Positions 1 through 64,000 of a stretch of DNA of 64,000 bases are shown here, piece by piece (position 1 is the stretch's first letter; each line of letters opens with the position of its first letter). The notes beneath the pieces were generated by a model. It did not search any database. It worked only from the letters and a program-made list of their open reading frames with translations, and was not told the origin of the DNA. The stretch is taken from contig JAGBEO010000004.1 of the NCBI GenBank assembly GCA_017936885.1, forward strand, positions 124,001 through 188,000, given 5' to 3'. This stretch comes from Lachnospiraceae bacterium (GTDB lineage Bacteria > Bacillota > Clostridia > Lachnospirales > Lachnospiraceae). The position numbers and the translations under genes are program-made.

Positions 1-573
1 CTCTTAGATATCAATCTGCCTGACGGAAGCGGGCTGGATTTTCTCGCCGAACTGAAAACAGCCTATAAGGTTCCCGTCATTTTACTGACTGCCAACGACA
101 TGGAAACCGACATTGTCACAGGCCTGGAAGCAGGTGCCGATGACTATATCACCAAACCCTTCTCCCTCGCCGTACTCCGCGCCAGGGTAAATGCCAGACT
201 AAGAGCATCCGTCACCGGGAACACTTGCAACATACAGCCCGGAGCCGCCGGGCAATCGGCTGGTCATACTGCTGCCCCGCTGTGCTTTGACGATTACAGC
301 TTTGATTTTGAGCGAATGGTCTTCACTCATGCGGGCATCAACGTGGAACTTAGTAAAACAGAACAAAAACTTCTGCGCCTGCTTGTAGAAAATGCCGGAA
401 ACACCCTTTCCCGCAGCACTTTGATAGACCGCATCTGGACAGATGGGGCTGCCTATGTAGATGAAAACGCCCTGTCCGTGACAGTCAAAAGACTGCGGGA
501 CAAGCTTTCCGCGCAGAATTATATCAAAACCGTTTATGGTATCGGATATTCGTGGGTCGATCCCTCAGACTGA
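1..573 (+). CDS. OmpR/PhoB-type response regulator (5' end outside window)
   Basis: Partial gene: the reading frame is open from base 1, so the N-terminal part of the receiver domain lies upstream. The visible receiver holds the phosphoacceptor region (LLDINLPDGSG), the conserved Thr (LLTAND) and the switch Lys (ITKPF). A winged-helix DNA-binding domain follows, ending in the typical VYGIGYSWV hairpin. It is probably phosphorylated by the kinase that starts 157 bases downstream and probably controls the ABC exporter after it. This RR-HK-ABC order is common for antimicrobial-peptide or cell-envelope stress modules in Firmicutes, but the inducer cannot be read from the sequence. Confidence 0.9.
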   Translation, partial: LLDINLPDGSGLDFLAELKTAYKVPVILLTANDMETDIVTGLEAGADDYITKPFSLAVLRARVNARLRASVTGNTCNIQPGAAGQSAGHTAAPLCFDDYSFDFERMVFTHAGINVELSKTEQKLLRLLVENAGNTLSRSTLIDRIWTDGAAYVDENALSVTVKRLRDKLSAQNYIKTVYGIGYSWVDPSD

Positions 574-624
574 GAACATCCGTCTGCCATGAAAACATCA
601 CCAGCCAGAAAACATAATAGTTGA

Positions 625-690
625 TTGCAAAACTCGCTTAGGTTTATTGAAATATGCACAACAAAAGTTATGTTGTGACGAGTTTCACAA
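625..690. repeat. Imperfect inverted repeat, possible dispersed repeat copy
   Basis: TTGCAAAACTCG (625-636) is complementary at 10 of 12 positions to CGAGTTTCACAA (679-690), with an inner CACAAC/GTTGTG arm. The left 29 bases (625-653) match 37392-37420 with four differences, all transitions, which suggests a small dispersed repeat family. It sits between the response regulator and the kinase gene. Confidence 0.5.
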
Positions 691-730
691 ACGCCTATAA
701 AAATTTAAGTTCATAAGGAGAATCCACACT

Positions 731-1771
731 ATGTTAAACAGCCAACAGCTTCTGTCTCTATGCATTATTGCAGACCTGCTTGTTATTCTGCTATTTCTGA
801 CTCTGATCGTCGTCTCCTATTTTCATACGTGGAAAACCATGAAACATTTAAATGCGATGCTGGATGCCGCCATTAACGGCTCTTTTCAGGAAATGCATAT
901 GGATGAATCCATGCTCTCTTCTCTGGAAAGCAAATTTGCCGCTTATCTTTCCGCACAGGAAACTGCCTCCATGCATGTGGCAGAAGAGAAAAACACGATC
1001 AAAGAGCTGATTTCCGATATTTCACACCAGACCAAAACACCGATTGCCAATATCATGCTTTACACAGAACTTCTCTCAGAGCAGGAACAGCTCATATCGC
1101 CGCAAGGCAGAGACTATCTCACAGCACTTCATACACAGACCGAAAAACTGAATTTCCTGATTTCTTCCCTGATTAAAATGTCCCGTCTGGAGACGGATGT
1201 CTTCGTACTACATCCGGTTCCCACCCCCATTTTGCCGGTGCTTGTAGAAGTAATACGGCAGCTTGCGCCGAAGGCACAGGCTAAAGGGCTGCGCATGTTT
1301 CTGCCTTTTGACAGCCCAAACACATCCGGCAATACCCACACGCACAATGTGTCCGCTTCTCTTGGCCCGGATACCATTTTTACGGCGGACACATTGTCTG
1401 ATACAGTCAACGCCTGTGCACAATCCGCTGATCTGACTGCTGTCTTTGACCCCAAATGGACACAGGAAGCACTTTTTAATCTGGTGGACAACGCCGTCAA
1501 ATATACGAAACAAGGCAGTATCACTATAGATGTTACCCTCTTTGAACTGTTCTGCCGCATCACCATAACCGATACCGGTATCGGCATTGCCGAAGAAGAA
1601 CATGCTAAAATTTTCTCCCGATTCTATCGGTCTGCACAGGTGTCGGAACAGGAGGGTGTCGGAATCGGGCTATACCTGACACGGGAAATCATCAGTCGTC
1701 AGGGCGGCTATCTCAAACTGACCTCCGCACCCGATGAAGGTTCCTCCTTTGCTGTCTATCTGCCCAGATAA
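731..1771 (+). CDS. Membrane sensor histidine kinase
   Basis: 346 residues. One N-terminal membrane helix (about residues 7-29) is followed by a short linker, a HisKA dimerisation region with the phosphorylated His in ISDISHQTKTP (about residue 99), and an HATPase_c domain with N box (LVDNAVKYT), G1 (DTGIGI) and G2 (GVGIGL). No large extracellular sensor domain is present, so it resembles kinases that sense inside the membrane or through a partner transporter. The start is supported by AAGGAG ahead of the ATG. It pairs with the upstream response regulator and precedes an ABC exporter. Confidence 0.9.
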   Translation: MLNSQQLLSLCIIADLLVILLFLTLIVVSYFHTWKTMKHLNAMLDAAINGSFQEMHMDESMLSSLESKFAAYLSAQETASMHVAEEKNTIKELISDISHQTKTPIANIMLYTELLSEQEQLISPQGRDYLTALHTQTEKLNFLISSLIKMSRLETDVFVLHPVPTPILPVLVEVIRQLAPKAQAKGLRMFLPFDSPNTSGNTHTHNVSASLGPDTIFTADTLSDTVNACAQSADLTAVFDPKWTQEALFNLVDNAVKYTKQGSITIDVTLFELFCRITITDTGIGIAEEEHAKIFSRFYRSAQVSEQEGVGIGLYLTREIISRQGGYLKLTSAPDEGSSFAVYLPR

Positions 1772-1969
1772 CAATTCTTTCAAAACTGTAAGAATTTTAC
1801 CTCTCCTACGAAAGACTCTGGAAAGATTGTTTTGCTAGAATGACTTCGTCAGAAGGAAGCGCATAGAATAAAGCCTCTTTCAAAAGCATCTCAGAAGCAA
1901 TGGATTACAATGCAGAATATTTCTGCGCAGAGTGCTTCCAAAGCGTGCGCTTCGGAACAGGAGGAAATT

Positions 1970-2701
1970 ATGACAATATTATCTACCACGGAACTAAGAA
2001 AAATATACGGCAGCGGTGAAAGTGAAGTCCGCGCCCTGGACGGCGTGAATCTGTCTGTCGAAAAAGGAGAATTCGTTGCCATCGTCGGCACAAGCGGCAG
2101 CGGCAAATCCACACTGCTTCATATGCTGGGTGGATTGGACCGCCCTACAAACGGTTCCGTTACCGTTGACGGCAAAGAAATCTTTTCCTTAAAGGATGAA
2201 GCCCTTACCATTTTCCGCCGCCGGAAAATCGGCTTTGTGTTCCAGCAGTACAATCTGGTTCCGGTCTTAAATGTCTACGAAAATATCGTACTGCCCATAC
2301 AGCTTGACGGCGGCGCCATCGATGAAACGTATTTAAACTCTATCATTGAAACACTGGGGTTGCAGAGCAAACTGGCAAACCTCCCCAACAACCTCTCCGG
2401 CGGACAGCAGCAGCGTGTCGCTATCGCAAGGGCACTGGCTTCCAAGCCTGCGATCATCCTCGCCGACGAGCCTACCGGCAATTTGGACAGCAAGACCTCG
2501 CAGGATGTCCTTGGACTTCTGAAGATCACAAGCAAGAAATTCTCCCAGACTATCGTGATGATCACCCACAACGAAGAAATTGCACAGCTTGCCGACCGTA
2601 TCATCCGCATCGAGGATGGTAAAATCGTCTCCGGTAACGATCGGGGTGTCACTGGCACTGATCAACTTATCTCTGGCTCCGGTCAGGAAAGGCAGGTGTA
2701 G
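1970..2701 (+). CDS. ABC transporter ATP-binding protein (MacB/LolD type)
   Basis: 243 residues. Walker A GTSGSGKST, Q loop (FVFQQYN), signature LSGGQQQR, Walker B and catalytic Glu (ILADEPTGNLD) and the switch His (MITHN) are all present, so it should be an active ATPase. The start at 1970 is chosen because GGAGG stands just ahead; an upstream in-frame ATG at 1910 lacks a ribosome site. It probably energises the large FtsX-type permease that starts 8 bases after its stop. The family exports peptides or lipoproteins, or resists antimicrobial peptides by mechanotransmission. Confidence 0.92.
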   Translation: MTILSTTELRKIYGSGESEVRALDGVNLSVEKGEFVAIVGTSGSGKSTLLHMLGGLDRPTNGSVTVDGKEIFSLKDEALTIFRRRKIGFVFQQYNLVPVLNVYENIVLPIQLDGGAIDETYLNSIIETLGLQSKLANLPNNLSGGQQQRVAIARALASKPAIILADEPTGNLDSKTSQDVLGLLKITSKKFSQTIVMITHNEEIAQLADRIIRIEDGKIVSGNDRGVTGTDQLISGSGQERQV

Positions 2702-2708
2702 GGCAGCC

Positions 2709-5348
2709 ATGAGTCTTAACGTTGCAAACAAAAAAGTCATACGCCACATCAGCTTCCGGAGCATGAAAACGGCAAAAACAAGAAATATTGTTGCCGTCCT
2801 CGCTATCGCACTGACCACGGTTTTATTCACGGCGCTTTTTACCATCGCCATGTCCATTTCCAACAGCTTTGAACAGAGTAATTTCAGGCAGGCGGGCGGC
2901 TACAGCCACGGTACTTTCAAATATCTGACAGAAGAACAGAAGGATCTGCTGAAAACCGATACTATGATACAAAAATACGGCTGCCGTCTCGTACTCGGTC
3001 TTCTCTCTGAGGAACCCTTTAACAAAGCTCATGTAGAAGTCAGCTACTGTGATGAACAGGAAGCAGATTTCTATTTTCTGCACCCCGAAAAGGGACGTTT
3101 GCCAAAGGAAGGCACGAAAGAAGCGGCAACCGACACAAGAGTTCTATCCCTGCTTGGCATCGAGCCGGAGATCGGCACGGAATTCACCCTGACGATTGAC
3201 GTGGACGGTGTTCCGGTCACAGAGACCTTTACCCTCTGCGGTTATTGGGAATATGATGAAGCAATTGTGGCAAGCCATGTGCTGCTGCCTGAAGATCTGG
3301 TGAAAGAAATTCTTGCGAAAACAGACCGTCCCAATCCCAGTAATTGGATCGGGGTTTACTATCTGGATGTTATGTTCGAGAATTCTCTTCATATCGAAGA
3401 TGACATGAAGACCGTTCTTTCCCATTACGGTTATCAGGCGGATGACAGCTCCCAGACAGAGGATTATCTCGCCATCGGCGTCAACTGGGGTTACGTTGGC
3501 GCACAGCTTAACGGCAATATGGACCCCCTTACCGTGCTCTCCATCATTGCGATGCTGTTACTGATTATTTTTACAGGCTATCTGATCATTTATAATGTTT
3601 TTCAGATCTCTGTCTCCAACGACATCCGGTTTTATGGATTATTAAAAACCATCGGGACAACCGGACGCCAGATCAGGCGCATGGTTTTCCATCAGGCAGT
3701 TATGCTCTCCGCAATCGGTATTCCCATCGGACTGCTCCTTGGCTACGGCATCGGCGCGCTGTTGGTTCCGATCGTGATTTCCACGCTGGATGGCATTCCC
3801 TCAACTGATCTGTCCATAAACCCGCTTATTTTCGTGATCGCCGCCCTCTTTTCCCTGATCACCGTCACGATCTCCTGCCGGAAACCGGGTAAAATGGCAG
3901 CCAAAGTATCTCCTATCGAGGCAGTCCGCTACACGGAACGAACCGGCGGGAAGAAGACAAAGCGCAGGGTAAAAACAGGCGCTTCCATTCCGAAAATGGC
4001 ATGGGCGAATCTGGGTAGGAACCGGAAAAAGACTGTAATTACTGTTTTGTCCTTATCTCTTGCCGTAGTATTATTGAACCTGATGTTTACCTTTACAGGC
4101 GGTTTTGATATGGATAAATATATCAGTAAGTTTCTTTCCAACGATTTCACGCTGGCAGATGCCAGTTATATGAACTCATCCCACTGGTCAGGCGAAGGGC
4201 TCCCAGAAGAAGCCATTTCCGCCGTCACACAGGCAGGCAGCATTGCAGAGGGCGGCAGAACCTACGGAAAGGTAAGCCTCATCTCCGAATTTGTAACAGA
4301 AGAAGCCCTGCGGGCATACTACTCTGGTTATCCAGAGACGATTGTTGACGCCAGAGTCAACGGATGCGAAGTCGTAGACGGGCTGCTGCAGACCGATGTA
4401 CAGCTCTACGGTATGGAACCTTTTTGCCTGGATAGTCTGATCCTATTGGAAGGCGATCTCTCCAAACTCTATGAAGAGGGCGATTATATCGCCGCCGTCT
4501 ATTTGCTGGATGACTATGACCACATGATGCCGCATACCAACTGGGCTAAGGTGGGGGATAAAGTCAGACTCCGCTACACAGAGGAATGGGAATATTACAA
4601 TCCCGAAACCGGTGTGATTTACGAGAATCCCGATCCGGAAAACGACACCTTCAAAGCCCGTTCCGTCAAATATCAGGATAAAGAATATGAAGTGGTGGCT
4701 CTGGTTGCCGTTCCGAACGGTCTCTCCTACCGTTATTACGGAAACGATACCTTTGTCTTAAATGCAGACCCCTTTAAGCGCGACACCGGCACGGACACCA
4801 TCATGTATTATACCTTTAATATGGAAGAGGGTGCCGTTCCCGCTATGGAAAGCTTTTTAGCGGACTTTACAGACAAAGTGATGCCTCAGTATGACTATGA
4901 AAGCCAGAACTCCTATGCGGAGGAATTTGATTCCTTTAGAACGATGTTCCTCATCATGGGAAGTGTACTGAGCTTTATCATCGGGCTGGTTGGTATCCTG
5001 AACTTCCTCAATGCGATCTTAACAAGCATCCTCACAAGGCATCGGGAATTTGCGGTTTTACAGTCTGTCGGCATGACCGGCAAGCAGTTAAAAACCATGC
5101 TGGTAACAGAAGGGCTGCTGCTCGCTCTAGGCTCAGTTGTATTTTCCTTCCTTTTTGTCCTTGCGACAGGACCCTTATGCTCCAATATGTTCAGCAGTAT
5201 ATTCTGGTTTTTCACCTACCGCTTTACCATACTGCCGGTAATTGTGATCGCACCGTTTTTCGCACTGCTGGGCGCACTGATACCGCTTGTTACTTATCGG
5301 TACAGTTCTAAGAAATCTATTGTAGAGAGGCTTCGGGAAGCGGAATAA
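2709..5348 (+). CDS. FtsX-like ABC transporter permease
   Basis: About 879 residues. An N-terminal membrane helix precedes a large extracellular domain. A first FtsX module (around residues 270-420) and a second module at the C-terminus (last about 130 residues) each carry several helices, with another long extracellular domain between them. This two-module layout is typical of MacB/LolC-like mechanotransmission permeases of Gram-positive bacteria. The start at 2709 (AGGCAGG upstream) is preferred over the in-frame ATG at 2580, which would overlap the ATPase gene by over 100 bases. It forms a transport unit with the preceding ATPase. Confidence 0.9.
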   Translation: MSLNVANKKVIRHISFRSMKTAKTRNIVAVLAIALTTVLFTALFTIAMSISNSFEQSNFRQAGGYSHGTFKYLTEEQKDLLKTDTMIQKYGCRLVLGLLSEEPFNKAHVEVSYCDEQEADFYFLHPEKGRLPKEGTKEAATDTRVLSLLGIEPEIGTEFTLTIDVDGVPVTETFTLCGYWEYDEAIVASHVLLPEDLVKEILAKTDRPNPSNWIGVYYLDVMFENSLHIEDDMKTVLSHYGYQADDSSQTEDYLAIGVNWGYVGAQLNGNMDPLTVLSIIAMLLLIIFTGYLIIYNVFQISVSNDIRFYGLLKTIGTTGRQIRRMVFHQAVMLSAIGIPIGLLLGYGIGALLVPIVISTLDGIPSTDLSINPLIFVIAALFSLITVTISCRKPGKMAAKVSPIEAVRYTERTGGKKTKRRVKTGASIPKMAWANLGRNRKKTVITVLSLSLAVVLLNLMFTFTGGFDMDKYISKFLSNDFTLADASYMNSSHWSGEGLPEEAISAVTQAGSIAEGGRTYGKVSLISEFVTEEALRAYYSGYPETIVDARVNGCEVVDGLLQTDVQLYGMEPFCLDSLILLEGDLSKLYEEGDYIAAVYLLDDYDHMMPHTNWAKVGDKVRLRYTEEWEYYNPETGVIYENPDPENDTFKARSVKYQDKEYEVVALVAVPNGLSYRYYGNDTFVLNADPFKRDTGTDTIMYYTFNMEEGAVPAMESFLADFTDKVMPQYDYESQNSYAEEFDSFRTMFLIMGSVLSFIIGLVGILNFLNAILTSILTRHREFAVLQSVGMTGKQLKTMLVTEGLLLALGSVVFSFLFVLATGPLCSNMFSSIFWFFTYRFTILPVIVIAPFFALLGALIPLVTYRYSSKKSIVERLREAE

Positions 5349-5414
5349 AGATGCAGACCGTATAACATTTGCTTTCCGCGGGCATACTCTTGGCAGAAAG
5401 GAAGGTACTGCCAT

Positions 5415-5576
5415 ATGAACAATTCTAAAAATAAAGCTAAAAACGTCTATGACGACGGAAATATTCCGAAGACTGATCTGCCAAAGAACGCAAATCAGGA
5501 TGAAAGCGTAGAACCGCTGCCGGAATCAACCCGTCCCAGAAAAGACGGTCCCGGAGGCGAAGACGGAGATAATTAA
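5415..5576 (+). CDS. Small hydrophilic hypothetical protein (53 aa)
   Basis: A 53-codon frame with a good ribosome site (AGGAAGG about 10 bases upstream), followed by a terminator at 5634-5662. The product is highly charged, with no membrane segment, and ends in a Pro/Gly/Asp-rich tail (GPGGEDGDN). It is the last gene of the response regulator-kinase-ABC group. I do not recognise the family. Coding status is inferred from the ribosome site, the position before a terminator and the lack of a competing frame. Confidence 0.5.
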   Translation: MNNSKNKAKNVYDDGNIPKTDLPKNANQDESVEPLPESTRPRKDGPGGEDGDN

Positions 5577-5633
5577 TCAATTTATCGGAGGACCGCTGAT
5601 ACATTGTCAAGCAGCAATCCTATCCATGAAAAA

Positions 5634-5662
5634 GGGCAAACGTGAAAGTTTGTCCTTTTTTT
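5634..5662 (+). terminator. Rho-independent terminator of the ABC exporter unit
   Basis: GGGCAAAC and GTTTGTCC form an 8-bp stem with a 6-base loop, followed by seven T residues. Confidence 0.85.
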
Positions 5663-5895
5663 CGTCGGAAAATATTTCTCTATGTTAAAATATTAAAATG
5701 TTAAAACATCACGGCAGTATCTTGAAAAACTCCATACAAAACTCAAAGGCATGTGATATAATAATCAACATGAAATTGTAATACTACTATTTAAAAAATT
5801 TTTTCAAGAAACTGCAACGGAATCATTTTGTTTCTTACATTATAGGTGAAAGGCTTTTTTAGAACTTTATCATTAAAAACATGGAGGGAAGCAAA
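5663..5895 (+). promoter_or_regulatory. AT-rich leader with extended -10 promoter for the lipoprotein gene
   Basis: TATAAT at 5757-5762 is preceded by TG one base upstream (extended -10). No convincing -35 hexamer is seen. The resulting leader to the ATG at 5896 would be about 125 bases. Nothing else is recognisable in this stretch. Confidence 0.45.
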
Positions 5896-6249
5896 ATGAA
5901 GAAATTAGTTTGTATCGGTATGACGGCACTGGTGATACTTTTCACTCTGGCGGGATGCTCAACCGAGAGTACGGTAAGTTCTGACAATGCAGGTAGTACT
6001 TCAATGAACAAGGTGGTTGTAAATTTTGAGGGAACAGTTACCGCAGTAAACGGAGATGAAATCACGTTGGAAAATGGCAAAATTGTTGTCATTTCTTCTG
6101 ATACGGTCTTTGCGGGCGATCCGGATACTAACAATGAGGTCCGTGAAGAAATTATTGTCGGCAACTTCATGCAAGGCTATACAGAAGATGATCCTGATTC
6201 CGAACAAGTATCTGCTGACAAAATTTATTACAATGCGGCTGCACGGTGA
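5896..6249 (+). CDS. Small secreted lipoprotein, unknown function
   Basis: 117 residues. MKK start, hydrophobic core and lipobox LAGC (Cys about residue 21) mark a lipoprotein signal peptide. The mature part is a short acidic domain with alternating hydrophobic residues (VNFEGTVTAVNGDEITLENG), reminiscent of small OB- or DUF5666-like beta folds. The start at 5896 fits GGAGGGA upstream; the ATG at 5881 lies inside that ribosome site. The next genes encode a sigma factor and a membrane protein, so the lipoprotein may belong to that stress module, but this is only positional. Confidence 0.7.
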   Translation: MKKLVCIGMTALVILFTLAGCSTESTVSSDNAGSTSMNKVVVNFEGTVTAVNGDEITLENGKIVVISSDTVFAGDPDTNNEVREEIIVGNFMQGYTEDDPDSEQVSADKIYYNAAAR

Positions 6250-6314
6250 CTCCAAAGTTTCCGAAATCACTGCATCCCGCATTCATATCATCGCATATTA
6301 AGAGAAGCGAAGAT

Positions 6315-6350
6315 GGTGCAGAGACAAGCCTTTTGCCTCTGCACCGTCTA
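6315..6350 (+). terminator. Hairpin after the lipoprotein gene
   Basis: GGTGCAGAG (6315-6323) pairs with CTCTGCACC (6337-6345). The T tail is weak (GTCTAATTT), so it may only partly terminate, or attenuate reading into the sigma factor gene. Confidence 0.55.
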
Positions 6351-6369
6351 ATTTAAGAGAGGATCCAAT

Positions 6370-6927
6370 ATGACAGATCAAACAATTATTGATTTGTTTT
6401 GGCAGCGTTCGGAGGATGCTATACGAAACACATCACAAAAATATGGAAAGTATCTGACAAAAATTGCAATGAATATCCTCAATTATTATGAAGAATCCGA
6501 GGAATGCGTCAACGATACTTATTTTACGGCATGGGAACAGATTCCTCCTGATTATCCTCAAAAACTACTCCCATACTTAGGGCGTATCACCAGATGTTTG
6601 GCATTGAATCGTTATGATTATTTGACTGCTCAAAAACGAAATGTTGAGTTTACGCTGCAATTATCCGAACTTGAAGAATGTTTAACGACAACAGAGTCCA
6701 TCGAAACGCAATATGAGTCCGGCGAAGTGGCATCAATCATCTCTTCATTTTTGAGAATGCAAAACTCTGATGTTCGCAATATTTTTATCCGGCGTTATTG
6801 GTTTTCTGATAGTATCACAGAAATTGCCGCTCGTTTTAATATGAGTGAAAGCAAAGTGAAATCTACGCTCTTTCGCACAAGGAAACGATTAAAGAAACAT
6901 CTTGAAAGTGAAGGATACCATGTATGA
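6370..6927 (+). CDS. RNA polymerase sigma factor, sigma-70/ECF type
   Basis: 185 residues. An N-terminal region-2 segment (EECVNDTYFTAWEQIPP, including the Asp/Trp pattern of region 2.2-2.4) is followed by a C-terminal region-4 helix-turn-helix (SITEIAARFNMSESKVKSTLFR). This is the usual two-domain extracytoplasmic-function layout. Ribosome site GAGAGG precedes the start. Its stop overlaps the start of the next gene (ATGA at 6924-6927), which implies translational coupling with a membrane protein that is probably the anti-sigma factor. Confidence 0.85.
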   Translation: MTDQTIIDLFWQRSEDAIRNTSQKYGKYLTKIAMNILNYYEESEECVNDTYFTAWEQIPPDYPQKLLPYLGRITRCLALNRYDYLTAQKRNVEFTLQLSELEECLTTTESIETQYESGEVASIISSFLRMQNSDVRNIFIRRYWFSDSITEIAARFNMSESKVKSTLFRTRKRLKKHLESEGYHV

Positions 6928-7577
6928 ACCAAAAAGAATTCTATCAGGAGATCGGTAATATAGATGATGACCTGATTCAAGCAGCAAATAAAGATTATGG
7001 GTTAAAACATAATGTACGAGTGCTCTATCGCATTGCTTGGGCAGCAGCCTGTTTGTGCCTGATTTGCGGTGGAATTTTGTTTGGATTACAGAAAGACACT
7101 CTTTATATTAACGATATCTCCATACCGATGGCTTCCAAAGTTATTGTTCCTACAGATGAAAACACAAAGATCATTCCTATGACCTATCAGGAGTTACTTG
7201 CTTATTATGGAATGGAACAACTACCCGATTCTTTGGGAGAAGAATTGACAAGAGAAGAACAATCTTATTTTGTTCTTTATAAGGATCAAGAAGATAACGT
7301 TTTGTGTGATACAAATATTTTGTATTACAACAGCAGCGACAACAGCATGACATTATCAATTACCCTTGCCAAAGCAAATGAGCCTTCCAATACTTTCCAT
7401 GGAGATATAAAGCGGTCTAAAATTAACGGCGTTTCTATGATACTCGCATCCACAGATCAAACAGCATATTGGGCAAGTTTCAAATTGAATGATATATCAT
7501 TCAAAATAACTTCCTATGGTTTGAACGAGGAATCTTTCCTCAATATAGTAAAAGAGTTTATCCGATTTGTAAAATAG
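6924..7577 (+). CDS. Membrane-anchored probable anti-sigma factor
   Basis: 217 residues. A cytoplasmic N-terminal segment of about 38 residues begins like many anti-sigma proteins (NQKEFYQEIGNIDDDLIQAA). One membrane helix follows (about residues 42-58, AWAAACLCLICGGILFG), then an extracellular domain of about 155 residues. It shares four bases with the sigma factor gene. The coupling and topology support an anti-sigma role. The outer domain is not recognised and may be the sensor, with the lipoprotein at 5896 as a possible partner. Confidence 0.7.
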   Translation: MNQKEFYQEIGNIDDDLIQAANKDYGLKHNVRVLYRIAWAAACLCLICGGILFGLQKDTLYINDISIPMASKVIVPTDENTKIIPMTYQELLAYYGMEQLPDSLGEELTREEQSYFVLYKDQEDNVLCDTNILYYNSSDNSMTLSITLAKANEPSNTFHGDIKRSKINGVSMILASTDQTAYWASFKLNDISFKITSYGLNEESFLNIVKEFIRFVK

Positions 7578-7655
7578 AAGAAGATAAAGGCCCGCTAATC
7601 TATAACATTGTGGGAATAAACAACTTATGGAACCGTAAGTTTGCCAACGGTAAAA

Positions 7656-8159
7656 TTAAAAACTGCGAAGCTTATCACTTCCGTCATCTACCGTATTCTC
7701 AATGGACTTAATTACCACGTAATATCCCACATTAGCGTTAACCTCTACATACACCCGGTCATTCACCTTGTGCCCCAATAACGCCTTGCCAAGCGGAGAC
7801 TCCGTGCTGATAAGCCCCTCTAAGGAATTGCCACGCACCGTTGTTACCAATTTATATTTCTCCGTAATGTTGTCCTCCTCGAAGAATACCTCTACCGTAT
7901 TGTTCATACCGACTTCATCTTCTGCCGATTCATCAGACACTACAACCGCCGTCTTAATCATTCTCTCCAGATAGCGGATACGGCTTTCATTCTGATTCTT
8001 AAATTTCTTCGCCGCATAGTACTCGAAATTCTCACTCAAGTCCCCTTGCGCTCTTGCTTCCTTGACATCCTCAAGCGCATTTTTACGCACCACAAGCTTA
8101 CGGTATTCAATTTCCTCTTCCATCTTTTGGATGTCCTGTTTCGTCAATTCATTATGCAT
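7656..8159 (-). CDS. greA: Transcription elongation factor GreA/GreB family
   Basis: 167 residues. An N-terminal coiled coil carries the acidic tip that reaches into RNA polymerase (ARAQGDLSENFEYYAAK), and a C-terminal FKBP-like domain follows (SPLGKALLGHKVNDRVYV). Together they rescue backtracked polymerase by stimulating transcript cleavage. The DLSEN motif with catalytic acidic residues is intact. Ribosome site GGGGAG precedes the start. The domain order matches GreA. It may be a second, accessory Gre paralogue, since it is slightly divergent and not next to lysS or dus genes. Confidence 0.85.
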   Translation of the reverse strand: MHNELTKQDIQKMEEEIEYRKLVVRKNALEDVKEARAQGDLSENFEYYAAKKFKNQNESRIRYLERMIKTAVVVSDESAEDEVGMNNTVEVFFEEDNITEKYKLVTTVRGNSLEGLISTESPLGKALLGHKVNDRVYVEVNANVGYYVVIKSIENTVDDGSDKLRSF

Positions 8160-8239
8160 GATCCGTTCTCCCCACTTATCAACATTATACTATATCCCTT
8201 CAAAAGCCTTACACTCAGAATATTCACCTGTCCAGCTCG

Positions 8240-8274
8240 CCAAAAACAAAGAATCCTGCGAAGCACAGGATTCT
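8240..8274 (-). terminator. Terminator of the HPr-like gene
   Basis: AGAATCCTG and CAGGATTCT (8250-8258 / 8266-8274) form a perfect 9-bp stem; on the minus strand a T-rich tail (TTGTTTTTGG) follows. Confidence 0.8.
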
Positions 8275-8304
8275 CTGACTGTCTATATCATTCATAACAG
8301 AAGC

Positions 8305-8541
8305 TTATTTGCCGCTTACCATGTACTCAAGAAGACGGTTTACATCGTCAGGATCATGTGCTACGATCTCCATCTCCGGAATCATATTATCCGCAAAAAG
8401 CTTAGTAAGCGCTACATACTTTGTCAACTGGGATTTCAGATTTAATCTGTCACCCTCTGCCGTTACAAGCTCTACAGTTCCTTTACACTTGTTTACAACT
8501 TCGAAAAACTTTTCAGGATCGTCAATGTTCATTACTTTCAT
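8305..8541 (-). CDS. HPr-like protein without the active-site histidine
   Basis: 78 residues, HPr size. The second half follows the HPr pattern of helix 2 and helix 3 (RLNLKSQLTKYVALTKLF, then DPDDVNRLLEYM). The N-terminal part lacks the GLHARPA phosphorylation loop: no histidine lies near residue 15, where a Lys/Cys/Lys stretch (NKCKGTVEL) stands instead. It therefore should not act as a phosphocarrier for sugar import and may be a regulatory relative, comparable to Crh-like proteins. Ribosome site GAGGAGG is excellent. Family assignment is inference from the fold pattern. Confidence 0.6.
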   Translation of the reverse strand: MKVMNIDDPEKFFEVVNKCKGTVELVTAEGDRLNLKSQLTKYVALTKLFADNMIPEMEIVAHDPDDVNRLLEYMVSGK

Positions 8542-8682
8542 GATTTTTTCCTCCTCATGCTCTCTTCTTTATATTATTTCTTTGTACACTTTACATATTA
8601 CACATTTTGGTCGTCTTGTCAAATGATTTTATAAATAAACAAAAAATATGCAAAAACACAAAATAGAAATGCTGTCATTCTC

Positions 8683-8726
8683 AACGTTTCCACTGAATTA
8701 AGAAGAACGCGAGACGAACTCGAATT
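8683..8726. repeat. Attachment-site-like copy of the tRNA-Gly 3' end (distal side)
   Basis: This stretch matches the tRNA-Gly 3' end and its flank at 10393-10434. CGTTTCCAC, then 13 of the next 14 bases of AGAACGCGAGACG, then ACTCGAA line up in the same spacing with a single-base gap. The geometry fits insertion of an element downstream of the minus-strand tRNA gene. The copy is degraded, so the event is old. Confidence 0.55.
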
Positions 8727-8734
8727 TTTTCCCA

Positions 8735-8899
8735 AAAGCAGAATTTTCTGACAATTGCGTTCCATCGGAAAGCGGAAGTTTTGATATCATTACGCAGCAT
8801 TTCGATGATGCCGTGTCGCACATGAACAACAGCCTGAGGTATCTTGTCGCTGCGAAGAATACTGACTGGATGCAGGATTATGATGCGTTGCTGGCGTGA
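8735..8899 (+). pseudogene. C-terminal remnant of an unidentified ORF
   Basis: An open plus-strand frame ends at the TGA at 8897-8899 and reads as plausible protein (FDIITQHFDDAVSHMNNSLR, then YLVAAKNTDWMQDYDALLA). It has no start or ribosome site and runs leftward into the attachment-like repeat. I read it as the tail of a gene once carried by the element and truncated at its end. Function unknown. Confidence 0.35.
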
Positions 8900-9004
8900 T
8901 CCGGTATAGTGCATAGGGCTCGGAAGCCCTGATCGGCAGTTTCATACATAATTTGATCGCGGTGCTGGTCTTCCGCTTCTTTTGCGTGGAATTGATAAAA
9001 TATT

Positions 9005-9032
9005 TCCTAAATTTGACAAAATGTGATATACT
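9005..9032 (+). promoter_or_regulatory. Promoter of the 28-codon peptide gene
   Basis: TATACT at 9027-9032 has an upstream TG (TGTGA context, extended -10). A poor -35 lies 17 bases upstream (TTCCTA). It is well placed to drive the small peptide gene at 9079. Confidence 0.5.
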
Positions 9033-9078
9033 GCTTGTGTTACCGCCCCGATACTGGCAACAGGAAGGGGGTGTCTGT

Positions 9079-9165
9079 GTGGATGTACTTTGTTCTTTTT
9101 TAGTCGCCGTCGCGGCTGGCGTAGCCTGCCACTACGTCATCAAGTGGTTAGACGGCGATGAATAA
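9079..9165 (+). CDS. 28-residue hydrophobic Fst-like peptide (possible type I toxin)
   Basis: GTG start with a strong ribosome site (AGGAAGGGGG at 9062-9071). The peptide has one membrane helix (VLCSFLVAVAAGVACHYVI) and a charged end KWLDGDE. Fst/Ldr-type type I toxins have the same layout: a short hydrophobic stretch followed by a W-L-D/N motif and a charged tail. A bidirectional terminator follows directly, and a perfect TATAAT box reads back across it from the other strand (9295-9300). Toxin function is inferred from pattern and arrangement. An alternative is a small membrane protein of unknown role in mobile elements. Confidence 0.55.
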   Translation: MDVLCSFLVAVAAGVACHYVIKWLDGDE

Positions 9166-9208
9166 TCGGTAACTAGCCCAAACGGTTGACTTCTCCGCAA
9201 AAGAAGAA

Positions 9209-9254
9209 GAACCTCCGATTGTACCGCAAATACAGTCGGGGGTTCGTTCTTTTT
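9209..9254. terminator. Bidirectional terminator after the small peptide gene
   Basis: A 15-bp stem (9209-9223 with 9231-9245, two G-T pairs) with a 7-base loop is followed on the plus strand by GTTCTTTTT. On the minus strand the same stem is followed by TTCTTCTTTT, so it could end both the peptide mRNA and an antisense transcript. Confidence 0.8.
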
Positions 9255-9294
9255 GTGTCTGCATAGATAATACTTTGTCTTTTTGCCTACGGCA

Positions 9295-9323
9295 ATTATA
9301 GCATATGCAAATGGCAAATGCAA
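9295..9323 (-). promoter_or_regulatory. Candidate antisense-RNA promoter
   Basis: The minus strand carries TATAAT (plus coordinates 9295-9300) with TTGCAT 17 bases upstream (9318-9323). Transcription would start near 9288, cross the shared terminator and oppose the 3' end of the small peptide mRNA. No coding region with a ribosome site follows on that strand, which fits a regulatory RNA. Confidence 0.5.
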
Positions 9324-9450
9324 TAAACATTGAAAACAAAAAATATCGATTCTGTGAAGGACACCCAGTATGTTTATACGCTCGTGAAGGAAGATTTCAA
9401 AACCGGGGAGCGTGCAAAACGGACAAAAAGTATTATTCTTTCAGACCTAA

Positions 9451-10329
9451 CCTGAAAGTACTGATAGCCCTAACACGATTAAACGTCATACACAGCATTA
9501 TAAGCGTTATTTTGAACAGTCGGGACTACATAATATGCCAGTCCGCCGGATCGATACACTCTTATTAGAATCCGAATGCAACCGCCTTGTAAAAGAATAC
9601 AGCATGACAAGAAAAGAATGGAATAATGTAAAAACTATTCTTATAGGCTGTTTTGAGTATGCCACTCGAAAAAAGTACATCACAGCCAATCCAATGGATG
9701 ATGTAAAAATCCTTGTGAAATATCGGCAGATAGTGAAAAAGACGGGAAAAACAGAAACCTATAACACGGAAGAATTAGAAAACCTGAATAAGTATCTTGA
9801 TACAATGTATGCAGAAACAGAAGATGTGGTTTTTCTAGCCGTCAAAATAAATTTCCTGTTAGGTCTGCGGGTTGGTGAATTGGTCGCTCTGAAATGGGAA
9901 GACTGTAAGGAACAATCTCACATTCATGTTGTACGTGAGGAAGTCAGAAATCAGGAAACAAACTGTTATGATGTGGTGGAGCATACGAAGACAAACCGTG
10001 ACCGTTATGTGGTACTTGTTCCTAAAGCGATATCTATTTTGGAGAAAATACCAAAACAGGGTAGCTATATCTTTATGAGGGATGGGGAACGAATTACTAC
10101 CAGGCAGATTGCATATGTACTTGAAAAATATGCACAGCGACAAGGGATGACAACCAAAAGCACACACAAGATGCGAAAGACCTATGCAAGCAACCTAAAC
10201 GCGAACGGTGTACCTTTGGATTGTATCAGGGAGATGCTGGGGCATAGCAGTCTGTCAACCACACTTGGATATATATACAACCCGCTTACAGAATCAGAGA
10301 CATATAATCTCATAGCCAAGGCTTTATAG
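9451..10329 (+). pseudogene. Tyrosine recombinase/integrase, 5' end broken
   Basis: The intact part holds an N-terminal SAM-like segment (SPNTIKRHTQHYKRYFEQSG) and the full catalytic domain. Arg is in LLGLRVGELVALKW, the His-x-x-Arg box in THKMRKTYAS, the second His in MLGHSSLSTTLGYIY, and Tyr nucleophile in that last motif. The frame is cut by a stop at 9448-9450, and integrase-like residues just upstream (ERAKRTKSIILSDL) lie in another frame, so the N-terminus is frameshifted. The longest ATG frame starts at 9535. Its position next to the tRNA-Gly 3' end supports its being the recombinase that placed this element there. Confidence 0.75.
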
Positions 10330-10363
10330 ACTGTCTTCAACTGTCTTCAAATTTGCAGACACA

Positions 10364-10400
10364 CAAAAAAAGCGGAAACGCCGTATTTATCAGCGTTTCC
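10364..10400 (-). terminator. Terminator of tRNA-Gly
   Basis: On the minus strand GGAAACGC and GCGTTTCC (10393-10400 / 10374-10381) pair around an 11-base loop and are followed by seven T residues. Confidence 0.8.
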
Positions 10401-10434
10401 ACACTTTTAGAAAGAGCGCGAGACGGGACTCGAA
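10393..10434. repeat. tRNA-proximal attachment-site-like repeat
   Basis: Matching partner of 8683-8726, overlapping the 3' end of tRNA-Gly and the right arm of its terminator. Together the two copies bracket about 1.7 kb that contains the integrase remnant and the small peptide gene. Confidence 0.55.
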
Positions 10435-10487
10435 CCCGCGACCCCGACCTTGGCAAGGTCGTGCTCCACCAACTGAGCCACTCGCGC
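10415..10487 (-). tRNA. tRNA-Gly (anticodon GCC)
   Basis: On the minus strand the acceptor stem GCGCGAG/CTCGCGC closes perfectly. The D arm (GGCTCAGTTGGT), anticodon arm GACCTTGCCAAGGTC with GCC at 10452-10454, and the T arm (GGGTTCGAGTCCC) are canonical. The CCA end is not encoded. The 3' end serves as the integration target for the neighbouring decayed element. Confidence 0.96.
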
Positions 10488-10701
10488 ATATACTTGTCTG
10501 AGTTATTTTTGTTTCTGTATCCCTCGGACAAGTATTAATATACTATATAGCTTTTACTTTGTCAATAAAAAATTTTAATTTTTTTAAATTCAATAATCTT
10601 TTTAAATTTTTCTAAATATATATGCAACTTATTAGGTTTTCAGACAATTCCACCAAATCCCAATTCAGTTAACATAACTATTTCTTTCCCCTGATATATA
10701 C

Positions 10702-12219
10702 CTACTCAAGCTTCTCGGCACACTTAATTCGATAAATACGTCTTAAGGACTCATCGATTCTCTCCTCGGAAATCGTACCGTCCTGCACTGCTGCCAGCAG
10801 CGCATCATATGCCTCATTAAAATCCTCCGGCATCAGCAGCATGTCGGCTCCTGCCTCAATCGCTTTGACTGCTGCCTCCTCTGAAGTATAATAATCCGTA
10901 ATCGCTGTCATATCCAGCGCATCTGTAATAATAACACCCTCAAAACCCAATTCGCCGCGCAGAATATCTGTCATAACCTTCTCCGATAAGGAGCTGGGCA
11001 CACCATCCTCATCAAGCGCAGACGCCGTTATATGGCTTACCATTACGAAATCCGCACCCGCTTCGATACCGGCCTGAAAAGGTACAAAATCCGTCCCCCG
11101 CATCTCTTCCAAGGTCTTGGTTATCTCCACTCTTCCGTCATGGGTATCCTCAGAAGCACTGCCGATTCCCGGAAAATGTTTCAGGCATGAACTGACACCG
11201 GTACCCTCGATACCTTCTACCATATTAGCAACCATACCGCCTACGGTCTGTGCGTCCGATCCAAATGCACGGTCCTCCAATACACTGCTTCCACCTTCCG
11301 GAACCACATCGGCTACCGGTGCAAAATCTACATTGAATCCGATTTCTTTCAAATATGCACCGATCGTAACTCCCGACTCGTAGGCCTGCGCCGTGTCACC
11401 GCCGGCTCCAATCATTGCCATGTCGTCCACCTGTATCACTTCAATATCGCTGTTAGCGACCCTGCTGACAGAACCGCCTTCTTCATCTACCGCTAAAAAG
11501 ATAGGGTATTTACTCATTGACGCCGTATTGGACAGCATCTCCATAATCTGCTCTTTATCGGAAATATTTTTATCAAAATAAATCAGACCGCCAACGGCAT
11601 ATTGATTCAAAGCTTCCTGCGTACCATTTCCTGCCTGTATGGCTGTTGAAACACCGGTGATTGCTTCCGGAGTCACTACAAAAAGCCCTGCAACTTTATC
11701 TTCTATCGGCATCTCAGAGATATAGGCTTCTACCACTTCTCCCAGATAATCCTCTTCCTCTTCTGTTCCCTCCGTGATCGTCTCAGGCGTATCAATCACC
11801 ATTTCCTGAGCTGCCTGTGCTTCCTCCTCTGCCTGCTGCTGTGCCAGTGCCTCCGCCTGCTTCTTATCCTGAATGCGCGAAGAAATCTTCATACCAACGA
11901 CTACACCACCTGCAACAAAAGCTGCCAAAAAAATCAAAACCACAGAATAAGAAATGATCTGATTACGGATTCTTCTTCGACGGCGATAAGCACGACGGTC
12001 ATCCTCGTCTTCCTCTATTTCTTCATCGTCATCAATATCTTCCTCATCGCCGTCATCTTCATCCTCTTCATCTTCGTCGATGTCTTCATCTTCGTCTTCT
12101 TCTATTTCATCATCATCCTCGATGTCTTCGTCCTCGTCATCTTCTAATGTTTCATCTTCATACTCTTCATCGTATTCCTCGTCAGAGTATCCCTTTCTTT
12201 TATGAAATAATTTTCCCAT
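10702..12219 (-). CDS. Membrane-anchored GH3 family beta-N-acetylhexosaminidase-like protein
   Basis: 505 residues. A cytoplasmic N-terminus of about 80 residues is almost entirely Asp/Glu. It is followed by an Arg-rich stop-transfer patch (RAYRRRRRIRNQ), one membrane helix and an Ala/Gln/Glu linker. An extracellular GH3 domain comes last (from about residue 170). NagZ-type motifs are visible: LKHFPGIGSASEDTHDG with the catalytic-loop His, and the nucleophile Asp in ITDALDM. It probably trims N-acetylglucosamine from muropeptides or glycans at the cell surface. The start at 12219 is chosen because GGAG stands 6 bases ahead; the in-frame ATG at 12231 has none. Confidence 0.85.
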   Translation of the reverse strand: MGKLFHKRKGYSDEEYDEEYEDETLEDDEDEDIEDDDEIEEDEDEDIDEDEEDEDDGDEEDIDDDEEIEEDEDDRRAYRRRRRIRNQIISYSVVLIFLAAFVAGGVVVGMKISSRIQDKKQAEALAQQQAEEEAQAAQEMVIDTPETITEGTEEEEDYLGEVVEAYISEMPIEDKVAGLFVVTPEAITGVSTAIQAGNGTQEALNQYAVGGLIYFDKNISDKEQIMEMLSNTASMSKYPIFLAVDEEGGSVSRVANSDIEVIQVDDMAMIGAGGDTAQAYESGVTIGAYLKEIGFNVDFAPVADVVPEGGSSVLEDRAFGSDAQTVGGMVANMVEGIEGTGVSSCLKHFPGIGSASEDTHDGRVEITKTLEEMRGTDFVPFQAGIEAGADFVMVSHITASALDEDGVPSSLSEKVMTDILRGELGFEGVIITDALDMTAITDYYTSEEAAVKAIEAGADMLLMPEDFNEAYDALLAAVQDGTISEERIDESLRRIYRIKCAEKLE

Positions 12220-12968
12220 GCCAATCTCCATTCTTATTCAACCTGCGAATTTTATGTATACTATAACCTATTTTTAGGGAAAAAGCCACCTCTATTTTCT
12301 TAATTCACCAAATATCCACATATTTCCCCATATCGTTTCATCTGCCATTGATCCTGCCAGACACACTGCACATTTTTTACTCTGTCTAACTATTCAGATC
12401 ACTTCTGATGTACATCCGATTTTTGCGCACGGCGAAGCGGGTACCAATTCTTCTAAGAATCAATACCCGCTTCTAAACTATACTATCCAATGGTTCTTAC
12501 CTCCACTTTTCTTCTTTCGTATTCTTTCCATTCTTCTTTCGTATGCATATACTATAACGTCTTCTTTCATCTTCTCTTCTGTGATTCGTTACTTTTTCTT
12601 ATGTACTCGACTACGTTCTCTTTGTTTTGTCATTGGTTCCTTATTCATTTGTACTTTAAATGGATGGTTAAGTTATGTTTTTGGTGGTCCGTACCTCTCT
12701 TTCTTTAGGATATCTATGTGAATTTGTTTTGTTTATGTCTTTATTATATCATCTGATTTTTATTTGTCAACACATTTTTTCATTTTTTTATTTATTTTTG
12801 CAATTCGCATTAAAATATGGCAAATTTTCACATTTTTAGTTTTTATTTCCTATTGTTTGCAGTTTATTTAACATATCTTGTATTATATCTTTTGTTAATG
12901 ATATACTTTAATCAATATTAGTACATAAATTGCTTTATATACAAAGCGACACAGAAATGAGGGATACT
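12220..12968. other. AT-rich intergenic region with a long hairpin and a short direct repeat
   Basis: No convincing gene. 12434-12473 forms a nested hairpin: GAAGCGGGTA/TACCCGCTTC outside and ATTCTT/AAGAAT inside, with no T tail on either strand. The 14-mer TTCTTCTTTCGTAT occurs twice between about 12507 and 12544. The stretch after 12720 is very AT-rich and must hold the promoter of the LUD gene. A 72-codon plus-strand frame at 12490 lacks a ribosome site and is rejected. Confidence 0.6.
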
Positions 12969-13604
12969 ATGTCACACAAACAAACCGCTCTGTCCAAACA
13001 GGCAGAGGTAATCATCCGCAACTTAGAGAAACGCAATATGGAAGGATACTATTTCCAGTCCGCAGCCGACTGCACTCAGGCTATTTTAAAAGAAATGCCG
13101 AAAGGTTCCGTCATCGGCTGGGGCGGCAGCGAAAGTGTCAAAGAATCAGGGCTGATGGACGCCATTCATAACGAAGATTATGAACTGATTGACCGTGCCG
13201 CCGCTAAGACACCGGAGGAATCCAGACAGATATATGCCAGAACCGTTCTCGCCGACTATTATCTGATGAGTACCAACGCCATAACCTTAGACGGCGAACT
13301 GATCAACATAGACGGCAACGGCAACCGTGTTGCCTGCCTGATCCAGGGACCAAGTCATGTCATTTTAGTTGTGGGCATGAACAAGGTTGTCACCGACATC
13401 GAGAGCGGTGTTGCCAGAGTCCGCAATATGGCTTCCCCCGCCAACGCAATCCGGTTAAATAGGAATCTTGCCTGTGCTGCAACAGGCGTATGCCATAATT
13501 GTCTCTCCCCTGAGTGCTTCTGCAACCAGATCGTCATAACAAGGCGCAGCATGCATATGGGAAGAATTAAAGTATACCTGGTGGGTGAAGAGCTGGGATA
13601 TTAG
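12969..13604 (+). CDS. LUD domain protein (LutC/DUF162-like)
   Basis: 211 residues, a single LUD domain. Visible family features are the glycine-rich GSVIGWGGSES near the N-terminus, DYYLMSTNAITLDGELINID in the middle, and a C-terminal Cys cluster (CAATGVCHNCLSPECFCNQ). Relatives include LutC of the lactate utilisation complex, but many clostridial single-gene members have no proven role. The start at 12969 fits GAGGGA upstream; the ATG at 12930 has no ribosome site. It stands alone, convergent with the hydrogenase-like gene. Confidence 0.8.
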   Translation: MSHKQTALSKQAEVIIRNLEKRNMEGYYFQSAADCTQAILKEMPKGSVIGWGGSESVKESGLMDAIHNEDYELIDRAAAKTPEESRQIYARTVLADYYLMSTNAITLDGELINIDGNGNRVACLIQGPSHVILVVGMNKVVTDIESGVARVRNMASPANAIRLNRNLACAATGVCHNCLSPECFCNQIVITRRSMHMGRIKVYLVGEELGY

Positions 13605-13697
13605 ATTTGAATTTCAGATTTTGAATCTTATATTGAAACACTTCTTAAAGCAAGACCGTTTAAAACAAGACTGACAAAATCTTACCCAAGGCAAAAT

Positions 13698-13738
13698 GAA
13701 ACAGGACTCTGCACACCCCCTGCGCAAAGTCCTGTTTC
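13698..13738. terminator. Shared terminator between convergent genes
   Basis: GAAACAGGACT (13698-13708) is the exact complement of AGTCCTGTTTC (13728-13738). It lies between the ends of the LUD gene and the hydrogenase-like gene and can serve both strands. Confidence 0.75.
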
Positions 13739-13765
13739 TATGTAACCTTCTCTAAAAATCAGGTA

Positions 13766-15388
13766 TTATGCATTCAAACGTTCCAGCTTGTCTTTCAGAT
13801 CAGAGGAAATAGTGCTTACCATATCTGCCGATGCTGCAATTTCCTCTGTGGATGCTGCCAAATTAGTCACTCTTACATTAACACCGTCAATAATATCAAT
13901 CAGCTTACTTGCATTTTGAAGCAGATTCTCAATTGCATTCTGTATCTGTTCCTTATTCTGATCACTGTCGCTCGCCGTATCTTTCGAATGATCCGCCAGT
14001 TTCTTAATGTTCTCAGCAATAATCGCAAAGCCTCTTCCCGCTTCACCTGCTCTTGCAGCCTCAATACTTGCATTCAGAGACAATAAATTCGTCTCTTCAG
14101 CCACATCCGTAATTTCAGTATTGTTTTCTTCCAATCTGGTCAACAGCTCCTTAATCTTCTCAAGTGCAGTTTTCAGATCATCACAGAAAGTTACCACATC
14201 ACTCATAGATGCAGAGATACCTGTACTTTCTTCCGCATTACTGTTATTGCCGATAGACATTTCCGTAATGGAAGAATCCAGACTCTCGAAATCTACGGAA
14301 ACCTCTGAGATCAATTGCGCAATCAGCTCATTCTTAGACTGGATTTCAGCATTCTTGCCTTCCATCTCTTTAGCCATCTGTCTTGCAAGCTCGCCCTCTT
14401 TCTCTACTTCGCCCTTGACATACTGAATACAGTTATCTTTATGATTGCAGCCGTTATGAATTGCCTTCGCCATCTGTTTACAGGTGGCATATCCACATGC
14501 CGAACAGTTAATATGCTGCTCTTTTTTTGTATGTTTCTCCATGGAAGCATAGATCGCATCCAATTCTGCAGTACTGGGTTTTTCAATGATAAGTCCTTTA
14601 GATTTATCACTATAATGTCTGATAAAATCATTGATATCCAGGTTTTTAAACTGCTTATTCAGGCAGGCAAGTCTCTGCTTCGGAGAAAGATTTCTGCTCC
14701 AGGTATGCTTTCTTCCCGTTTTCTTGCTTGCCGACTTGATTTTCTGTAATTCATAGAGCGTATCGTCGGTCGTGGTTTTCTCCTTTTCCACTCCGGTACC
14801 ATAGATACATCCCTTTGCACAATTCAGTGCATCTACCATGAACGGAAGATCTTTCTTACCAAGTACTCTCTCTTTATAATCCTCTAGAAATTCATAGGCG
14901 TGCTTCTCACCTTCAATCTGTCTGATGAATACGTCTTCGCCGCAGAACCAATACACGTTTTCTTTCAAACCGCCCGGCATCGGATAGATAGAACCTAAAC
15001 CGTACTCGATTTCATCCGTCACCTTCGGGCCTGAAATATTATGCTTTCTTACATATTCCATTAAATGATCGAAGGTCACGTTATAAGAAACATATCCGCC
15101 GCAATTCGGATCATCGATCTCATTCTTCTTCGCAATACACGGACTGATGAAAGCAAGCTTATCCGTTATCTTCATATACTTCTTCGCATAGATCGCACCG
15201 CACATCATAGGGGAATGAATCGGTACCAGACTCGGAATCAGTTCCGGAATATACTTCTCAATATACCCTACCACTGCCGGACACGGCTGGGAAATACCAC
15301 CTGTGAAATTATTGCTCTGTAATATACTTAATATACCCCCATGTCGTAATATCCGCGCCAAAACTGATACTGATAATACGATTAACAC
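13766..15388 (-). pseudogene. [FeFe]-hydrogenase-like chemosensor, C-terminal part after a frameshift
   Basis: Homology-like sequence starts near 15325 ([19 protein letters not shown]), so the first 25 or so residues of this frame are out-of-frame filler. Domains in order: hydrogenase large-subunit C-terminal domain with Cys motifs equivalent to L1 (ISQPCPAVV), L2 ([12 protein letters not shown]) and L3 ([12 protein letters not shown]); a 4Fe4S segment ([13 protein letters not shown] plus CNHKDNC); a coiled coil; and an MCP signalling tip ([18 protein letters not shown]). The L1 motif differs from TSCCPxW of catalytic enzymes, so a redox- or H2-sensing role (group C/D-like) is likelier than turnover. 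Confidence 0.75.
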
Positions 15389-15719
15389 CTAACTGCTTTA
15401 AGCCGCCCAAAACTGTTTCATACTCTTTGGGATAGTTTGCAAGAAATGCCGGTGCAAGCAAAAGAGAAATTTTCTCGCCCTTCTTTAAATCCTCAAAGAA
15501 CCGGTCCGTATCATCAATATAGCTTCTGGCATCGTGTGCACAGGCATCAAAACATGCGCCGCAGCTAATACATGCGTTACCATCCACAACAATTTTATTC
15601 TGTCCGTTCTCCTCTACTGCACGATTAGCAGTAAGAACAGGGCATGCTGAAATACATTTATTGCATCCCACACAATTATCATTGGTATATACCAATGCAT
15701 CTACTAACTGATTTGCCAT
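15309..15719 (-). pseudogene. [FeFe]-hydrogenase-like chemosensor, N-terminal ferredoxin part
   Basis: 136 residues with two 4Fe-4S motifs (CVGCNKCISACP and CISCGACFDACAHD) and the beginning of the hydrogenase domain ([34 protein letters not shown]). The frame then meets TAA. Skipping one base (C at 15319) in GAG-C-AAT-AAT continues directly into [12 protein letters not shown] of the other frame. The two pieces are therefore one gene of about 650 codons split by a single-base insertion. Start supported by GGAGGGG. No slippery run is present at the junction. Confidence 0.75.
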
Positions 15720-15875
15720 GAATACCCCTCCAAGCCATTCTATTACTAAAATCAGTATTATTTTTATTATTTTTCATAACAACAATTAACATATAAAAAT
15801 ATAACATATTTTTTCAAAAAAATAAAGTTTTTTCGTGTATTTTATACAATACATTCTTATTTTTGCAAACATTTC

Positions 15876-15925
15876 AAACAAAAATACCGAATGATGCAAA
15901 GTGAATACTCTGCGCCATCCGGCAT
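15876..15925 (-). terminator. Terminator of the hom-lysC operon
   Basis: On the minus strand a long imperfect stem (ATGCCGGATGGCGCAGAGT with its complement at 15884-15902) around a 4-base loop is followed by TATTTTTG. Confidence 0.8.
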
Positions 15926-15972
15926 TTTCATTATATTATAATATGATAACTGAAATATATTCTGATAAAAGC

Positions 15973-17292
15973 TTAGATCTGGGAAAGAACAAAAATATCA
16001 TAAATTGCCTTGATCGCTGCCTCAAAATCCGCATTTGCCACGCCGATAATGATGTTAAGCTCGCTGGAACCCTGATCGATCATCTTAACGTTGACATTGG
16101 CATGTGCCAGCGCGGAGAAGATTCTGCCCGCTGTACCTCTGGTAGACTTCATGCCGCGTCCTACCACCGCAATCAGTGCAAAATCACCCTCGATATCGAT
16201 GGAGTCCGGATCTGCTAGACGGTGAATGGCAGATACCACCTGCTGTTCTTTGTGCATAAACTCATCCTGATGCACGAATACAGTCATGGTATCGATACCT
16301 GATGGAACATGCTCGAAGGAAATACCGTTCTCTTCAAATGCCTGCAATACCTTGCGTCCGAATCCGATTTCAGAGTTCATCATATCTTTCTCAATATTAA
16401 CTGCACAGAAGCCCTTCTTACCTGCAATACCCGTAATCACATACTTCGGCTTCTGACAGGTGCTCTCCACGATCCAGGTTCCGTTATCCTCCGGTGCATT
16501 GGTGTTGCGGATGTTAATCGGAATACCTTCTCTTCTGACCGGGAAGATCGCATCTTCATGCAGCACGGATGCCCCCATATATGCCAGCTCACGCAGTTCT
16601 CTATAGGTAATGGTCTCGATGCCTTCCGGTTTATAGATGATTCTCGGATCTGTGATCAGAAAGCCTGATACATCCGTCCAGTTCTCATATACATTCGCTT
16701 TAATTGCTCTTGCTACAATAGAACCTGTGATATCGGAACCGCCTCTGGAGAAAGTCTTGACCCTTCCATCCGCGTATGCACCGTAAAATCCCGGAATAAC
16801 CGCAGCCTCCACTCCTTCCAGTCTCCTGCGCAGATTCTGGTTCGTAGTTTCCGAATCAAACTCACCGTTCTCATCGAAAAGAATGACTTCCGCCGCGTCA
16901 ATAAATTCATATCCCAGATAGTTGGCCATGATAATACCGTTTAAATACTCACCTCTGGATGCCGCATAGTTGGTACCAGCTTTTTCCTTAAACATTTTCT
17001 CAATCGTCTTAAACTCAGCTTCCAGAGAAAGCTTTAACTCTAACCCGTCAATAATCTCCTGGTATCTTTCCTGAATCGCTTTCAGCTCTTTCTTGAAATC
17101 TTTGTCCTGCTCTGCCAGATCATAACAGCCATACAGCATGTCCGTTACCTTGGTATCATCAGAAGATCTTTTACCCGGTGCAGAAGGAACCACAAACTTA
17201 CGCTCCTTATCTGCACGGATGATGGCACCTACTTTCTTAAACTGTTCTGCACTTGCCAGTGAACTTCCGCCAAACTTAACAACTTTTCTCAT
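15973..17292 (-). CDS. lysC: Aspartate kinase
   Basis: 439 residues. It phosphorylates aspartate, the first step toward lysine, threonine and methionine. The amino-acid kinase domain starts with VVKFGGSSLA and includes SRGGSDITGS, which binds substrate. Two ACT regions at the C-terminus (about residues 300-439, ending in VKMIDQGSSELNIIIGV) mediate feedback control. Located 53 bases after hom, so cotranscribed with hom and the ACT-protein gene and ending at the terminator near 15900. Length is typical of monofunctional clostridial enzymes. Confidence 0.95.
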   Translation of the reverse strand: MRKVVKFGGSSLASAEQFKKVGAIIRADKERKFVVPSAPGKRSSDDTKVTDMLYGCYDLAEQDKDFKKELKAIQERYQEIIDGLELKLSLEAEFKTIEKMFKEKAGTNYAASRGEYLNGIIMANYLGYEFIDAAEVILFDENGEFDSETTNQNLRRRLEGVEAAVIPGFYGAYADGRVKTFSRGGSDITGSIVARAIKANVYENWTDVSGFLITDPRIIYKPEGIETITYRELRELAYMGASVLHEDAIFPVRREGIPINIRNTNAPEDNGTWIVESTCQKPKYVITGIAGKKGFCAVNIEKDMMNSEIGFGRKVLQAFEENGISFEHVPSGIDTMTVFVHQDEFMHKEQQVVSAIHRLADPDSIDIEGDFALIAVVGRGMKSTRGTAGRIFSALAHANVNVKMIDQGSSELNIIIGVANADFEAAIKAIYDIFVLSQI

Positions 17293-17345
17293 AGATAAAT
17301 CTCTGCCTTTCCCTCATATAGTATATTCGTATATATTATATCATT

Positions 17346-18551
17346 TTAAGCCATAATACGGATTCTGTTAATGCATCCGCCGGCTTTTTCGATTTTTTCA
17401 TTAAATTCTTTCTCGCTCAGCACCTGTGTCATAAAGGCAAATTCTTCTGCAAATCCCACATTCACCTCTGCCAGGGAACCGAATGCTTCCATCGCGGCTT
17501 CTCTCTGACCGGCATTTACCCTGACGAAGAATTTGCGCTTCGCATCCGCAATATCAGCCACTTTCACATTCTCCATATCCCAGAAACACATAATGGTTTT
17601 ACCCTGATGTCTCGCACAGTCTACCACATCCGATACTACCGCACTGGCAGTAGGAAGCTTACCCGCGCCACGTCCGTAGTACATGGAATCTCCTAACATA
17701 TTGCCATGCACATACACAGCGTTAAACACATCGCTGACGCTGTAAAGCGGATGTTCTTTGGAGATCATAAAAGGCGCTACCATAGCAAAGAATCCGTCCT
17801 CCGTATCCCTGCTCATAGCAAGCAGCTTCACAGACTTATTCATCTGTTTCGCATACTTGAAATCCGCAGAAGAAATCTTCGTAATTCCCTCTGTATAGAT
17901 ATCTTCATACTTCACGTTTTTGCCGCACATCAGTGAAGAAAGAATTGCAATCTTACGGCAGGCATCGTAGCCCTCCACATCGGCTTCCGGATTACGCTCG
18001 GCGTATCCCTTATCCTGCGCCTCTTTTAATACCTCCGCAAAGTCCGCGCCTTCCTTGTCCATCTTTGTTAAAATATAGTTGGTAGTACCGTTTAAAATAC
18101 CGGTAATTCCGTCAATTTTCTCCGCTGTCAGAGAGTAGTTTAACGGACGGATAATCGGGATTCCTCCGCCCACACTTGCCTCGAACAAATAATTGCAATG
18201 ATGATCCTTCGCAATCTGAATCAGCTCCGGTCCGTGGTTCGCCACCAGCTCTTTATTGGAAGTACATACACTCTTGCCGGCAAGCAGTGCCTGCCTTGTA
18301 AAGTCATAGGCAGGCTTAAGGCCGCCCATTGTCTCACAAATAATCGCCACCTCCGGATCATTCAAAATGACATTATAGTCGTGTACAACTTTCTCTTCAT
18401 AAGGATCTCCGGGAAAATCACGCAAGTCCAAAATGTACTTTACGTTCAATTCCTCGCCCGCCTTCTTATTGATATCTGCTTTGTTTGTCTCAATAACCTC
18501 TACTACACCGCTTCCTACCGTGCCGTATCCTAATACTGCTACCTGAATCAT
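17346..18551 (-). CDS. hom: Homoserine dehydrogenase
   Basis: 401 residues. It reduces aspartate semialdehyde to homoserine. N-terminal NAD(P)-binding Rossmann fold (VAVLGYGTVGSGV), catalytic domain with the signature EASVGGGIPIIRPL and GILNGTTNYIL and the active-site Lys/Asp region (GYAERNPEADVEGYDACRK), and a C-terminal ACT domain (from about residue 330) for regulation. Ribosome site AAAGGA precedes the ATG. It lies 14 bases after the ACT-protein gene and ahead of lysC. Confidence 0.95.
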   Translation of the reverse strand: MIQVAVLGYGTVGSGVVEVIETNKADINKKAGEELNVKYILDLRDFPGDPYEEKVVHDYNVILNDPEVAIICETMGGLKPAYDFTRQALLAGKSVCTSNKELVANHGPELIQIAKDHHCNYLFEASVGGGIPIIRPLNYSLTAEKIDGITGILNGTTNYILTKMDKEGADFAEVLKEAQDKGYAERNPEADVEGYDACRKIAILSSLMCGKNVKYEDIYTEGITKISSADFKYAKQMNKSVKLLAMSRDTEDGFFAMVAPFMISKEHPLYSVSDVFNAVYVHGNMLGDSMYYGRGAGKLPTASAVVSDVVDCARHQGKTIMCFWDMENVKVADIADAKRKFFVRVNAGQREAAMEAFGSLAEVNVGFAEEFAFMTQVLSEKEFNEKIEKAGGCINRIRIMA

Positions 18552-18565
18552 AATTTTTTCCTTTC

Positions 18566-19009
18566 CTACTCCCTGGCTATTATCTTAACATTGTGTACAC
18601 CCTGCTTGGCTTCCATCGCTTCAATCATCTTCGACATATCGCCTGTCGTGGGCAGTACCTGTACGCTCAGACTAAGAGACGCTACTCCGTTAATCGGTAT
18701 ACTCTGATGAATTGTTAAGATGTTGGCTCCAAATTCAGCAATAATCTTCAATACATCGGACAACAGCCCTGTCTCATCATCCATCTGAAAAATAAGGGTA
18801 ATGGTTGTCCCCTGAGAATTATCATGAAAGGGGAAAATATCATCCTTATATTTATAGAAGGAACTCCGGCTGATTCCGACTTCGTCCACCGCTTCCTGTA
18901 CCGACAACACTTTTCCGGACTCCACCAGTCGTTTGGCTTCTACAACCTTTAATAGAACCTCCGGAACCGCTTTCTGTTTTACTACATAATATCCGGTTGT
19001 TTCCTGCAT
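18566..19009 (-). CDS. ACT domain protein, PheB/UPF0735 type
   Basis: 147 residues. A short N-terminal helix-turn-helix-like part (VQEAVDEVGISRSSFYKYKD) precedes a C-terminal ACT domain (GTTITLIFQMDDETGLLSDV). Members of UPF0735 (PheB) are usually found just upstream of homoserine dehydrogenase, as here. The likely role is amino-acid-responsive regulation of the pathway, though the older name suggests chorismate mutase. First gene of the ACT-hom-lysC unit. The ribosome site is weak. Confidence 0.85.
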   Translation of the reverse strand: MQETTGYYVVKQKAVPEVLLKVVEAKRLVESGKVLSVQEAVDEVGISRSSFYKYKDDIFPFHDNSQGTTITLIFQMDDETGLLSDVLKIIAEFGANILTIHQSIPINGVASLSLSVQVLPTTGDMSKMIEAMEAKQGVHNVKIIARE

Positions 19010-19397
19010 CTTAATACCTATAACTTTCTCTCATTCTGCAGTTTTTGTGTTTACATGGCGTACATCTGTGTTTGTATGTCTCTGTGCAAAAGACACTTGT
19101 TTGTCACCGAGGGATATTCTAACACACTTACTATTTTATGGCAACCCTGAATATTATTTTTCTTCCTGTTTCTTTCTGTTTCTCTCTGTTTTGGCTTTAA
19201 GTTTCACCGGAGGGTTCCTTACGGATAAATTAGTCTTATGGCTTATTGGCTACCGCTACTGCTTGAGCACTTTCCCATCACCTAAAAAAGAGATCCACCA
19301 CATATTTGATGAATCTCTCTTGTCTTTCTTTTATCTATTCTTTTATTATATTATCTATTATTGCTCTGTAATATTATCATTCTCTCTTATCACGCCC
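19010..19397. other. Intergenic region between glyA end and the ACT-hom-lysC operon
   Basis: It holds the glyA terminator at 19283-19318 and must hold the operon promoter and leader. I looked for a T-box (specifier loop, AGGGTGGNACCGCG-like motif) and a glycine riboswitch and saw neither. The rest is AT-rich without a credible gene. Confidence 0.5.
19283..19318 (-). terminator. Terminator of glyA
   Basis: On the minus strand AGAGAT and ATCTCT (19313-19318 / 19289-19294) form the stem base, followed by TTTTTT. Confidence 0.7.
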
Positions 19398-20636
19398 TTA
19401 GATCAGCGGATACTTGTCTGTCAGAGTCTTGATGATCGCACGCGCCTTCTCAATTCCGGCTTCTCCTTCTTTGATCACGATAGAGATTGCCTCTGCAACC
19501 TGATCCATGTCTGCCGTGTTCAGGCCGCGGGAGGTTGCCGCCGGTGTTCCCAGACGGATACCGCTTGTTACGAACGGAGATTTCGGATCATTCGGAATCG
19601 TGTTCTTGTTGGCTGTAATATGTGCTTCGTCAAGCAGCTTCTCAACAGCCTTGCCTGTCAAATCATAAGTTGTCAGATCTACCAGCATCAAGTGGTTATC
19701 CGTACCGCCGGAGACGATCTTAATGCCCCTGCTCTGCAGTCCTTTGCACAGAGCCTGTGCATTGTCTGCAACGTTCTGCATATATGTCTTAAAATCCGGG
19801 GACAATGCTTCCTTGAAGCAAACTGCCTTAGCCGCAATAACATGCATCAGAGGGCCGCCCTGAATGCCCGGGAAAATAGCCTTATTGAAGTTATATTTAT
19901 CTGCCACTTCCTGGCTGGACATAATCATACCGCCGCGGGGACCACGCAGTGTTTTATGTGTCGTTGTAGTTGTCACATGTGCGTACGGAATCGGGCTTGG
20001 GTGAAGACCTGCTGCCACAAGACCTGCGATGTGTGCGATGTCTACCATCAATACCGCACCGACTTCATCGGCGATTTCCCTGAATTTCTTGAAATCAATG
20101 GTTCTTGCATAAGCAGAAGCGCCTGCTACGATCATCTTCGGCTTACATTCCAATGCAATCTTACGTACATTATCATAATCAAGGAATCCGTCATCATTAA
20201 CGCCGTAAGGTACACAGTTAAAATATTTACCGGACATATTAACTGGTGAACCGTGGGAAAGATGTCCGCCGTGGTCTAAGTTCATACCCATAAAGGTATC
20301 ACCCGGCTCCATCACTGCAAAGAATACTGCCATATTGGCCTGTGCGCCGGAGTGCGGCTGTACATTGACATACTCACAGCCAAACAGTTCTTTGGCTCTG
20401 TCTCTTGCCAAATCCTCTACCACATCAACACACTCACATCCGCCGTAATATCTCTTACCCGGATAACCTTCCGCATATTTGTTAGTAAGCGGACTGCCCA
20501 TAGCTGCCATAACTGCCTTGCTTACCCAGTTCTCAGAAGCAATCAGCTCAATGTGGGAATTCTGGCGCTGCTGCTCGTCCACGATAGCCTGTGCAATTTC
20601 AGGATCTACCATCTTCACTTCGTCTAATGAATACAT
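19398..20636 (-). CDS. glyA: Serine hydroxymethyltransferase
   Basis: 412 residues. A PLP enzyme that interconverts serine and glycine while loading tetrahydrofolate with a one-carbon unit. The PLP lysine lies in [14 protein letters not shown]; other family motifs are [10 protein letters not shown] near the N-terminus, [15 protein letters not shown] and [13 protein letters not shown]. The start at 20636 (MYSLDEVK) is chosen because AGGAACAAGG lies just upstream; the longer frame to 20726 adds residues absent from the family. Followed by a terminator. Confidence 0.96.
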
Positions 20637-20725
20637 TCCTTGTTCCTGCCTTTCTTTGTTCTGCTCATTTCTACTATAAAAAGTCAGTGTAAGTATATCA
20701 CAAGGAAGGATTGGGACGCAATACA

Positions 20726-21607
20726 TTATACGAGCTTCTTCGGTATAAAAGTTATGATATTCTGCTCATAAACTGCTGCCGCAGCCGCTGCACTCTTCTG
20801 TGCGGCACTACCCGTATCGGTATTCGTTGCCGTTTGGTCCGGGTTTAGGAAAGCCGCCATCCTCTGACTGCTTTCAGAAGCTTCCTGACGAGACATCTCT
20901 ATCATAAATGCCCGCTGCGCCTGATGTCTTGCCTGCGATTCCTTTACCTGCTGCGCCAGCAGTTCTTTCATTCTGCGGTGACGCTTCTGCCACCATGTCT
21001 CTTCATCGTCATCCTTTGAGGAGGATTTACCACCCAAGCCTCCGGTTGGTATACTCTGACCGATATGCTGCTCAATGGAAGCGCCGAATTTCTCGGTACA
21101 CAAATTGCTTACCCCGCTCAACATCGCCGGGAAATGTACGGATCTGTTTAATACGGTATACCCCAATACCCATGCTTCATAATCCGGGTCTTTCTTCATC
21201 TGCTCCCAGCCCTGCTCGGAAATAGACCAAATCTCCGTACAGTTGCGCTGGCTTACATCGAAGGGTATGCTGTCCATCATGGCAGTAATAAAGCGCTTGT
21301 ATTCTTCCATCGTCATATCATCTCTGGAAACACCGTCCGCCCCGTTCTGCGTCAGAACGTTTCTGCCTGCTTTGACCATTCGGTCTACATTGGAAGTGCT
21401 TTCCGGATGTTTTCTCTTATATTCATCCACCACACTCTCCGTTTTGGTCCTGCTGCTTTCGCTGTCGCTCTTTGCGGTGTTTGTCGCTTTGTTTGCCGTG
21501 GCAGTCATTACATCGGAATAAGATTTCCGGCTTTTGTCTGTTTTCTGCATTATTCCTGCACTTGTTTGTCCGGCTGTATTGCTGCTGATTCCTGTAATAC
21601 CATCCAT
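20726..21607 (-). CDS. Conserved-looking hypothetical protein, cytoplasmic, low-complexity ends
   Basis: 293 residues from the start at 21607, chosen for GAGAGGAGAG upstream. The first 80 residues are Ser/Thr/Asn/Ala/Lys-rich. A central globular part ([20 protein letters not shown], then [20 protein letters not shown]) is followed by a coiled, Gln/Arg-rich helix ([20 protein letters not shown]) and an Ala-rich tail. No signal peptide or membrane helix. I do not recognise a named family; similar short charged proteins are common in Lachnospiraceae. It ends 89 bases before the glyA start. Confidence 0.7.
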
Positions 21608-21862
21608 ACTTATACTCTCCTCTCTCTGCCAAAAGTTTGTTTCGCAATTAACCATGAAAATACTATGTTCCCTTTTATTTTCATATATCGGCAGAAAGGA
21701 ACTGATTTTGTCCTGAAATGTCATGAAATCAGCTTATTTTATCACCAAAAGCGGACACGATCACTTAAATCCATCAGTCACGCTGTACACTCTTCGGATC
21801 TTATTAAACATTATGAATAGTTTTTCATAAAAAATTAAGAAAAGTTTATGGAAAACGTATTT

Positions 21863-21890
21863 TGACTTTTCTCTTTTATCTGCTATGATA
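21863..21890 (+). promoter_or_regulatory. Promoter of the PAP2 protein gene
   Basis: TTGACT (21863-21868) and TATGAT (21885-21890) with a 16-base spacer, 70 bases ahead of the ATG at 21960. Confidence 0.65.
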
Positions 21891-21959
21891 TCTTCTATGA
21901 ACATGCAAACAAACATATATTGATAAGACGAATCCATCGTCAGATAAGGACGTGAAATC

Positions 21960-22670
21960 ATGGAAAGATGCGCTCGAAAAAAATTTCAGCCGATTATAAA
22001 TTTTTACCATGCATATAAACATGCCATTCCGCTTATTATCTACGGAATTATTTATATGTCATGGTTCGCTCATTTAGAAAAAACCGTCACCAGCCATTAT
22101 AAAGTCATTCATGTGGCTTTGGATGACAAAATCCCGTTTTGTGAGGTATTTGTGATTCCCTACATGCTCTGGTTCGCCTATGTAGCAGTAGTCACACTGT
22201 ATTTCTTCTTTAAGGATAAGGATGATTATTTCAGGACATGTACTTTCCTTTTTACCGGTATGACAATCTTTCTGTTAGTGTCCACCCTGTGGCCCAACGG
22301 TCATCACCTAAGACCTTATGTGATGCCCCGGGATAATATATTTACGCATTTGGTATCCATCATCTATCAGGCAGATACCCCTACTAACTTATGGCCGAGC
22401 ATACATGTGTATAATTCCATAGGTTGTCATATTGCCGTTATGAAAAGCAAACATTTATCAGAGAAAAAAGGCATCCGTATTGCTTCTTTAATCCTCTGTG
22501 TTTCAATTATTATGTCAACTATGTTTATCAAACAGCACTCTGTATTTGATGTAACGACCGCTTTCATCATGGCGGCAATCATGTATGGTTTAGTATATGG
22601 TTCAGATGTACTGATCAATTTCTATCATAATCTGGCTAACAAAAACAAAAGGAAACCGGAAACTCTGTAA
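21960..22670 (+). CDS. PAP2-superfamily integral membrane protein
   Basis: 236 residues with about six membrane helices. The three PAP2 motifs are recognisable but of the inositol-phosphorylceramide-synthase-like flavour: NGHHLRPYVMPRD, LWPSIHVYNS (PSIH rather than PSGH) and KQHSVFDVTTAF with the His-x3-Asp pair. Such proteins act on lipid phosphates or transfer phospho-head-groups at the membrane; the substrate is unknown. It has its own promoter (TTGACT-16-TATGAT) and a shared terminator with the convergent glycosyltransferase gene. Confidence 0.8.
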   Translation: MERCARKKFQPIINFYHAYKHAIPLIIYGIIYMSWFAHLEKTVTSHYKVIHVALDDKIPFCEVFVIPYMLWFAYVAVVTLYFFFKDKDDYFRTCTFLFTGMTIFLLVSTLWPNGHHLRPYVMPRDNIFTHLVSIIYQADTPTNLWPSIHVYNSIGCHIAVMKSKHLSEKKGIRIASLILCVSIIMSTMFIKQHSVFDVTTAFIMAAIMYGLVYGSDVLINFYHNLANKNKRKPETL

Positions 22671-22690
22671 GAGGGCTTCCGGTTCTTTAT
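22654..22690. terminator. Shared terminator of the PAP2 gene and the glycosyltransferase gene
   Basis: AACCGGAA and TTCCGGTT pair around a 12-base loop; T-rich tails follow on both strands. Confidence 0.8.
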
Positions 22691-22693
22691 TTC

Positions 22694-23719
22694 TTAATTA
22701 AATTTAAAAAATCTCTGGCATAGCTTATACCCTTCTACGGAAATTTTTCTTCCTCCCTTACCCGGCAGATTCATGGAATTGCCAAGCACACCATATCGCA
22801 GTCTGAAAAACAAGCCTTTGTCTTTCTGCTTAATATACTGCCATAATTCCTGTTTCTTTTCCAGATTCTCTTCCGTGTCGGAACGAATGAGCAGAATAGA
22901 AGAAATAACCGTAATGATTTCCAAATAATTGAGCATATAATTCTTCAATTTTCGTTTTCCATAGATCTTAGCCTTATTTTCCACCAGATAATCTATCATA
23001 ATCTTATTGACCTTAATCTGCTGGTCAATTCTTGAAATCATAATCTGCTCATTCACAGATTGTCCTTCTCTTCCAATATAATAACGATAGAAATTCACAT
23101 CCAGATAATACATATTCTTAACAAAAGGCAGCGGTTCAAACACAAAAATATTATCTACATAGAAAGTGTGCTCCGGCAGTTTTAATCCGCATTCCTTAAG
23201 TAATTTCGTTCGGAATATCACAGAATGCATAAGGATATACTGCCCCTTATGAAAATGCTTCACTTCATTCCAGCCAAAAATCTTATTCTCCGGCAGGGCA
23301 TGACGATACTTCATTACTTTATTCTTCTTCTCGCCTTCCTTCTCATAAACGAAATTGCTGATAAGCATATCCAATGACAAACCGCCTGCCATAATATCCC
23401 GCAGTGTTTCAAGGATTTTACGGTAAGCACTTTCCTTCACCCAGTCATCACTGTCTACCACTTTAAAATACAGTCCTGTCGCATGTTCCAAGCCTGCATT
23501 AACCGCAGAGCCATGTCCTCCGTTTTCTTTATGGATTGCTTTCACAATAGAAGGATACATTGCCTCGTACTCATCAGCGATTGCTGCCGTTTTGTCCGTA
23601 GAACCGTCATCAACAATCAGGATCTCCACGTCTTCTCCCCCTACTAAAAGCGACTCAATGCACTTTTTCATATATTGCTCGGAATTGTAGCTCGGAATTG
23701 CTACAGATAATAATTTCAT
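22694..23719 (-). CDS. Glycosyltransferase family 2
   Basis: 341 residues from the start at 23719. The GT-A fold is clear: LLSVAIPSYNSEQYMKKCIE, the nucleotide-binding VEILIVDDGSTDKTA, the acceptor-side NGGHGSAVNAGLEHATG and the metal-binding DSDDW (DXD). The C-terminal third is amphipathic with no clear membrane helix. It should transfer a sugar from a nucleotide donor to a surface polysaccharide or lipid acceptor. It is a single gene, not in a glycan cluster. The ribosome site (AAAGGT, 13 bases away) is weak; the frame extends to 23764 without a better start. Confidence 0.88.
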   Translation of the reverse strand: MKLLSVAIPSYNSEQYMKKCIESLLVGGEDVEILIVDDGSTDKTAAIADEYEAMYPSIVKAIHKENGGHGSAVNAGLEHATGLYFKVVDSDDWVKESAYRKILETLRDIMAGGLSLDMLISNFVYEKEGEKKNKVMKYRHALPENKIFGWNEVKHFHKGQYILMHSVIFRTKLLKECGLKLPEHTFYVDNIFVFEPLPFVKNMYYLDVNFYRYYIGREGQSVNEQIMISRIDQQIKVNKIMIDYLVENKAKIYGKRKLKNYMLNYLEIITVISSILLIRSDTEENLEKKQELWQYIKQKDKGLFFRLRYGVLGNSMNLPGKGGRKISVEGYKLCQRFFKFN

Positions 23720-23924
23720 GCTATGTGCCCATACCTTTCTCTCATTGTTTATGTGACAATCCATTTATAGATAAATCCCATTATCCACCAATTCATTCTA
23801 TCAATGGAAAAGTCTGTGAAATAACTTACCGGACTATTCTACCACATAAAACGATTCATTTACTTATCCATTTCTTAGGATTTTCTTATTTTTCAACCCT
23901 ATCCTTTTGCATCATGCGGCTTTT

Positions 23925-25694
23925 TCATTCAGTCTCCTTCTGAATTCCCCGCTTCATTTCCATATAGTCCGCATATACGGCAAAAGCAGACGGAATCGGA
24001 TAATTGGTCTTCGTCTCCATAGGGTCAATAAAGATAAACTCTCCGGTACTGTTCCCATCCTCCAGTTTACATAATTCATCAACTCTGATCACATATCCGC
24101 TCATATGCCATTCTTTATGTGTGAAAATATGTTTCGTATCTTCCAGTCTGCGAATGCGCAAAGGCTGTAATCCCAACTGTTTCAAATACTCTATTACTTC
24201 CGCTTCTTTTTTATGCCCCTCCAGCGAGGGAAATTCATACATTCCGGCAAGCAGTCCTTTCTCCGGTCTCTTATGGAGCGCCACTCTCTCCGCATCCTGT
24301 ATGACAAGAATCGTCTTCTTCTCAATACTCCTTGGCTTCTTGGGCGCTTTCTTAGGAAATTCCAGCACACGGTTTTGTTTTCTTGCCTGACACAGCTGAT
24401 TCCACGGACATTCTTCGCATTTCGCCATACCGTTCGGAATACACACCATGGCGCCAAGTTCCATCAAGGCCTGATTGAAGTCTCCCGGTCTGTCAGTGGG
24501 TATGACCTGACGCAATTCCTGTTCTATAGACTTCTTAACCTTCGCATCCAGAATATCCCTGTCATCTATCCGCAGTCTGGATAGAATTCTAAGCACATTA
24601 CCGTCTACTGCCGGTACCGGATTGCCAAAGGCTATTGATGAAATAGCTCCTGCTGTATAGCTTCCGATTCCGGAAAGTTTACATAATTCATCGTAGTTCC
24701 CAGGCATTTTTCCGCCGTATTCCGACATAATAGTCATAGCCGCCTTTTTCAGATTACGTGCCCTGTTATAATAGCCAAGTCCTTCCCACAGTTTCAAAAG
24801 CTGTTCCTCGTCCACCTCCGCCAGACTGCGGATATCAGGAAGCTCTTTTAAAAATCTGTCATAATAGGGCTTAACCGCTTCTACTCTGGTCTGCTGCAGC
24901 ATAATCTCAGACAGCCACACATGATAAGGCGTAGGTTCCTCACGCCATGGCAAAATACGTCTGCCCTTGTCATACCATGCAAGCAAAGGTTCTGCAATTT
25001 GATCCAGACTATCCAGAACCACCGGTACAGGCGTATGCACCCGTAAACTGTCCTTTTCTACGATACAGTCGTAGGCAAGCAGCTTCACTCCTGCACTTCT
25101 CGCTCTCTTAAGCGCCTCGCCGAAAGCCGGCTGTGTCTGCCAGTTTGGTTCCACATGCCTGATTCCTTCCATCTGCACTACAAAGACTAGATATGCCTCA
25201 TAGCCCTGTGCCCGTGCTTCTATCAGTTCTTCCACATGCTTCACTGCCCTCTCAGAGGGTGCGTCCGGAAACGCTGCTATATTATCGGTTTCCAACGTGA
25301 CACCCTTTACTTCTATAAATGCCTTCCTGCCGGAAGCACTCTCCAGATAAAAATCAAATCTCGAATTGCCGAACACCGTCTCCGGTCTGACCAGACTGAC
25401 ATCCTGATATAATCCACCTGAGGACAGCCATTCTCCTACCACTTTGTTAGGGGCGTTAGAATCCATATTGACCAGTCTTCCTGCCTTATCAACCGCCACC
25501 AGATCATAGGCGGTAGCCCTGTCGGGATTGTCACTCTTTTCCAGATAAACCTGTGCATGATCCTGCAGCAATTCCCTGCATCTGCCGGTATTTTTCACAT
25601 GAACCTTAGTCTTCTGCCCTGCTATCTCAACATATGCTATAAACCGGTTAGGTCTTTCAATGAATTTCGCCGGAATTATCTCTTTATACTTCAT
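23925..25694 (-). CDS. mutY: SfsA-MutY fusion: SfsA nuclease-like domain plus A/G-specific adenine glycosylase
   Basis: 589 residues. Residues 1 to about 228 are a full SfsA domain (RPNRFIAYVEI, VHVKNTGRCRELL, SRFDFYLESASGRKAFIEVK with the PD-(D/E)XK-like Asp and Glu-Val-Lys). From about 240 a full MutY follows: ILPWREEPTPYHVWLSEIML with the catalytic Glu, helix-hairpin-helix LSGIGSYTAGAI, catalytic Asp in PAVDGNVLRI, an iron-sulfur loop with four Cys (C-x7-C-x2-C-x5-C, one residue longer than usual), and a C-terminal Nudix-like domain recognising 8-oxoG. It excises adenine opposite 8-oxoguanine. The ribosome site is weak. Confidence 0.92.
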   Translation of the reverse strand: MKYKEIIPAKFIERPNRFIAYVEIAGQKTKVHVKNTGRCRELLQDHAQVYLEKSDNPDRATAYDLVAVDKAGRLVNMDSNAPNKVVGEWLSSGGLYQDVSLVRPETVFGNSRFDFYLESASGRKAFIEVKGVTLETDNIAAFPDAPSERAVKHVEELIEARAQGYEAYLVFVVQMEGIRHVEPNWQTQPAFGEALKRARSAGVKLLAYDCIVEKDSLRVHTPVPVVLDSLDQIAEPLLAWYDKGRRILPWREEPTPYHVWLSEIMLQQTRVEAVKPYYDRFLKELPDIRSLAEVDEEQLLKLWEGLGYYNRARNLKKAAMTIMSEYGGKMPGNYDELCKLSGIGSYTAGAISSIAFGNPVPAVDGNVLRILSRLRIDDRDILDAKVKKSIEQELRQVIPTDRPGDFNQALMELGAMVCIPNGMAKCEECPWNQLCQARKQNRVLEFPKKAPKKPRSIEKKTILVIQDAERVALHKRPEKGLLAGMYEFPSLEGHKKEAEVIEYLKQLGLQPLRIRRLEDTKHIFTHKEWHMSGYVIRVDELCKLEDGNSTGEFIFIDPMETKTNYPIPSAFAVYADYMEMKRGIQKETE

Positions 25695-25878
25695 ATTATG
25701 TCAACCATCTGTTTCTATATTATCTTAATTATATATCAATATTATCCTGCATGATCATCTTACATTGTCTTCTATTGACGCTTCCACTCCCTCTGCCTTG
25801 CACAGGAAAGAATCCGTATCATAATTTCATCTTATAAATAACCCGGCAAGATACTAATAAAACAGCATATCCTAACAA

Positions 25879-26820
25879 TCAACTGCTGTCTTCTGCCACT
25901 ATCCCGCACAGCATATCCCTGTTCTTATATGGTACTCTTGCTGCCGGGACAACCTCCGATGCCGGTTTAGTATGTACCGACTGGTCATCGAAGAAGATAT
26001 GGGCGTCAAACGCCTGCAGCACATCCTTCTTACGAATGCCACCCAAGAAGAACACTTCATCAATCCGCACGTTCCATGCCCGCAGCGTGCGAATAACTCT
26101 CTCATGCGCAGGTGCACATCTGGTCGTGACAAGGGCTGTTCTGATAGGTACCTCTTCCCCGGGGAAATCCTTCTGCAGCTCTGATAATGTCTTAAGGAAT
26201 TTCGCAAAGGGTCCTGCCTTGAGCGGATTATTGGCATTACGCCTCTCATTCTCTTCAAAAGCTTCTAATCCCTGTTCCTGATAAATGCGCTCTGATTCAT
26301 CCGAAAATAATACCGCATCCCCGTCAAAAGCAATTCTGATCTGACGGATCTGGTGATCACAGTCATAGGTTTGCAGCCCATCCGTACAGATAATACCTGC
26401 CGCGATATTAGAATCGATCGCCCGCTGCACATCATCCTCATAGGCAGACAGAAACAAATCGGTCTTAAATGCCGTCAGATATGGTGCAAGCGAGGCTCCG
26501 CTGGCAAGAACCGCTCTCGTTATATTCAGTCCGTAATATTCTATTGCCTTAAATACACGAAGCGAAGAATCCGGACTGTTTCTGGACATAATAATAACCT
26601 CTACGCTTCCTTCTTTACCTGGTAAATTATTCAAATTAAGCAAGGCTTTAATCAACGGAAATCCGGGACCCGGACGCAGCACCTCATCCTCATGCTCAAT
26701 CTGATAGCTGCAATACGCCTCCACGCCGTCCGACTCATAAATTGTATTCTCGTAAGTTAAATCAAATAAAGCTCTCGAAGAAACACCCACTACCAGTTTA
26801 TTCTCTAAATCATAGGCCAT
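25879..26820 (-). CDS. Cytosolic 5'-nucleotidase-like protein (NT5C1 family)
   Basis: 313 residues matching the bacterial branch of cytosolic 5'-nucleotidase I. Motifs are VGVSSRALFDLTYE near the N-terminus, IIMSRNSPDSSLRVF, the haloacid-dehalogenase-like IAFDGDAVLFSDESE (catalytic Asp pair) and FFLGGIRKKDVLQAFDAHIF near the C-terminus. It likely dephosphorylates nucleoside monophosphates. Ribosome site AGGAGG is perfect but is paired inside a leader hairpin (26822-26868), suggesting translational control. Confidence 0.85.
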   Translation of the reverse strand: MAYDLENKLVVGVSSRALFDLTYENTIYESDGVEAYCSYQIEHEDEVLRPGPGFPLIKALLNLNNLPGKEGSVEVIIMSRNSPDSSLRVFKAIEYYGLNITRAVLASGASLAPYLTAFKTDLFLSAYEDDVQRAIDSNIAAGIICTDGLQTYDCDHQIRQIRIAFDGDAVLFSDESERIYQEQGLEAFEENERRNANNPLKAGPFAKFLKTLSELQKDFPGEEVPIRTALVTTRCAPAHERVIRTLRAWNVRIDEVFFLGGIRKKDVLQAFDAHIFFDDQSVHTKPASEVVPAARVPYKNRDMLCGIVAEDSS

Positions 26821-26821
26821 A

Positions 26822-26868
26822 GGAATACCTCCTGTATCAAATCATGTAGAATTCTCCGGGAGGTATCC
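26822..26868 (-). promoter_or_regulatory. Leader hairpin that sequesters the nucleotidase ribosome site
   Basis: In the minus-strand mRNA GGATACCTCC (26868-26859) pairs with GGAGGTATTCC (26832-26822) with one bulge and a loop of about 26 bases. The 3' arm contains the GGAGG ribosome site 7 bases before the ATG. Folding would block translation. No known riboswitch core was recognised upstream. Confidence 0.6.
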
Positions 26869-26934
26869 TTCCAAGCTTGTAAAGTGTATCAGCACCTCTA
26901 TGCACTAAACATCCGGGTACTAAGAAAATTAATG

Positions 26935-27456
26935 CTATCTTAGTCTGTTACACTCATACTTCTCAAAAGTCAGCAGACAGTTCTTAAGTTCCTCGTATCG
27001 CTCTTCCACATCACCTTCTTTGATCTCCAAATCAACGGCTACTGCCATCGTGTTGATCATCTCATCCGTAATCCGGTCATGCAGTGCTGCAAGGATACTA
27101 AGTCTCTGTTCATAAGTGTCCGCCTCTAAGAATTCCATCACCAGAGGATCAATATTCACTTCCTCAGATTCCGTCTCTGCCATCGCAACAGATTCTGTCC
27201 GGTATTCTTCCTCTTCACTGTCCATATCCTGCAGTAACTCGAAACGGTATTTCTGTTTCACATCCGGATATTTCACGTGATCAACCTCGTCCATAAACAT
27301 AGCAAGGGGTCTGACATAGATTTCAAACGTATCATACATCGCCTGATATACTACCATCATCTCACCCGTCTCACTATGTCTTGCCAGACAACGGATCTGA
27401 TATAAATTTCCTTTAAAATGTCTGTACATTTCCTGCGGCTTGGGATTATGTCTCAT
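26935..27456 (-). CDS. DUF1653 protein with C-terminal extension
   Basis: 173 residues. Residues 8-75 are a DUF1653 domain (YRHFKGNLYQIRCLARHSET, then VVYQAMYDTFEIYVRPLAMF), a small beta fold of unknown function. An acidic linker (DMDSEEEEYRTESVAM) leads to a helical C-terminal part (YEQRLSILAALHDRITDEMI). No signal peptide. Ribosome site AGGAG. The only good upstream promoter carries LexA-type boxes (27568-27615), so the gene may be induced by DNA damage. Confidence 0.8.
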   Translation of the reverse strand: MRHNPKPQEMYRHFKGNLYQIRCLARHSETGEMMVVYQAMYDTFEIYVRPLAMFMDEVDHVKYPDVKQKYRFELLQDMDSEEEEYRTESVAMAETESEEVNIDPLVMEFLEADTYEQRLSILAALHDRITDEMINTMAVAVDLEIKEGDVEERYEELKNCLLTFEKYECNRLR

Positions 27457-27567
27457 ATATTGCTCCTATCTTCACATTAGAATTTCTTCAACAACTATCC
27501 TTTAGTATAATCCCAAATCATCAAAATGTCATTCGTTTCTCTCTATGAAACACTGTAAAATCGCCAA

Positions 27568-27615
27568 GAACATTTGTTCTGTTTCTATTTTAGAACAAAT
27601 GTTCTACTATGTCAA
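27568..27615 (-). promoter_or_regulatory. Promoter with two LexA (SOS) boxes
   Basis: The minus strand reads TTGACA (27610-27615), a 17-base spacer, then TAAAAT (27587-27592). GAACATTTGTTC (plus strand GAACAAATGTTC, 27593-27604) fills the spacer, and a second box GAACATTTGTTC lies at 27568-27579 just after the start point. Both fit the Gram-positive LexA consensus GAACNNNNGTTC. The two boxes also form a 14-bp inverted repeat. Confidence 0.75.
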
Positions 27616-27620
27616 TAAAA

Positions 27621-27977
27621 TCACAGTTCATAACAAAATTTACATATTCCGCTGTCAAATTCCATATCCGTTAAAGAACTGATTACCTCACTTTTTTCTT
27701 CCGCGCTCAGCTTCTCAAATTTTCTGTGATGCAGCAACACGGTATATTCCCGGCTTCCGTCCGCCTCGGTAATTCTTGTCATCGTAACACCGCAGTTATT
27801 GTATCCCTGTTCTTCCAACAGTTGTCTTGCCTCTTCCAGATATTCATCCTCCAGCACGGCATAATACCTGTTTGCCTTAGCACGCTCATTATTTTCCATA
27901 CTGAATACAGTGCCTTTTACACAAAATACAATCACTAAAACAAGTAAAACGGTAATAACTCCAAATCCTCTCTTCAT
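27621..27977 (-). CDS. Small exported or membrane-anchored hypothetical protein
   Basis: 118 residues from the ATG at 27977 (GAGGA 8 bases upstream; the ATG at 27986 touches the ribosome site). One N-terminal membrane helix (GVITVLLVLVIVFCVKGTVF) without a lipobox or clear cleavage site is followed by an extracellular domain. The body (NRYYAVLEDEYLEEARQLLE, ITEADGSREYTVLLHHRKF) ends with a Cys pair near the C-terminus (GICKFCYEL). Function unknown. Confidence 0.65.
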   Translation of the reverse strand: MKRGFGVITVLLVLVIVFCVKGTVFSMENNERAKANRYYAVLEDEYLEEARQLLEEQGYNNCGVTMTRITEADGSREYTVLLHHRKFEKLSAEEKSEVISSLTDMEFDSGICKFCYEL

Positions 27978-28131
27978 CGCCAACATCCTCTCTTATCCTT
28001 AACGTGATGAACCAAGTCTTTCTATGAGATGGCTCATGTAACCTTCAACATCCATGCCGCTTCCTTGCAGCACTTACTTTCTGCATTTAAGATACCACAC
28101 GTCAAGTCCTATAAAACGGACTTAGTGAGCA

Positions 28132-28170
28132 CAAAAAAAGCACTTGGATGATATTTCTTCTCCAAATGCT
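28132..28170 (-). terminator. Terminator downstream of the thrH unit
   Basis: On the minus strand AGCATTTGGA and TCCAAGTGCT pair (28170-28161 / 28148-28139) with one mismatch, followed by seven T residues. Confidence 0.8.
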
Positions 28171-28208
28171 TTACAGTCAGCTTTTATTCCGTTTCAGCAC
28201 AGCACGGT

Positions 28209-28499
28209 CTACTCAACCTTACGATATCTCTGAAAGATCTTGTCCTTACCGCATACATGCTTCGTGCCGTCCGCATCCGTAATAATATAGTCGCCTTCCC
28301 CGATAAAGGTACGTCCCCTGCGGCTCATGATATAAGGGCACACAATAGCGCCATTGTCTTTTGTTATCTTTACAAGAGTATCTGTGACAATCCATCCCTT
28401 TGTTACTACATCCACCCACAGTTCGAAGCCGTCTTCCATGCCTTTTCCGACCTCGTACTGCTCAACCTCTGATTCCATGGCTACTCGAATGCACTTCAT
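28209..28499 (-). CDS. Small hypothetical protein (96 aa)
   Basis: The start at 28499 follows GGAGGAAAG; the frame upstream to 28571 overlaps thrH and has no ribosome site. The product is a compact mixed alpha/beta protein (KCIRVAMESEVEQYEVGKGM, GRTFIGEGDYIITDADGTKH) with no signal or membrane segment. It follows thrH by 61 bases and shares its terminator. I do not recognise the family. Confidence 0.65.
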   Translation of the reverse strand: MKCIRVAMESEVEQYEVGKGMEDGFELWVDVVTKGWIVTDTLVKITKDNGAIVCPYIMSRRGRTFIGEGDYIITDADGTKHVCGKDKIFQRYRKVE

Positions 28500-28560
28500 A
28501 TGCTTTCCTCCAATTTCTCCTCTCGCCCTGCGGCGGCTTCCACTTATATACGTTCTGCAG

Positions 28561-29172
28561 TTACTCTGCAATCGCCTTCTTAATCGCTGCCATCAGTTCA
28601 TCATACGTCTCATAAGCGGGCAGTTCAGGGTTGTCCTTCTTAATCTGCTCTGTGCTCTTGAACAGGAATCCCGCTTTGCTTGCCTTAATCATACCCAGAT
28701 CGTTATGGCTGTCGCCGCTGGCAATGGTCTCATAACCGATAGACTGCAATGCTTTCACCGTAGTCAGCTTGGAATTCTCAATCCGCATCTTAAATCCTGT
28801 GATCTCACCGTCCGGCGCCACCTCCAAGGAATTGCAGAAAATCGTAGGCCATCCCAGTTTCTTCATAAGCGGTCCTGCAAACTGTGTAAAGGTATCGCTG
28901 ATGATGATAACCTGGGTCATACTTCTCAGTTCATCCAAAAACTCTTTCGCACCCGGAATCGGGTCAATCTTTGCAATCGTCTCCTGAATTTCTTTGAGTC
29001 CCAGTCCGTGCTCTTTTAAAATGCCGAGTCTCCACTTCATCAATTTATCATAATCCGGCTCGTCCCTGGTAGTTCTCTTAAGCTCCGGGATACCGCTCGC
29101 CTCCGCAAACGCAATCCATATCTCCGGTACCAATACCCCTTCCAAATCCAGACACACAATATTCATACTCAT
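28561..29172 (-). CDS. thrH: Phosphoserine phosphatase / homoserine phosphotransferase (ThrH)
   Basis: 203 residues of the HAD superfamily. Motif I is CLDLEGVLVPEIW, the form typical of ThrH rather than SerB; motif II is VIIISDTFTQF and motif IV ASGDSHNDLGM. ThrH dephosphorylates phosphoserine and can pass the phosphate to homoserine, linking serine and threonine synthesis. No homoserine kinase (thrB) gene is seen near hom in this window, which fits ThrH supplying that step. Ribosome site GGAGG, 8 bases from the ATG. Confidence 0.9.
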   Translation of the reverse strand: MSMNIVCLDLEGVLVPEIWIAFAEASGIPELKRTTRDEPDYDKLMKWRLGILKEHGLGLKEIQETIAKIDPIPGAKEFLDELRSMTQVIIISDTFTQFAGPLMKKLGWPTIFCNSLEVAPDGEITGFKMRIENSKLTTVKALQSIGYETIASGDSHNDLGMIKASKAGFLFKSTEQIKKDNPELPAYETYDELMAAIKKAIAE

Positions 29173-29211
29173 CGGTTACTCCTCCGTCTATATATACAAA
29201 TTCTTTTCTCT

Positions 29212-29901
29212 TCATAAGTATAGTCCACTTGGCCTTCCTTCCGCAACTACATTTTCAAACAAAGTGAACATAGTATATAAATTTCCACTTTTCTCCCACT
29301 CTTCTCCATGAGTTAAATCGTATTTTGTAATCAGCGCCACATAGGTTTTGTCCGCTTTCAATTCCTCCGGATATCTGTTCGTATGGTCGCAAAACCATAC
29401 CACAGTGCCTTCCATTCTCTTATCCGTCCCAAAAACTTTCTTAATCTCAATCTTCACAGAGTGGTCCGGCACTGTATCCTCCTTGGGAGAAAATTCCGCC
29501 GTCAGAATATAATCATCTTCCTTATACACCCCGGTATCAAACATACGTACATATTCCGGCACATAAGAGCCCCAATACCCTCTCTTCTCCGGTTTCAGGA
29601 TATATGGCGCCTCCGGGAAATCCAAATCCTCTACCGTTGTATAGCGGTTATACCGGGGTGTTTTATAAATCCGATAATCCTACCTCTCCGCATCCCATAC
29701 CTCGGTATCCGCTACGGTATCAGGCTTCTGGGTAACTGTGCCGATGGTGATAAAATCATCCTCATAGGCTCTCGAAAGTCTGTCGCTGGTAACCCAGAGG
29801 TTACCTCCTGCCACTAACATCACGGTCACGATCATAATAAGTATGATAATGAGTACAGACTGTAACGGGGTACGGAGCATCTGCTTCAAATAGTTTTTCA
29901 T
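29212..29901 (-). pseudogene. ABC transporter permease remnant (FtsX type), stop-interrupted and truncated
   Basis: The N-terminus (MKNYLKQMLRTPLQSVL, then a membrane helix) is typical of FtsX-like permeases. The frame is cut by TAG at 29677-29679 and continues in the same frame (DYRIYKTPRYNRYTTVEDLD, then FPEAPYILKPEKRGYWGSYV) until a stop after SGLYL. Only about 230 codons remain, with no C-terminal transmembrane module, where family members have 600 or more. No ATPase gene is adjacent. Its promoter and an operator-like inverted repeat survive upstream. Confidence 0.8.
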
Positions 29902-30005
29902 TCGGAATTGCCTTTCTGTTCATTTTCTGCTTTTTCAAGTTCATTCTCCGACAGAAACATAACCAATCTGACATGAACTATCTAAATTATTCCATATCAA
30001 TTTTT

Positions 30006-30060
30006 TTAACCGTTTCATCTGTTACGGTTAATTATAACATAGCCATTAGATTGTTTACAA
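30006..30060 (-). promoter_or_regulatory. Promoter and operator-like inverted repeat of the permease remnant
   Basis: Minus strand: TTGTAA (30055-30060), an 18-base spacer, TATAAT (30031-30036). Just downstream, TTAACCGT-N10-ACGGTTAA (30006-30031) is a perfect 8-bp inverted repeat, placed where a TetR-type repressor usually binds. No such regulator gene is nearby. Confidence 0.6.
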
Positions 30061-30099
30061 GCCAGCCGCATTTTTCCGGGAAAACCTTCTCAACGGACT

Positions 30100-30133
30100 A
30101 AAAAAGGATGCTGCGTATCAAAACGCAACATCC
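30100..30133 (-). terminator. Terminator of the sugar-utilisation operon
   Basis: GGATGTTGCGT and ACGCAGCATCC form an 11-bp stem with one G-T pair, followed by TTTTTT. Its 5' arm overlaps the last codons of the GH3 gene. Confidence 0.85.
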
Positions 30134-32268
30134 ACCTTCACAGCCTTCTTCCCGGTCAGTGCTTCCGTCCGCTTATCGGGCTGTCCTGTTCCTACATAAA
30201 GTTCATATTTTCTACTGTCAAAGACATGCCTGCCTTCTTCGTTGACTGCATAGAAAGCACTGCCGTCTACCCGCATACTGACCCTCTTAGTCTCGCCTGC
30301 TTCCAGGCTGATTCTGGCAAATGCACACAGACTGTAATTCGGTACTGCATATTCGGATTCCAGATCCTTCACATATACCTGAACCACCTCATCCGTTGCA
30401 AATGTGCCGCGGTTTATGACTTCCGCTTCTAATACAATATCCCGGGAAGCAGTCTCCTGCGCCGCGGTTCCGCCCCCGGAAACCACTTCCGCATTCTGAA
30501 TCTCCACATCCCCATAAGTCAATCCATACCCGAAAGGATACAATGCCTCTTCTTTCATGTACCGGTATGTTCTGCCCTTCATCGAGTAATCTTCAAAGTC
30601 CGGCAGTCCCTCCAGTGTCCGGTAAAAGGTTACCGGCAGCTTGCCTGACGGAGAACAGATTCCGAACAGAATATCCGCCACTGCCTTGCCGCCTCTGGCA
30701 CCGGGATACCACAACTGCAAAACCGCATCTGCCTTTTCATCCGCAAGCGACAGATCAATGGCACTGCCTGCCATCAGACATACAACAGTAGGTCTGCCTA
30801 CGGCAAGCACTGCATCCATCAAATCTCTTTGAGACTCGGGAAGCTGCAGATCCGTCTTATCTCCCGATGCGTAACTGTTTCCGGTATCACCTTCCTCACC
30901 TTCCAGCGTTTCATCCAGTCCCACGCAGAGCACTACCACATCACTGTGCTTTGCCACCGTAACCGCTTCCGCGATACGGTCATTTTTCCATGCCAACGGC
31001 TCCACACGATCCTTGAACAGATGCGCTCCTTCCGAATACAGAACTCTACTATTATGTCCGACTTTATCCTGTATTCCTTCTAAAATTGTTATGTATCTGG
31101 AGGATGTGCCGTGATAATTTCCTACAAGGGCAGCTCTGCTGTCAGCATTTGGCCCGATCACTCCGATTGTCTTACCATCCTCTTCCTTAAGCGGCAGAAT
31201 ACCGTTGTTTTTCAGAAGCACCACCGACTCTTTCGTCATCTGCTCTGCTATCCCAAGATGTTCTTCACATTCTACCTTTTCATAGGGAATCTCATCATAC
31301 TCGCTGCCGTCAAAGAGCCCCAGTAAATATCTGGTTGTAAAGGCTCTCACCGCAGCCTCCGTAATCTCTTCCTCCGTCACGATACCTTCCTGCAATGCCT
31401 TCAAAAGATGCAGATAGGTTACGCCGCAGTTAATATCACAGCCTGCCTGAAGTGCCATAGCCGCAGACTCTTCCGCCGTATGGGTTACCATATGATGTTC
31501 ATGAAAATCCTTGATCGCCCAGCAGTCCGATACAAAATGGCCCTTAAACTGCCATTCTCCGCGCAGGATATCCTGTATCAATGTCTTACTTCCGCAGCAC
31601 GGTTCCCCATTGGTTCTGTTATAGGCACCCATGACCGCTTCCACATCCGCTTCCTGCACACATGCTTTAAAAGCCGGCAGATAAGTCTCCGCCATATCCT
31701 TTTTACTTGCTGTTGCATTGAATTCATGGCGCACCGCCTCGGGGCCGGAATGCACCGCGAAATGCTTGGCACAGGCTGCCGTTTTCAGGCCTTCGCCATC
31801 TCCCTGCAAACCTTCCACGTAAGCTACACCCATACGGGAAGTCAGATAAGGGTCTTCACCAAAGGTCTCGTGGCCTCTTCCCCATCTGGGATCTCTGAAA
31901 ATATTCACATTGGGAGACCAGAAGGTTAATCCTTTATAAATGTCCCTGTCATTTTCCCCGGAAAATGCATTATATTTCGCTCTGCCCTCCGTGGCTGACA
32001 CATCTCCCGCTTTCTTAATCAGTTCCGTATCGAAAGTCGCCGCCATACCGATCGCCTGTGGAAAACTGGTCGCCACTCCGGCCCTTGCCACACCGTGCAA
32101 TGCCTCTCCCCACCAGTTATAAGCAGGGACACCGAGTCTCTCTATTGCCGGAGCGTCATATCTTAGCTGGGATGCCCGCTCTTCTATTGTCATTTGGCTG
32201 ACTAATTTCTCTGCCTTTTGTCGTGCCTGCTGTCTTGCCCGTTCTCTCATTCTATTGCCATTTGCCAT
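30118..32268 (-). CDS. GH3 beta-glycosidase, probable beta-xylosidase/beta-glucosidase
   Basis: 716 residues, no signal peptide, so intracellular. The N-terminal GH3 barrel carries YNWWGEALHGVARAG and FRDPRWGRGHETFGEDPYL, typical of xylosidases. The nucleophile Asp lies in KGHFVSDCWAIKDF. The (alpha/beta)6 sandwich domain (VVLLKNNGILPL) has the likely acid/base Glu near VGLDETLEGEEGD, and a fibronectin-III-like domain closes the protein. Last gene of the ABC operon, so it likely hydrolyses imported oligosaccharides. The xylo-oligosaccharide assignment is inference from the N-terminal motif. Confidence 0.9.
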   Translation of the reverse strand: MANGNRMRERARQQARQKAEKLVSQMTIEERASQLRYDAPAIERLGVPAYNWWGEALHGVARAGVATSFPQAIGMAATFDTELIKKAGDVSATEGRAKYNAFSGENDRDIYKGLTFWSPNVNIFRDPRWGRGHETFGEDPYLTSRMGVAYVEGLQGDGEGLKTAACAKHFAVHSGPEAVRHEFNATASKKDMAETYLPAFKACVQEADVEAVMGAYNRTNGEPCCGSKTLIQDILRGEWQFKGHFVSDCWAIKDFHEHHMVTHTAEESAAMALQAGCDINCGVTYLHLLKALQEGIVTEEEITEAAVRAFTTRYLLGLFDGSEYDEIPYEKVECEEHLGIAEQMTKESVVLLKNNGILPLKEEDGKTIGVIGPNADSRAALVGNYHGTSSRYITILEGIQDKVGHNSRVLYSEGAHLFKDRVEPLAWKNDRIAEAVTVAKHSDVVVLCVGLDETLEGEEGDTGNSYASGDKTDLQLPESQRDLMDAVLAVGRPTVVCLMAGSAIDLSLADEKADAVLQLWYPGARGGKAVADILFGICSPSGKLPVTFYRTLEGLPDFEDYSMKGRTYRYMKEEALYPFGYGLTYGDVEIQNAEVVSGGGTAAQETASRDIVLEAEVINRGTFATDEVVQVYVKDLESEYAVPNYSLCAFARISLEAGETKRVSMRVDGSAFYAVNEEGRHVFDSRKYELYVGTGQPDKRTEALTGKKAVKVDVAF

Positions 32269-32345
32269 ATCTGTCCTCCATGTCAGAGCTGTTTACCGTC
32301 TGGTTTATCGCCGGACCATTCTTAAACACGCGCTGCAAATTCGAT

Positions 32346-33173
32346 TTACCCTTTTACCGCGCCTGCCGTCAGACCGTCTACAATCTGATTACTAAAGCAA
32401 CAATATACCACGATTGTAGGGACAATTGCAATGATGATTGCCGCAAACATCTGTACATAGTTCGTGTTATAAGGTCCTACGAACTTTGACAGGGAAACTG
32501 GCAGTGTCTTCTTCATATCATCAGAGATAAATACCATTGCAAGAAGCAGTTCATTCCAGTTTGCCACAAAAGACATTAACCCGGTTACAAATAGTCCTGT
32601 CTTGGAAAGCGGTACCGCAATCGAGGTAAAGCACTTGTAAATGGAACAGCCGTCGATGCAGGCAGCCTCAAACAGTTCTTTAGGCATATTTTCAAAAAAT
32701 CCTGTCATAATGAAAATAGTAATCGGCAGTGAAAATGTTGTATAGGGAATAATCAAACCCAGCAGATTATTATATAATCCGACTCCGGAAAAGGTCTTAA
32801 ACAGCGGAATCAGTACACAATGCACCGGAACCATCATACCAATCATGAAGTATGTCATCATCAGTTTGGCAAATTTCCAGCGCAGTCTGGCAATTGCAAA
32901 AGCTGCCATGGAACCGATCACCATGCTCAGAGCCAATGTTACCACACAGACAATCGCGGAATTTAAAGTTGCCTTACCCAAATATCCCGCTGTCCACGCG
33001 AAAGTATAGTTCTCCCACTGTATCTGCTGCGGCAGAGCAAAAGGAGATGTAAAGATCTCCGAATTGTCCTTTAGGGAAACAAACAGCATCCACACAAGGG
33101 GCGCAAGATAGATAAAAGCAAGTATAATCAAGAATATGTAAATCGCTATTTTAGCTGCACTGATTTTTTTCAT
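32346..33173 (-). CDS. Sugar ABC transporter permease (CUT1, MalG-like)
   Basis: 275 residues with six membrane helices. The ATPase-coupling EAA loop is present (ELFEAACIDGCSIYKCFTSI), as is the MalG-type C-terminus (VDGLTAGAVKG). It forms the import channel with the preceding permease. Located 26 bases after it and ahead of the GH3 gene. No ATPase gene is in the operon, as usual for CUT1 systems that share an MsmX-like ATPase. Confidence 0.93.
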   Translation of the reverse strand: MKKISAAKIAIYIFLIILAFIYLAPLVWMLFVSLKDNSEIFTSPFALPQQIQWENYTFAWTAGYLGKATLNSAIVCVVTLALSMVIGSMAAFAIARLRWKFAKLMMTYFMIGMMVPVHCVLIPLFKTFSGVGLYNNLLGLIIPYTTFSLPITIFIMTGFFENMPKELFEAACIDGCSIYKCFTSIAVPLSKTGLFVTGLMSFVANWNELLLAMVFISDDMKKTLPVSLSKFVGPYNTNYVQMFAAIIIAIVPTIVVYCCFSNQIVDGLTAGAVKG

Positions 33174-33199
33174 ATTGTCTCCATCTTTCCTTTCTGTTC

Positions 33200-34087
33200 T
33201 TACATCTCATAAGGATCTACTTTAACGAATTTGTTGATAATAAATGTTGCAATCAGGCACAGTATCAAAAGGACAACGCCGATTGCGCTGGCGTAGCCGT
33301 ACTTGAAATACTTAAAGCCTTGTGTATACAAATGTGTCGCAAGCACTTCCGTCTGATGATTCGGTCCTGCCTCCGTCATATTGAAAATCAAATCAAAGAA
33401 CTTCAAAGAACCAATACAATTTAAGGACATTGCCGTGCCGACCATTGGTCTGATCAACGGCAGCGTAACATACAAGAATGCCTTCGGCTTAGTCGCGCCG
33501 TCTATATAGGACGCTTCGTACAGGCTCTTGTCAATTCCCGATATCTGCGCCATATAGAGCATCATCGACTGTCCAACATACTGCCACAATGCCACGAACG
33601 CAATTACCTTCATGGGCAGGTTGATAAAACCCGATACATCCATAAGCCATAAAGGCCCTTCAATTCCCCACTCGGCAAGAATCTGGTTAATGCCAAGCTT
33701 CGGGCTGAAAATGAACATCCACAGAAGACCTAACGCGGCCGATGATAAAACACAGGGCAGATAATATACATTCTTGAAAAAGTTTCTGCCTTTTTCAATG
33801 TTCGTTAGAAATGCCGCCAGTATCAGACCTATAACTAACTGTGACACACAGGAAAAAATCATAAAAAACATCGAATTCTTCAGTGCAATTCTCATGGTTT
33901 TATCATTCAAAAGCAGTTGCTTGTAATTTTCTAATCCAATAAACTCCGGTTTTGTCAATGCATCATAGCTGCAAAGCGAATAGTAAATCGACTGACAAAT
34001 CGGAATAAACAAAACGAATGTAAATAACAGAAAAGCCGGTGCGACAAAAATAACAATCGCTTTTTTGTTTCTCAATAATTTGTCCAT
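33200..34087 (-). CDS. Sugar ABC transporter permease (CUT1, MalF-like)
   Basis: 295 residues with six membrane helices. The EAA loop reads SLYEASYIDGATKPKAFLYV, and the N-terminal pattern (VFIPICQSIYYSLCSYDAL) is that of MalF/LacF-type permeases. The start at 34087 fits GGAGG five bases upstream. Preceded by an intercistronic terminator-like hairpin that should reduce its expression relative to the binding protein. Confidence 0.93.
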   Translation of the reverse strand: MDKLLRNKKAIVIFVAPAFLLFTFVLFIPICQSIYYSLCSYDALTKPEFIGLENYKQLLLNDKTMRIALKNSMFFMIFSCVSQLVIGLILAAFLTNIEKGRNFFKNVYYLPCVLSSAALGLLWMFIFSPKLGINQILAEWGIEGPLWLMDVSGFINLPMKVIAFVALWQYVGQSMMLYMAQISGIDKSLYEASYIDGATKPKAFLYVTLPLIRPMVGTAMSLNCIGSLKFFDLIFNMTEAGPNHQTEVLATHLYTQGFKYFKYGYASAIGVVLLILCLIATFIINKFVKVDPYEM

Positions 34088-34107
34088 GCAAACCTCCACT
34101 CTTTTAG

Positions 34108-34139
34108 AAAAATGCGGGATTGGATTGCTCCAATCCCGC
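34108..34139 (-). terminator. Intra-operon hairpin between binding protein and permeases
   Basis: GCGGGATTGGA and TCCAATCCCGC form a perfect 11-bp stem with a 4-base loop (34114-34139), followed on the minus strand by ATTTTTC. It lies between the binding-protein stop and the permease ribosome site, so it may act as a leaky terminator and as a 3' stabiliser of the binding-protein mRNA. Confidence 0.75.
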
Positions 34140-34168
34140 GGTCAATACCCTATAAACTAATTCATGAA

Positions 34169-35533
34169 TTACTTCCAAACATTGTTAACATAGAAGTCCT
34201 CGATTGTCTGCAGTCCCTCTTCTACCGGAGTTCCCAGATAAATGGATACCATTGCATCATCAAATGCTGCACCTGCCTCAGTGGAAGCCAGTGACTCATT
34301 GTAGAAACCGAAAGTAGATTTCGCATTGCCGAATACATCCATAACATAAGCAAGCTGTGCCGGTGCAACGGACTCATCATAAGCAACTGTAGTTACCGGA
34401 ATCTTACCGCCGATCTCAGCAGTATACTTCTGTGCCGTGTCATCTGTAAAATATTTCATAAATGCCAGTGCTGCTTCGGGATGCTCTGTTGTTGCACTCA
34501 TAGCAAGACTGTCGGATTTCGCAATAACTCTGCCGTCTGTTCCAGGGAAAGCGAACACGCCGCACTTGTCCTCAAACTCAGGATTGGAACCGTTGATCTG
34601 TGCAATTGCCCAAGAACCCTGAATCAGCATTGCAGCCTCTCCGTTGTAGAAGTTTGCTGTAGCAACATCATTGGTATCGCCTGCTGCCGTAGGCTGGAAA
34701 TACTTGGAAATCTCAAGCATCTTGTTAGCTGCGGAAACAACATTTGCATCTGTCCAGTGTGCGTCGCCTGCATTAATGGCATCCAGATCAACACCCTCTG
34801 CATCGCAAAGATAACCTGCTAACATGGATAAGCACCATGCAGTACCTGCTGAAATTGTAAGGGGTGTGTAGCCTGCATCCTGCAGTTTCTGACATGCATC
34901 AAGCATTCCATCCCAATCTGTCGGCATGGTATCAATACCTGCTGCTGCGAACATTTCTGTATTATAGAAGACGCAGGCTGCTGCAATGTTAAGCGGTATT
35001 GCATAAATCTTGCCGTCATAGGTCTGCTGTGAGAAAGCGCCCTCGCCGCCGTTGAAAGTATCAATCCAGCCGTCCTGTTTCAGATAATCTGTCAGGTCAG
35101 CAGTGATGCCGGGCTCTACGTATACGTCAAGGTTGGGACCGGGACTTACGATAAAGACATCCGGTGTCTGTCCGGAAGCTACCAATGCGTTCAGTTTGGT
35201 GTAATACTCTTCCAAGTTGGTAGTAACCGGTGTTACATGATATACGCCTTCATAATCTGCATTAAATCTGTCAACAACGTCCTTATAACCGATGGAAATA
35301 AGATCCTCTGTTGCATTCAGATCATCCCAGAACATCCATGTGATCTCTTCTGCTTCACCGCTTGCGGTATCTGCTGCCGCATCGCCTGTTTCTGCTGCAT
35401 CTGTTTCTGCCTCTTCTGTCGCAGCCGCTGTGTCACCGTTTGATGCAGATGTTGAAGAATCACTTCCGCATCCCACTAAAAGTGAGGATACCATCGCTGC
35501 GCTCAACAAAACTGATAATACTCTTCTTTTCAT
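34169..35533 (-). CDS. Sugar ABC transporter substrate-binding lipoprotein
   Basis: 454 residues. Lipoprotein signal with lipobox LLVGC (Cys about 22), an Ala/Thr/Glu/Asp-rich linker (about residues 25-62), then a cluster-B-type binding domain (EITWMFWDDLNATEDLISIG, DVFIVSPGPNLDVYVEPG, AAMLIQGSWAIAQINGSNPE). It captures oligosaccharide at the cell surface and delivers it to the two downstream permeases. Ribosome site GGGAGG. First gene of the operon and divergent from the AraC regulator. Confidence 0.93.
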   Translation of the reverse strand: MKRRVLSVLLSAAMVSSLLVGCGSDSSTSASNGDTAAATEEAETDAAETGDAAADTASGEAEEITWMFWDDLNATEDLISIGYKDVVDRFNADYEGVYHVTPVTTNLEEYYTKLNALVASGQTPDVFIVSPGPNLDVYVEPGITADLTDYLKQDGWIDTFNGGEGAFSQQTYDGKIYAIPLNIAAACVFYNTEMFAAAGIDTMPTDWDGMLDACQKLQDAGYTPLTISAGTAWCLSMLAGYLCDAEGVDLDAINAGDAHWTDANVVSAANKMLEISKYFQPTAAGDTNDVATANFYNGEAAMLIQGSWAIAQINGSNPEFEDKCGVFAFPGTDGRVIAKSDSLAMSATTEHPEAALAFMKYFTDDTAQKYTAEIGGKIPVTTVAYDESVAPAQLAYVMDVFGNAKSTFGFYNESLASTEAGAAFDDAMVSIYLGTPVEEGLQTIEDFYVNNVWK

Positions 35534-35992
35534 TATCTAATAAACCTCCCTTGAAAATAATTGGTAACTAATTTCTGTTACGATTACAGCATATCAGAGT
35601 ACAGCTCCATATTCTTTATAATAGTTGCTTGTTGTGTGTTAAAAATTGCTTTGTTTTCAATTCTTGTCATATGCTTTTTGTTTGTTTTTTATCATTTTTA
35701 TTGCTTATTTTTGTGCGTTTTGTCTTTTTATCAAAATTCAGCCTGTCAATTATTGTGAGATTGCCATGTTTTTAAATTGATTTTTTAAACTTTTGTGTTA
35801 TTATGAAATTATTAAAAAAGCAATTTTTATGAGTTATTGATATTGAATTGGCAAAAAATAGCAATTTTTAGTAATTGCAGAGCAACTTTTATAATACAAT
35901 TACATTGATATCCATATATCAAGCGCAATTATTGTCACATATAACTTATCATTTAAAACCAATACCCTACTAAAACCGGAGGAACCCTGCAT
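35534..35992. promoter_or_regulatory. Divergent control region of the sugar operon and its AraC regulator
   Basis: A 459-base AT-rich region. The 11-mer AGCAATTTTTA occurs three times: direct at 35819-35829 and 35860-35870 (41 bases apart) and inverted at 35640-35650. The inverted copy lies next to a -10-like TATTAT of the binding-protein promoter (minus strand, near 35617). A TATAAT box at about 35891 could serve the regulator gene. The repeats are good candidates for AraC-protein binding sites. Confidence 0.55.
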
Positions 35993-36847
35993 ATGATCGA
36001 AACCTTAAACGGCATTAAAGAAACTGTCAATTTCAAACAAATCAAAGGATTTATGCTCTACGACAATACAGACTTTGAAGCATATCCCGCGCACTGGCAT
36101 ACACCGATCGAAATACTTATGCCGCTGAAAAACACTTATGAAATCACCTGCAAGAATGAAACTTTTATTTTACAGGAAGGGGATCTTCTTCTTATTAATT
36201 CCGGCGTCATTCACAGTCTGTCTGCTACAGAAGGGGAACGTCTGATTTTTCAGGCAGATTTCTCCATGCTGCATAATATGGCGGATATTGAGTCTGCCAT
36301 TTCCAATATTCCTCCCGCTCTTCTTATTACCGGAGAAAACGCACCCGATATCCACGGAAGGCTCCGTGAGCTGATGTTAAATATTTACGAGGAATATTTC
36401 AGCGATTCCATTCTGGCAGGCGCCGCCATCTACTCTAAACTGATTGAAATGCTTGTACTGATCGGCAGAAAATACACCGGCGAAGGTATCAAATCCGATG
36501 TCACCTACACCAAGCAGAAGGAGTATACCGCTAAATTTATTTATGTCTGCCAGTACATACAGGATCACTGTACCGAAGACCTTTGTCTGGACGATGCGGC
36601 AAACCTCGCCGGTTTCAGCAAATATCATTTCACCAGACTGTTTAAAAATTTTACAGGGAATTCCTTCTATAAATACCTGAATAAGAAGAGAATAGAACAT
36701 GCGGAGAAGCTTCTCGTGGACCCTGAAATATCTATCACTGAAGTTGCACTCCAGTCAGGATTCTCCAGCCTCTCCGCTTTTATAAGAATGTTCAAAATCA
36801 TAAAAGACTGTACACCTACCGAGTTTCGGAACATGTACGAAGACTAG
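35993..36847 (+). CDS. AraC-family transcriptional regulator with cupin sensor domain
   Basis: 284 residues. N-terminal cupin/AraC-binding domain (YPAHWHTPIEILMPLKNTYE, LQEGDLLLINSGVIHSL) for ligand sensing, then two helix-turn-helix motifs at the C-terminus (LCLDDAANLAGFSKYHFTRL and SITEVALQSGFSSLSAFIRM). Ribosome site GGAGGA. Divergent from the sugar ABC-GH3 operon, which it very likely activates in response to an oligosaccharide. Confidence 0.92.
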   Translation: MIETLNGIKETVNFKQIKGFMLYDNTDFEAYPAHWHTPIEILMPLKNTYEITCKNETFILQEGDLLLINSGVIHSLSATEGERLIFQADFSMLHNMADIESAISNIPPALLITGENAPDIHGRLRELMLNIYEEYFSDSILAGAAIYSKLIEMLVLIGRKYTGEGIKSDVTYTKQKEYTAKFIYVCQYIQDHCTEDLCLDDAANLAGFSKYHFTRLFKNFTGNSFYKYLNKKRIEHAEKLLVDPEISITEVALQSGFSSLSAFIRMFKIIKDCTPTEFRNMYED

Positions 36848-36848
36848 C

Positions 36849-36886
36849 GGTTCAAAACCATATGGCTTAGCCAGTGGTTTAGAACC
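36849..36886. terminator. Shared hairpin between convergent genes
   Basis: GGTTC, AAACCA and TGGC pair in order with GCCA, TGGTTT and GAACC, forming a long interrupted stem with a 3-base loop. T tracts are weak. It lies between the AraC gene and the YqeY gene. Confidence 0.6.
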
Positions 36887-36897
36887 GGTATAACAGG

Positions 36898-37344
36898 CTA
36901 CTGCAGCATTTCACCCACAATCTTATTCACCAGACCGCCGTCCGCACGCCCTTTCACCTTTGGCATCAGTTCTTTCATAACCTTGCCTTTATCTTTACCG
37001 GTCGGGTTCTCAATACCGAGTGCGGAAAGCACCTCACGGATCGTCTCTTTGATCTCGTCCTCGCTCATCTGCGCCGGTGCAAACTCCTGATATACATCCA
37101 GTCTCTTCTGGCACTGCTCCTTGATATCCGTTCTGTCAGCAGGCGCCGTCTCCATGGTCTCTTTCGTCTGCTTGATCTCCTTGGCAATGACTTCGAACTC
37201 CTCAGTCTCCGTCAGATCAGCCCTCTTATCAATAGCCTTGTTCTTCAATGCGGACAGCAGCATGGAGAGAGAGTCTTTACGCTCCTTGTCCTTATTCTTC
37301 ATAGCTGCTACCATTTCCTGTCTTACTTCATCAATCTTGCTCAT
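36898..37344 (-). CDS. GatB/YqeY domain protein
   Basis: 148 residues, the complete YqeY domain (MSKIDEVRQEMVAAMKNKDK, EFAPAQMSEDEIKETIREVL, MKELMPKVKGRADGGLVNKI). It matches the tail domain of the GatB amidotransferase subunit, which contacts tRNA; the free-standing form has no settled function. The start at 37344 follows GGAAG by 9 bases; a GTG two codons earlier is too close to that site. Confidence 0.9.
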   Translation of the reverse strand: MSKIDEVRQEMVAAMKNKDKERKDSLSMLLSALKNKAIDKRADLTETEEFEVIAKEIKQTKETMETAPADRTDIKEQCQKRLDVYQEFAPAQMSEDEIKETIREVLSALGIENPTGKDKGKVMKELMPKVKGRADGGLVNKIVGEMLQ

Positions 37345-37391
37345 TTTCACATACTTCCTTTCTTTCTCTACTCTAAATTATATCTGGGTAT

Positions 37392-37420
37392 TTGCGAAAC
37401 TCACTCAGGTTTGTTGAAAT
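37392..37420. repeat. Second copy of the 29-base repeat seen at 625-653
   Basis: Matches 625-653 at 25 of 29 positions, all differences transitions. It lies just downstream of the minus-strand 37435-37953 gene. No inverted partner is present here. Confidence 0.45.
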
Positions 37421-37434
37421 TGTATCCACATTCC

Positions 37435-37953
37435 CTATGTTAGTGGCTCCCTGCAAAAATAACAGCTATATCTTGTTCTCGGAACCATCGGTACCAGATT
37501 TTCCGCTGCGCAGTAACCGCAGATCACACATCTCTTGCCCTGGGGAACGGGATCTCCATCGAAAAGGCGCTCGGCAACGGCAAGACCGCCCGATGCCCTG
37601 TGAAGCCGCATCTGCTCTTCATATTTCTCTTTCTCATGTTCTCTCGCATCTGCCTCTGCTTTCTCCATCAGATATGCGGTGGTGGAGTGCCCATCCTCTT
37701 TCGCCTCTTCAATGGCAGATTTCTTACCGGTCTGATGCAGGCTTCTGCGCTGGTGAGCAGAACCGTTTCCCATATTTATATTTGTTCCGGCATTGGTACT
37801 TCTGCCCGCATATCTGTTATTTCCTTTGGGATTTGCCGTAGTCACTGTCGTATTGGGGATCTGTCCGTTTCCTTTCGGCCCTCCCGCGGCATCTTTCTGC
37901 TTCTTCTTAATAACCCACACAATGATGATAATGATAACAATTAATTCAAACAC
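37435..37953 (-). CDS. Membrane-anchored zinc-ribbon-like hypothetical protein
   Basis: 172 residues. GTG start at 37953 chosen for GGAGGAG seven bases upstream; the frame above it lacks a start site. One N-terminal membrane helix (FELIVIIIIIVWVI) is followed by a basic, Gly/Asn-rich linker, a charged helix (AEADAREHEKEKYEEQMRLH) and a C-terminal Cys cluster (CVICGYCAAEN then CYFC) that looks like a zinc ribbon. Function unknown. Confidence 0.65.
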   Translation of the reverse strand: MFELIVIIIIIVWVIKKKQKDAAGGPKGNGQIPNTTVTTANPKGNNRYAGRSTNAGTNINMGNGSAHQRRSLHQTGKKSAIEEAKEDGHSTTAYLMEKAEADAREHEKEKYEEQMRLHRASGGLAVAERLFDGDPVPQGKRCVICGYCAAENLVPMVPRTRYSCYFCREPLT

Positions 37954-38032
37954 TGTTTTCTCCTCCGTCTTTTGGTTTACATAAATCCACAATGATTGTA
38001 TCCCGATAAACTTATCATATAGTAATTGTATT

Positions 38033-39016
38033 CTATGACATGCTGCTGTATTTCACAATCAAAAGCTCTACACTCATGACATCGTTCATTCTGCCGGTCT
38101 TAACCGCTTCCTCTGCCTCCACGCAATCCTTAAGCGCCGTTCTGAGATCTGTCTCTTTAAACTTCGCTGCCTGTGCCACATATTTCCTGACAATAAATCC
38201 GGCAAGACCTACTTTCTCACCGACGGTATTGGCATCATAACCTTTGTTTTTCAATTCTTTTACCTGTAAGAGCATGTTGAATTGTCTGGTAATCAGATAA
38301 AGGATTCTCATCGGCGGCTCTTTTAAGGTCAAAAGATCATAGTACAGCTCCATCGCCTTCTTCTGCTGTTTGAGCGCCAGGGCATTAATCATATCAAAGA
38401 TCTGATTGTTCACCTGTTTCGTGCAGATTGCCTCAATATCCTGCGCCGAAATCACATCCTTGTCCATACAGTAACACAGCAGTTTCTCCAGTTCCTTACG
38501 GATATTCTCCATGTCCGTTCCGGTCTTTTCCAGGAAAAGATTCAGGTCGCGCTCCGTGATATTCTTATTTTCCTTTTTCAAAAATCCCAAGATCCACCGC
38601 TTTAAGACGGACTCATCCTGTGCCTTAAATTCAATGGCACGCCCTTTCGCAGTAACCGCCTTATAAAGCTTACTGCGCTTATCCACTGTCGGTTCTATAA
38701 AAACGAAAAAGGCAGTCTCCGCAGGCGATGCCAAATACTCGGCAAGCTGTTCCCCACCATGGGCCAAAAGATTGCTGTTCTCTAAGATAATGACCCGGCG
38801 TTCTGCCAGAAAAGGCATCGTTTCTGCAAGATCAATAACTTCTCCCACAGCCACATCCTTACCTTCAAAATAATGATAATTCATGGAATCGCCGTCACCT
38901 AAGAGTGCCGTTTTCAGTTTATCCCTGTACTGACTGCGCAGATAGGCTTCCTCTCCGTAGAGCAGATATACTTGTTTCAGTTGTCCTGTTTTGATTTCTT
39001 CATTGAGTTTCTGCAT
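38033..39016 (-). CDS. holA: DNA polymerase III delta subunit
   Basis: 327 residues. N-terminal domain with QVYLLYGEEAYLRSQYRDKL, which opens the sliding clamp, then TMPFLAERRVIILENSNLLA and TAFFVFIEPTVDKRSKLYKA of the AAA+-like fold, and the helical collar (QFNMLLQVKELKNKGYDANT, VGEKVGLAGFIVRKYVAQAA). It is part of the clamp loader. It sits just downstream of comEC, an arrangement common in Firmicutes. The ribosome site is weak. Confidence 0.93.
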   Translation of the reverse strand: MQKLNEEIKTGQLKQVYLLYGEEAYLRSQYRDKLKTALLGDGDSMNYHYFEGKDVAVGEVIDLAETMPFLAERRVIILENSNLLAHGGEQLAEYLASPAETAFFVFIEPTVDKRSKLYKAVTAKGRAIEFKAQDESVLKRWILGFLKKENKNITERDLNLFLEKTGTDMENIRKELEKLLCYCMDKDVISAQDIEAICTKQVNNQIFDMINALALKQQKKAMELYYDLLTLKEPPMRILYLITRQFNMLLQVKELKNKGYDANTVGEKVGLAGFIVRKYVAQAAKFKETDLRTALKDCVEAEEAVKTGRMNDVMSVELLIVKYSSMS

Positions 39017-39141
39017 ATCTGTCTGTTATCCTCAACAACACTTCCGTATAATACGATTTTTCTCCTGCCAATAATAGTATCTTCGCTTTCGCATCAAGTG
39101 TCAAGTGATACCTTTGTTTTTCCCCGTTTCGTCTTTTCCCT

Positions 39142-41568
39142 TTATTTCTCCAAAAACCTCTCCACCTCTACCTTTTTCCCGTCTGTCCGTAAGGTGATTG
39201 CTCCCGCCTCATAAGTGATCAGCGTCTGTGCACCGCTTCCTTTAAGCCGCTCAAGTGTCTCCTTATGGGGATGACCGTAGGAATTGTCTTCTCCCGCAGA
39301 AATCAGGGCAATACGCGGCTTTACCGCTTTCAGGAATTCCTCGTATGTAGAGTTTCTGGAACCGTGGTGCGCAACTTTCAGAAGGGTAATCTGCTCTCTC
39401 ACGTTCCCGGTAAGCCGCCCTCTTTTGATTTCATCAAGCACCATCCGTTCTCCTTCTCCCTCTAAATCTCCTGTAAAAAGAGCGGAAAAATCCCCATAAG
39501 TCAAATACAGCACGATCGAATAAGCATTGGTGTCATCCGAGTGCCAATCCTGTACCGGGTGCAAACAGGTTAACATAACTTTATCGCAGTTTATTTTCTC
39601 TCCGGCATAAATATAATGCACAGGCACTCCGTTCCTCACCGCAAGCTCTTCCAACTCTCTATAATCCTCATTCTTACTCTCTTCATCCACATCAGGCAGT
39701 ATCAGCATACCGAGGTTAATACCACTTTCTTCGTACCCTTCCAGCCATGCGCGGATACCGTTCTCATGGTCACTGTCCGGATGGGTGACAAACACGGCAT
39801 TCAGATAATCCACGCCTTTATACTTTAGAAAAGGGAGTATCTGATAGGCTGCCACATCGCTCTTGTCAGAACTGCCGCCGTCTATCAGGAAACGGGTTCC
39901 GTTATCCTCTGACAAATAAATGCAGTCTCCCTGCCCTACGTCTACCATGGTAATCTCCAACCCTTGCGGCAGTCTGATGGTAAAGAGGCACAGCGCACAC
40001 AATACCCCCTGCCAGAACAGCAGTTTCGACATTCTGTGCTCCCAAACAATTAATCCCGCTATCATTCCCAGAAACAGCACTACCTGCCATACCTCAGGGC
40101 AGCCCGTAATCCATTTATGTCCGGGCAGCTTCGTGCACCAGTCACAGCTTTTCTCATAAAGCCATAAAATCGAATGCACCGGATAGGATGCCGGCATACC
40201 AAGAGGCAAATAACAGACTGCCAATCCCAAACAGCACAGCCCGCCTAAAAGTACCAGTGTCATACAGGGAATCACGAATAAATTTAACAGTACGGAATAG
40301 GGTGGGAATTCATAATAGAAACATAGATACACCGGAAGCGTAGTAATGGAAACAGCCGCCCCCGACAACAGAAGCTTTTCCATCCGGCTCTCTGTGAAAA
40401 GATTCCGTTCCACTGCCGGAAGAAACAATCCGATTCCGCAGACGGCACCGAAGCTGAACAGAAATCCGCTGTGCAGCAGATACAGCGGCTGCTGCAATAA
40501 AACAGACAATGCCGCTATGATCAAAGCCGTATACAGGTCATAAGTCCTGCCCGCAAGCTTCGCACACAAATGAAGTACGAACATAATATATGCTCTGGTC
40601 ATGGATGTTCCCATTCCTGTCATGGTTCCGTAACAGTACATAACTGCAATAGATACAATTATGTCAACCAATATCGGAACTTTGATTTTAGAAAGCAGCT
40701 TATAAAATCCCATACCGATAATGGATAAATGCAATCCGCTGATAGCCAGAATATGTATAATCCCATTCTGTTGATATAATGCTTTCACGTCCCGGTCAAG
40801 GGTTCCTTTTTCCCCCAGAAGCATTGCTTTCATGACAGAAGCATCCTGTGCATCATAACAGGCATCTATGAGCAGGGACATATATTCTCTGAACTGATAA
40901 AGAGTTTCCTCAAACTTACTATAATCATGGCTTTCCGCCATACACTCCGCCCCCATAACTCTTCCCTGTTGGTTCAGAATCCGGTAATATTCTGCACTGT
41001 CAAATTCTCCCGGATTAGACGCATGTGTAAAAGAATAAAAGGTACCTTGTATCATGACAAGACTCCCCATATGCGGCAGTCTGCTTTGTTCCGGGTACGG
41101 CAGTATATTCTGCCCCTCATACGAAAATGTATCCTGATCCATATAGCACAGAACCCCTTCAATCCCCAGTGCGTCCTCCTGCTGCAGCAGTGTTTTGTTT
41201 TCCTTCCAATAATGTTCTATTCTTTGTTGTGAAATATCCTCAGAGTTTGAAGATTTCTCAGTACTTAAGACTTGTTCAGAACCTAGTAAGACTTGTTTAG
41301 AACCTGTTAAATCTTGTTCAGAACCTGTTAAGACTTGTTCGAGATTTGTGATTTGATCTTCCTTTAGAATGACTGCGTCCTTTAACGTTATCACTAAAAC
41401 TTCTTTGTCTCCCGATATACGGTACTCCTTCCAGTCCACATATCCGGCCACGGTAACCTGCTGCCTGTCCAGATGATCATAGACAGGCGCACCTCTTACC
41501 GCGACTGCCATTCCTATCATAACCGCCGCTATATAGATCAGACCAATGAAACATAATGGTCTTCTCAC
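39142..41568 (-). CDS. comEC: DNA uptake channel ComEC/Rec2
   Basis: 808 residues from a GTG at 41568 (the ATG at 41667 would overlap the upstream gene by 50 bases). N-terminal membrane helices and an OB-like DUF4131 domain, a central competence domain with many helices (ILAISGLHLSIIGMGFYKLL), and a C-terminal metallo-beta-lactamase domain (MVDVGQGDCIYLSEDNGTRF, HPDSDHENGIRAW, KVAHHGSRNSTYEEFL). It moves single-stranded DNA across the membrane. An in-frame 21-base tandem repeat (41267-41350) inserts LTGSEQD-like heptads into the N-terminal outer domain. Confidence 0.93.
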   Translation of the reverse strand: MRRPLCFIGLIYIAAVMIGMAVAVRGAPVYDHLDRQQVTVAGYVDWKEYRISGDKEVLVITLKDAVILKEDQITNLEQVLTGSEQDLTGSKQVLLGSEQVLSTEKSSNSEDISQQRIEHYWKENKTLLQQEDALGIEGVLCYMDQDTFSYEGQNILPYPEQSRLPHMGSLVMIQGTFYSFTHASNPGEFDSAEYYRILNQQGRVMGAECMAESHDYSKFEETLYQFREYMSLLIDACYDAQDASVMKAMLLGEKGTLDRDVKALYQQNGIIHILAISGLHLSIIGMGFYKLLSKIKVPILVDIIVSIAVMYCYGTMTGMGTSMTRAYIMFVLHLCAKLAGRTYDLYTALIIAALSVLLQQPLYLLHSGFLFSFGAVCGIGLFLPAVERNLFTESRMEKLLLSGAAVSITTLPVYLCFYYEFPPYSVLLNLFVIPCMTLVLLGGLCCLGLAVCYLPLGMPASYPVHSILWLYEKSCDWCTKLPGHKWITGCPEVWQVVLFLGMIAGLIVWEHRMSKLLFWQGVLCALCLFTIRLPQGLEITMVDVGQGDCIYLSEDNGTRFLIDGGSSDKSDVAAYQILPFLKYKGVDYLNAVFVTHPDSDHENGIRAWLEGYEESGINLGMLILPDVDEESKNEDYRELEELAVRNGVPVHYIYAGEKINCDKVMLTCLHPVQDWHSDDTNAYSIVLYLTYGDFSALFTGDLEGEGERMVLDEIKRGRLTGNVREQITLLKVAHHGSRNSTYEEFLKAVKPRIALISAGEDNSYGHPHKETLERLKGSGAQTLITYEAGAITLRTDGKKVEVERFLEK
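41267..41350. repeat. 21-base tandem repeat inside comEC (about four copies)
   Basis: Copies begin at 41267, 41288, 41309 and 41330. The unit reads AAGACTTGTTCAGAACCTGTT or close variants; the last copy is degenerate. The unit is a multiple of three, so copy number can change without breaking the frame. Confidence 0.85.
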
Positions 41569-41617
41569 TTTGTTTTCACTTCCTTCCTCAATCCCCCCAA
41601 AGGAGCGCTGATATATC

Positions 41618-42556
41618 TCAATCGCTTTCCTGTGTGGTAAGCAGATCCAGATTCCGCTCAAACACATTGCTCAGGCTCACATTCTCACGATAAGAAATAT
41701 TAGTCTCACCGTTGATGGATATCTGCACTTTATTCACATTAGGTAATTCCACCAGCGAATTTGTTATGGAATAGATTGTCACATCTGAGCTCACATTATA
41801 GGGTTGGTTTAAAAATTCTTCATTAAAGTTTACATAACACACACCGTCTTTTACATTGACGCTGACGATCTTCGTAAGCGGATTAATAGACGGATAAGCT
41901 CCCTGTGCCAAAGGGCCTGCCACCAACTGTTCCACCACCAGCTTCTCCAGAGGAATATTACTGTTGTACACCACATTTCTGCGGTTTTCCTCCACCAAAC
42001 CATCCCCTGCCTCATTGGCAAAATACAGCCGCAGATTGACTTTCTCATAAGCATTGATTTCATTTCCCGCATTATCAATAAAGGTATCCGCCGCCATCGT
42101 CCCAACGGCTACACCCATACTGTCCGTGAGCATTTCCCCCTGAATCGTAAAAGCCACATACTGAATATCGGGAATCTGTGTCAATGTTCTGACAATGGCC
42201 GCCCTCACTAAAATTTCCCGGATCACATCCATCTTCCTATACTGCTCATCAAAATTCATAGTAAGCTGTCCGTTATCCAGCGTATAATCCAAAAGAGCAA
42301 AATCGCCCGCCAGCGGTGCGATATATTCCATTCTTTCACCTGTAGTACCCAACTGCCCAATCAATTCTTCAAGCAGCGTCTCCGTATCCTGTGTCTCACT
42401 GCCGTACTCGGTACTAAAGATTTTCGTTTCTTCTTTGTTTACATAATATACCTGATACACTGTTCCGCTAACCGCATTCCCACTGCCGCAAGCTACCAAT
42501 ACCACCGCCGCCAACACAAGCAAAAAACCGATTATGATTCTATTTCTGTTTTTCAT
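41618..42556 (-). CDS. GerMN domain lipoprotein
   Basis: 312 residues from the start at 42556 (GGGAGGG five bases upstream). Lipoprotein signal with lipobox VLVAC. Two GerMN-type modules follow: VYYVNKEETKIFSTEYG to AFTIQG, and LRLYFANEAGDGLVEENRRN to VQISINGET, with ELIGQLGTTG and LVVEQLVAGPLAQGAYPSIN in the usual place. GerM proteins act in spore septum/germination; similar two-GerMN lipoproteins often follow a two-component system, as here. Its end lies 50 bases before comEC. Confidence 0.88.
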   Translation of the reverse strand: MKNRNRIIIGFLLVLAAVVLVACGSGNAVSGTVYQVYYVNKEETKIFSTEYGSETQDTETLLEELIGQLGTTGERMEYIAPLAGDFALLDYTLDNGQLTMNFDEQYRKMDVIREILVRAAIVRTLTQIPDIQYVAFTIQGEMLTDSMGVAVGTMAADTFIDNAGNEINAYEKVNLRLYFANEAGDGLVEENRRNVVYNSNIPLEKLVVEQLVAGPLAQGAYPSINPLTKIVSVNVKDGVCYVNFNEEFLNQPYNVSSDVTIYSITNSLVELPNVNKVQISINGETNISYRENVSLSNVFERNLDLLTTQESD

Positions 42557-42570
42557 TCTATCCCTCCATG

Positions 42571-42655
42571 GGAAGAACGCCAAAGGCGTTCTTCCGGGAA
42601 TGACTTAGTTACACTTAGGCTGCGTTTTCTGCGGCCTTAGTGTAACTTCATTCCC
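42571..42655. repeat. Two consecutive strong hairpins between the kinase and GerMN genes
   Basis: Hairpin 1: GGAAGAACGCC-AAA-GGCGTTCTTCC (42571-42595), a perfect 11-bp stem. Hairpin 2: a 60-base imperfect palindrome at 42596-42655 whose core is GTTACACTTAGGC paired with GCCTTAGTGTAAC. Hairpin 2 has a T run only on the plus strand (42656-42661), opposite to the flanking genes, so its role as a terminator here is doubtful. Confidence 0.7.
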
Positions 42656-42660
42656 TTTTT

Positions 42661-44133
42661 TCAGACCGCAATATACGTAAGCGGTATCTTAACCGTAAAA
42701 GTGGTGCCTACCTCTTCCTCACTGACCACCTTGATGGAACCTCTATGCATAATAATCGCATTTCTGGTGATGGCAAGTCCTAATCCCGTACCGCCGATTT
42801 CTCTGGATCTGGATTTATCCACCCGATAAAATCTCTCATAGATATGCTCTATCGATTCCTCCGGAATACCGATACCGGAATCAGCCACTTCCACTGTGAA
42901 AAACTGATGATCCGCATCCAGTGTTACCTTCACCCAGCCATGTTCTTTATTATATTTAATCGCATTCTCTACCAGATTTGAAATGGCAAGGGTAAGCTTC
43001 ACCTCATCCACCGCCGCCGTCACGGGACGCACGCTCTCATAAACCAGTTCCACATCCCGCTTCTGTGCAATAGGCCGAAGTCTCTTCATGATCAGTTCCA
43101 CAAGCATATTGATATCTACCTGTGCAATATTAAGATCCGCTGCCGTTCTGTCCATCTTAACAAGCGACAAAAGATCCGTGATGATCTTATCCTCACGCTC
43201 AATCTCATCCGCAATATCCTTCATAAACTCCTGATATAACTCTACCGGCACATCATCCTGAGTAATGAGGGAATCCGCCAGAACCTTCATGGAAGTGATC
43301 GGAGTCTTTAATTCATGGGATACATTGGATACGAACTCCTGTCTGGAATCGTCCAAAAGCTTCATTCTGCCCAAGACTCTGTTAAAGGCATCCCCGATAT
43401 GCTCCGTTTCCAGATAATCCGTAACGGAAATGGGATCGTTGGTATAGCCTTCCTGCGCCTCATTAAGTGCCTCTGTAATCTTCTCAAAAGGACGAATCAA
43501 ACATTTCGCTGCCAGCATGGATATCACAAAAATACCCACAATTGCAATCACCTCAACAATCGTTGCATTCCTGTTTAAAATAACCATGGTCGCCATGATC
43601 GTATCGGTCGAGGCACTGACCAGCATAACGCCCCGCACCACTTCCTTATTCTCTGCCTTTTCCGGCTCATCCTGACCAAGGACTATTGTTTCCGTGATGG
43701 GAATTGTCATCTCTATATATCCGTTATCCTTATCATACCGGCTGGTACTCTCTCCCTTAATGCAACGCACTACTTCCTCTGAAATAACGGTTTTATTCTC
43801 GCTGATACCATAAGTATCTTTTACAACATGAAGATCACCGTTAATAATCATGACACGTCCGTCATAAAGTGATGATAACTGATCAATCTCCGCATTGATT
43901 ACCTCAGATGAGGTGTCCTGTAAATAATGATAAGTGATCAGATGATTTGCCAGTATCTTAAGCTGTGTGGAAATATCAGATGTCCGCACACTGACGGCAC
44001 GCTTCTCGTAATTCTGTAAGATAGCATGCCGCATCCAGATACACGGAATAAGACCTACAATAAGCAGAATCAGAAAGATTCTTGTCTTAAGACTTCTTAG
44101 AATTTTAATATTACGTAATTTCTCTTTAAGCAA
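42661..44133 (-). CDS. Sensor histidine kinase (PhoR/WalK-like)
   Basis: About 490 residues from a TTG at 44133 that overlaps the response-regulator stop. Two membrane helices (about residues 15-35 and 180-200) flank an extracellular domain of about 145 residues. A HAMP domain follows (LIRPFEKITEALNEAQEGYT), then HisKA with FVSNVSHELKTPITSMKVLA and HATPase with NLVENAIKYN, DSGIGIPEESI and GGTGLGLAI. The frame reaches 44223, but the kinase family normally begins near KILRSLKTRIFLILL. It pairs with the upstream response regulator. Confidence 0.9.
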   Translation of the reverse strand: MLKEKLRNIKILRSLKTRIFLILLIVGLIPCIWMRHAILQNYEKRAVSVRTSDISTQLKILANHLITYHYLQDTSSEVINAEIDQLSSLYDGRVMIINGDLHVVKDTYGISENKTVISEEVVRCIKGESTSRYDKDNGYIEMTIPITETIVLGQDEPEKAENKEVVRGVMLVSASTDTIMATMVILNRNATIVEVIAIVGIFVISMLAAKCLIRPFEKITEALNEAQEGYTNDPISVTDYLETEHIGDAFNRVLGRMKLLDDSRQEFVSNVSHELKTPITSMKVLADSLITQDDVPVELYQEFMKDIADEIEREDKIITDLLSLVKMDRTAADLNIAQVDINMLVELIMKRLRPIAQKRDVELVYESVRPVTAAVDEVKLTLAISNLVENAIKYNKEHGWVKVTLDADHQFFTVEVADSGIGIPEESIEHIYERFYRVDKSRSREIGGTGLGLAITRNAIIMHRGSIKVVSEEEVGTTFTVKIPLTYIAV

Positions 44134-44812
44134 AGTAATACCCCACGCCCCATTTGGTACGTACATAAAACGGTTCACTCGGTACGCTCTCAATCTTCTC
44201 CCGCAGTCTCCTGATATGTACATCCACCGTTCTTACATCTCCGGGATAATCGTTTCCCCATACAAGCTTTAACAATTCCTCCCTGCCATATACTTTGCCG
44301 GGATTTTTCATCAGAAGCTCTAACACCTCGAACTCCTTCGCCGTCAGGTTAATCTCCTTATCCTTGATATAGACTCTTCTGCCGTCGCAATCTAAGCGCA
44401 AATCACCTTTTTCTACTACCTTGGGAAGTTCTCTGTCCGCACCCTTACGGTTGGTTCTGCGCATAATAGCCTTAATTCTCGCTTTTACCTCCAAAATATT
44501 AAAAGGCTTTGTAATATAATCATCTGCGCCGTATTCAAGCCCCAGAATCTTATCCATATCATCGCCCTTTGCAGTTAACATAACTATAGGAACATTGGAA
44601 AATTCACGGATCTGCTGACATACCTCAAAGCCTGTCATCTTAGGCAGCATCACATCCAGCAGAATCATATCGTATTGATTCTTCTTCGCGAACTCCAAGG
44701 CTTCCTCTCCGTCATAGGCACAATCCACTTCCATATTGTCCTGCTCCAGGCTAAACCGGATACCCTTCACGATTAATTTTTCATCATCAACTACTAAGAC
44801 CCTCTGTCCCAT
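44126..44812 (-). CDS. OmpR-family response regulator
   Basis: 228 residues from the ATG at 44812; a GTG at 44836 is also possible. Receiver with VLVVDDEKLI, phosphoacceptor Asp in MILLDVMLPKMTG, Thr in VMLTAKGDD and Lys in ITKPFN; winged helix ending in VRTKWGVGYYFA. Translationally coupled to its kinase: the kinase TTG lies within the last codons. Three imperfect repeats of about 21 bases, each containing AGGG or AGGGG, precede the start (44818-44885). Confidence 0.93.
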   Translation of the reverse strand: MGQRVLVVDDEKLIVKGIRFSLEQDNMEVDCAYDGEEALEFAKKNQYDMILLDVMLPKMTGFEVCQQIREFSNVPIVMLTAKGDDMDKILGLEYGADDYITKPFNILEVKARIKAIMRRTNRKGADRELPKVVEKGDLRLDCDGRRVYIKDKEINLTAKEFEVLELLMKNPGKVYGREELLKLVWGNDYPGDVRTVDVHIRRLREKIESVPSEPFYVRTKWGVGYYFA

Positions 44813-44869
44813 TCCTTTTACACGCCCCTGATTCACTTTATACTTTCCCTGATTGATTTTATATTGCCC

Positions 44870-45667
44870 CTAATTAACTTTAATACTGTCTTTTATTTTA
44901 TCATAAGTGCCCTGCTTAATGCCACTTACCTTCATGATATCTTCTATCGTTTGAAAAGCACCATGTTCCTGTCTGTAAGCTGCAATGGCTGACGCCCTGA
45001 CAGCTCCGATTCCCGGAATATCACACAGCTGCGACTCCGAAGCCGTATTAATATTAATCTTGCCGTCATCAGAAGTCACATTCTGCTCTCCTGCGGCACC
45101 TGTCTGTGCCGGAGCATCCTGTGACAGGATTCCTATCCGGGCCGTTTCACCATGTACATCCTCATGATTTATTCCGGCATCTGCCGTTAGGCTTTCTGCC
45201 TGTCCGCCCTCCTGCGCCTGCGCCGCCACCTGCTCAGAGGTCGGAATGACCAACTGTACCGCATCCGGAAGCTGTTGCGCCTGGTTTACATAATTCTCAT
45301 CCGCATTTTCCGCAAATCCACCCGCTGCCTGTACTGCCTCATAGACACGGCTGCCAGAAGGAAGTGTGTAAACCCCCGGCTTCTTAACCGCACCACAGAC
45401 ATGTACACAAATCTCCGTCTGTATGGATAACCGGGCATCCGACTCTGTTGCGGCAGCCGTATCCGACAGGGTAACTGCCTGCTGCTCCAAACCGTTCTCT
45501 TCTTCTGCCGCCGGTCTGTCTGACTGCACATTTTGCAGGGAAAATTCCAGTTCTTCTTTTCCGGTACAGCCACTGCACATCGCTACTATAATCATTGCCG
45601 CAAGTACGGCTGTTTTTCGTATACACCCCTTGCCGCATCGTTTTTTTATACTTTCTTTACTTTGCAT
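44870..45667 (-). CDS. comEA: Competence protein ComEA-like, SLBB plus helix-hairpin-helix
   Basis: 265 residues from the ATG at 45667 (AAAGGA upstream). An N-terminal hydrophobic segment ends in a lipobox-like CSGC, so it is membrane-anchored. It carries an SLBB domain (ICVHVCGAVKKPGVYTLPSG, AVQAAGGF), an Ala/Gln-rich linker and two helix-hairpin-helix motifs (ININTASESQLCDIPGIG, IEDIMKVSGIKQGTYDKI) that bind double-stranded DNA. It delivers DNA to ComEC, encoded four genes downstream. Confidence 0.92.
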   Translation of the reverse strand: MQSKESIKKRCGKGCIRKTAVLAAMIIVAMCSGCTGKEELEFSLQNVQSDRPAAEEENGLEQQAVTLSDTAAATESDARLSIQTEICVHVCGAVKKPGVYTLPSGSRVYEAVQAAGGFAENADENYVNQAQQLPDAVQLVIPTSEQVAAQAQEGGQAESLTADAGINHEDVHGETARIGILSQDAPAQTGAAGEQNVTSDDGKININTASESQLCDIPGIGAVRASAIAAYRQEHGAFQTIEDIMKVSGIKQGTYDKIKDSIKVN

Positions 45668-45748
45668 AGTTTCCTTTCCGAATCCCTTCCGAATTCTTAA
45701 GGAAGCTCCCACCATGCACTGTATTCTCATTGTAAAATAAATTGCAGT

Positions 45749-46180
45749 TTATGTCCACTTAAAAATAACAATTCCTGCGATTGCCACTGCCATGCCCACT
45801 ATCTTACGCATTTCAAGGGGCTGCTTTTCCACACCGAACAATCCCAGAAGTTCGATCAGATATGCCACAATCAACTGTGAGATCACAATAAGCATAACCG
45901 CCCTTGCCGGGCCAAGAAGCGCCATCCCTTTAATGACCGTATAAGTAATAAAAGCTCCGATAGCGCCTCCCAAAAGCATATATTTCGGTTCCACCTTCCA
46001 CAGGGAAGCAAAAGAGGAACGATCCGTAATAAGCCATCCCGCAAGACAGACAAGCAGCGCCGTAAACTGTACAAAGGCATTGGCTACCCAGATACCGGAA
46101 GTCTTCGTCACCTGTGTATTAAATACACCCTGAATACTCATTAATGCGCCGGACAATAATGCAATCAAAAATCCTAACAT
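45749..46180 (-). CDS. DMT-superfamily small transporter (YdcZ/DUF606)
   Basis: 143 residues, five hydrophobic helices. The family opening MLGFLIALLSGALMSIQGVF and the VNAFVQF-like segment are typical of DUF606 (YdcZ), half-size members of the drug/metabolite transporter superfamily. Substrate unknown. Ribosome site GAGAGGG. It stands between the binding-protein gene and comEA. Confidence 0.82.
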   Translation of the reverse strand: MLGFLIALLSGALMSIQGVFNTQVTKTSGIWVANAFVQFTALLVCLAGWLITDRSSFASLWKVEPKYMLLGGAIGAFITYTVIKGMALLGPARAVMLIVISQLIVAYLIELLGLFGVEKQPLEMRKIVGMAVAIAGIVIFKWT

Positions 46181-46210
46181 AGTATACCCTCTCTTTTACC
46201 CAATTTTATC

Positions 46211-46244
46211 CAAAAATAAACAAGACAGTTGAAACTGTCTTGTT
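46211..46244 (-). terminator. Terminator of the orphan binding-protein gene
   Basis: AACAAGACAG and CTGTCTTGTT form a perfect 10-bp stem with a 6-base loop, followed on the minus strand by TATTTTTGG. Confidence 0.85.
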
Positions 46245-46335
46245 ATATCTTATCCATTATTTGAGCAGGATATGCATATGCAGTGTTCCGGCATTTCCAT
46301 CACCATATCTTCCTTACCGTGTGAAAATTTTGAAT

Positions 46336-47958
46336 CTATTCACTTTTCGCATCTTCGCCGGACTCTTCATCCGTTTCCATATCCTCTTCCAACATTTCCT
46401 CGTCTTCTTCGGTCTCCACCGGAACGTCTATATATTCTTCGGTATATTCTTCACCGACTACCTGCGACATAATCTTTTCAGACAATGCTTTCAAATCATC
46501 GTTGGCATCATCACCGTCCCAGATCTTAGCAAAGGCGATCTCCAACTCCACCCAGAAGTTACTGGTCTCAATCATCTTCGGCATGGGCACGGAGTCTTTA
46601 TATTCTTCCATATATGCCGCCGCATTGGGATTATCATAAGTAGTACCGTTTGCGTATACCGGAAGCTTTCCCGTTCTGCCAAAAAGACTGTCTGTATCAT
46701 ATTCCGTCAGATACACCGCAAAATCATTCGCCATCTCTTTCTGCACAGAATATCCATTCACTACCACGCACTGTGTTACGGATAAGGATGAGGAACTCAG
46801 GTTCTCACTCACATCAGGCAGTGTGGACATTCCGTACTCATAGTCGAAATTCCCCTCAGCTTTGGCAGTTTCTATCTTCGTTAACGCATCGGAGGTCACG
46901 ACCGTGTAAACAATCTTGCCGTTCATAAAATCTTGCAGTACGCTGTCATAACTGATTTCCTTCGTATCTATGGAAAAGAACTGGTTCAAATCCTGATAAA
47001 CTCTCATACAGCGAATTGCATCTTCATTATAGATATGAATAGAATCTGCCCGGTCTCCGTCGATACCGCCTACATCAATATGATCCCCCACAAAGAAATA
47101 ATTATAAAAAATATCAGACACATCCCACTTAAAGACTGCTTCTACCTGCTCCGGCGCATCATATACGTCCGCAAAGGACAAAATATCATCAATCGTACTG
47201 GGCAGTGCTTCTTCCACCTTCGCCTCAATTGCCTCCTCTGTGACCGCACTCTGTGCTTCAGCAGTCTCCCCGGAGGCATCGCTGTCCTCAGACGTATCCG
47301 CAGACTCTTGCACAGAAGCATCCCCGCTCTCGCCGGAATCAGAAGCTTCCTGCTCTCGTTGTGCATTGTCTGCTTCTGCCTGGGCTTCCTCTCCCGCCGA
47401 TAAGTCCGCCTCCGCCTCAAGCTGCGCTTTCGCCCAGTCCTCCATGTAGGTTTTATTATAGAGGAAACAGCTCGTCTCGAAGTAGAACGGATAGGCAATC
47501 TGCTTATCATGATAGGTTACCGCATGGATTGCCGTCTCCGGAAAAATATCTTCCATCGTAAATGCCCCTTCCGGCACTTTTACTTCGCTGGCAAGCCCTG
47601 CAAGATAAGCCTTTTCCAAAGAATCATTGCTGACAATATAAAGATCCGGCACTTCATCGCTGTGCAGGGATGCCTGATTAATGGTTTCCAAATATTCCAG
47701 ACCGGAGGTATAGACGGGAACCACCCGCACATCATCCTGATATTCGCTGTAGGATACTGCCACACTGTTTAAATAGTCTGTCAGTGCTTCATCTGTATAC
47801 CACAAATACAGTGTTTCTCTATGTCCGAAGAGAGAATCCTCTGCCACCTCTGCCTCTTCACTCTTATATACCGTCATACCGATTCTGGCCGTGCCGTAGA
47901 TTCCGCCCACAAGCAGCGCGATGACCAGAACTGTAATTAATCTCTTTCTTAGAGCCAC
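46336..47958 (-). CDS. Orphan sugar-type ABC binding protein with acidic insertion
   Basis: 540 residues; GTG start at 47958 with AAGGAGAG upstream. N-terminal membrane helix (LITVLVIALLVGGIYGTARI) without a lipobox Cys, so it is probably anchored by an uncleaved signal. The two-lobe binding fold is recognisable (LYLWYTDEALTDYLNSVAVS, DLYIVSNDSLEKAYLAGLAS, FDYEYGMSTLPDVSENL). It is split by an insertion of about 75 residues made almost only of Ala, Glu, Ser, Asp and Gln (about residues 180-255), and ends in an acidic tail. No permease or ATPase gene is nearby, so a transport role is uncertain. Confidence 0.78.
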   Translation of the reverse strand: MALRKRLITVLVIALLVGGIYGTARIGMTVYKSEEAEVAEDSLFGHRETLYLWYTDEALTDYLNSVAVSYSEYQDDVRVVPVYTSGLEYLETINQASLHSDEVPDLYIVSNDSLEKAYLAGLASEVKVPEGAFTMEDIFPETAIHAVTYHDKQIAYPFYFETSCFLYNKTYMEDWAKAQLEAEADLSAGEEAQAEADNAQREQEASDSGESGDASVQESADTSEDSDASGETAEAQSAVTEEAIEAKVEEALPSTIDDILSFADVYDAPEQVEAVFKWDVSDIFYNYFFVGDHIDVGGIDGDRADSIHIYNEDAIRCMRVYQDLNQFFSIDTKEISYDSVLQDFMNGKIVYTVVTSDALTKIETAKAEGNFDYEYGMSTLPDVSENLSSSSLSVTQCVVVNGYSVQKEMANDFAVYLTEYDTDSLFGRTGKLPVYANGTTYDNPNAAAYMEEYKDSVPMPKMIETSNFWVELEIAFAKIWDGDDANDDLKALSEKIMSQVVGEEYTEEYIDVPVETEEDEEMLEEDMETDEESGEDAKSE

Positions 47959-48044
47959 TCTTTACTCTCCTTCTTACCCTTATTACGTTAGATGATTACG
48001 AAATCCATCCCGGCGTCCGACTAATCATGCAAATCGCATAAGCA

Positions 48045-49256
48045 TCAGCCGCACACCTCTCTGATACTTTCCCGCAAAATGGCCATCATATCATCCACAT
48101 GTTCTTTCGTAATCACAAGAGACGGCACGAAGCGGATAATATCTGTTCCGGCATTGATCAGAACCAGTCCCTTATCCATAGCTTTGACAATAATATCGCC
48201 TACCGCCCTGTTAAACACAAGTCCCTGCATCATGCCGATCCCGCGCCTTGTCTCAATGCAGTCAAATTCCTCTGCCAATTCATCCAGCCGCTTACCGAGA
48301 TAATCGCCGACTTCTTTCACATTATCAAGTACATTCTGTTTCTCGTACAATTCAATTACTTTACAGATAGCGGCACAGGCTAACGGATTACCGCCGTACG
48401 TAGTACCGTGGTCTCCTGCCACAAGTGAATGGGCACCTACCTTTTCCGTCATCAGGAAGGCACCTACAGGCACACCGCACCCTAATGCCTTGGCTGTTGT
48501 CATCACATCCGGCTTGATGCCGTATCTCTGCCATGCATACATGGTTCCGGTACGTCCCATACCGCACTGGATTTCATCTAAAATCATCAGAATATCTCTT
48601 TCATCACACAGCTTTCTGACCTTCTGCATGAATTCCTCCGTGGCAGGATAGATACCGCCCTCGCCCTGTACGGTCTCGAAAATAATTGCACAGGTCTTAT
48701 CTGTAACCTGCGCCATCACGCTGTCAAAATCGTTCAGATCAGCGAATTTAATATTGCCGATTCCCGGCTCAAAAGCCTCTCTGTAGTGCGGATTGCCCGT
48801 GACAGACAAAGCCCCCATCGTTCTGCCGTGGAAAGAATGATTCATAGCGATGATCTCATGGTCTGTACTGCCGTCTTTTAAGTAAGCATATTTCCGTGCT
48901 GTCTTAATGGCGCCTTCGATTGCCTCCGCACCGCTGTTGGTGAAAAAGACTCTGTCCATACCGGATATCTCTTTGATCTTCTTAGCTGCCTCAATCGCCG
49001 GAAGATTGTAGTAATAATTGGAGGTATGGATAATCTTGTCGATCTGCGCTTTTAAGGCATCATTAAATTCCTGATTCTGATATCCAAGGGCAAAAACGGC
49101 GATACCGGACACGAAATCCAGATATTTCTTCCCGTCCATGTCATAAAGGTATACCCCTTCGCCTTTCTCAAAGACCACCTGATACCGGTTATAAGTATGT
49201 AATAAGGCTTTCTCTGCCTCGTCAATATAGTTCTGCATTGTAGTGCTCATGTTCAT
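48045..49256 (-). CDS. argD: Acetylornithine aminotransferase
   Basis: 403 residues, class III PLP aminotransferase. Motifs: DFVSGIAVFALGYQN, VFFTNSGAEAIEGAIKTARK, HGRTMGALSVTGNP, MILDEIQCGMGRTG and the PLP Lys in VMTTAKALGCGVPVGAF. It converts N-acetylglutamate semialdehyde to N-acetylornithine. Last gene of the argJBD unit. It could also be used for succinyl-diaminopimelate, as in other bacteria, but the operon points to arginine. Confidence 0.95.
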   Translation of the reverse strand: MNMSTTMQNYIDEAEKALLHTYNRYQVVFEKGEGVYLYDMDGKKYLDFVSGIAVFALGYQNQEFNDALKAQIDKIIHTSNYYYNLPAIEAAKKIKEISGMDRVFFTNSGAEAIEGAIKTARKYAYLKDGSTDHEIIAMNHSFHGRTMGALSVTGNPHYREAFEPGIGNIKFADLNDFDSVMAQVTDKTCAIIFETVQGEGGIYPATEEFMQKVRKLCDERDILMILDEIQCGMGRTGTMYAWQRYGIKPDVMTTAKALGCGVPVGAFLMTEKVGAHSLVAGDHGTTYGGNPLACAAICKVIELYEKQNVLDNVKEVGDYLGKRLDELAEEFDCIETRRGIGMMQGLVFNRAVGDIIVKAMDKGLVLINAGTDIIRFVPSLVITKEHVDDMMAILRESIREVCG

Positions 49257-49368
49257 ACCATGCCTTTCTGTTAATCCGCTTACTTACTGCTATAAATGGC
49301 AAAACTGACGTTACCGTACATTCTGTCATCTGCCGGGCCTTCTTATCTAACTGCGTACTTACAGTCTG

Positions 49369-50268
49369 CTAGCAGCCCATGCTTGCCTTATCATGATCCG
49401 CAATGATAGCGGTTCCGATACCCTGATTAGTGAAAATCTCAAGCAACAGACAGTGTGCGATCCGTCCGTCCAGAATATGCACTCTGTTGACACCCTCTTT
49501 AATGGCATCCGTGCAGTTGTTCAGCTTAGGCAGCATACCGCCGCCGATACAGCCGCTGGCAATCAGCTCGTCTGCCTGTGTTGCCGTGAGTCTTGAAATA
49601 AAACTGGACTTATCATTGATATCCTTATATAAGCCTTCAATATCTGTTAAAAATACCAGCTTATCCGCACCAACCGCTTTGGCGATGGCACATGCCGCAT
49701 CATCCGCATTGATATTGTAAGTCTGAAACTCATCATCCAGTCCGATCGGCGCTACGATAGGAAGGAAATCCTTCTCTAACAGATCATAGAGAATCTTAGG
49801 GTCTACATGCTTGATATCTCCTACGAAACCGATATCTTCACCGTCTGCATATTTCTTATCACACTGCAGCAGCCCGCCGTCTTTGCCGCTGACTCCCACA
49901 GCTTTTACGCCCAGTTCCCCTACCATGCGCACCAGATTTTTATTCACTTTATTAAGTACCATCTCGGCGATTTCCATGGTCTCTTCGTCTGTTACACGAA
50001 GACCGTTAACGAATTTCGCTTCCTTGCCAACCTTACCGACCCAGCGGCTGATCTCCTTGCCGCCGCCGTGCACGATAATCGGTTTGAAACCTACCAGCTT
50101 TAACAAGGTAACATCTTTAATGACGTTCTTCTGTAACTCTTCATTGCTCATGGCACTGCCGCCGTATTTTACAACGATAATCTTACGGTTAAACTTCTGA
50201 ATATAGGGGAGCGCTTCTATCAGCACTTCCGCTTTCTCTAAGACTTTATCCATTTCTTTTTGTTCCAT
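49369..50268 (-). CDS. argB: Acetylglutamate kinase
   Basis: 299 residues from the ATG at 50268 (GAGGA five bases upstream). Amino-acid kinase fold: [51 protein letters not shown] and [13 protein letters not shown]. It phosphorylates N-acetylglutamate, the usual point of arginine feedback; an N-terminal helix ([20 protein letters not shown]) typical of arginine-sensitive enzymes is present. It lies between argJ and argD. Confidence 0.95.
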
Positions 50269-50360
50269 TGTATTCCTCATTTCCGTGCGGTTTCCTGCGC
50301 ATCCATCGCTATTTCACATTATGTAAACCGTACTGTTTTTTGTTTTTTCTAAACTTCTTC

Positions 50361-51584
50361 CTAACTTCTGTAATCCGCATTGATTTTCACATAATCATAG
50401 GTCAGATCACAGCCCCATGCGGTAGCTTCCTCATCGCCCATCTTCATATCTACAATCACGCGAACCTCCGGTGCCGACAGGATTTCTGTCGCTTCCGCCT
50501 CATCGTAGTCTGTCAGCAGACCGTCTTTACAGATCTGGATTCTTTTCTTATCATTTTCACAGAATAACTCTACTTTATCAGGGTCAAAGTCCACGCCAGA
50601 ATAGCCCAGCGCACACATAATTCTGCCTATGTTAGCATCATGTCCGTAGATCATGGCTTTCGTCAGGCTGGAGCATACCACGGATTTACTTAAGATTCTT
50701 GCGTTTTCTTTCGTATCCGCATGAATGACCTTCGTCTCGAATAAGGCGGTAGCACCCTCGCCATCCCCTGCCATCATCTTGGCAAGTGTCGTATCTATGT
50801 AATTCAAGGCCTCTTTGAACTTATAATAATCATCGTTCTTCGAGGTAATCTCCGGGTTGCCCGCAAGACCATTGGCAAGCACTACCAGCGTGTCATTGGT
50901 AGAGGTATCGCCGTCTACGGAAATCATGTTAAAGGTGTCAATCACGTCTTCTTTCAGAGCTTCCTGCAATAGCTCTTTGGAAATGGCAATATCTGTTGTC
51001 ACGAAACCGAGCATGGTACACATATTGGGGTGAATCATACCGGAACCCTTGCACATGCCGCCGATGGTCACGGTCTTGCCGTCAAGCTCAATCTGTACTG
51101 CTGCCTGTTTGGAAATCGTATCGGTAGTCATAATAGCCTCTGCCGCCAGTGTACCAGCCTCCAATGTATCAGCCTTGGCTGCCGCCAGCTTCTCAACGCC
51201 TGCCGCGATTTTGTCTACCGGAAGCTGCCAGCCGATCACACCCGTGGATGCCACGATTACCGCATCCTCGGAAATCCCCAGCACCTCTGCCGCTTTCTGA
51301 GCCGTCTTCCTGCAGCAGTCGTACCCCTGCTTACCGGTACAGGCATTGGCGATACCGGAATTCACAATTACCGCCTGCACTGACGGTGAATGGCTGACTA
51401 CTTCCTTATCCCAAAGTACCGGAGCTGCCTTTACCACGTTGCCGGTAAAGACGCCTGCTGCCGTACAGGGCGCCGCGCTGTACACCATCGCCATATCTTT
51501 TCTGTTCTGATATTTAATCGCTGCTTCTACTCCTGCTGCCTCAAAGCCTTTTGCGGCGGTGACACCGCCTTGTATAATATTCAT
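50361..51584 (-). CDS. argJ: Ornithine acetyltransferase / N-acetylglutamate synthase
   Basis: 407 residues. Family motifs: NIIQGGVTAAKGFEAAGVEA, CTAAGVFTGNVVKAAPV, TGVIGWQLPVDKI and the self-cleavage region GSGMIHPNMCTMLGF, where the protein splits before Thr into alpha and beta chains. The residue before that Thr is Cys, where Ala is common. It recycles the acetyl group from acetylornithine to glutamate. First gene of argJBD, behind an ArgR-type operator region. Start choice (51584 versus 51596) is not certain. Confidence 0.93.
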   Translation of the reverse strand: MNIIQGGVTAAKGFEAAGVEAAIKYQNRKDMAMVYSAAPCTAAGVFTGNVVKAAPVLWDKEVVSHSPSVQAVIVNSGIANACTGKQGYDCCRKTAQKAAEVLGISEDAVIVASTGVIGWQLPVDKIAAGVEKLAAAKADTLEAGTLAAEAIMTTDTISKQAAVQIELDGKTVTIGGMCKGSGMIHPNMCTMLGFVTTDIAISKELLQEALKEDVIDTFNMISVDGDTSTNDTLVVLANGLAGNPEITSKNDDYYKFKEALNYIDTTLAKMMAGDGEGATALFETKVIHADTKENARILSKSVVCSSLTKAMIYGHDANIGRIMCALGYSGVDFDPDKVELFCENDKKRIQICKDGLLTDYDEAEATEILSAPEVRVIVDMKMGDEEATAWGCDLTYDYVKINADYRS

Positions 51585-51753
51585 GATACTGACCATTCCT
51601 TTCTTCTCAGCTTTCATCCTTCTGTATATGCTACGCCTGGCTGTGCAAACCACTTGTCAAATACATAACCCATGTAAATCAACATCGCCGCAAGGAGCGG
51701 GGTATTAAAATCGCAGAAATCAGGCTTTCACAGTCCAGTTACAACTATAAACC

Positions 51754-51830
51754 AATATACAATAAAACACTATGAATTGCAAGTGCAAATTTATGCATAT
51801 TTTTAATTGTTTTATGCATTTTATACGTTT
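51754..51830 (-). promoter_or_regulatory. argJBD promoter with ArgR operator boxes
   Basis: Minus strand: TTGCAA (51777-51782), 17-base spacer, TATATT (51754-51759). Immediately upstream lies the palindrome-like TGCATAAATTTGCA inside a 26-base block (51778-51803) that is identical to the block at 58469-58494 ahead of argG, in the same orientation relative to the gene. A second box with ATGCATAAAA lies about 20 bases further upstream. Confidence 0.75.
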
Positions 51831-51918
51831 TCAATCGAACATTATTCATTTTCTGCGTATAGTTATTCACATATATACTCCTAAGCAGATTCGAAATGCC
51901 TCGCGTTTCTTATTCGCA

Positions 51919-51952
51919 CAAAAACCACCGGCACCTCTTATGCCAGTGGTTT
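51919..51952 (-). terminator. Terminator of the ArsC/Spx-like gene
   Basis: AAACCACTGGCA and TGCCGGTGGTTT form a 12-bp stem with one G-T pair, then TTTG on the minus strand. Confidence 0.8.
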
Positions 51953-51968
51953 CAGCCCTTCTCGGTAT

Positions 51969-52322
51969 TTACACTAACTTTTCCCACTCACTGTCTTTGA
52001 ATCCCGGATACACACCCTGATCACTGACTAAGAGCGGTCTTTTCACCAACATTCCGTCTGTAGCAAGAAGCTTTAGCTGCTCTTCCTCAGACATATCTGC
52101 CAGCTTGTCCTTTAATCCCATTTCCTTATAAAGCATCCCGCTTGTATTAAAGAATCTCTTAAGCGGCAGCCCGCTCCTGTCATACCACGCCTTAAGTTCT
52201 TCGGCAGATGGATTCTCTTCTTTGATCGGACGTCCCGTATAATCAATTCCTTTCTCTTCCAACCACTTAATCGCCTTCTGACAAGTGGAACATTTCGCAT
52301 AATATAATACTGTCGTTTTCAT
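51969..52322 (-). CDS. ArsC/Spx family thioredoxin-fold protein
   Basis: 117 residues. CSTCQKAIKWLEEKGIDY near the N-terminus carries the C-x-x-C pair of Spx/YffB relatives. The central RPIKEENPSAEELKAWY and C-terminal KRPLLVSDQGVYPGFKDSEW with the cis-Pro region follow the family. Closest in pattern to the Spx/MgsR and 'ArsC family reductase' group of clostridia. Arsenate reduction is not implied, since no ars genes are near. Confidence 0.85.
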   Translation of the reverse strand: MKTTVLYYAKCSTCQKAIKWLEEKGIDYTGRPIKEENPSAEELKAWYDRSGLPLKRFFNTSGMLYKEMGLKDKLADMSEEEQLKLLATDGMLVKRPLLVSDQGVYPGFKDSEWEKLV

Positions 52323-52453
52323 AACTTCTCTCGCTTTCTTTTCATTTTGGGATATTCCGGCAATAGTTCTGCCCGTGCCGCATTTCTATTCCTTACTTTC
52401 CTATACGTGTTTTGATTGCTCGTTTTCCTTGCGCACTTTCTGCTGCACATACT

Positions 52454-53095
52454 CTATGCCGTTTGGTTCGGCACGCCTTGCTCCGGTACCGTTTCTGCAC
52501 CCTCCGGCATGGCAATATTCATCTCCGTATTAGCGGCAATCTCCATCGGATCGGGATACTCCTTCTTCTCTTCCTCATCTTCCCATAGGGATTCCCATTC
52601 CTTATGCTTCTTATTCCTATTCATAACTGCCATGTTCTTGGCGATCTGATAGATTTCCATATTAAAATCCATCAGCTTCTTCTCATCCTGGGCCGGCACC
52701 TTGTCGCCCCTGCTGATTCTTCGGGCGATCTCCAGACATTTCGCCATGTCTGCGGCTGCCTCTTTCATGACATCACCCTGTTGCTTTGCCACTTCCATAT
52801 TGGCAATTCCTACTTCCATACTGATGACATCGTCCAAGCCCTTTTCATTTTTCTCAATCTGGGCTGTCAAAGTATCTATCTGCTCCTGTAATTCCGTATA
52901 TTTTTGCAAATATTCGTCCGACAGTTCCAACGTTACGCCTGTAACGTTGGCCCCGCCATTGGCTGTTATCCGGTTCTTTTGCTCCTGTTCCAGCTTTTTC
53001 TTATATTCTTCCTGCTGCTTAAGAAGCTGCGACCTCTGATTTCTCTGGTAACTAAGCTGCGATGCGTATGCCTTTCTGGCTTCTCCGATTTTCAT
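52454..53095 (-). CDS. Coiled-coil hypothetical protein
   Basis: 213 residues from the ATG at 53095 (GGAGG seven bases upstream). Long charged helices (YQRNQRSQLLKQQEEYKKKL, YTELQEQIDTLTAQIEKNEK), a helical middle (VAKQQGDVMKEAAADMAKCL) and an acidic Pro-rich tail. No signal or membrane segment. Style and composition resemble the unknown gene at 20726-21607, but I see no clear sequence relation. Function unknown. Confidence 0.7.
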   Translation of the reverse strand: MKIGEARKAYASQLSYQRNQRSQLLKQQEEYKKKLEQEQKNRITANGGANVTGVTLELSDEYLQKYTELQEQIDTLTAQIEKNEKGLDDVISMEVGIANMEVAKQQGDVMKEAAADMAKCLEIARRISRGDKVPAQDEKKLMDFNMEIYQIAKNMAVMNRNKKHKEWESLWEDEEEKKEYPDPMEIAANTEMNIAMPEGAETVPEQGVPNQTA

Positions 53096-53302
53096 ATGCA
53101 ATAACCTCCGTGTCATACTCTGCATGATACTTCCGTGTACCATGCTGTCCGTTATTTATTCAATGGATCATTTTATAATATATATCGTCTGTTTTGCCAT
53201 TTTTATATATCCCGCCAGCACACAAATTCTACATATCCAAGTCATATTTCCAACACATTTATTTCATATACTATATCCATCCATTTGAAAGGAATCATTG
53301 TT

Positions 53303-53551
53303 ATGAAAAAATTATGTAAACCTTGTGAATTCATCATCACTACAGGACTCATTCTCTCAACTTGCGACACTTCTGAAGCTGCCGCAGATACTCAGAATCC
53401 CAGACAGAAGAGCAGACATTTTCCCCAGAAGCCGCCGAAGCCAATGACGCCGACCAGAACTTTTGTTCAGGATGAAAGTAACGCAGAGGATGGCGGCGAT
53501 AAATATGCCAATCTGATTATTGATTTTATTGTTTATCCTTTGCCCTTTTAG
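53303..53551 (+). CDS. Possible small secreted protein
   Basis: 82 codons; AAAGGA lies ahead of the ATG. The N-terminus (MKKLCKPCEFIITTGLILST then CDTSEAAAD) looks like a weak export signal, followed by a Pro/Lys-rich stretch. Its last 26 bases overlap the convergent RhuM gene. Coding status is uncertain. Confidence 0.35.
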   Translation: MKKLCKPCEFIITTGLILSTCDTSEAAADTQNPRQKSRHFPQKPPKPMTPTRTFVQDESNAEDGGDKYANLIIDFIVYPLPF

Positions 53552-54524
53552 CAGCATTTTTAATACTTTGTAAATACGCTTCCTCTACAGGAGACACTGT
53601 AATCTGTTGATATTTTCGATACTCAGCTTTTGCTTTATCCATTGCCTGTTTATGACTTACGGAGCCTGCACCTAACAGTAACTTTCGATTACCAGAAGAC
53701 AAAACCGTATCTAATTGTTTCACATAATCATCCATATACATAGGTTTATGTTCAATTGCATTAATTTCTGCCAAATCAAAATAACCAGAAACAAGATTAT
53801 TTAAAATCTTTAACTCGTCTTCCTGCAGATAATTTTTCGCAATACCGATGTCTTTCAGTGCTGGTAATTCCCCAGAAAACGAAGTAAGTCCCATAAAAGG
53901 TTTTTTCGCATCTGCACGCTCATAAATAACTTCTGCAGCAGTGTGTCCATGTGCAGCAAAATGCAATTTATTCTGTACAATTTTAAAGAATCTAATGGAC
54001 TCTTCACTATGCGGATCATAGTCTACACTCGTTGCATACAAATCCAGAACCTGACGATATAATACTTTTTCTGACGAACGAATATCCCTGATACGGTCAA
54101 GCAGTTCTTTCCAGTAATTACCACCGCCATTTCCTTTTAACCGCTCATCATCCATAGTAAATCCCTTAATCATATATTCTTTCAGTCGTTCTGTCGCCCA
54201 ACGACGGAAATTTGTAGCAATCTTGGATTTTACTCTATAGCCAAGCGAAATAATCATGTCAAGATTATAATAAGGTATTTCTCGTGACACCTCTCGCCTT
54301 CCCTCTTTACGAACCTGTCGGAATTTCCGACAGGTTGAGGTTTCATCAAGTTCTTCCTCATTATAGATATGTCTGATATGCTCTACAACATTTGTTCGTG
54401 ACGTTTGAAATAAATCAGCCATTTGTTGTTGTGTAAGCCACACAGTTTCGCCTTGTACTTTGACTTCTATATTGGTTAATCCCTCTTCTGACTGATATAT
54501 AAGAATTTCACCATAATTATCCAT
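53526..54524 (-). CDS. RhuM family protein
   Basis: 332 residues from the ATG at 54524. The family pattern is clear: an N-terminal helix-turn-helix-like part (VWLTQQQMADLFQTSRTNVV, EHIRHIYNEEELDE), the central YYNLDMIISLGYRVKSKIAT and FRRWATERLKEYMIKGF, and a C-terminal Fic/DOC-like region (IVQNKLHFAAHGHTAAEVIY). RhuM-type proteins are frequent inside type I restriction loci and genomic islands; here it is alone. Its molecular role is not established. Confidence 0.88.
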   Translation of the reverse strand: MDNYGEILIYQSEEGLTNIEVKVQGETVWLTQQQMADLFQTSRTNVVEHIRHIYNEEELDETSTCRKFRQVRKEGRREVSREIPYYNLDMIISLGYRVKSKIATNFRRWATERLKEYMIKGFTMDDERLKGNGGGNYWKELLDRIRDIRSSEKVLYRQVLDLYATSVDYDPHSEESIRFFKIVQNKLHFAAHGHTAAEVIYERADAKKPFMGLTSFSGELPALKDIGIAKNYLQEDELKILNNLVSGYFDLAEINAIEHKPMYMDDYVKQLDTVLSSGNRKLLLGAGSVSHKQAMDKAKAEYRKYQQITVSPVEEAYLQSIKNAAKRAKDKQ

Positions 54525-54821
54525 CTTGTACACCACTTCCCATCTTTAACACTTATATTTCCTGCTTTTCAAGAATTAATCTAAAAATTTTATATCAGAA
54601 ACTTTTCATCTCCACAACTGTATCGATTTTTTTCTTTATTACTTTTTTATCTGATAATCTTCTGATCCTAAATGATGTTTTTCGAATAAACTCACTGTAA
54701 TTTTTCATTTCATAAAGTTCTACAATTGCTTGAATCTTAAATAAATGCCGAATAAGTTTGTCACGCTTTGATTAAGATGACTTTCTTCGTCTATTTCCTT
54801 TTTGTCCGTCTTTTTCCTTTT
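54525..54821. other. Intergenic, nothing recognised
   Basis: AT-rich spacer between the GNAT gene end and the RhuM start. It presumably holds the RhuM promoter; no hairpin or repeat stood out. Confidence 0.4.
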
Positions 54822-55265
54822 TTACTTATTAAACGCCGTAATATTCGCCTCATTCAGCGTAAAGTCATAATAGTTTAAGTCTTCCCGCTTCGTCCAGCCG
54901 ATCTGCCGCCAGAACGCATTTCCGATGTCATTGGCGGTAAAAGCAATCAGCGACACTTTATTGATATGCTCTTCTTTCAGCGCTTCCATGCAAAACACTA
55001 CCATTGCCTTGCCGATACCACGCATCCGGTAATCCTCCGACACACATACATGGTACAGGCATCCCCGCCTGCCGTCATGCCCACACAGGATAGCCCCTAC
55101 AATCTTACCGTTCTCCACAGCCACCACGCTGGTAGTGGGATTTCTCTGTAAAAAGCGTGCCACACCCTCTTGGGAATCATCAATGCTTCTGATGGCAAAT
55201 CCTTTGATCGTCAGCCAAAGTGCTTTTACTCCTTCGTAATCCTCTATTGTCATCGTGCGTACCAT
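54822..55265 (-). CDS. GNAT family N-acetyltransferase
   Basis: 147 residues. The acetyl-CoA-binding motif A is visible (GCLYHVCVSEDYRMRGIGKA), with the R-x-x-G-I-G-K pyrophosphate loop, and motif B (NAFWRQIGWTKREDLNYY). The N-terminal VRTMTIEDYEGVKALWLTI is usual for RimI-like members. The substrate cannot be told. Confidence 0.88.
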   Translation of the reverse strand: MVRTMTIEDYEGVKALWLTIKGFAIRSIDDSQEGVARFLQRNPTTSVVAVENGKIVGAILCGHDGRRGCLYHVCVSEDYRMRGIGKAMVVFCMEALKEEHINKVSLIAFTANDIGNAFWRQIGWTKREDLNYYDFTLNEANITAFNK

Positions 55266-55336
55266 ATCTTGGTATCCTTTCTGAATGCTTATTTTTGATT
55301 TTTCTGTTCTGACTACCTACAATCCCAAATTTGTTC

Positions 55337-55858
55337 TTACAGATATTTATCGTACTTTCCTGCCGGGAAAGGATTTTCCAGTCCTAAAACCCGGGGCCAC
55401 AATCCCGTATCGTCAATAATAAATCCCATAATCATTCCCATATGGCTGTGCAAATGTCTAAACTGCGCTAAAATCAGAGTAAACTTACAATACTCGCAGT
55501 TTGAAGGATATTCTAATAATTGTTCATCTGTTAAGCCGGAAATATACTTTCGCAATTTCTGCTCAATACGAATAAAATAATCTTCTATTTCCCCTCTTAA
55601 AAGCTGTTTGTCTGAGATAACATCTAAATTATTCAAATCCTTCTCGTGAACAGCAGGCTCCTCGTAGTTCTTATCCCGCGGATTAATATACCATAAATCT
55701 AAGGAATGCAGCATATGGTAGATATGTTTCCAGCAAGGCATCCCGCAATACTCCTTGTTCCATAATTCGTCAGGAACACAGTCGATTACATTTCTTACTT
55801 CCCATAAAGCCCTGTTCGTCTGTTCTTCAATAATTTCAATCAGACTATTTTGTTCCAT
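55337..55858 (-). CDS. DinB-like four-helix protein
   Basis: 173 residues from the ATG at 55858. A helical protein with the metal-ligand pattern of DinB/YfiT relatives: WKHIYHMLHSLDLW in helix 2 and FRHLHSHMGMIMGF in helix 4. The C-terminal LGLENPFPAGKYDKYL is typical of a clostridial subgroup. DinB-like proteins include thiol-dependent transferases; the role here is unknown. The start is uncertain because GGAGG lies 12 bases away. Confidence 0.7.
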   Translation of the reverse strand: MEQNSLIEIIEEQTNRALWEVRNVIDCVPDELWNKEYCGMPCWKHIYHMLHSLDLWYINPRDKNYEEPAVHEKDLNNLDVISDKQLLRGEIEDYFIRIEQKLRKYISGLTDEQLLEYPSNCEYCKFTLILAQFRHLHSHMGMIMGFIIDDTGLWPRVLGLENPFPAGKYDKYL

Positions 55859-55904
55859 GCCGTCATCCATCCTCCCATAGCCTCTAACATGATCAGGGCT
55901 GCCC

Positions 55905-56465
55905 TTATTCCCCGCGCAGTTCCACAACCGTGTAGTCATGTTTCACATAAGGTAGAAACTTCTCAAGCATATCCTTCGTCTTGATCTTCAGACTGGAAGT
56001 ATTGATGCAGGGATGGCACCCTACATATTCGTCCTGTAACACATCCTGATCGATCAGAAGTCTCACCCGCCCGTCATGATCATTCATAAGCCCCATCACA
56101 CTCACGGAACCGGGTGTGATATCTAAGAACTCTTCCATAAATTCAGGCCCCGCAAAGGAAAGCCTGGCACTGCCGATCTGTGCCGACAGCTCTTTGGTCT
56201 TGAATTTCTTCTCGCCGGGCATCATAAGCATATAGAAATCGGTCTTCTGTGTGTTGCACAAAAAAAGATTCTTACATATGTGGATTCCCAATAGCTGATC
56301 TACATTATGACAGTCCTCAATGGATGCCGTCACTTCATGATCCAGTCTCAAATATGGTATTTCCAGTTTTTCCAACAGTTCATATACCGCCATTTCTTTG
56401 GGAAATCTACCGTTTGGAGAAGGTTTTATGTCTGTTGGTATAGATGCCACATCCCGTTCATTCAT
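55905..56465 (-). CDS. YbaK/ProX-type aminoacyl-tRNA editing protein
   Basis: 186 residues from the ATG at 56465. The fold signature is ELLEKLEIPYLRLDHEVTAS, KNLFLCNTQKTDFYMLMMPG and FKTKELSAQIGSARLSF, then LIDQDVLQDEYVGCHPCINT. ProX/PrdX proteins hydrolyse Ala- or Cys-tRNA(Pro) made by error. The Lys of the substrate site (CKNLFL) is present. The ribosome site is poor and the frame extends to 56522. Confidence 0.85.
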   Translation of the reverse strand: MNERDVASIPTDIKPSPNGRFPKEMAVYELLEKLEIPYLRLDHEVTASIEDCHNVDQLLGIHICKNLFLCNTQKTDFYMLMMPGEKKFKTKELSAQIGSARLSFAGPEFMEEFLDITPGSVSVMGLMNDHDGRVRLLIDQDVLQDEYVGCHPCINTSSLKIKTKDMLEKFLPYVKHDYTVVELRGE

Positions 56466-56561
56466 AGTTTTAATCTTCTTTCCTGTTTCTTTCTTGTTCC
56501 TGTTATTCTTTCTTATTTTCACTGCGGAATAAATTTTTAATCATACATGGTTCTTTTGCCG

Positions 56562-57050
56562 CTAATATCCCAGTGTCCCGTCTATGGACTCATCGTTCTC
56601 AATCCATTCCTGCACAGGAATCTTACGGTATTCATTCTCCGTATCCCGAATATAGACCGTCTCAATTCCTGCATTGATAATCATACGCTTGCACATGGAG
56701 CAGCTACAGGAATTCTTCACATATTCTCCGGTGTCTGCCTCCACTCCTACCAAATACAGGGCACTGCCGATCATTTTATCTCTGGATGCGCTGATAATCG
56801 CATTTGCCTCCGCGTGCACGCTTCTGCACAGTTCATAGCGTTCGCCTCTCGGAATCGCTTTTTTAATGCGGATGCACTCCCCGATGTCGGTGCAGTTCTT
56901 CCTGCCACGGGGTGCACCCACGTATCCGGTGGAAATCACTTCATCATTCTTCACGATGACCGCCCCGTAATGTCTGCGCAGACAGGTGGACCGCTGTGCC
57001 ACCATTTTAGCCAAATCTAAGTAATAATTGATCTTATCCCGTCTCTCCAT
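56562..57050 (-). CDS. Deoxycytidylate deaminase-like protein (ComEB type)
   Basis: 162 residues. Zinc cytidine-deaminase fold with HAEANAI (His and catalytic Glu) and SCSMCKRMI (two Cys), preceded by TCLRRHYGAVIVKNDEVIST and GAPRGRKNCTDIGEC, the extra metal/regulatory loop of dCMP deaminases. It converts dCMP to dUMP for thymidylate synthesis. Starts 39 bases after argC and is probably cotranscribed. ComEB, its counterpart in competence operons, is here separated from comEA/comEC by about 15 kb. Confidence 0.9.
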   Translation of the reverse strand: MERRDKINYYLDLAKMVAQRSTCLRRHYGAVIVKNDEVISTGYVGAPRGRKNCTDIGECIRIKKAIPRGERYELCRSVHAEANAIISASRDKMIGSALYLVGVEADTGEYVKNSCSCSMCKRMIINAGIETVYIRDTENEYRKIPVQEWIENDESIDGTLGY

Positions 57051-57088
57051 ATCTAAACACTTCCCTTCCTCAGAAACCTTCTATTCTC

Positions 57089-58156
57089 CTACGGGAACAT
57101 CGGAACTAACTCCAGTCCCTCACATTCCTTAAATCCAAACATCAGGTTCATATTCTGTACTGCCTGTCCTGCAGCGCCTTTCACCAGATTATCAAGGGCG
57201 CCCATCATGATGATGCGTCCCGTTCTCTCATCGATCACAAAGTTCACATCCACATAATTGCTGCCTTCCACCCATTTCGTCTCAGGACAGATGCCCTTCT
57301 CCAGAACACGGACAAACTTTTCTTCCTTATAATATTTATCATACACCGCCTTAATATCCTCATAAGAAGGCAGCCCCCTGCTGCCGTCCGGTTTCTTAAC
57401 CTGATTAAGCTTGGCATATTCCGTTACCAGAATGCCACGGTTCATAGGCACTAAATGCGGAGTAAAGTTCAGCAGGATCTCCTTACCTGCCGCATAGCCA
57501 AGCTGTTCCTCGATCTCCGGCGTGTGTCTGTGGCTTGCCACACCGTAAGCCTTAATATTTTCATTCACTTCACAATACAAATTCGGCACTTTGGCGCCGC
57601 GTCCCGCACCGGAGGTTCCGCTCTTGGCATCAATGATCAGCGTATCAGGATCGATCAGCCCCTCTTTGACTAAGGGATAAGCGGTCAGGATGGAACAGGT
57701 CGTATAACAGCCCGGATTCGCCACCAGCCTTGCCTTCTTCACATCCTCCCTGTTAATCTCACAAAGTCCGTAAACCGCTTCGTCTATGTACTGTGGCGAC
57801 TTATGCTCAATACCATACCATTTCTCATAAACCGCCACATCCTTAATCCGGTAATCCGCACTCAAATCCACTACCTTAACTTTAGATAAAATATCATCGT
57901 TCATCATAGATGCGCAGAATCCTTGTGGGGTTGCCGTAAAAATCACATCCACCTGTTTCGCCAGTTCTTCCATATTATCATCCAGACACACATCCTCTAC
58001 AATCTGGAACATATTCTGATACACTTCCGCATACTTCTTATCAATATAGCTTCTGGAACCATACCACTTAATCTCCACCTCTTTATGTGCCATCAGGATT
58101 CTGACCAGTTCGCCTCCCGCATAACCCGTCGCTCCTATAATACCCGCTTTAATCAT
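57089..58156 (-). CDS. argC: N-acetyl-gamma-glutamyl-phosphate reductase
   Basis: 355 residues. NADP-binding IGATGYAGGELVRIL and the catalytic Cys in RLVANPGCYTTCSILTAYPL, plus SGTSGAGRGAKVPNLYCEVN and PHLVPMNRGILVTEY of the dimerisation domain. It makes N-acetylglutamate semialdehyde between ArgB and ArgD. Unusually it is not next to argJ but stands divergent from argG, sharing its operator region. Confidence 0.95.
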   Translation of the reverse strand: MIKAGIIGATGYAGGELVRILMAHKEVEIKWYGSRSYIDKKYAEVYQNMFQIVEDVCLDDNMEELAKQVDVIFTATPQGFCASMMNDDILSKVKVVDLSADYRIKDVAVYEKWYGIEHKSPQYIDEAVYGLCEINREDVKKARLVANPGCYTTCSILTAYPLVKEGLIDPDTLIIDAKSGTSGAGRGAKVPNLYCEVNENIKAYGVASHRHTPEIEEQLGYAAGKEILLNFTPHLVPMNRGILVTEYAKLNQVKKPDGSRGLPSYEDIKAVYDKYYKEEKFVRVLEKGICPETKWVEGSNYVDVNFVIDERTGRIIMMGALDNLVKGAAGQAVQNMNLMFGFKECEGLELVPMFP

Positions 58157-58398
58157 CCTACTTTCCGCCTTTCTCCTTAAAACTTCTCTCTGCCTTCCGC
58201 CCCATCAAGCGTCACAGTCAAATGAGTCATTCCCTCTTCATTTCCCTACTATACCACGCAACCGCCGACTTGACAATTGCCGCAGCCTTATGTTTTGCCT
58301 GTGATCTTTGCCCGTGTTTCGTCATAGCCATTCACCAAATGCAAGCCTGCTGCGCCTGACAAAACCTTTCCGCACCTGCTCTCCCGCATTTTTGTATA

Positions 58399-58427
58399 AT
58401 CATACGCCATACATGTATAATATGCAA
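58399..58427 (-). promoter_or_regulatory. argC promoter
   Basis: Minus strand TTGCAT (58422-58427), 17-base spacer, TATGAT (58399-58404). It lies about 40 bases from the shared ArgR-like boxes. Confidence 0.6.
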
Positions 58428-58439
58428 CCTTTTTTTCAT

Positions 58440-58518
58440 TTCATGCATAAAAAATAGAAATATTCATTAAAATATGCATAAATTTGCACTTGCATTATGT
58501 ATAATCTTGTTGTATATT
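58440..58518 (+). promoter_or_regulatory. argG promoter with ArgR operator boxes
   Basis: TTGCAT (58490-58495), 17-base spacer, TATATT (58513-58518). The block 58469-58494, including TGCATAAATTTGCA, is identical to the argJBD operator; a second ATGCATAAAA box lies at 58443-58452. Confidence 0.75.
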
Positions 58519-58618
58519 GTTCTAAGGGCAAACTTACACGGCCACAGAAACTGCTTTTCCGGCCGTGCATGCATAAATTACATACATAATACTAAGTACA
58601 AAGATGGAGGAATCAATC

Positions 58619-59842
58619 ATGAAAGAAAAAGTTATTCTTGCTTACTCCGGCGGACTTGATACAACCGTTATCATTCCCTGGTTAAAAGAAAATTTTGATT
58701 ATGAAGTTATCTGCGTATGCGGTAACTGCGGTCAGGCAGAGGAGCTTGACGGTCTTGAAGAGAGAGCTTTATCCAGCGGCGCTTCCAAGCTTTATATCGA
58801 AGACCTGACAGACGAATTCTGCGATGACTTTATTGTACCTTGTGTACAGGCACACGCAGTATATGAGAACAAATATTTACTCGGCACTTCCATGGCAAGA
58901 CCTGTTATCGCTAAGAAATTAGTAGAGATCGCCCGCAAAGAGGGTGCTACTGCTATCTGCCACGGTGCTACAGGTAAGGGTAACGACCAGATCCGTTTCG
59001 AACTCGGTATCAAAGCTCTTGCTCCTGATCTCAAAATTATCGCTGCATGGAGAAACGAGAAATGGAATCTGAACTCCCGCGAAGAAGAGATCGAATACTG
59101 CCGTCAGCATGGTATCAACTTACCTTTCTCCGCAGACAACAGCTACAGCCGTGACCGTAACTTATGGCACATCAGCCACGAAGGTTTGGAATTGGAAGAC
59201 CCTGCTAACGAGCCTAACTATGATCATCTGTTAGTGCTTGGTACCACTCCTGAGAAAGCTCCTGATGAGGGCGAGTACGTTACCATGACTTTTGAAAAAG
59301 GTGTTCCTACCTCTGTAAACGGTAAGAAGATGAAGGTTTCCGAGATCATCACTACCTTGAATGAATTAGGCGGCAAGCACGGTATCGGTATCGTAGATAT
59401 CGTTGAGAACCGTGTGGTAGGTATGAAGTCCCGCGGTGTGTACGAGACTCCCGGCGGAACCATCCTCTACGAAGCACACCAGCAGTTAGAGGAACTGATT
59501 CTTGACCGCGATACCTATGCCCTGAAAGCAGATATGGGTAACAAGTTTGCCCAGATCGTATATGAAGGCAAGTGGTTCACCCCACTTCGTGAGGCAGTAC
59601 AGGCATTTATCGAATCCACACAGCAGTATGTGACAGGTGAGGTTAAATTCAAGCTTTACAAAGGCAACATCATTAAAGCAGGCACAACTTCCCCGTACAC
59701 ACTGTACAACGAGAGCATCGCATCCTTCACAACAGGCGACTTATACGATCACCATGATGCGGAAGGATTTATCAACCTGTTCGGTTTATCCAGCAAGGTT
59801 CGTGCTATGAAGATGCAGGAGAACGGTGTAAAGCTGATCTAA
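58619..59842 (+). CDS. argG: Argininosuccinate synthase
   Basis: 407 residues from the ATG at 58619 (GGAGG eight bases upstream). ATP-binding [17 protein letters not shown] (PP-loop), [15 protein letters not shown] and the aspartate/citrulline-site [18 protein letters not shown] are intact. It joins citrulline and aspartate. No argH or argF is present in this window. The codon usage looks more biased than in neighbours (many CGT and GGT codons), suggesting high expression. Confidence 0.96.
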
Positions 59843-59890
59843 TGATTATAAATTTATGAAAAAGCCGGCGCAAATCGCCCTGACTTGCAA

Positions 59891-59928
59891 GAATGTCCCG
59901 CAATTTCACGGGACATTCTTTTTTTTTC
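59891..59928 (+). terminator. Terminator of argG
   Basis: GAATGTCCCG and CGGGACATTC form a perfect 10-bp stem followed by ten T residues. Confidence 0.9.
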
Positions 59929-59953
59929 AAATTTTATATGCTATGATGATTAT

Positions 59954-60247
59954 ATGAATGCTATTAGTTTACTTATTTTCTATTTTATAATGATCAATTT
60001 CATCAGTTTTATTGTAATGGGTGTGGATAAACGCAAGGCACAGAAAAATCTCTGGCGGATTCCCGAATCCACTCTTTTTGTTCTTGCCATCATCGGTGGC
60101 AGCGTTGGGTCTATTGCCGGAATGCATCTTTTCCGTCACAAGACAAGGCACTGGTACTTTGTATACGGAATGCCCGCCATCCTAATCATACAGGTAATTC
60201 TTGTACTGGCGCTTGTGTTCTCACCTATTGAATTTTTAGTTATGTAG
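59954..60247 (+). CDS. DUF1294 membrane protein
   Basis: 97 residues. DUF1294 pattern: an N-terminal helix (FYFIMINFISFIVMGVDKRK), RIPESTLFVLAIIGGSVGSI with the conserved Gly-Gly, then MHLFRHKTRHWYFVYGMP and a C-terminal helix. The strictly conserved Asp-Lys and His-Lys-Thr residues are present. Function of the family is unknown. No good ribosome site; the start is chosen by family length. Confidence 0.88.
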   Translation: MNAISLLIFYFIMINFISFIVMGVDKRKAQKNLWRIPESTLFVLAIIGGSVGSIAGMHLFRHKTRHWYFVYGMPAILIIQVILVLALVFSPIEFLVM

Positions 60248-60292
60248 TATATAAAATAATATATAGATAATTAATGAAAAAGGAGTAACCCC

Positions 60293-61072
60293 ATGCATAT
60301 CGCAGTATGTGATGATAACGTAGCCGACAGAAAACAGATGGAACGCTTATTGCAGCGCGCTTCCGACAGAAGAATACATACCACCGGAGTGTTCTATATT
60401 GATTCCTACGGTAATGTAGAAGCCGTCATGCGCTCTCCCATGCTGTACGATGTTTTTTTCATTGATATGACCAACGGCCCCGTGAACGGTTTCCAACTGG
60501 CTCGCAAGCTGATTGACGCAGGGGTAACTGCTCCTATTGTGCTGTGTATCTCCACGATTGACTATCCTACGATTATTGAAGCTGCTGTTGCCGAAGTCCC
60601 GGACGATGGTATTGAAAACGCCAATCATGATATTCTGCGCAGACAGCTTCAAACACAGATCCGATTCTTACATAAAGAAATCAAAGTCGCAGAATTAGAT
60701 GAGATGCTGGACTACGCTATTGACGTTAAGTCCAAAACCATTCCCACAATAGAGCTTCGCGGCAAGATAGATACTTTATATGTCTACGAAGATGAAATTC
60801 TCTATGCGGTAAAAGAAGGCAGCTACTCCCATGTGGCTCTTACCGAGTCCCGCACCATAGACATTGCGGATACAATTCCCAATCTCTTCTCTCAGGTAGC
60901 AGGCTTTGACCACTTCCTTCTCATCTCGGAACAAGCCTTCATCAATATAGCCTCTGTGACAAATCTTTCCTTGTTAAAAGTTGTCATGAAAGACCACCAC
61001 AGTTTTAAAGTATCGCCTTTTATATTTTCTTCATTAAAAAAGGCGCTTAGAGAATATCAAAGCGCCAATTAA
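60293..61072 (+). CDS. LytTR-type response regulator with divergent receiver
   Basis: 259 residues. The receiver has the acidic pair (IAVCDDNVAD) and the phosphoacceptor Asp (DVFFIDMTNG), but the usual Thr/Ser and switch Lys-Pro are not recognisable: the region reads VLCISTIDYP and AEVPDDGIEN. The C-terminal half follows the LytTR DNA-binding pattern (LYVYEDEILYAVKEGSYSHV, FLLISEQAFINIASVTNLSL). Ribosome site AAGGAG. No partner kinase gene is adjacent. Activation may be independent of phosphorylation. Confidence 0.82.
   Translation: MHIAVCDDNVADRKQMERLLQRASDRRIHTTGVFYIDSYGNVEAVMRSPMLYDVFFIDMTNGPVNGFQLARKLIDAGVTAPIVLCISTIDYPTIIEAAVAEVPDDGIENANHDILRRQLQTQIRFLHKEIKVAELDEMLDYAIDVKSKTIPTIELRGKIDTLYVYEDEILYAVKEGSYSHVALTESRTIDIADTIPNLFSQVAGFDHFLLISEQAFINIASVTNLSLLKVVMKDHHSFKVSPFIFSSLKKALREYQSAN
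61034..61066 (-). terminator. Terminator of the DegV gene, embedded in the end of the convergent gene
   Basis: On the minus strand GGCGCT and AGCGCC pair around a 13-base loop and are followed by TTTTTT. It overlaps the last codons of the LytTR gene (61042-61066). Confidence 0.65.
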
Positions 61073-61153
61073 TCAAAAAACTTATACAATTAACAAGTCC
61101 TGCCTCTGTCCTTCCAACCGGCATTCAGACATAAGCTATTACCAAAGACAATG

Positions 61154-61993
61154 CTACAGCGTTATGATCACACCGCCGTCATTGGCATACATACTGCTGA
61201 TTCCCGCAGTGTCCATAATGACTATGTTGTGATAAGAAGCTCTCTTCTCCATCAGTTTGCGCATATATTCTGCGCGTTCAGGACAATTGCAGTGCGTAAT
61301 CATCAATGTTCTTTCCTGTGGCTTCGGCACATCTGCCACAATGGCATCTGCCATCTTAGCAAGCGCCTTGTTAATGCCGATCGCCTGACCTTTCTGCTCG
61401 ATCACACCTAAGTTGCCTACCATTACAGGCTTAATATTCAATGTAGATGCCACCAATGCTTTTACACCGCTCATTCTGCCGTTCTTACGAAGGGTCTCCA
61501 GATTATCCAATACGAAATAGGTACGCATCCGGCGTTTGAATTCCTCCACCTTGGCTACTGTTTCCTCAAAGCTGAGTCCGGCTTCCTTATATTCCATAAT
61601 CTTCATGGCGATCTGAGTCTCTCCGCAGCTTGCTGACTCCGAATCCACCACATGAATCTTCTTCGCACCGTATTTCTCTTCGTAGAGATTCTTACCCAGT
61701 TCGGCGCTGTTATAACTGCCGCTCAAATGAGAAGACAGGGTAACTGCGTAAACCTCCTCCGCCTCATCATGATATGCCTCTCTGAATCTCTCCGGAGATG
61801 GACAACTGGACTTCGGGCAGGTGGGACATGCTGCCACTTTCTCCAGGAATTCTTTCTGGTTAAAATTTTCATCATCTAATACTTCATAATCATCGCCCAC
61901 CATCAGAGTAAGCGGAATAATCTGGAATCTATTGTCATTTTTATACTTTTCCGGCAGCTCGCAACAGCTATCCACCACTATTTTATAACTCAT
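61154..61993 (-). CDS. DegV family fatty-acid-binding protein
   Basis: 279 residues from the ATG at 61993 (GGAGG upstream). DegV pattern: YKIVVDSCCELPEKYKND, the central TLSSHLSGSYNSAELGKNLY with the fatty-acid-binding Ser, VVDSESASCGETQIAMKIME and the C-terminal LMITHCNCPERAEYMRKLM. FakB-type proteins present fatty acids to the FakA kinase; no fakA gene is in the window. The extended Cys-rich SCCELP and CPTCPKSSCPSP are unusual for the family. Confidence 0.9.
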   Translation of the reverse strand: MSYKIVVDSCCELPEKYKNDNRFQIIPLTLMVGDDYEVLDDENFNQKEFLEKVAACPTCPKSSCPSPERFREAYHDEAEEVYAVTLSSHLSGSYNSAELGKNLYEEKYGAKKIHVVDSESASCGETQIAMKIMEYKEAGLSFEETVAKVEEFKRRMRTYFVLDNLETLRKNGRMSGVKALVASTLNIKPVMVGNLGVIEQKGQAIGINKALAKMADAIVADVPKPQERTLMITHCNCPERAEYMRKLMEKRASYHNIVIMDTAGISSMYANDGGVIITL

Positions 61994-62127
61994 AAAGCCT
62001 CCACAACCATTCAACATAGTTTTCATTACTACTTATGATAACATAGGTCGTTATACATTGTAAATAGTATTTCCTGATTTTCTTAGGAATAATAATCTGT
62101 AAAAAATAACCGCATCTGTACCATAAT

Positions 62128-62137
62128 ATGATATAAT
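62128..62137 (+). promoter_or_regulatory. Extended -10 promoter ahead of the DUF5721 gene
   Basis: TGATATAAT (62129-62137): TATAAT with TG one base upstream. No clear -35. Confidence 0.45.
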
Positions 62138-62212
62138 GAGTCTTGCAAAATTAACAAAAAACTGAATGATGAGCGTATCGGCAAATCCAATCAAGAAAGC
62201 CATGGTGACTGT

Positions 62213-62716
62213 ATGATTGCACTTAAAATAACAAACGTTAAACAATTTATGGGAAAATTACTGACAGGGGAGGATTTTGATTCTTTTCTCTTAGAGGAAG
62301 CCTCGATCCGTACTTACAATACTTTTATGATAGACGGACACCAGAATAAAGATTTCTATACCACGCAAGAATGGGAAGATAAACAGATCCGTCCCTATGA
62401 TTTTTCTGCCTGGAAAACAATACGTCCTATCTGTTTCAACCTGATCAAAGGCAAACAGACACCCGCCGCATTTCATTTCGTACTGCACCTGATGCCGGAG
62501 TATGTAACGTCTATTCTCCAAAAGGGGGATACTGCGGTGACTGCGCAGCAGATCAAAGCATTTGTCTTAAATATCAAATATGATGGCACTGTTCTCACTT
62601 TGGTGACCGGAACCGCGTTTCATACTTTTCTGCCGGATAAGACACCAGACAGCTTGTGGGATCAGGCTATGAGACAGTTCTTAACGAAAAGAGAGATAGC
62701 GTATGAGGAATTGTAG
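62213..62716 (+). CDS. DUF5721 family protein
   Basis: 167 residues. Starts MIALKITNVKQFMGKLLTGE, with the conserved FDSFLLEEASIRTYNTFMID and KTIRPICFNLIKGKQTPAAF segments I associate with DUF5721, a Lachnospiraceae family of unknown function. No membrane or signal segment. The ribosome site is weak; a TGATATAAT promoter stands about 75 bases upstream. Confidence 0.78.
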   Translation: MIALKITNVKQFMGKLLTGEDFDSFLLEEASIRTYNTFMIDGHQNKDFYTTQEWEDKQIRPYDFSAWKTIRPICFNLIKGKQTPAAFHFVLHLMPEYVTSILQKGDTAVTAQQIKAFVLNIKYDGTVLTLVTGTAFHTFLPDKTPDSLWDQAMRQFLTKREIAYEEL

Positions 62717-62739
62717 GGCAATCATTAACTGCTTCAAAT

Positions 62740-63519
62740 TTATTCATCTAACATAAGATTTCCCTGTTCAGCTTTACTTTTCAATCTTTTTATTTGTTCC
62801 TTTTCTATTTGCTGGATACTTTTTCCCGGTGTCGGTAAATCCTCCGGCATAGTTCCGCCTATTTTTTCAATGGCTGACCGGACTTCTTTACCAACATTAT
62901 AATGAACCGAAGTAGCTGTTTTAGAATTATCTACTTGATCTTTTCTTAGTTTCTCTTCTGTCTGAGAAATCCTAAAAAGGTTAGCAATCAATTCTGTACT
63001 CCCCATATAGCCTGCATTCTGAAAAACAGAAAATTCCTCTTTAGTAATTACACCTGCATTGTAAGCCGTCTCCGCTAACATTTGATTCCATTGCTTGATA
63101 TCGCCGCGAACTACCAATCGACGATTATCTTCATCCAATTCGTTGAAATGATCTGCTACCTCTTGACGATATGTCTGAATTGCAAAATATGTTTATCCAA
63201 GCGCAATCACTTCCTTACGCGGATCACCATTTTGAACGATCAAATAACATGCATATCTTGAAAGTTCATAATCACTTCTAGGCTTGGTTGTTGCACCGGC
63301 TTCTACGATTTTGCTGACCTCAGCAAAATCGTTCGAAACATAATGTCCGCTGTTGATACAAGCTATCATTGCCCGCTTAATTACCTTTTCAAAATTGCGC
63401 CATTGTGTATAGTCTAATGCCTTGGCCAGTTCTCTGGCGCTCCAATATTCCGTTTTGTCGTCCCTAATATGTTTAATCTCTTCAAATCTCTTATATTCCG
63501 GTGCCTTTAATTTACTCAT
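62740..63519 (-). pseudogene. dinD: DinD (DNA-damage-inducible protein D) interrupted by a nonsense codon
   Basis: About 259 codons in one frame. The BRO-N-like N-terminal part (YKRFEEIKHIRDDKTEYWSA, QWRNFEKVIKRAMIACINSG, ELSRYACYLIVQNGDPRKE) is followed by TAA at 63193-63195 exactly where relatives have Gln (VIALG-stop-TYFAIQTYRQE). The same frame then runs on to the end (DEDNRRLVVRGDIKQWNQML, FQNAGYMGSTELIANLFRIS). A single C-to-T change (CAA to TAA) explains it. Its start overlaps the end of the HTH gene by 8 bases. Confidence 0.85.
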
Positions 63520-63718
63520 TTTTTTGATTTCCTTCTTTAGTTAGATTTTCCATCTTTGCCTTATATGTTATCAGTCGCAAAAGATAATCCGGCATCTTAC
63601 GATGTCCAAGCTCCCAATCGGTAACAGTTCTATATGGAATTTCAAAATATTCGCAAAATTCCCGTCGATTCATACCTGTATTCTTTCGAAGTTCTACTAA
63701 ATAATCCCCACTATTCAT
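63512..63718 (-). CDS. Small XRE-like HTH regulator
   Basis: 68 residues from the ATG at 63718 (GGAG six bases upstream). One helix-turn-helix (YLVELRKNTGMNRREFCEYF, then EIPYRTVTDWELGHRKMPDY) of the XRE/Cro type. Coupled to dinD by an 8-base overlap. Its promoter contains two copies of a 13-bp palindrome (63783-63795 and 63830-63842), so it probably represses its own two-gene unit. Confidence 0.8.
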   Translation of the reverse strand: MNSGDYLVELRKNTGMNRREFCEYFEIPYRTVTDWELGHRKMPDYLLRLITYKAKMENLTKEGNQKNE

Positions 63719-63782
63719 CCTAAGCTCCATTCCAATTGATTGAAAAATAAACTATAGATCTTATTGATCCTCTTATACCTAT

Positions 63783-63842
63783 TACGCATTGCGTATCTTT
63801 AAAACTATAATACATCAATCTTCTCGTTTATGCAATGCATAA
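63783..63842 (-). promoter_or_regulatory. HTH-dinD promoter with two palindromic operators
   Basis: Minus strand TTGCAT (63830-63835), 17-base spacer, TATTAT (63807-63812). Operators TACGCATTGCGTA (63783-63795) and TATGCAATGCATA (63829-63841) share the consensus TAYGCAWTGCRTA. One overlaps the -35 and the other lies just past the start point. Confidence 0.65.
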
Positions 63843-63875
63843 ATTTAAAAATACTAAATATATTAAAACTTATTA

Positions 63876-63938
63876 TAATAAAAATAAGCTATAAAAGACT
63901 CTATTACTAATAAGTACAAAAAGTCTTTTATAGCTTAT
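63876..63938 (-). terminator. Long inverted repeat, probable terminator of an off-window minus-strand gene
   Basis: 63884-63900 and 63922-63938 are perfect 17-bp complements around a 21-base loop. On the minus strand TTTTATT follows. The gene it would terminate lies beyond 64000. Confidence 0.55.
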
Positions 63939-64000
63939 AATCCCTCTCTGCTATCTCTCTTATACCTTGCTGCTAACAGACGTCAATAGCCGTTCTGCCT

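Follow-up and report, generated by a model that had tools for sequence, protein, structure and literature searches.

The 64,000-nucleotide stretch of DNA analysed here (the window), from a Lachnospiraceae bacterium, contains at positions 9,005 to 9,323 a very short GTG-initiated reading frame, a hairpin and a promoter directed back across it from the opposite strand, which raises the question of whether these elements constitute a toxin-antitoxin locus and, if so, of which kind. The par locus of pAD1 is described as combining convergent promoters, a shared terminator, the direct repeats DRa and DRb, a sequestered 5' end and ribosome site, and a membrane peptide (PMC7472228). The window locus is very probably a type I toxin-antitoxin module on this par/Fst plan, and likely belongs to the par/Fst superfamily, in a clade that is missed by the present Pfam models and lies close to the pneumococcal SpF66. 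A first-pass annotation had already proposed a type I module of the Fst kind, and this call is supported by the sequence, the architecture and the co-variation observed in relatives, since the peptide, the repeats, the promoter and the 5'-3' helix of the toxin mRNA are retained or covary there. Modules of this kind are already known, and the present one is also encountered in relatives, plasmids and phages.

The putative toxin is a 28-amino acid membrane peptide with a GTG start, encoded at 9079-9165 on the plus strand (translation VDVLCSFLVAVAAGVACHYVIKWLDGDE) and preceded by the ribosome-binding site GGAAGGGGGTG (9063-9073, plus strand), which is predicted to pair with CGCCCC in the 5' leader in a 5'-SL-like structure. 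The strong ribosome site, membrane helix and KWLDGDE tail annotated earlier for this 28-codon gene are all present. The peptide has a 17-residue hydropathy of 2.29, and K22-W23 is followed by the charged tail LDGDE; one hydrophobic helix, a conserved tryptophan and a charged C-terminus, as in the short peptides of par/Fst loci, are found together in this reading frame. The P/D/S/T-XXX-G motif is absent, with A10-V-A-A-G14 found there. Among the 28 aligned members of the family, column 10 is occupied by A in eighteen and S in ten, and column 14 by G in twenty-five and S in three, while K22 and W23 are invariant (28/28). This invariance, together with a pN/pS of 0.32 for codons 9-25 among relatives (25 of 32 suitable sequences), indicates that selection acts on a peptide. 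According to PMC7472228, the P/D/S/T-XXX-G motif occurs in the majority of the toxins and is thus not strictly defining, and in Fst-pAD1 the P and G are essential and alanine is not tolerated in the hydrophobic stretch. Comparison of the window peptide against family libraries returned nothing firm (Maff2, E 0.14; phrog_3796, E 0.29; none in NCBIfam). The Pfam Fst model (PF13955, Fst_toxin), which had been suggested as a check, does not recognise the window peptide and matches only 1/28 members (E 0.0047); its curated cut-off was exceeded in 0/200 same-family genomes (4/200 at E 0.1), and likewise in 0/14 control genomes, so that the sensitivity of this search is unproven.

The first-pass annotation had made its proposal dependent on conservation among relatives, and the peptide occurs in 57/200 same-family genomes, the window's own included, where the module is present in one copy. 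Using a profile search, it could be found in 54/295 genomes of the order and 15/398 of the phylum. Sixty-six modules were taken from 71 toxin-based loci, leaving out five places too near to contig ends and the duplicate L001, and pair tests were performed on 61 of these, with five further modules excluded because they had no match to the toxin promoter or their reading frame was too long.

Two RNAs can be placed on the window locus. The predicted toxin mRNA, RNA I (~215 nt; 9039-~9253, plus strand), begins 6 nt past an extended -10 (TGATATACT; 9024-9032, plus strand), its extent agreeing with the RF02442 alignment and its predicted fold having z = -4.67. Besides this extended -10, the predicted toxin promoter has a weak -35. 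A TTGACA at 9013-9018 was ruled out as the -35 as it is situated only 8 nt from the -10. The predicted antisense antitoxin RNA, RNA II (~80-90 nt; ~9287-~9199, minus strand), is placed on the basis of its promoter, its duplex with the start of RNA I and its fold. The RNA II promoter (9295-9323, minus strand), recognised by sequence and conservation, comprises TTGCAT (9318-9323), a 17 nt spacer and TATAAT (9295-9300) with TGC before it (extended -10 TGCTATAAT, minus strand), in agreement with the box and spacer reported earlier. Judged from sequence only, the RNA I and RNA II promoters are convergent. The minus-strand reading frames across the antisense promoter (63 aa) start upstream of the predicted RNA II, and it therefore has no reading frame to serve, as had been claimed. 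Between the two promoters is the common terminator hairpin (9209-9245), which bears T-rich tails on both strands (GTTCTTTTTG on the plus strand and TTCTTCTTTT on the minus strand) as described in the first-pass annotation, with only the plus side passing an automatic terminator rule. RNA II is predicted to fold around this hairpin (-22.6 kcal/mol; z -2.58). A U-turn (YUNR) in the terminator loop is a feature of par/Fst loci, absent from some homologs.

The key part missed by the earlier annotation is a direct repeat. DRa (9071-9100, plus strand) spans the start codon and first codons of the toxin gene together with the margin of its ribosome site, while DRb (9255-9284) is located in the 5' part of RNA II, which it makes complementary to the toxin ribosome site and start. 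The score of this pair in the window is 34, a value reached by 0/2000 shuffles. The predicted antisense RNA does overlap the 3' end of the toxin message, as proposed earlier, but is not restricted to it, as DRb can also pair with the ribosome site and start codon; a model with an overlap at the 3' end only was replaced by one with split repeats. Among the 66 modules, the mean score of a module's own DRa/DRb pair is 36.6, compared to 19.2 (sd 3.6) between different loci, scores of at least 30 are attained by 58/66 own pairs and 1.3 % of cross pairs, and the own pair is the top of its row in 52/66. At the level of sequence, DRa and DRb co-evolve locus by locus. Similarly, the predicted duplex between the start of RNA I and RNA II has a mean energy of -42.1 kcal/mol for own pairs versus -23.95 kcal/mol, with the own partner being best in 54/61 loci. 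For the window, the mRNA-antisense pairing proposed as a check gave a predicted duplex of -49.4 kcal/mol, ranking first of 61 candidates.

No convincing second repeat was found in 5/66 modules (L017, L028, L050, L058 and L071; own rank >3). Three of these (L017, L028 and L071), with a toxin reading frame and ribosome site and the second repeat undetected, are possibly orphan toxins or are controlled in another mode. Locus L028 also incorporates, near its toxin module, a match to the Rfam DUF3800-XI RNA (2719-2766, minus strand; 68.5 bits). The repeat test is weaker outside the family, where L237, L239, L241, L242 and L243 fail to beat their best foreign partner. Head-to-tail arrays of the module occur in L233, L230, L231, L232, L236 and L238, their starts being spaced by 334-619 bases and L233 having as many as six copies. 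Eight loci contain two to six same-strand copies, 24 modules in total, and with search stretches ended before the next copy, 24/24 modules matched their own partner best within the locus, which suggests that neighbouring modules of an array do not silence each other.

A second set of complementary sequences is found within RNA I itself. The 5' arm GTTACCG (9039-9045, plus strand), at the predicted RNA I 5' end, is complementary to CGGTAAC (9167-9173, plus strand) just past the stop codon. Across the loci the predicted RNA I 5' ends read GUUACCG, GUUGUC and similar, with the complement at the stop codon; the sequence differs between loci and the complement changes with it, and this 5'-3' helix thus covaries. 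The mean Watson-Crick length is 6.48 for own pairs versus 4.93, a difference reached by 0/20000 permutations, and at least seven pairs are formed by 33/61 own pairs and 13 % of cross pairs. This contiguous-pair measure was used besides duplex energy, by which the own partner was the best in only 2/61 modules (median rank 13), with the own mean still better than all permutations; the poor ranking is probably the result of many loci sharing one helix type. The helix is missing from the minimum-energy fold of the single RNA I sequence. The predicted unpaired probability in RNA I is 0.35 for the ribosome site and 0.07 for the start codon, and the ribosome site is predicted to be sequestered in a 5' stem-loop.

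As in the par locus of pAD1 (Fst/RNA I/RNA II; Enterococcus faecalis) as described, the window locus has convergent predicted RNAs, a bidirectional terminator, DRa/DRb over the toxin start, an RNA I whose 5' end and ribosome site lie in predicted helices, and a short membrane peptide with a charged tail, and the predicted RNA I of ~215 nt compares with ~230 nt in pAD1. Differences from the prototype include the peptide, which is missed by PF13955 and has A/S-V-x-A/G-G/S instead of PXXXG, with a tryptophan at the position given for a valine in Fst-pAD1, as well as the predicted length of RNA II (80-90 nt versus the ~40 nt stated for pAD1), the hosts and the probable inovirus carrier. The enterobacterial Ldr toxins (ldr/rdl) share, by the description in PMC7472228, the signature of a tryptophan plus charged tail and are set apart by a hok/sok-like regulation. 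Type I modules of Clostridioides difficile (CD2517.1-RCd8 and others), as presented in PMC6563280, likewise have a convergent toxin gene and antisense RNA and homologs in phages, but their toxins are of 50-53 aa without homology to known type I toxins, and their two RNAs share a long overlap rather than split repeats.

By analogy with this plan, RNA II would be transcribed leftward and would meet RNA I at the complementary terminator loops, after which its copy of DRb would pair with DRa and cover the ribosome site and GTG, while the 5' structures of RNA I would keep the message untranslated and protected from decay up to the moment of pairing. On loss of the element, RNA II would decay, and the peptide would be made and insert into the membrane. 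The module would thus stabilise its carrier by post-segregational killing.

Rfam provides a further link to a known RNA. The covariance model RF02442 aligns over its full length (1-239/239) to 9039-9254 with 31.4 bits (E 5.7e-6), below the gathering threshold of 42, and the match spans RNA I as placed from the -10 and the hairpin. RF02442 matches are present in 46/200 same-family genomes, ten of them over threshold, and in 0/14 control genomes; the peptide is encoded in 42 of these 46 as well. The RF02442 consensus encodes a 32-aa peptide (MSLILELVLTIIADVIAGIILYFVCKWLDGKE) ending in KWLDGKE, which matches the 28-member profile at 29 bits. F66 (SpF66/srn502) of Streptococcus pneumoniae is listed as an sRNA in pneumococcal papers, in which the adjacent F67 is noted as annotated to the Fst family in a genome browser. 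SpF66 is probably the mRNA of an Fst-type toxin, which would be consistent with the DXXXG clade that PMC7472228 names for pneumococcal Fst. This probable identity of a pneumococcal 'sRNA' of Rfam is relevant to the fitness defects of mutants that have been attributed to F66 (PMC3395615).

The surroundings of the window module indicate its carrier. The 3' remnant of a Rep_trans replication initiator, inovirus-like (8756-8899, plus strand; 59 % identity), ends 179 nt before the toxin start, its identification resting on the protein of a relative, and a tyrosine integrase of 264 aa (9535-10329, plus strand), compared to 362 aa for that of the related element, follows the module. These are bordered by an att-like copy of the tRNA-Gly end on the left (8685-8724) and, on the right, an att-like sequence (10394-10434) running into the tRNA-Gly (gcc) gene (10414-10487, minus strand) that serves as integration site, the limits of both repeats being set by eye. 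Only the Rep 3' end, the integrase and the att-like repeats are retained, and the space enclosed by the repeats is too small for coat and Zot genes. A same-genus genome (G882) contains an inovirus-like prophage beside tRNA-Gly (L265, 2316-10441), encoding a PF02486 Rep_trans protein and, 174 nt further on, the toxin, as well as a large coat-like reading frame, a PF05707 Zot protein and an integrase. In genome G060 (L269), Rep is followed 171 nt on by the toxin and by a fused coat-integrase reading frame beside tRNA-Gly, with no match to Zot, while the site is empty in genome G898 (L267). The gap between Rep and toxin falls within 166-179 nt (window 179; L265 174; L269 171; L088 ~166). On the basis of the Rep end, the integrase, the att-like copies, the gaps in L265, L269 and L088 and the empty site in L267, the window module is probably left over from an inovirus-like prophage, so that the 'decayed tRNA element' of the first-pass annotation can be specified as a probable inovirus-like prophage remnant at tRNA-Gly with L265 as relative. 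As the carrier has decayed, the module, though intact-looking, may by now persist as a remnant, either neutral or selfish.

A tie of the whole module family to inoviruses was not borne out, the association being that of a minority. Within the short flanks available, inovirus Rep/Zot queries matched 4/71 toxin-based loci, representing three distinct places (L001 and L002 are both the window), 2/120 promoter-based genome loci among the matches listed, and 0/27 viral loci. The module is also found on small and mid-sized plasmids, including pTRACA41, pRGI00989 and plasmids of Waltera, Mogibacterium and Butyricicoccus, as well as on an Enterococcus faecium conjugative plasmid and two inovirus genomes, and its own repeat is the best match in 7/8 of these plasmid and inovirus copies, the exception being that of Butyricicoccus. 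Among 207 plasmid records with a match at a permissive E limit of 10, 188 were Enterococcus plasmids. On the Enterococcus plasmid L246, the region 1501-1575 is without an annotated gene; the own repeat there scores 42 and the best other 28.

Three other readings of the window locus may be weighed. The downstream TATAAT could be a chance AT-rich sequence and the hairpin the terminator of the toxin gene, with no antisense RNA produced. In a generic scan of 7500-10500, promoters (8 versus 6.9 in shuffles) and terminators (3 versus 2.5) showed no excess, and the RNA II promoter itself, with 3/6 consensus bases in its -35, was unlisted, while an overlapping one (9295-9267) was listed. Owing to this lack of excess, the parts were judged by their conservation, and here the chance reading becomes extremely improbable. 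The antisense -10 matches TGNTATAAT perfectly in 38/66 modules (0.9 % of shuffles) and at eight or more of nine positions in 57/66 (21.9 % of shuffles), with the latter match found at the toxin -10 in 53/66 (10.6 % of shuffles). The antisense promoter profile of 54 loci reads TTGnAa, 17 nt, and TATAAT with TGn before it. When only this promoter pattern was scanned for (at least 149 sites altogether), a toxin adjoined 124/140 sites with enough upstream DNA among the matches listed, whereas 20/420 random control stretches, from which the module itself had not been removed, contained a match. The locus-specific matching of the repeats in 52/66 modules argues in the same direction.

Alternatively, the peptide could be a conserved small membrane protein, such as a phage or plasmid accessory protein, whose translation is under antisense control without it being a toxin. 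Its toxicity is a prediction from sequence, and its A-XXX-G deviates from the Fst toxins studied by mutagenesis as reported in PMC7472228; however, considering that the locus is built just like par loci, including the repeats, shared terminator and 5'-3' helix, and that the module resides on small plasmids and inoviruses, a usual setting of addiction modules, such a role is improbable. More plausible, though still the less likely state of affairs, is that the window copy is an unexpressed remnant, with its sequence intact and production of at least one of the two RNAs lost. It lies in a decayed prophage, in which Rep is truncated and coat and Zot genes have no space, and the decay of modules is evident elsewhere from promoter sites that lack a toxin. 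Yet the toxin reading frame, both promoters, both repeats and the 5'-3' complementarity are all intact in the window, and its predicted RNA duplex is the best of 61. The preferred reading is a type I module on the par/Fst plan.

A relative that escapes the Pfam Fst model occurs in 57/200 same-family genomes. A review of type I systems in Clostridia cites, from an earlier homology search, Fst-like sequences in two clostridial species only (PMC6563280), while par-like loci are described as widespread in Firmicutes, including commensal Clostridia (PMC7472228). The toxin-antitoxin pairs described in the inovirus catalogue are of type II except for one of type IV (PMC6813254), and the word 'antitoxin' is absent from the main text of the report on inoviruses secreted by Enterocloster (PMC10061712). 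Cultivable hosts would allow a type I module on such inoviruses to be tested.

Among the matches listed, sixteen promoter sites lack a toxin, and twelve of these (L083, L089, L104, L124, L129, L155, L163, L172, L181, L190, L194 and L197, the last on a viral contig) were found by reading to keep the terminator, DRb and promoter, with the toxin or its 5' part lost. These orphan RNA II units could be decay products or protective (anti-addiction) antitoxins. It may be speculated, with considerable doubt, that a large Fst-type clade missed by Pfam and NCBIfam is the addiction system of the inoviruses and small plasmids of gut Lachnospiraceae, which hosts counter with orphan RNA II genes; an antitoxin without a toxin would then shield the cell from incoming elements, as an RNA-based anti-addiction system. 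A special match of the orphan RNA IIs to foreign toxins was not borne out, their best scores (20-44, the highest in L155 with the toxin start of another locus) being no higher than those of complete modules, for which the best foreign toxin scores 33.7 on average and at least 34 in 50 % of cases (122 modules, among the matches listed). This weakens the idea of a host defence, and as complete modules match foreign toxins equally well, repeat scores do not discriminate between decay and protection. At two further sites, L128 (near 5418, minus strand) and L178 (near 3284, plus strand), the toxin body and terminator are missing and the toxin leader is joined to the DRb side and RNA II promoter, as would be expected if the two direct repeats had recombined and deleted the DNA between them.
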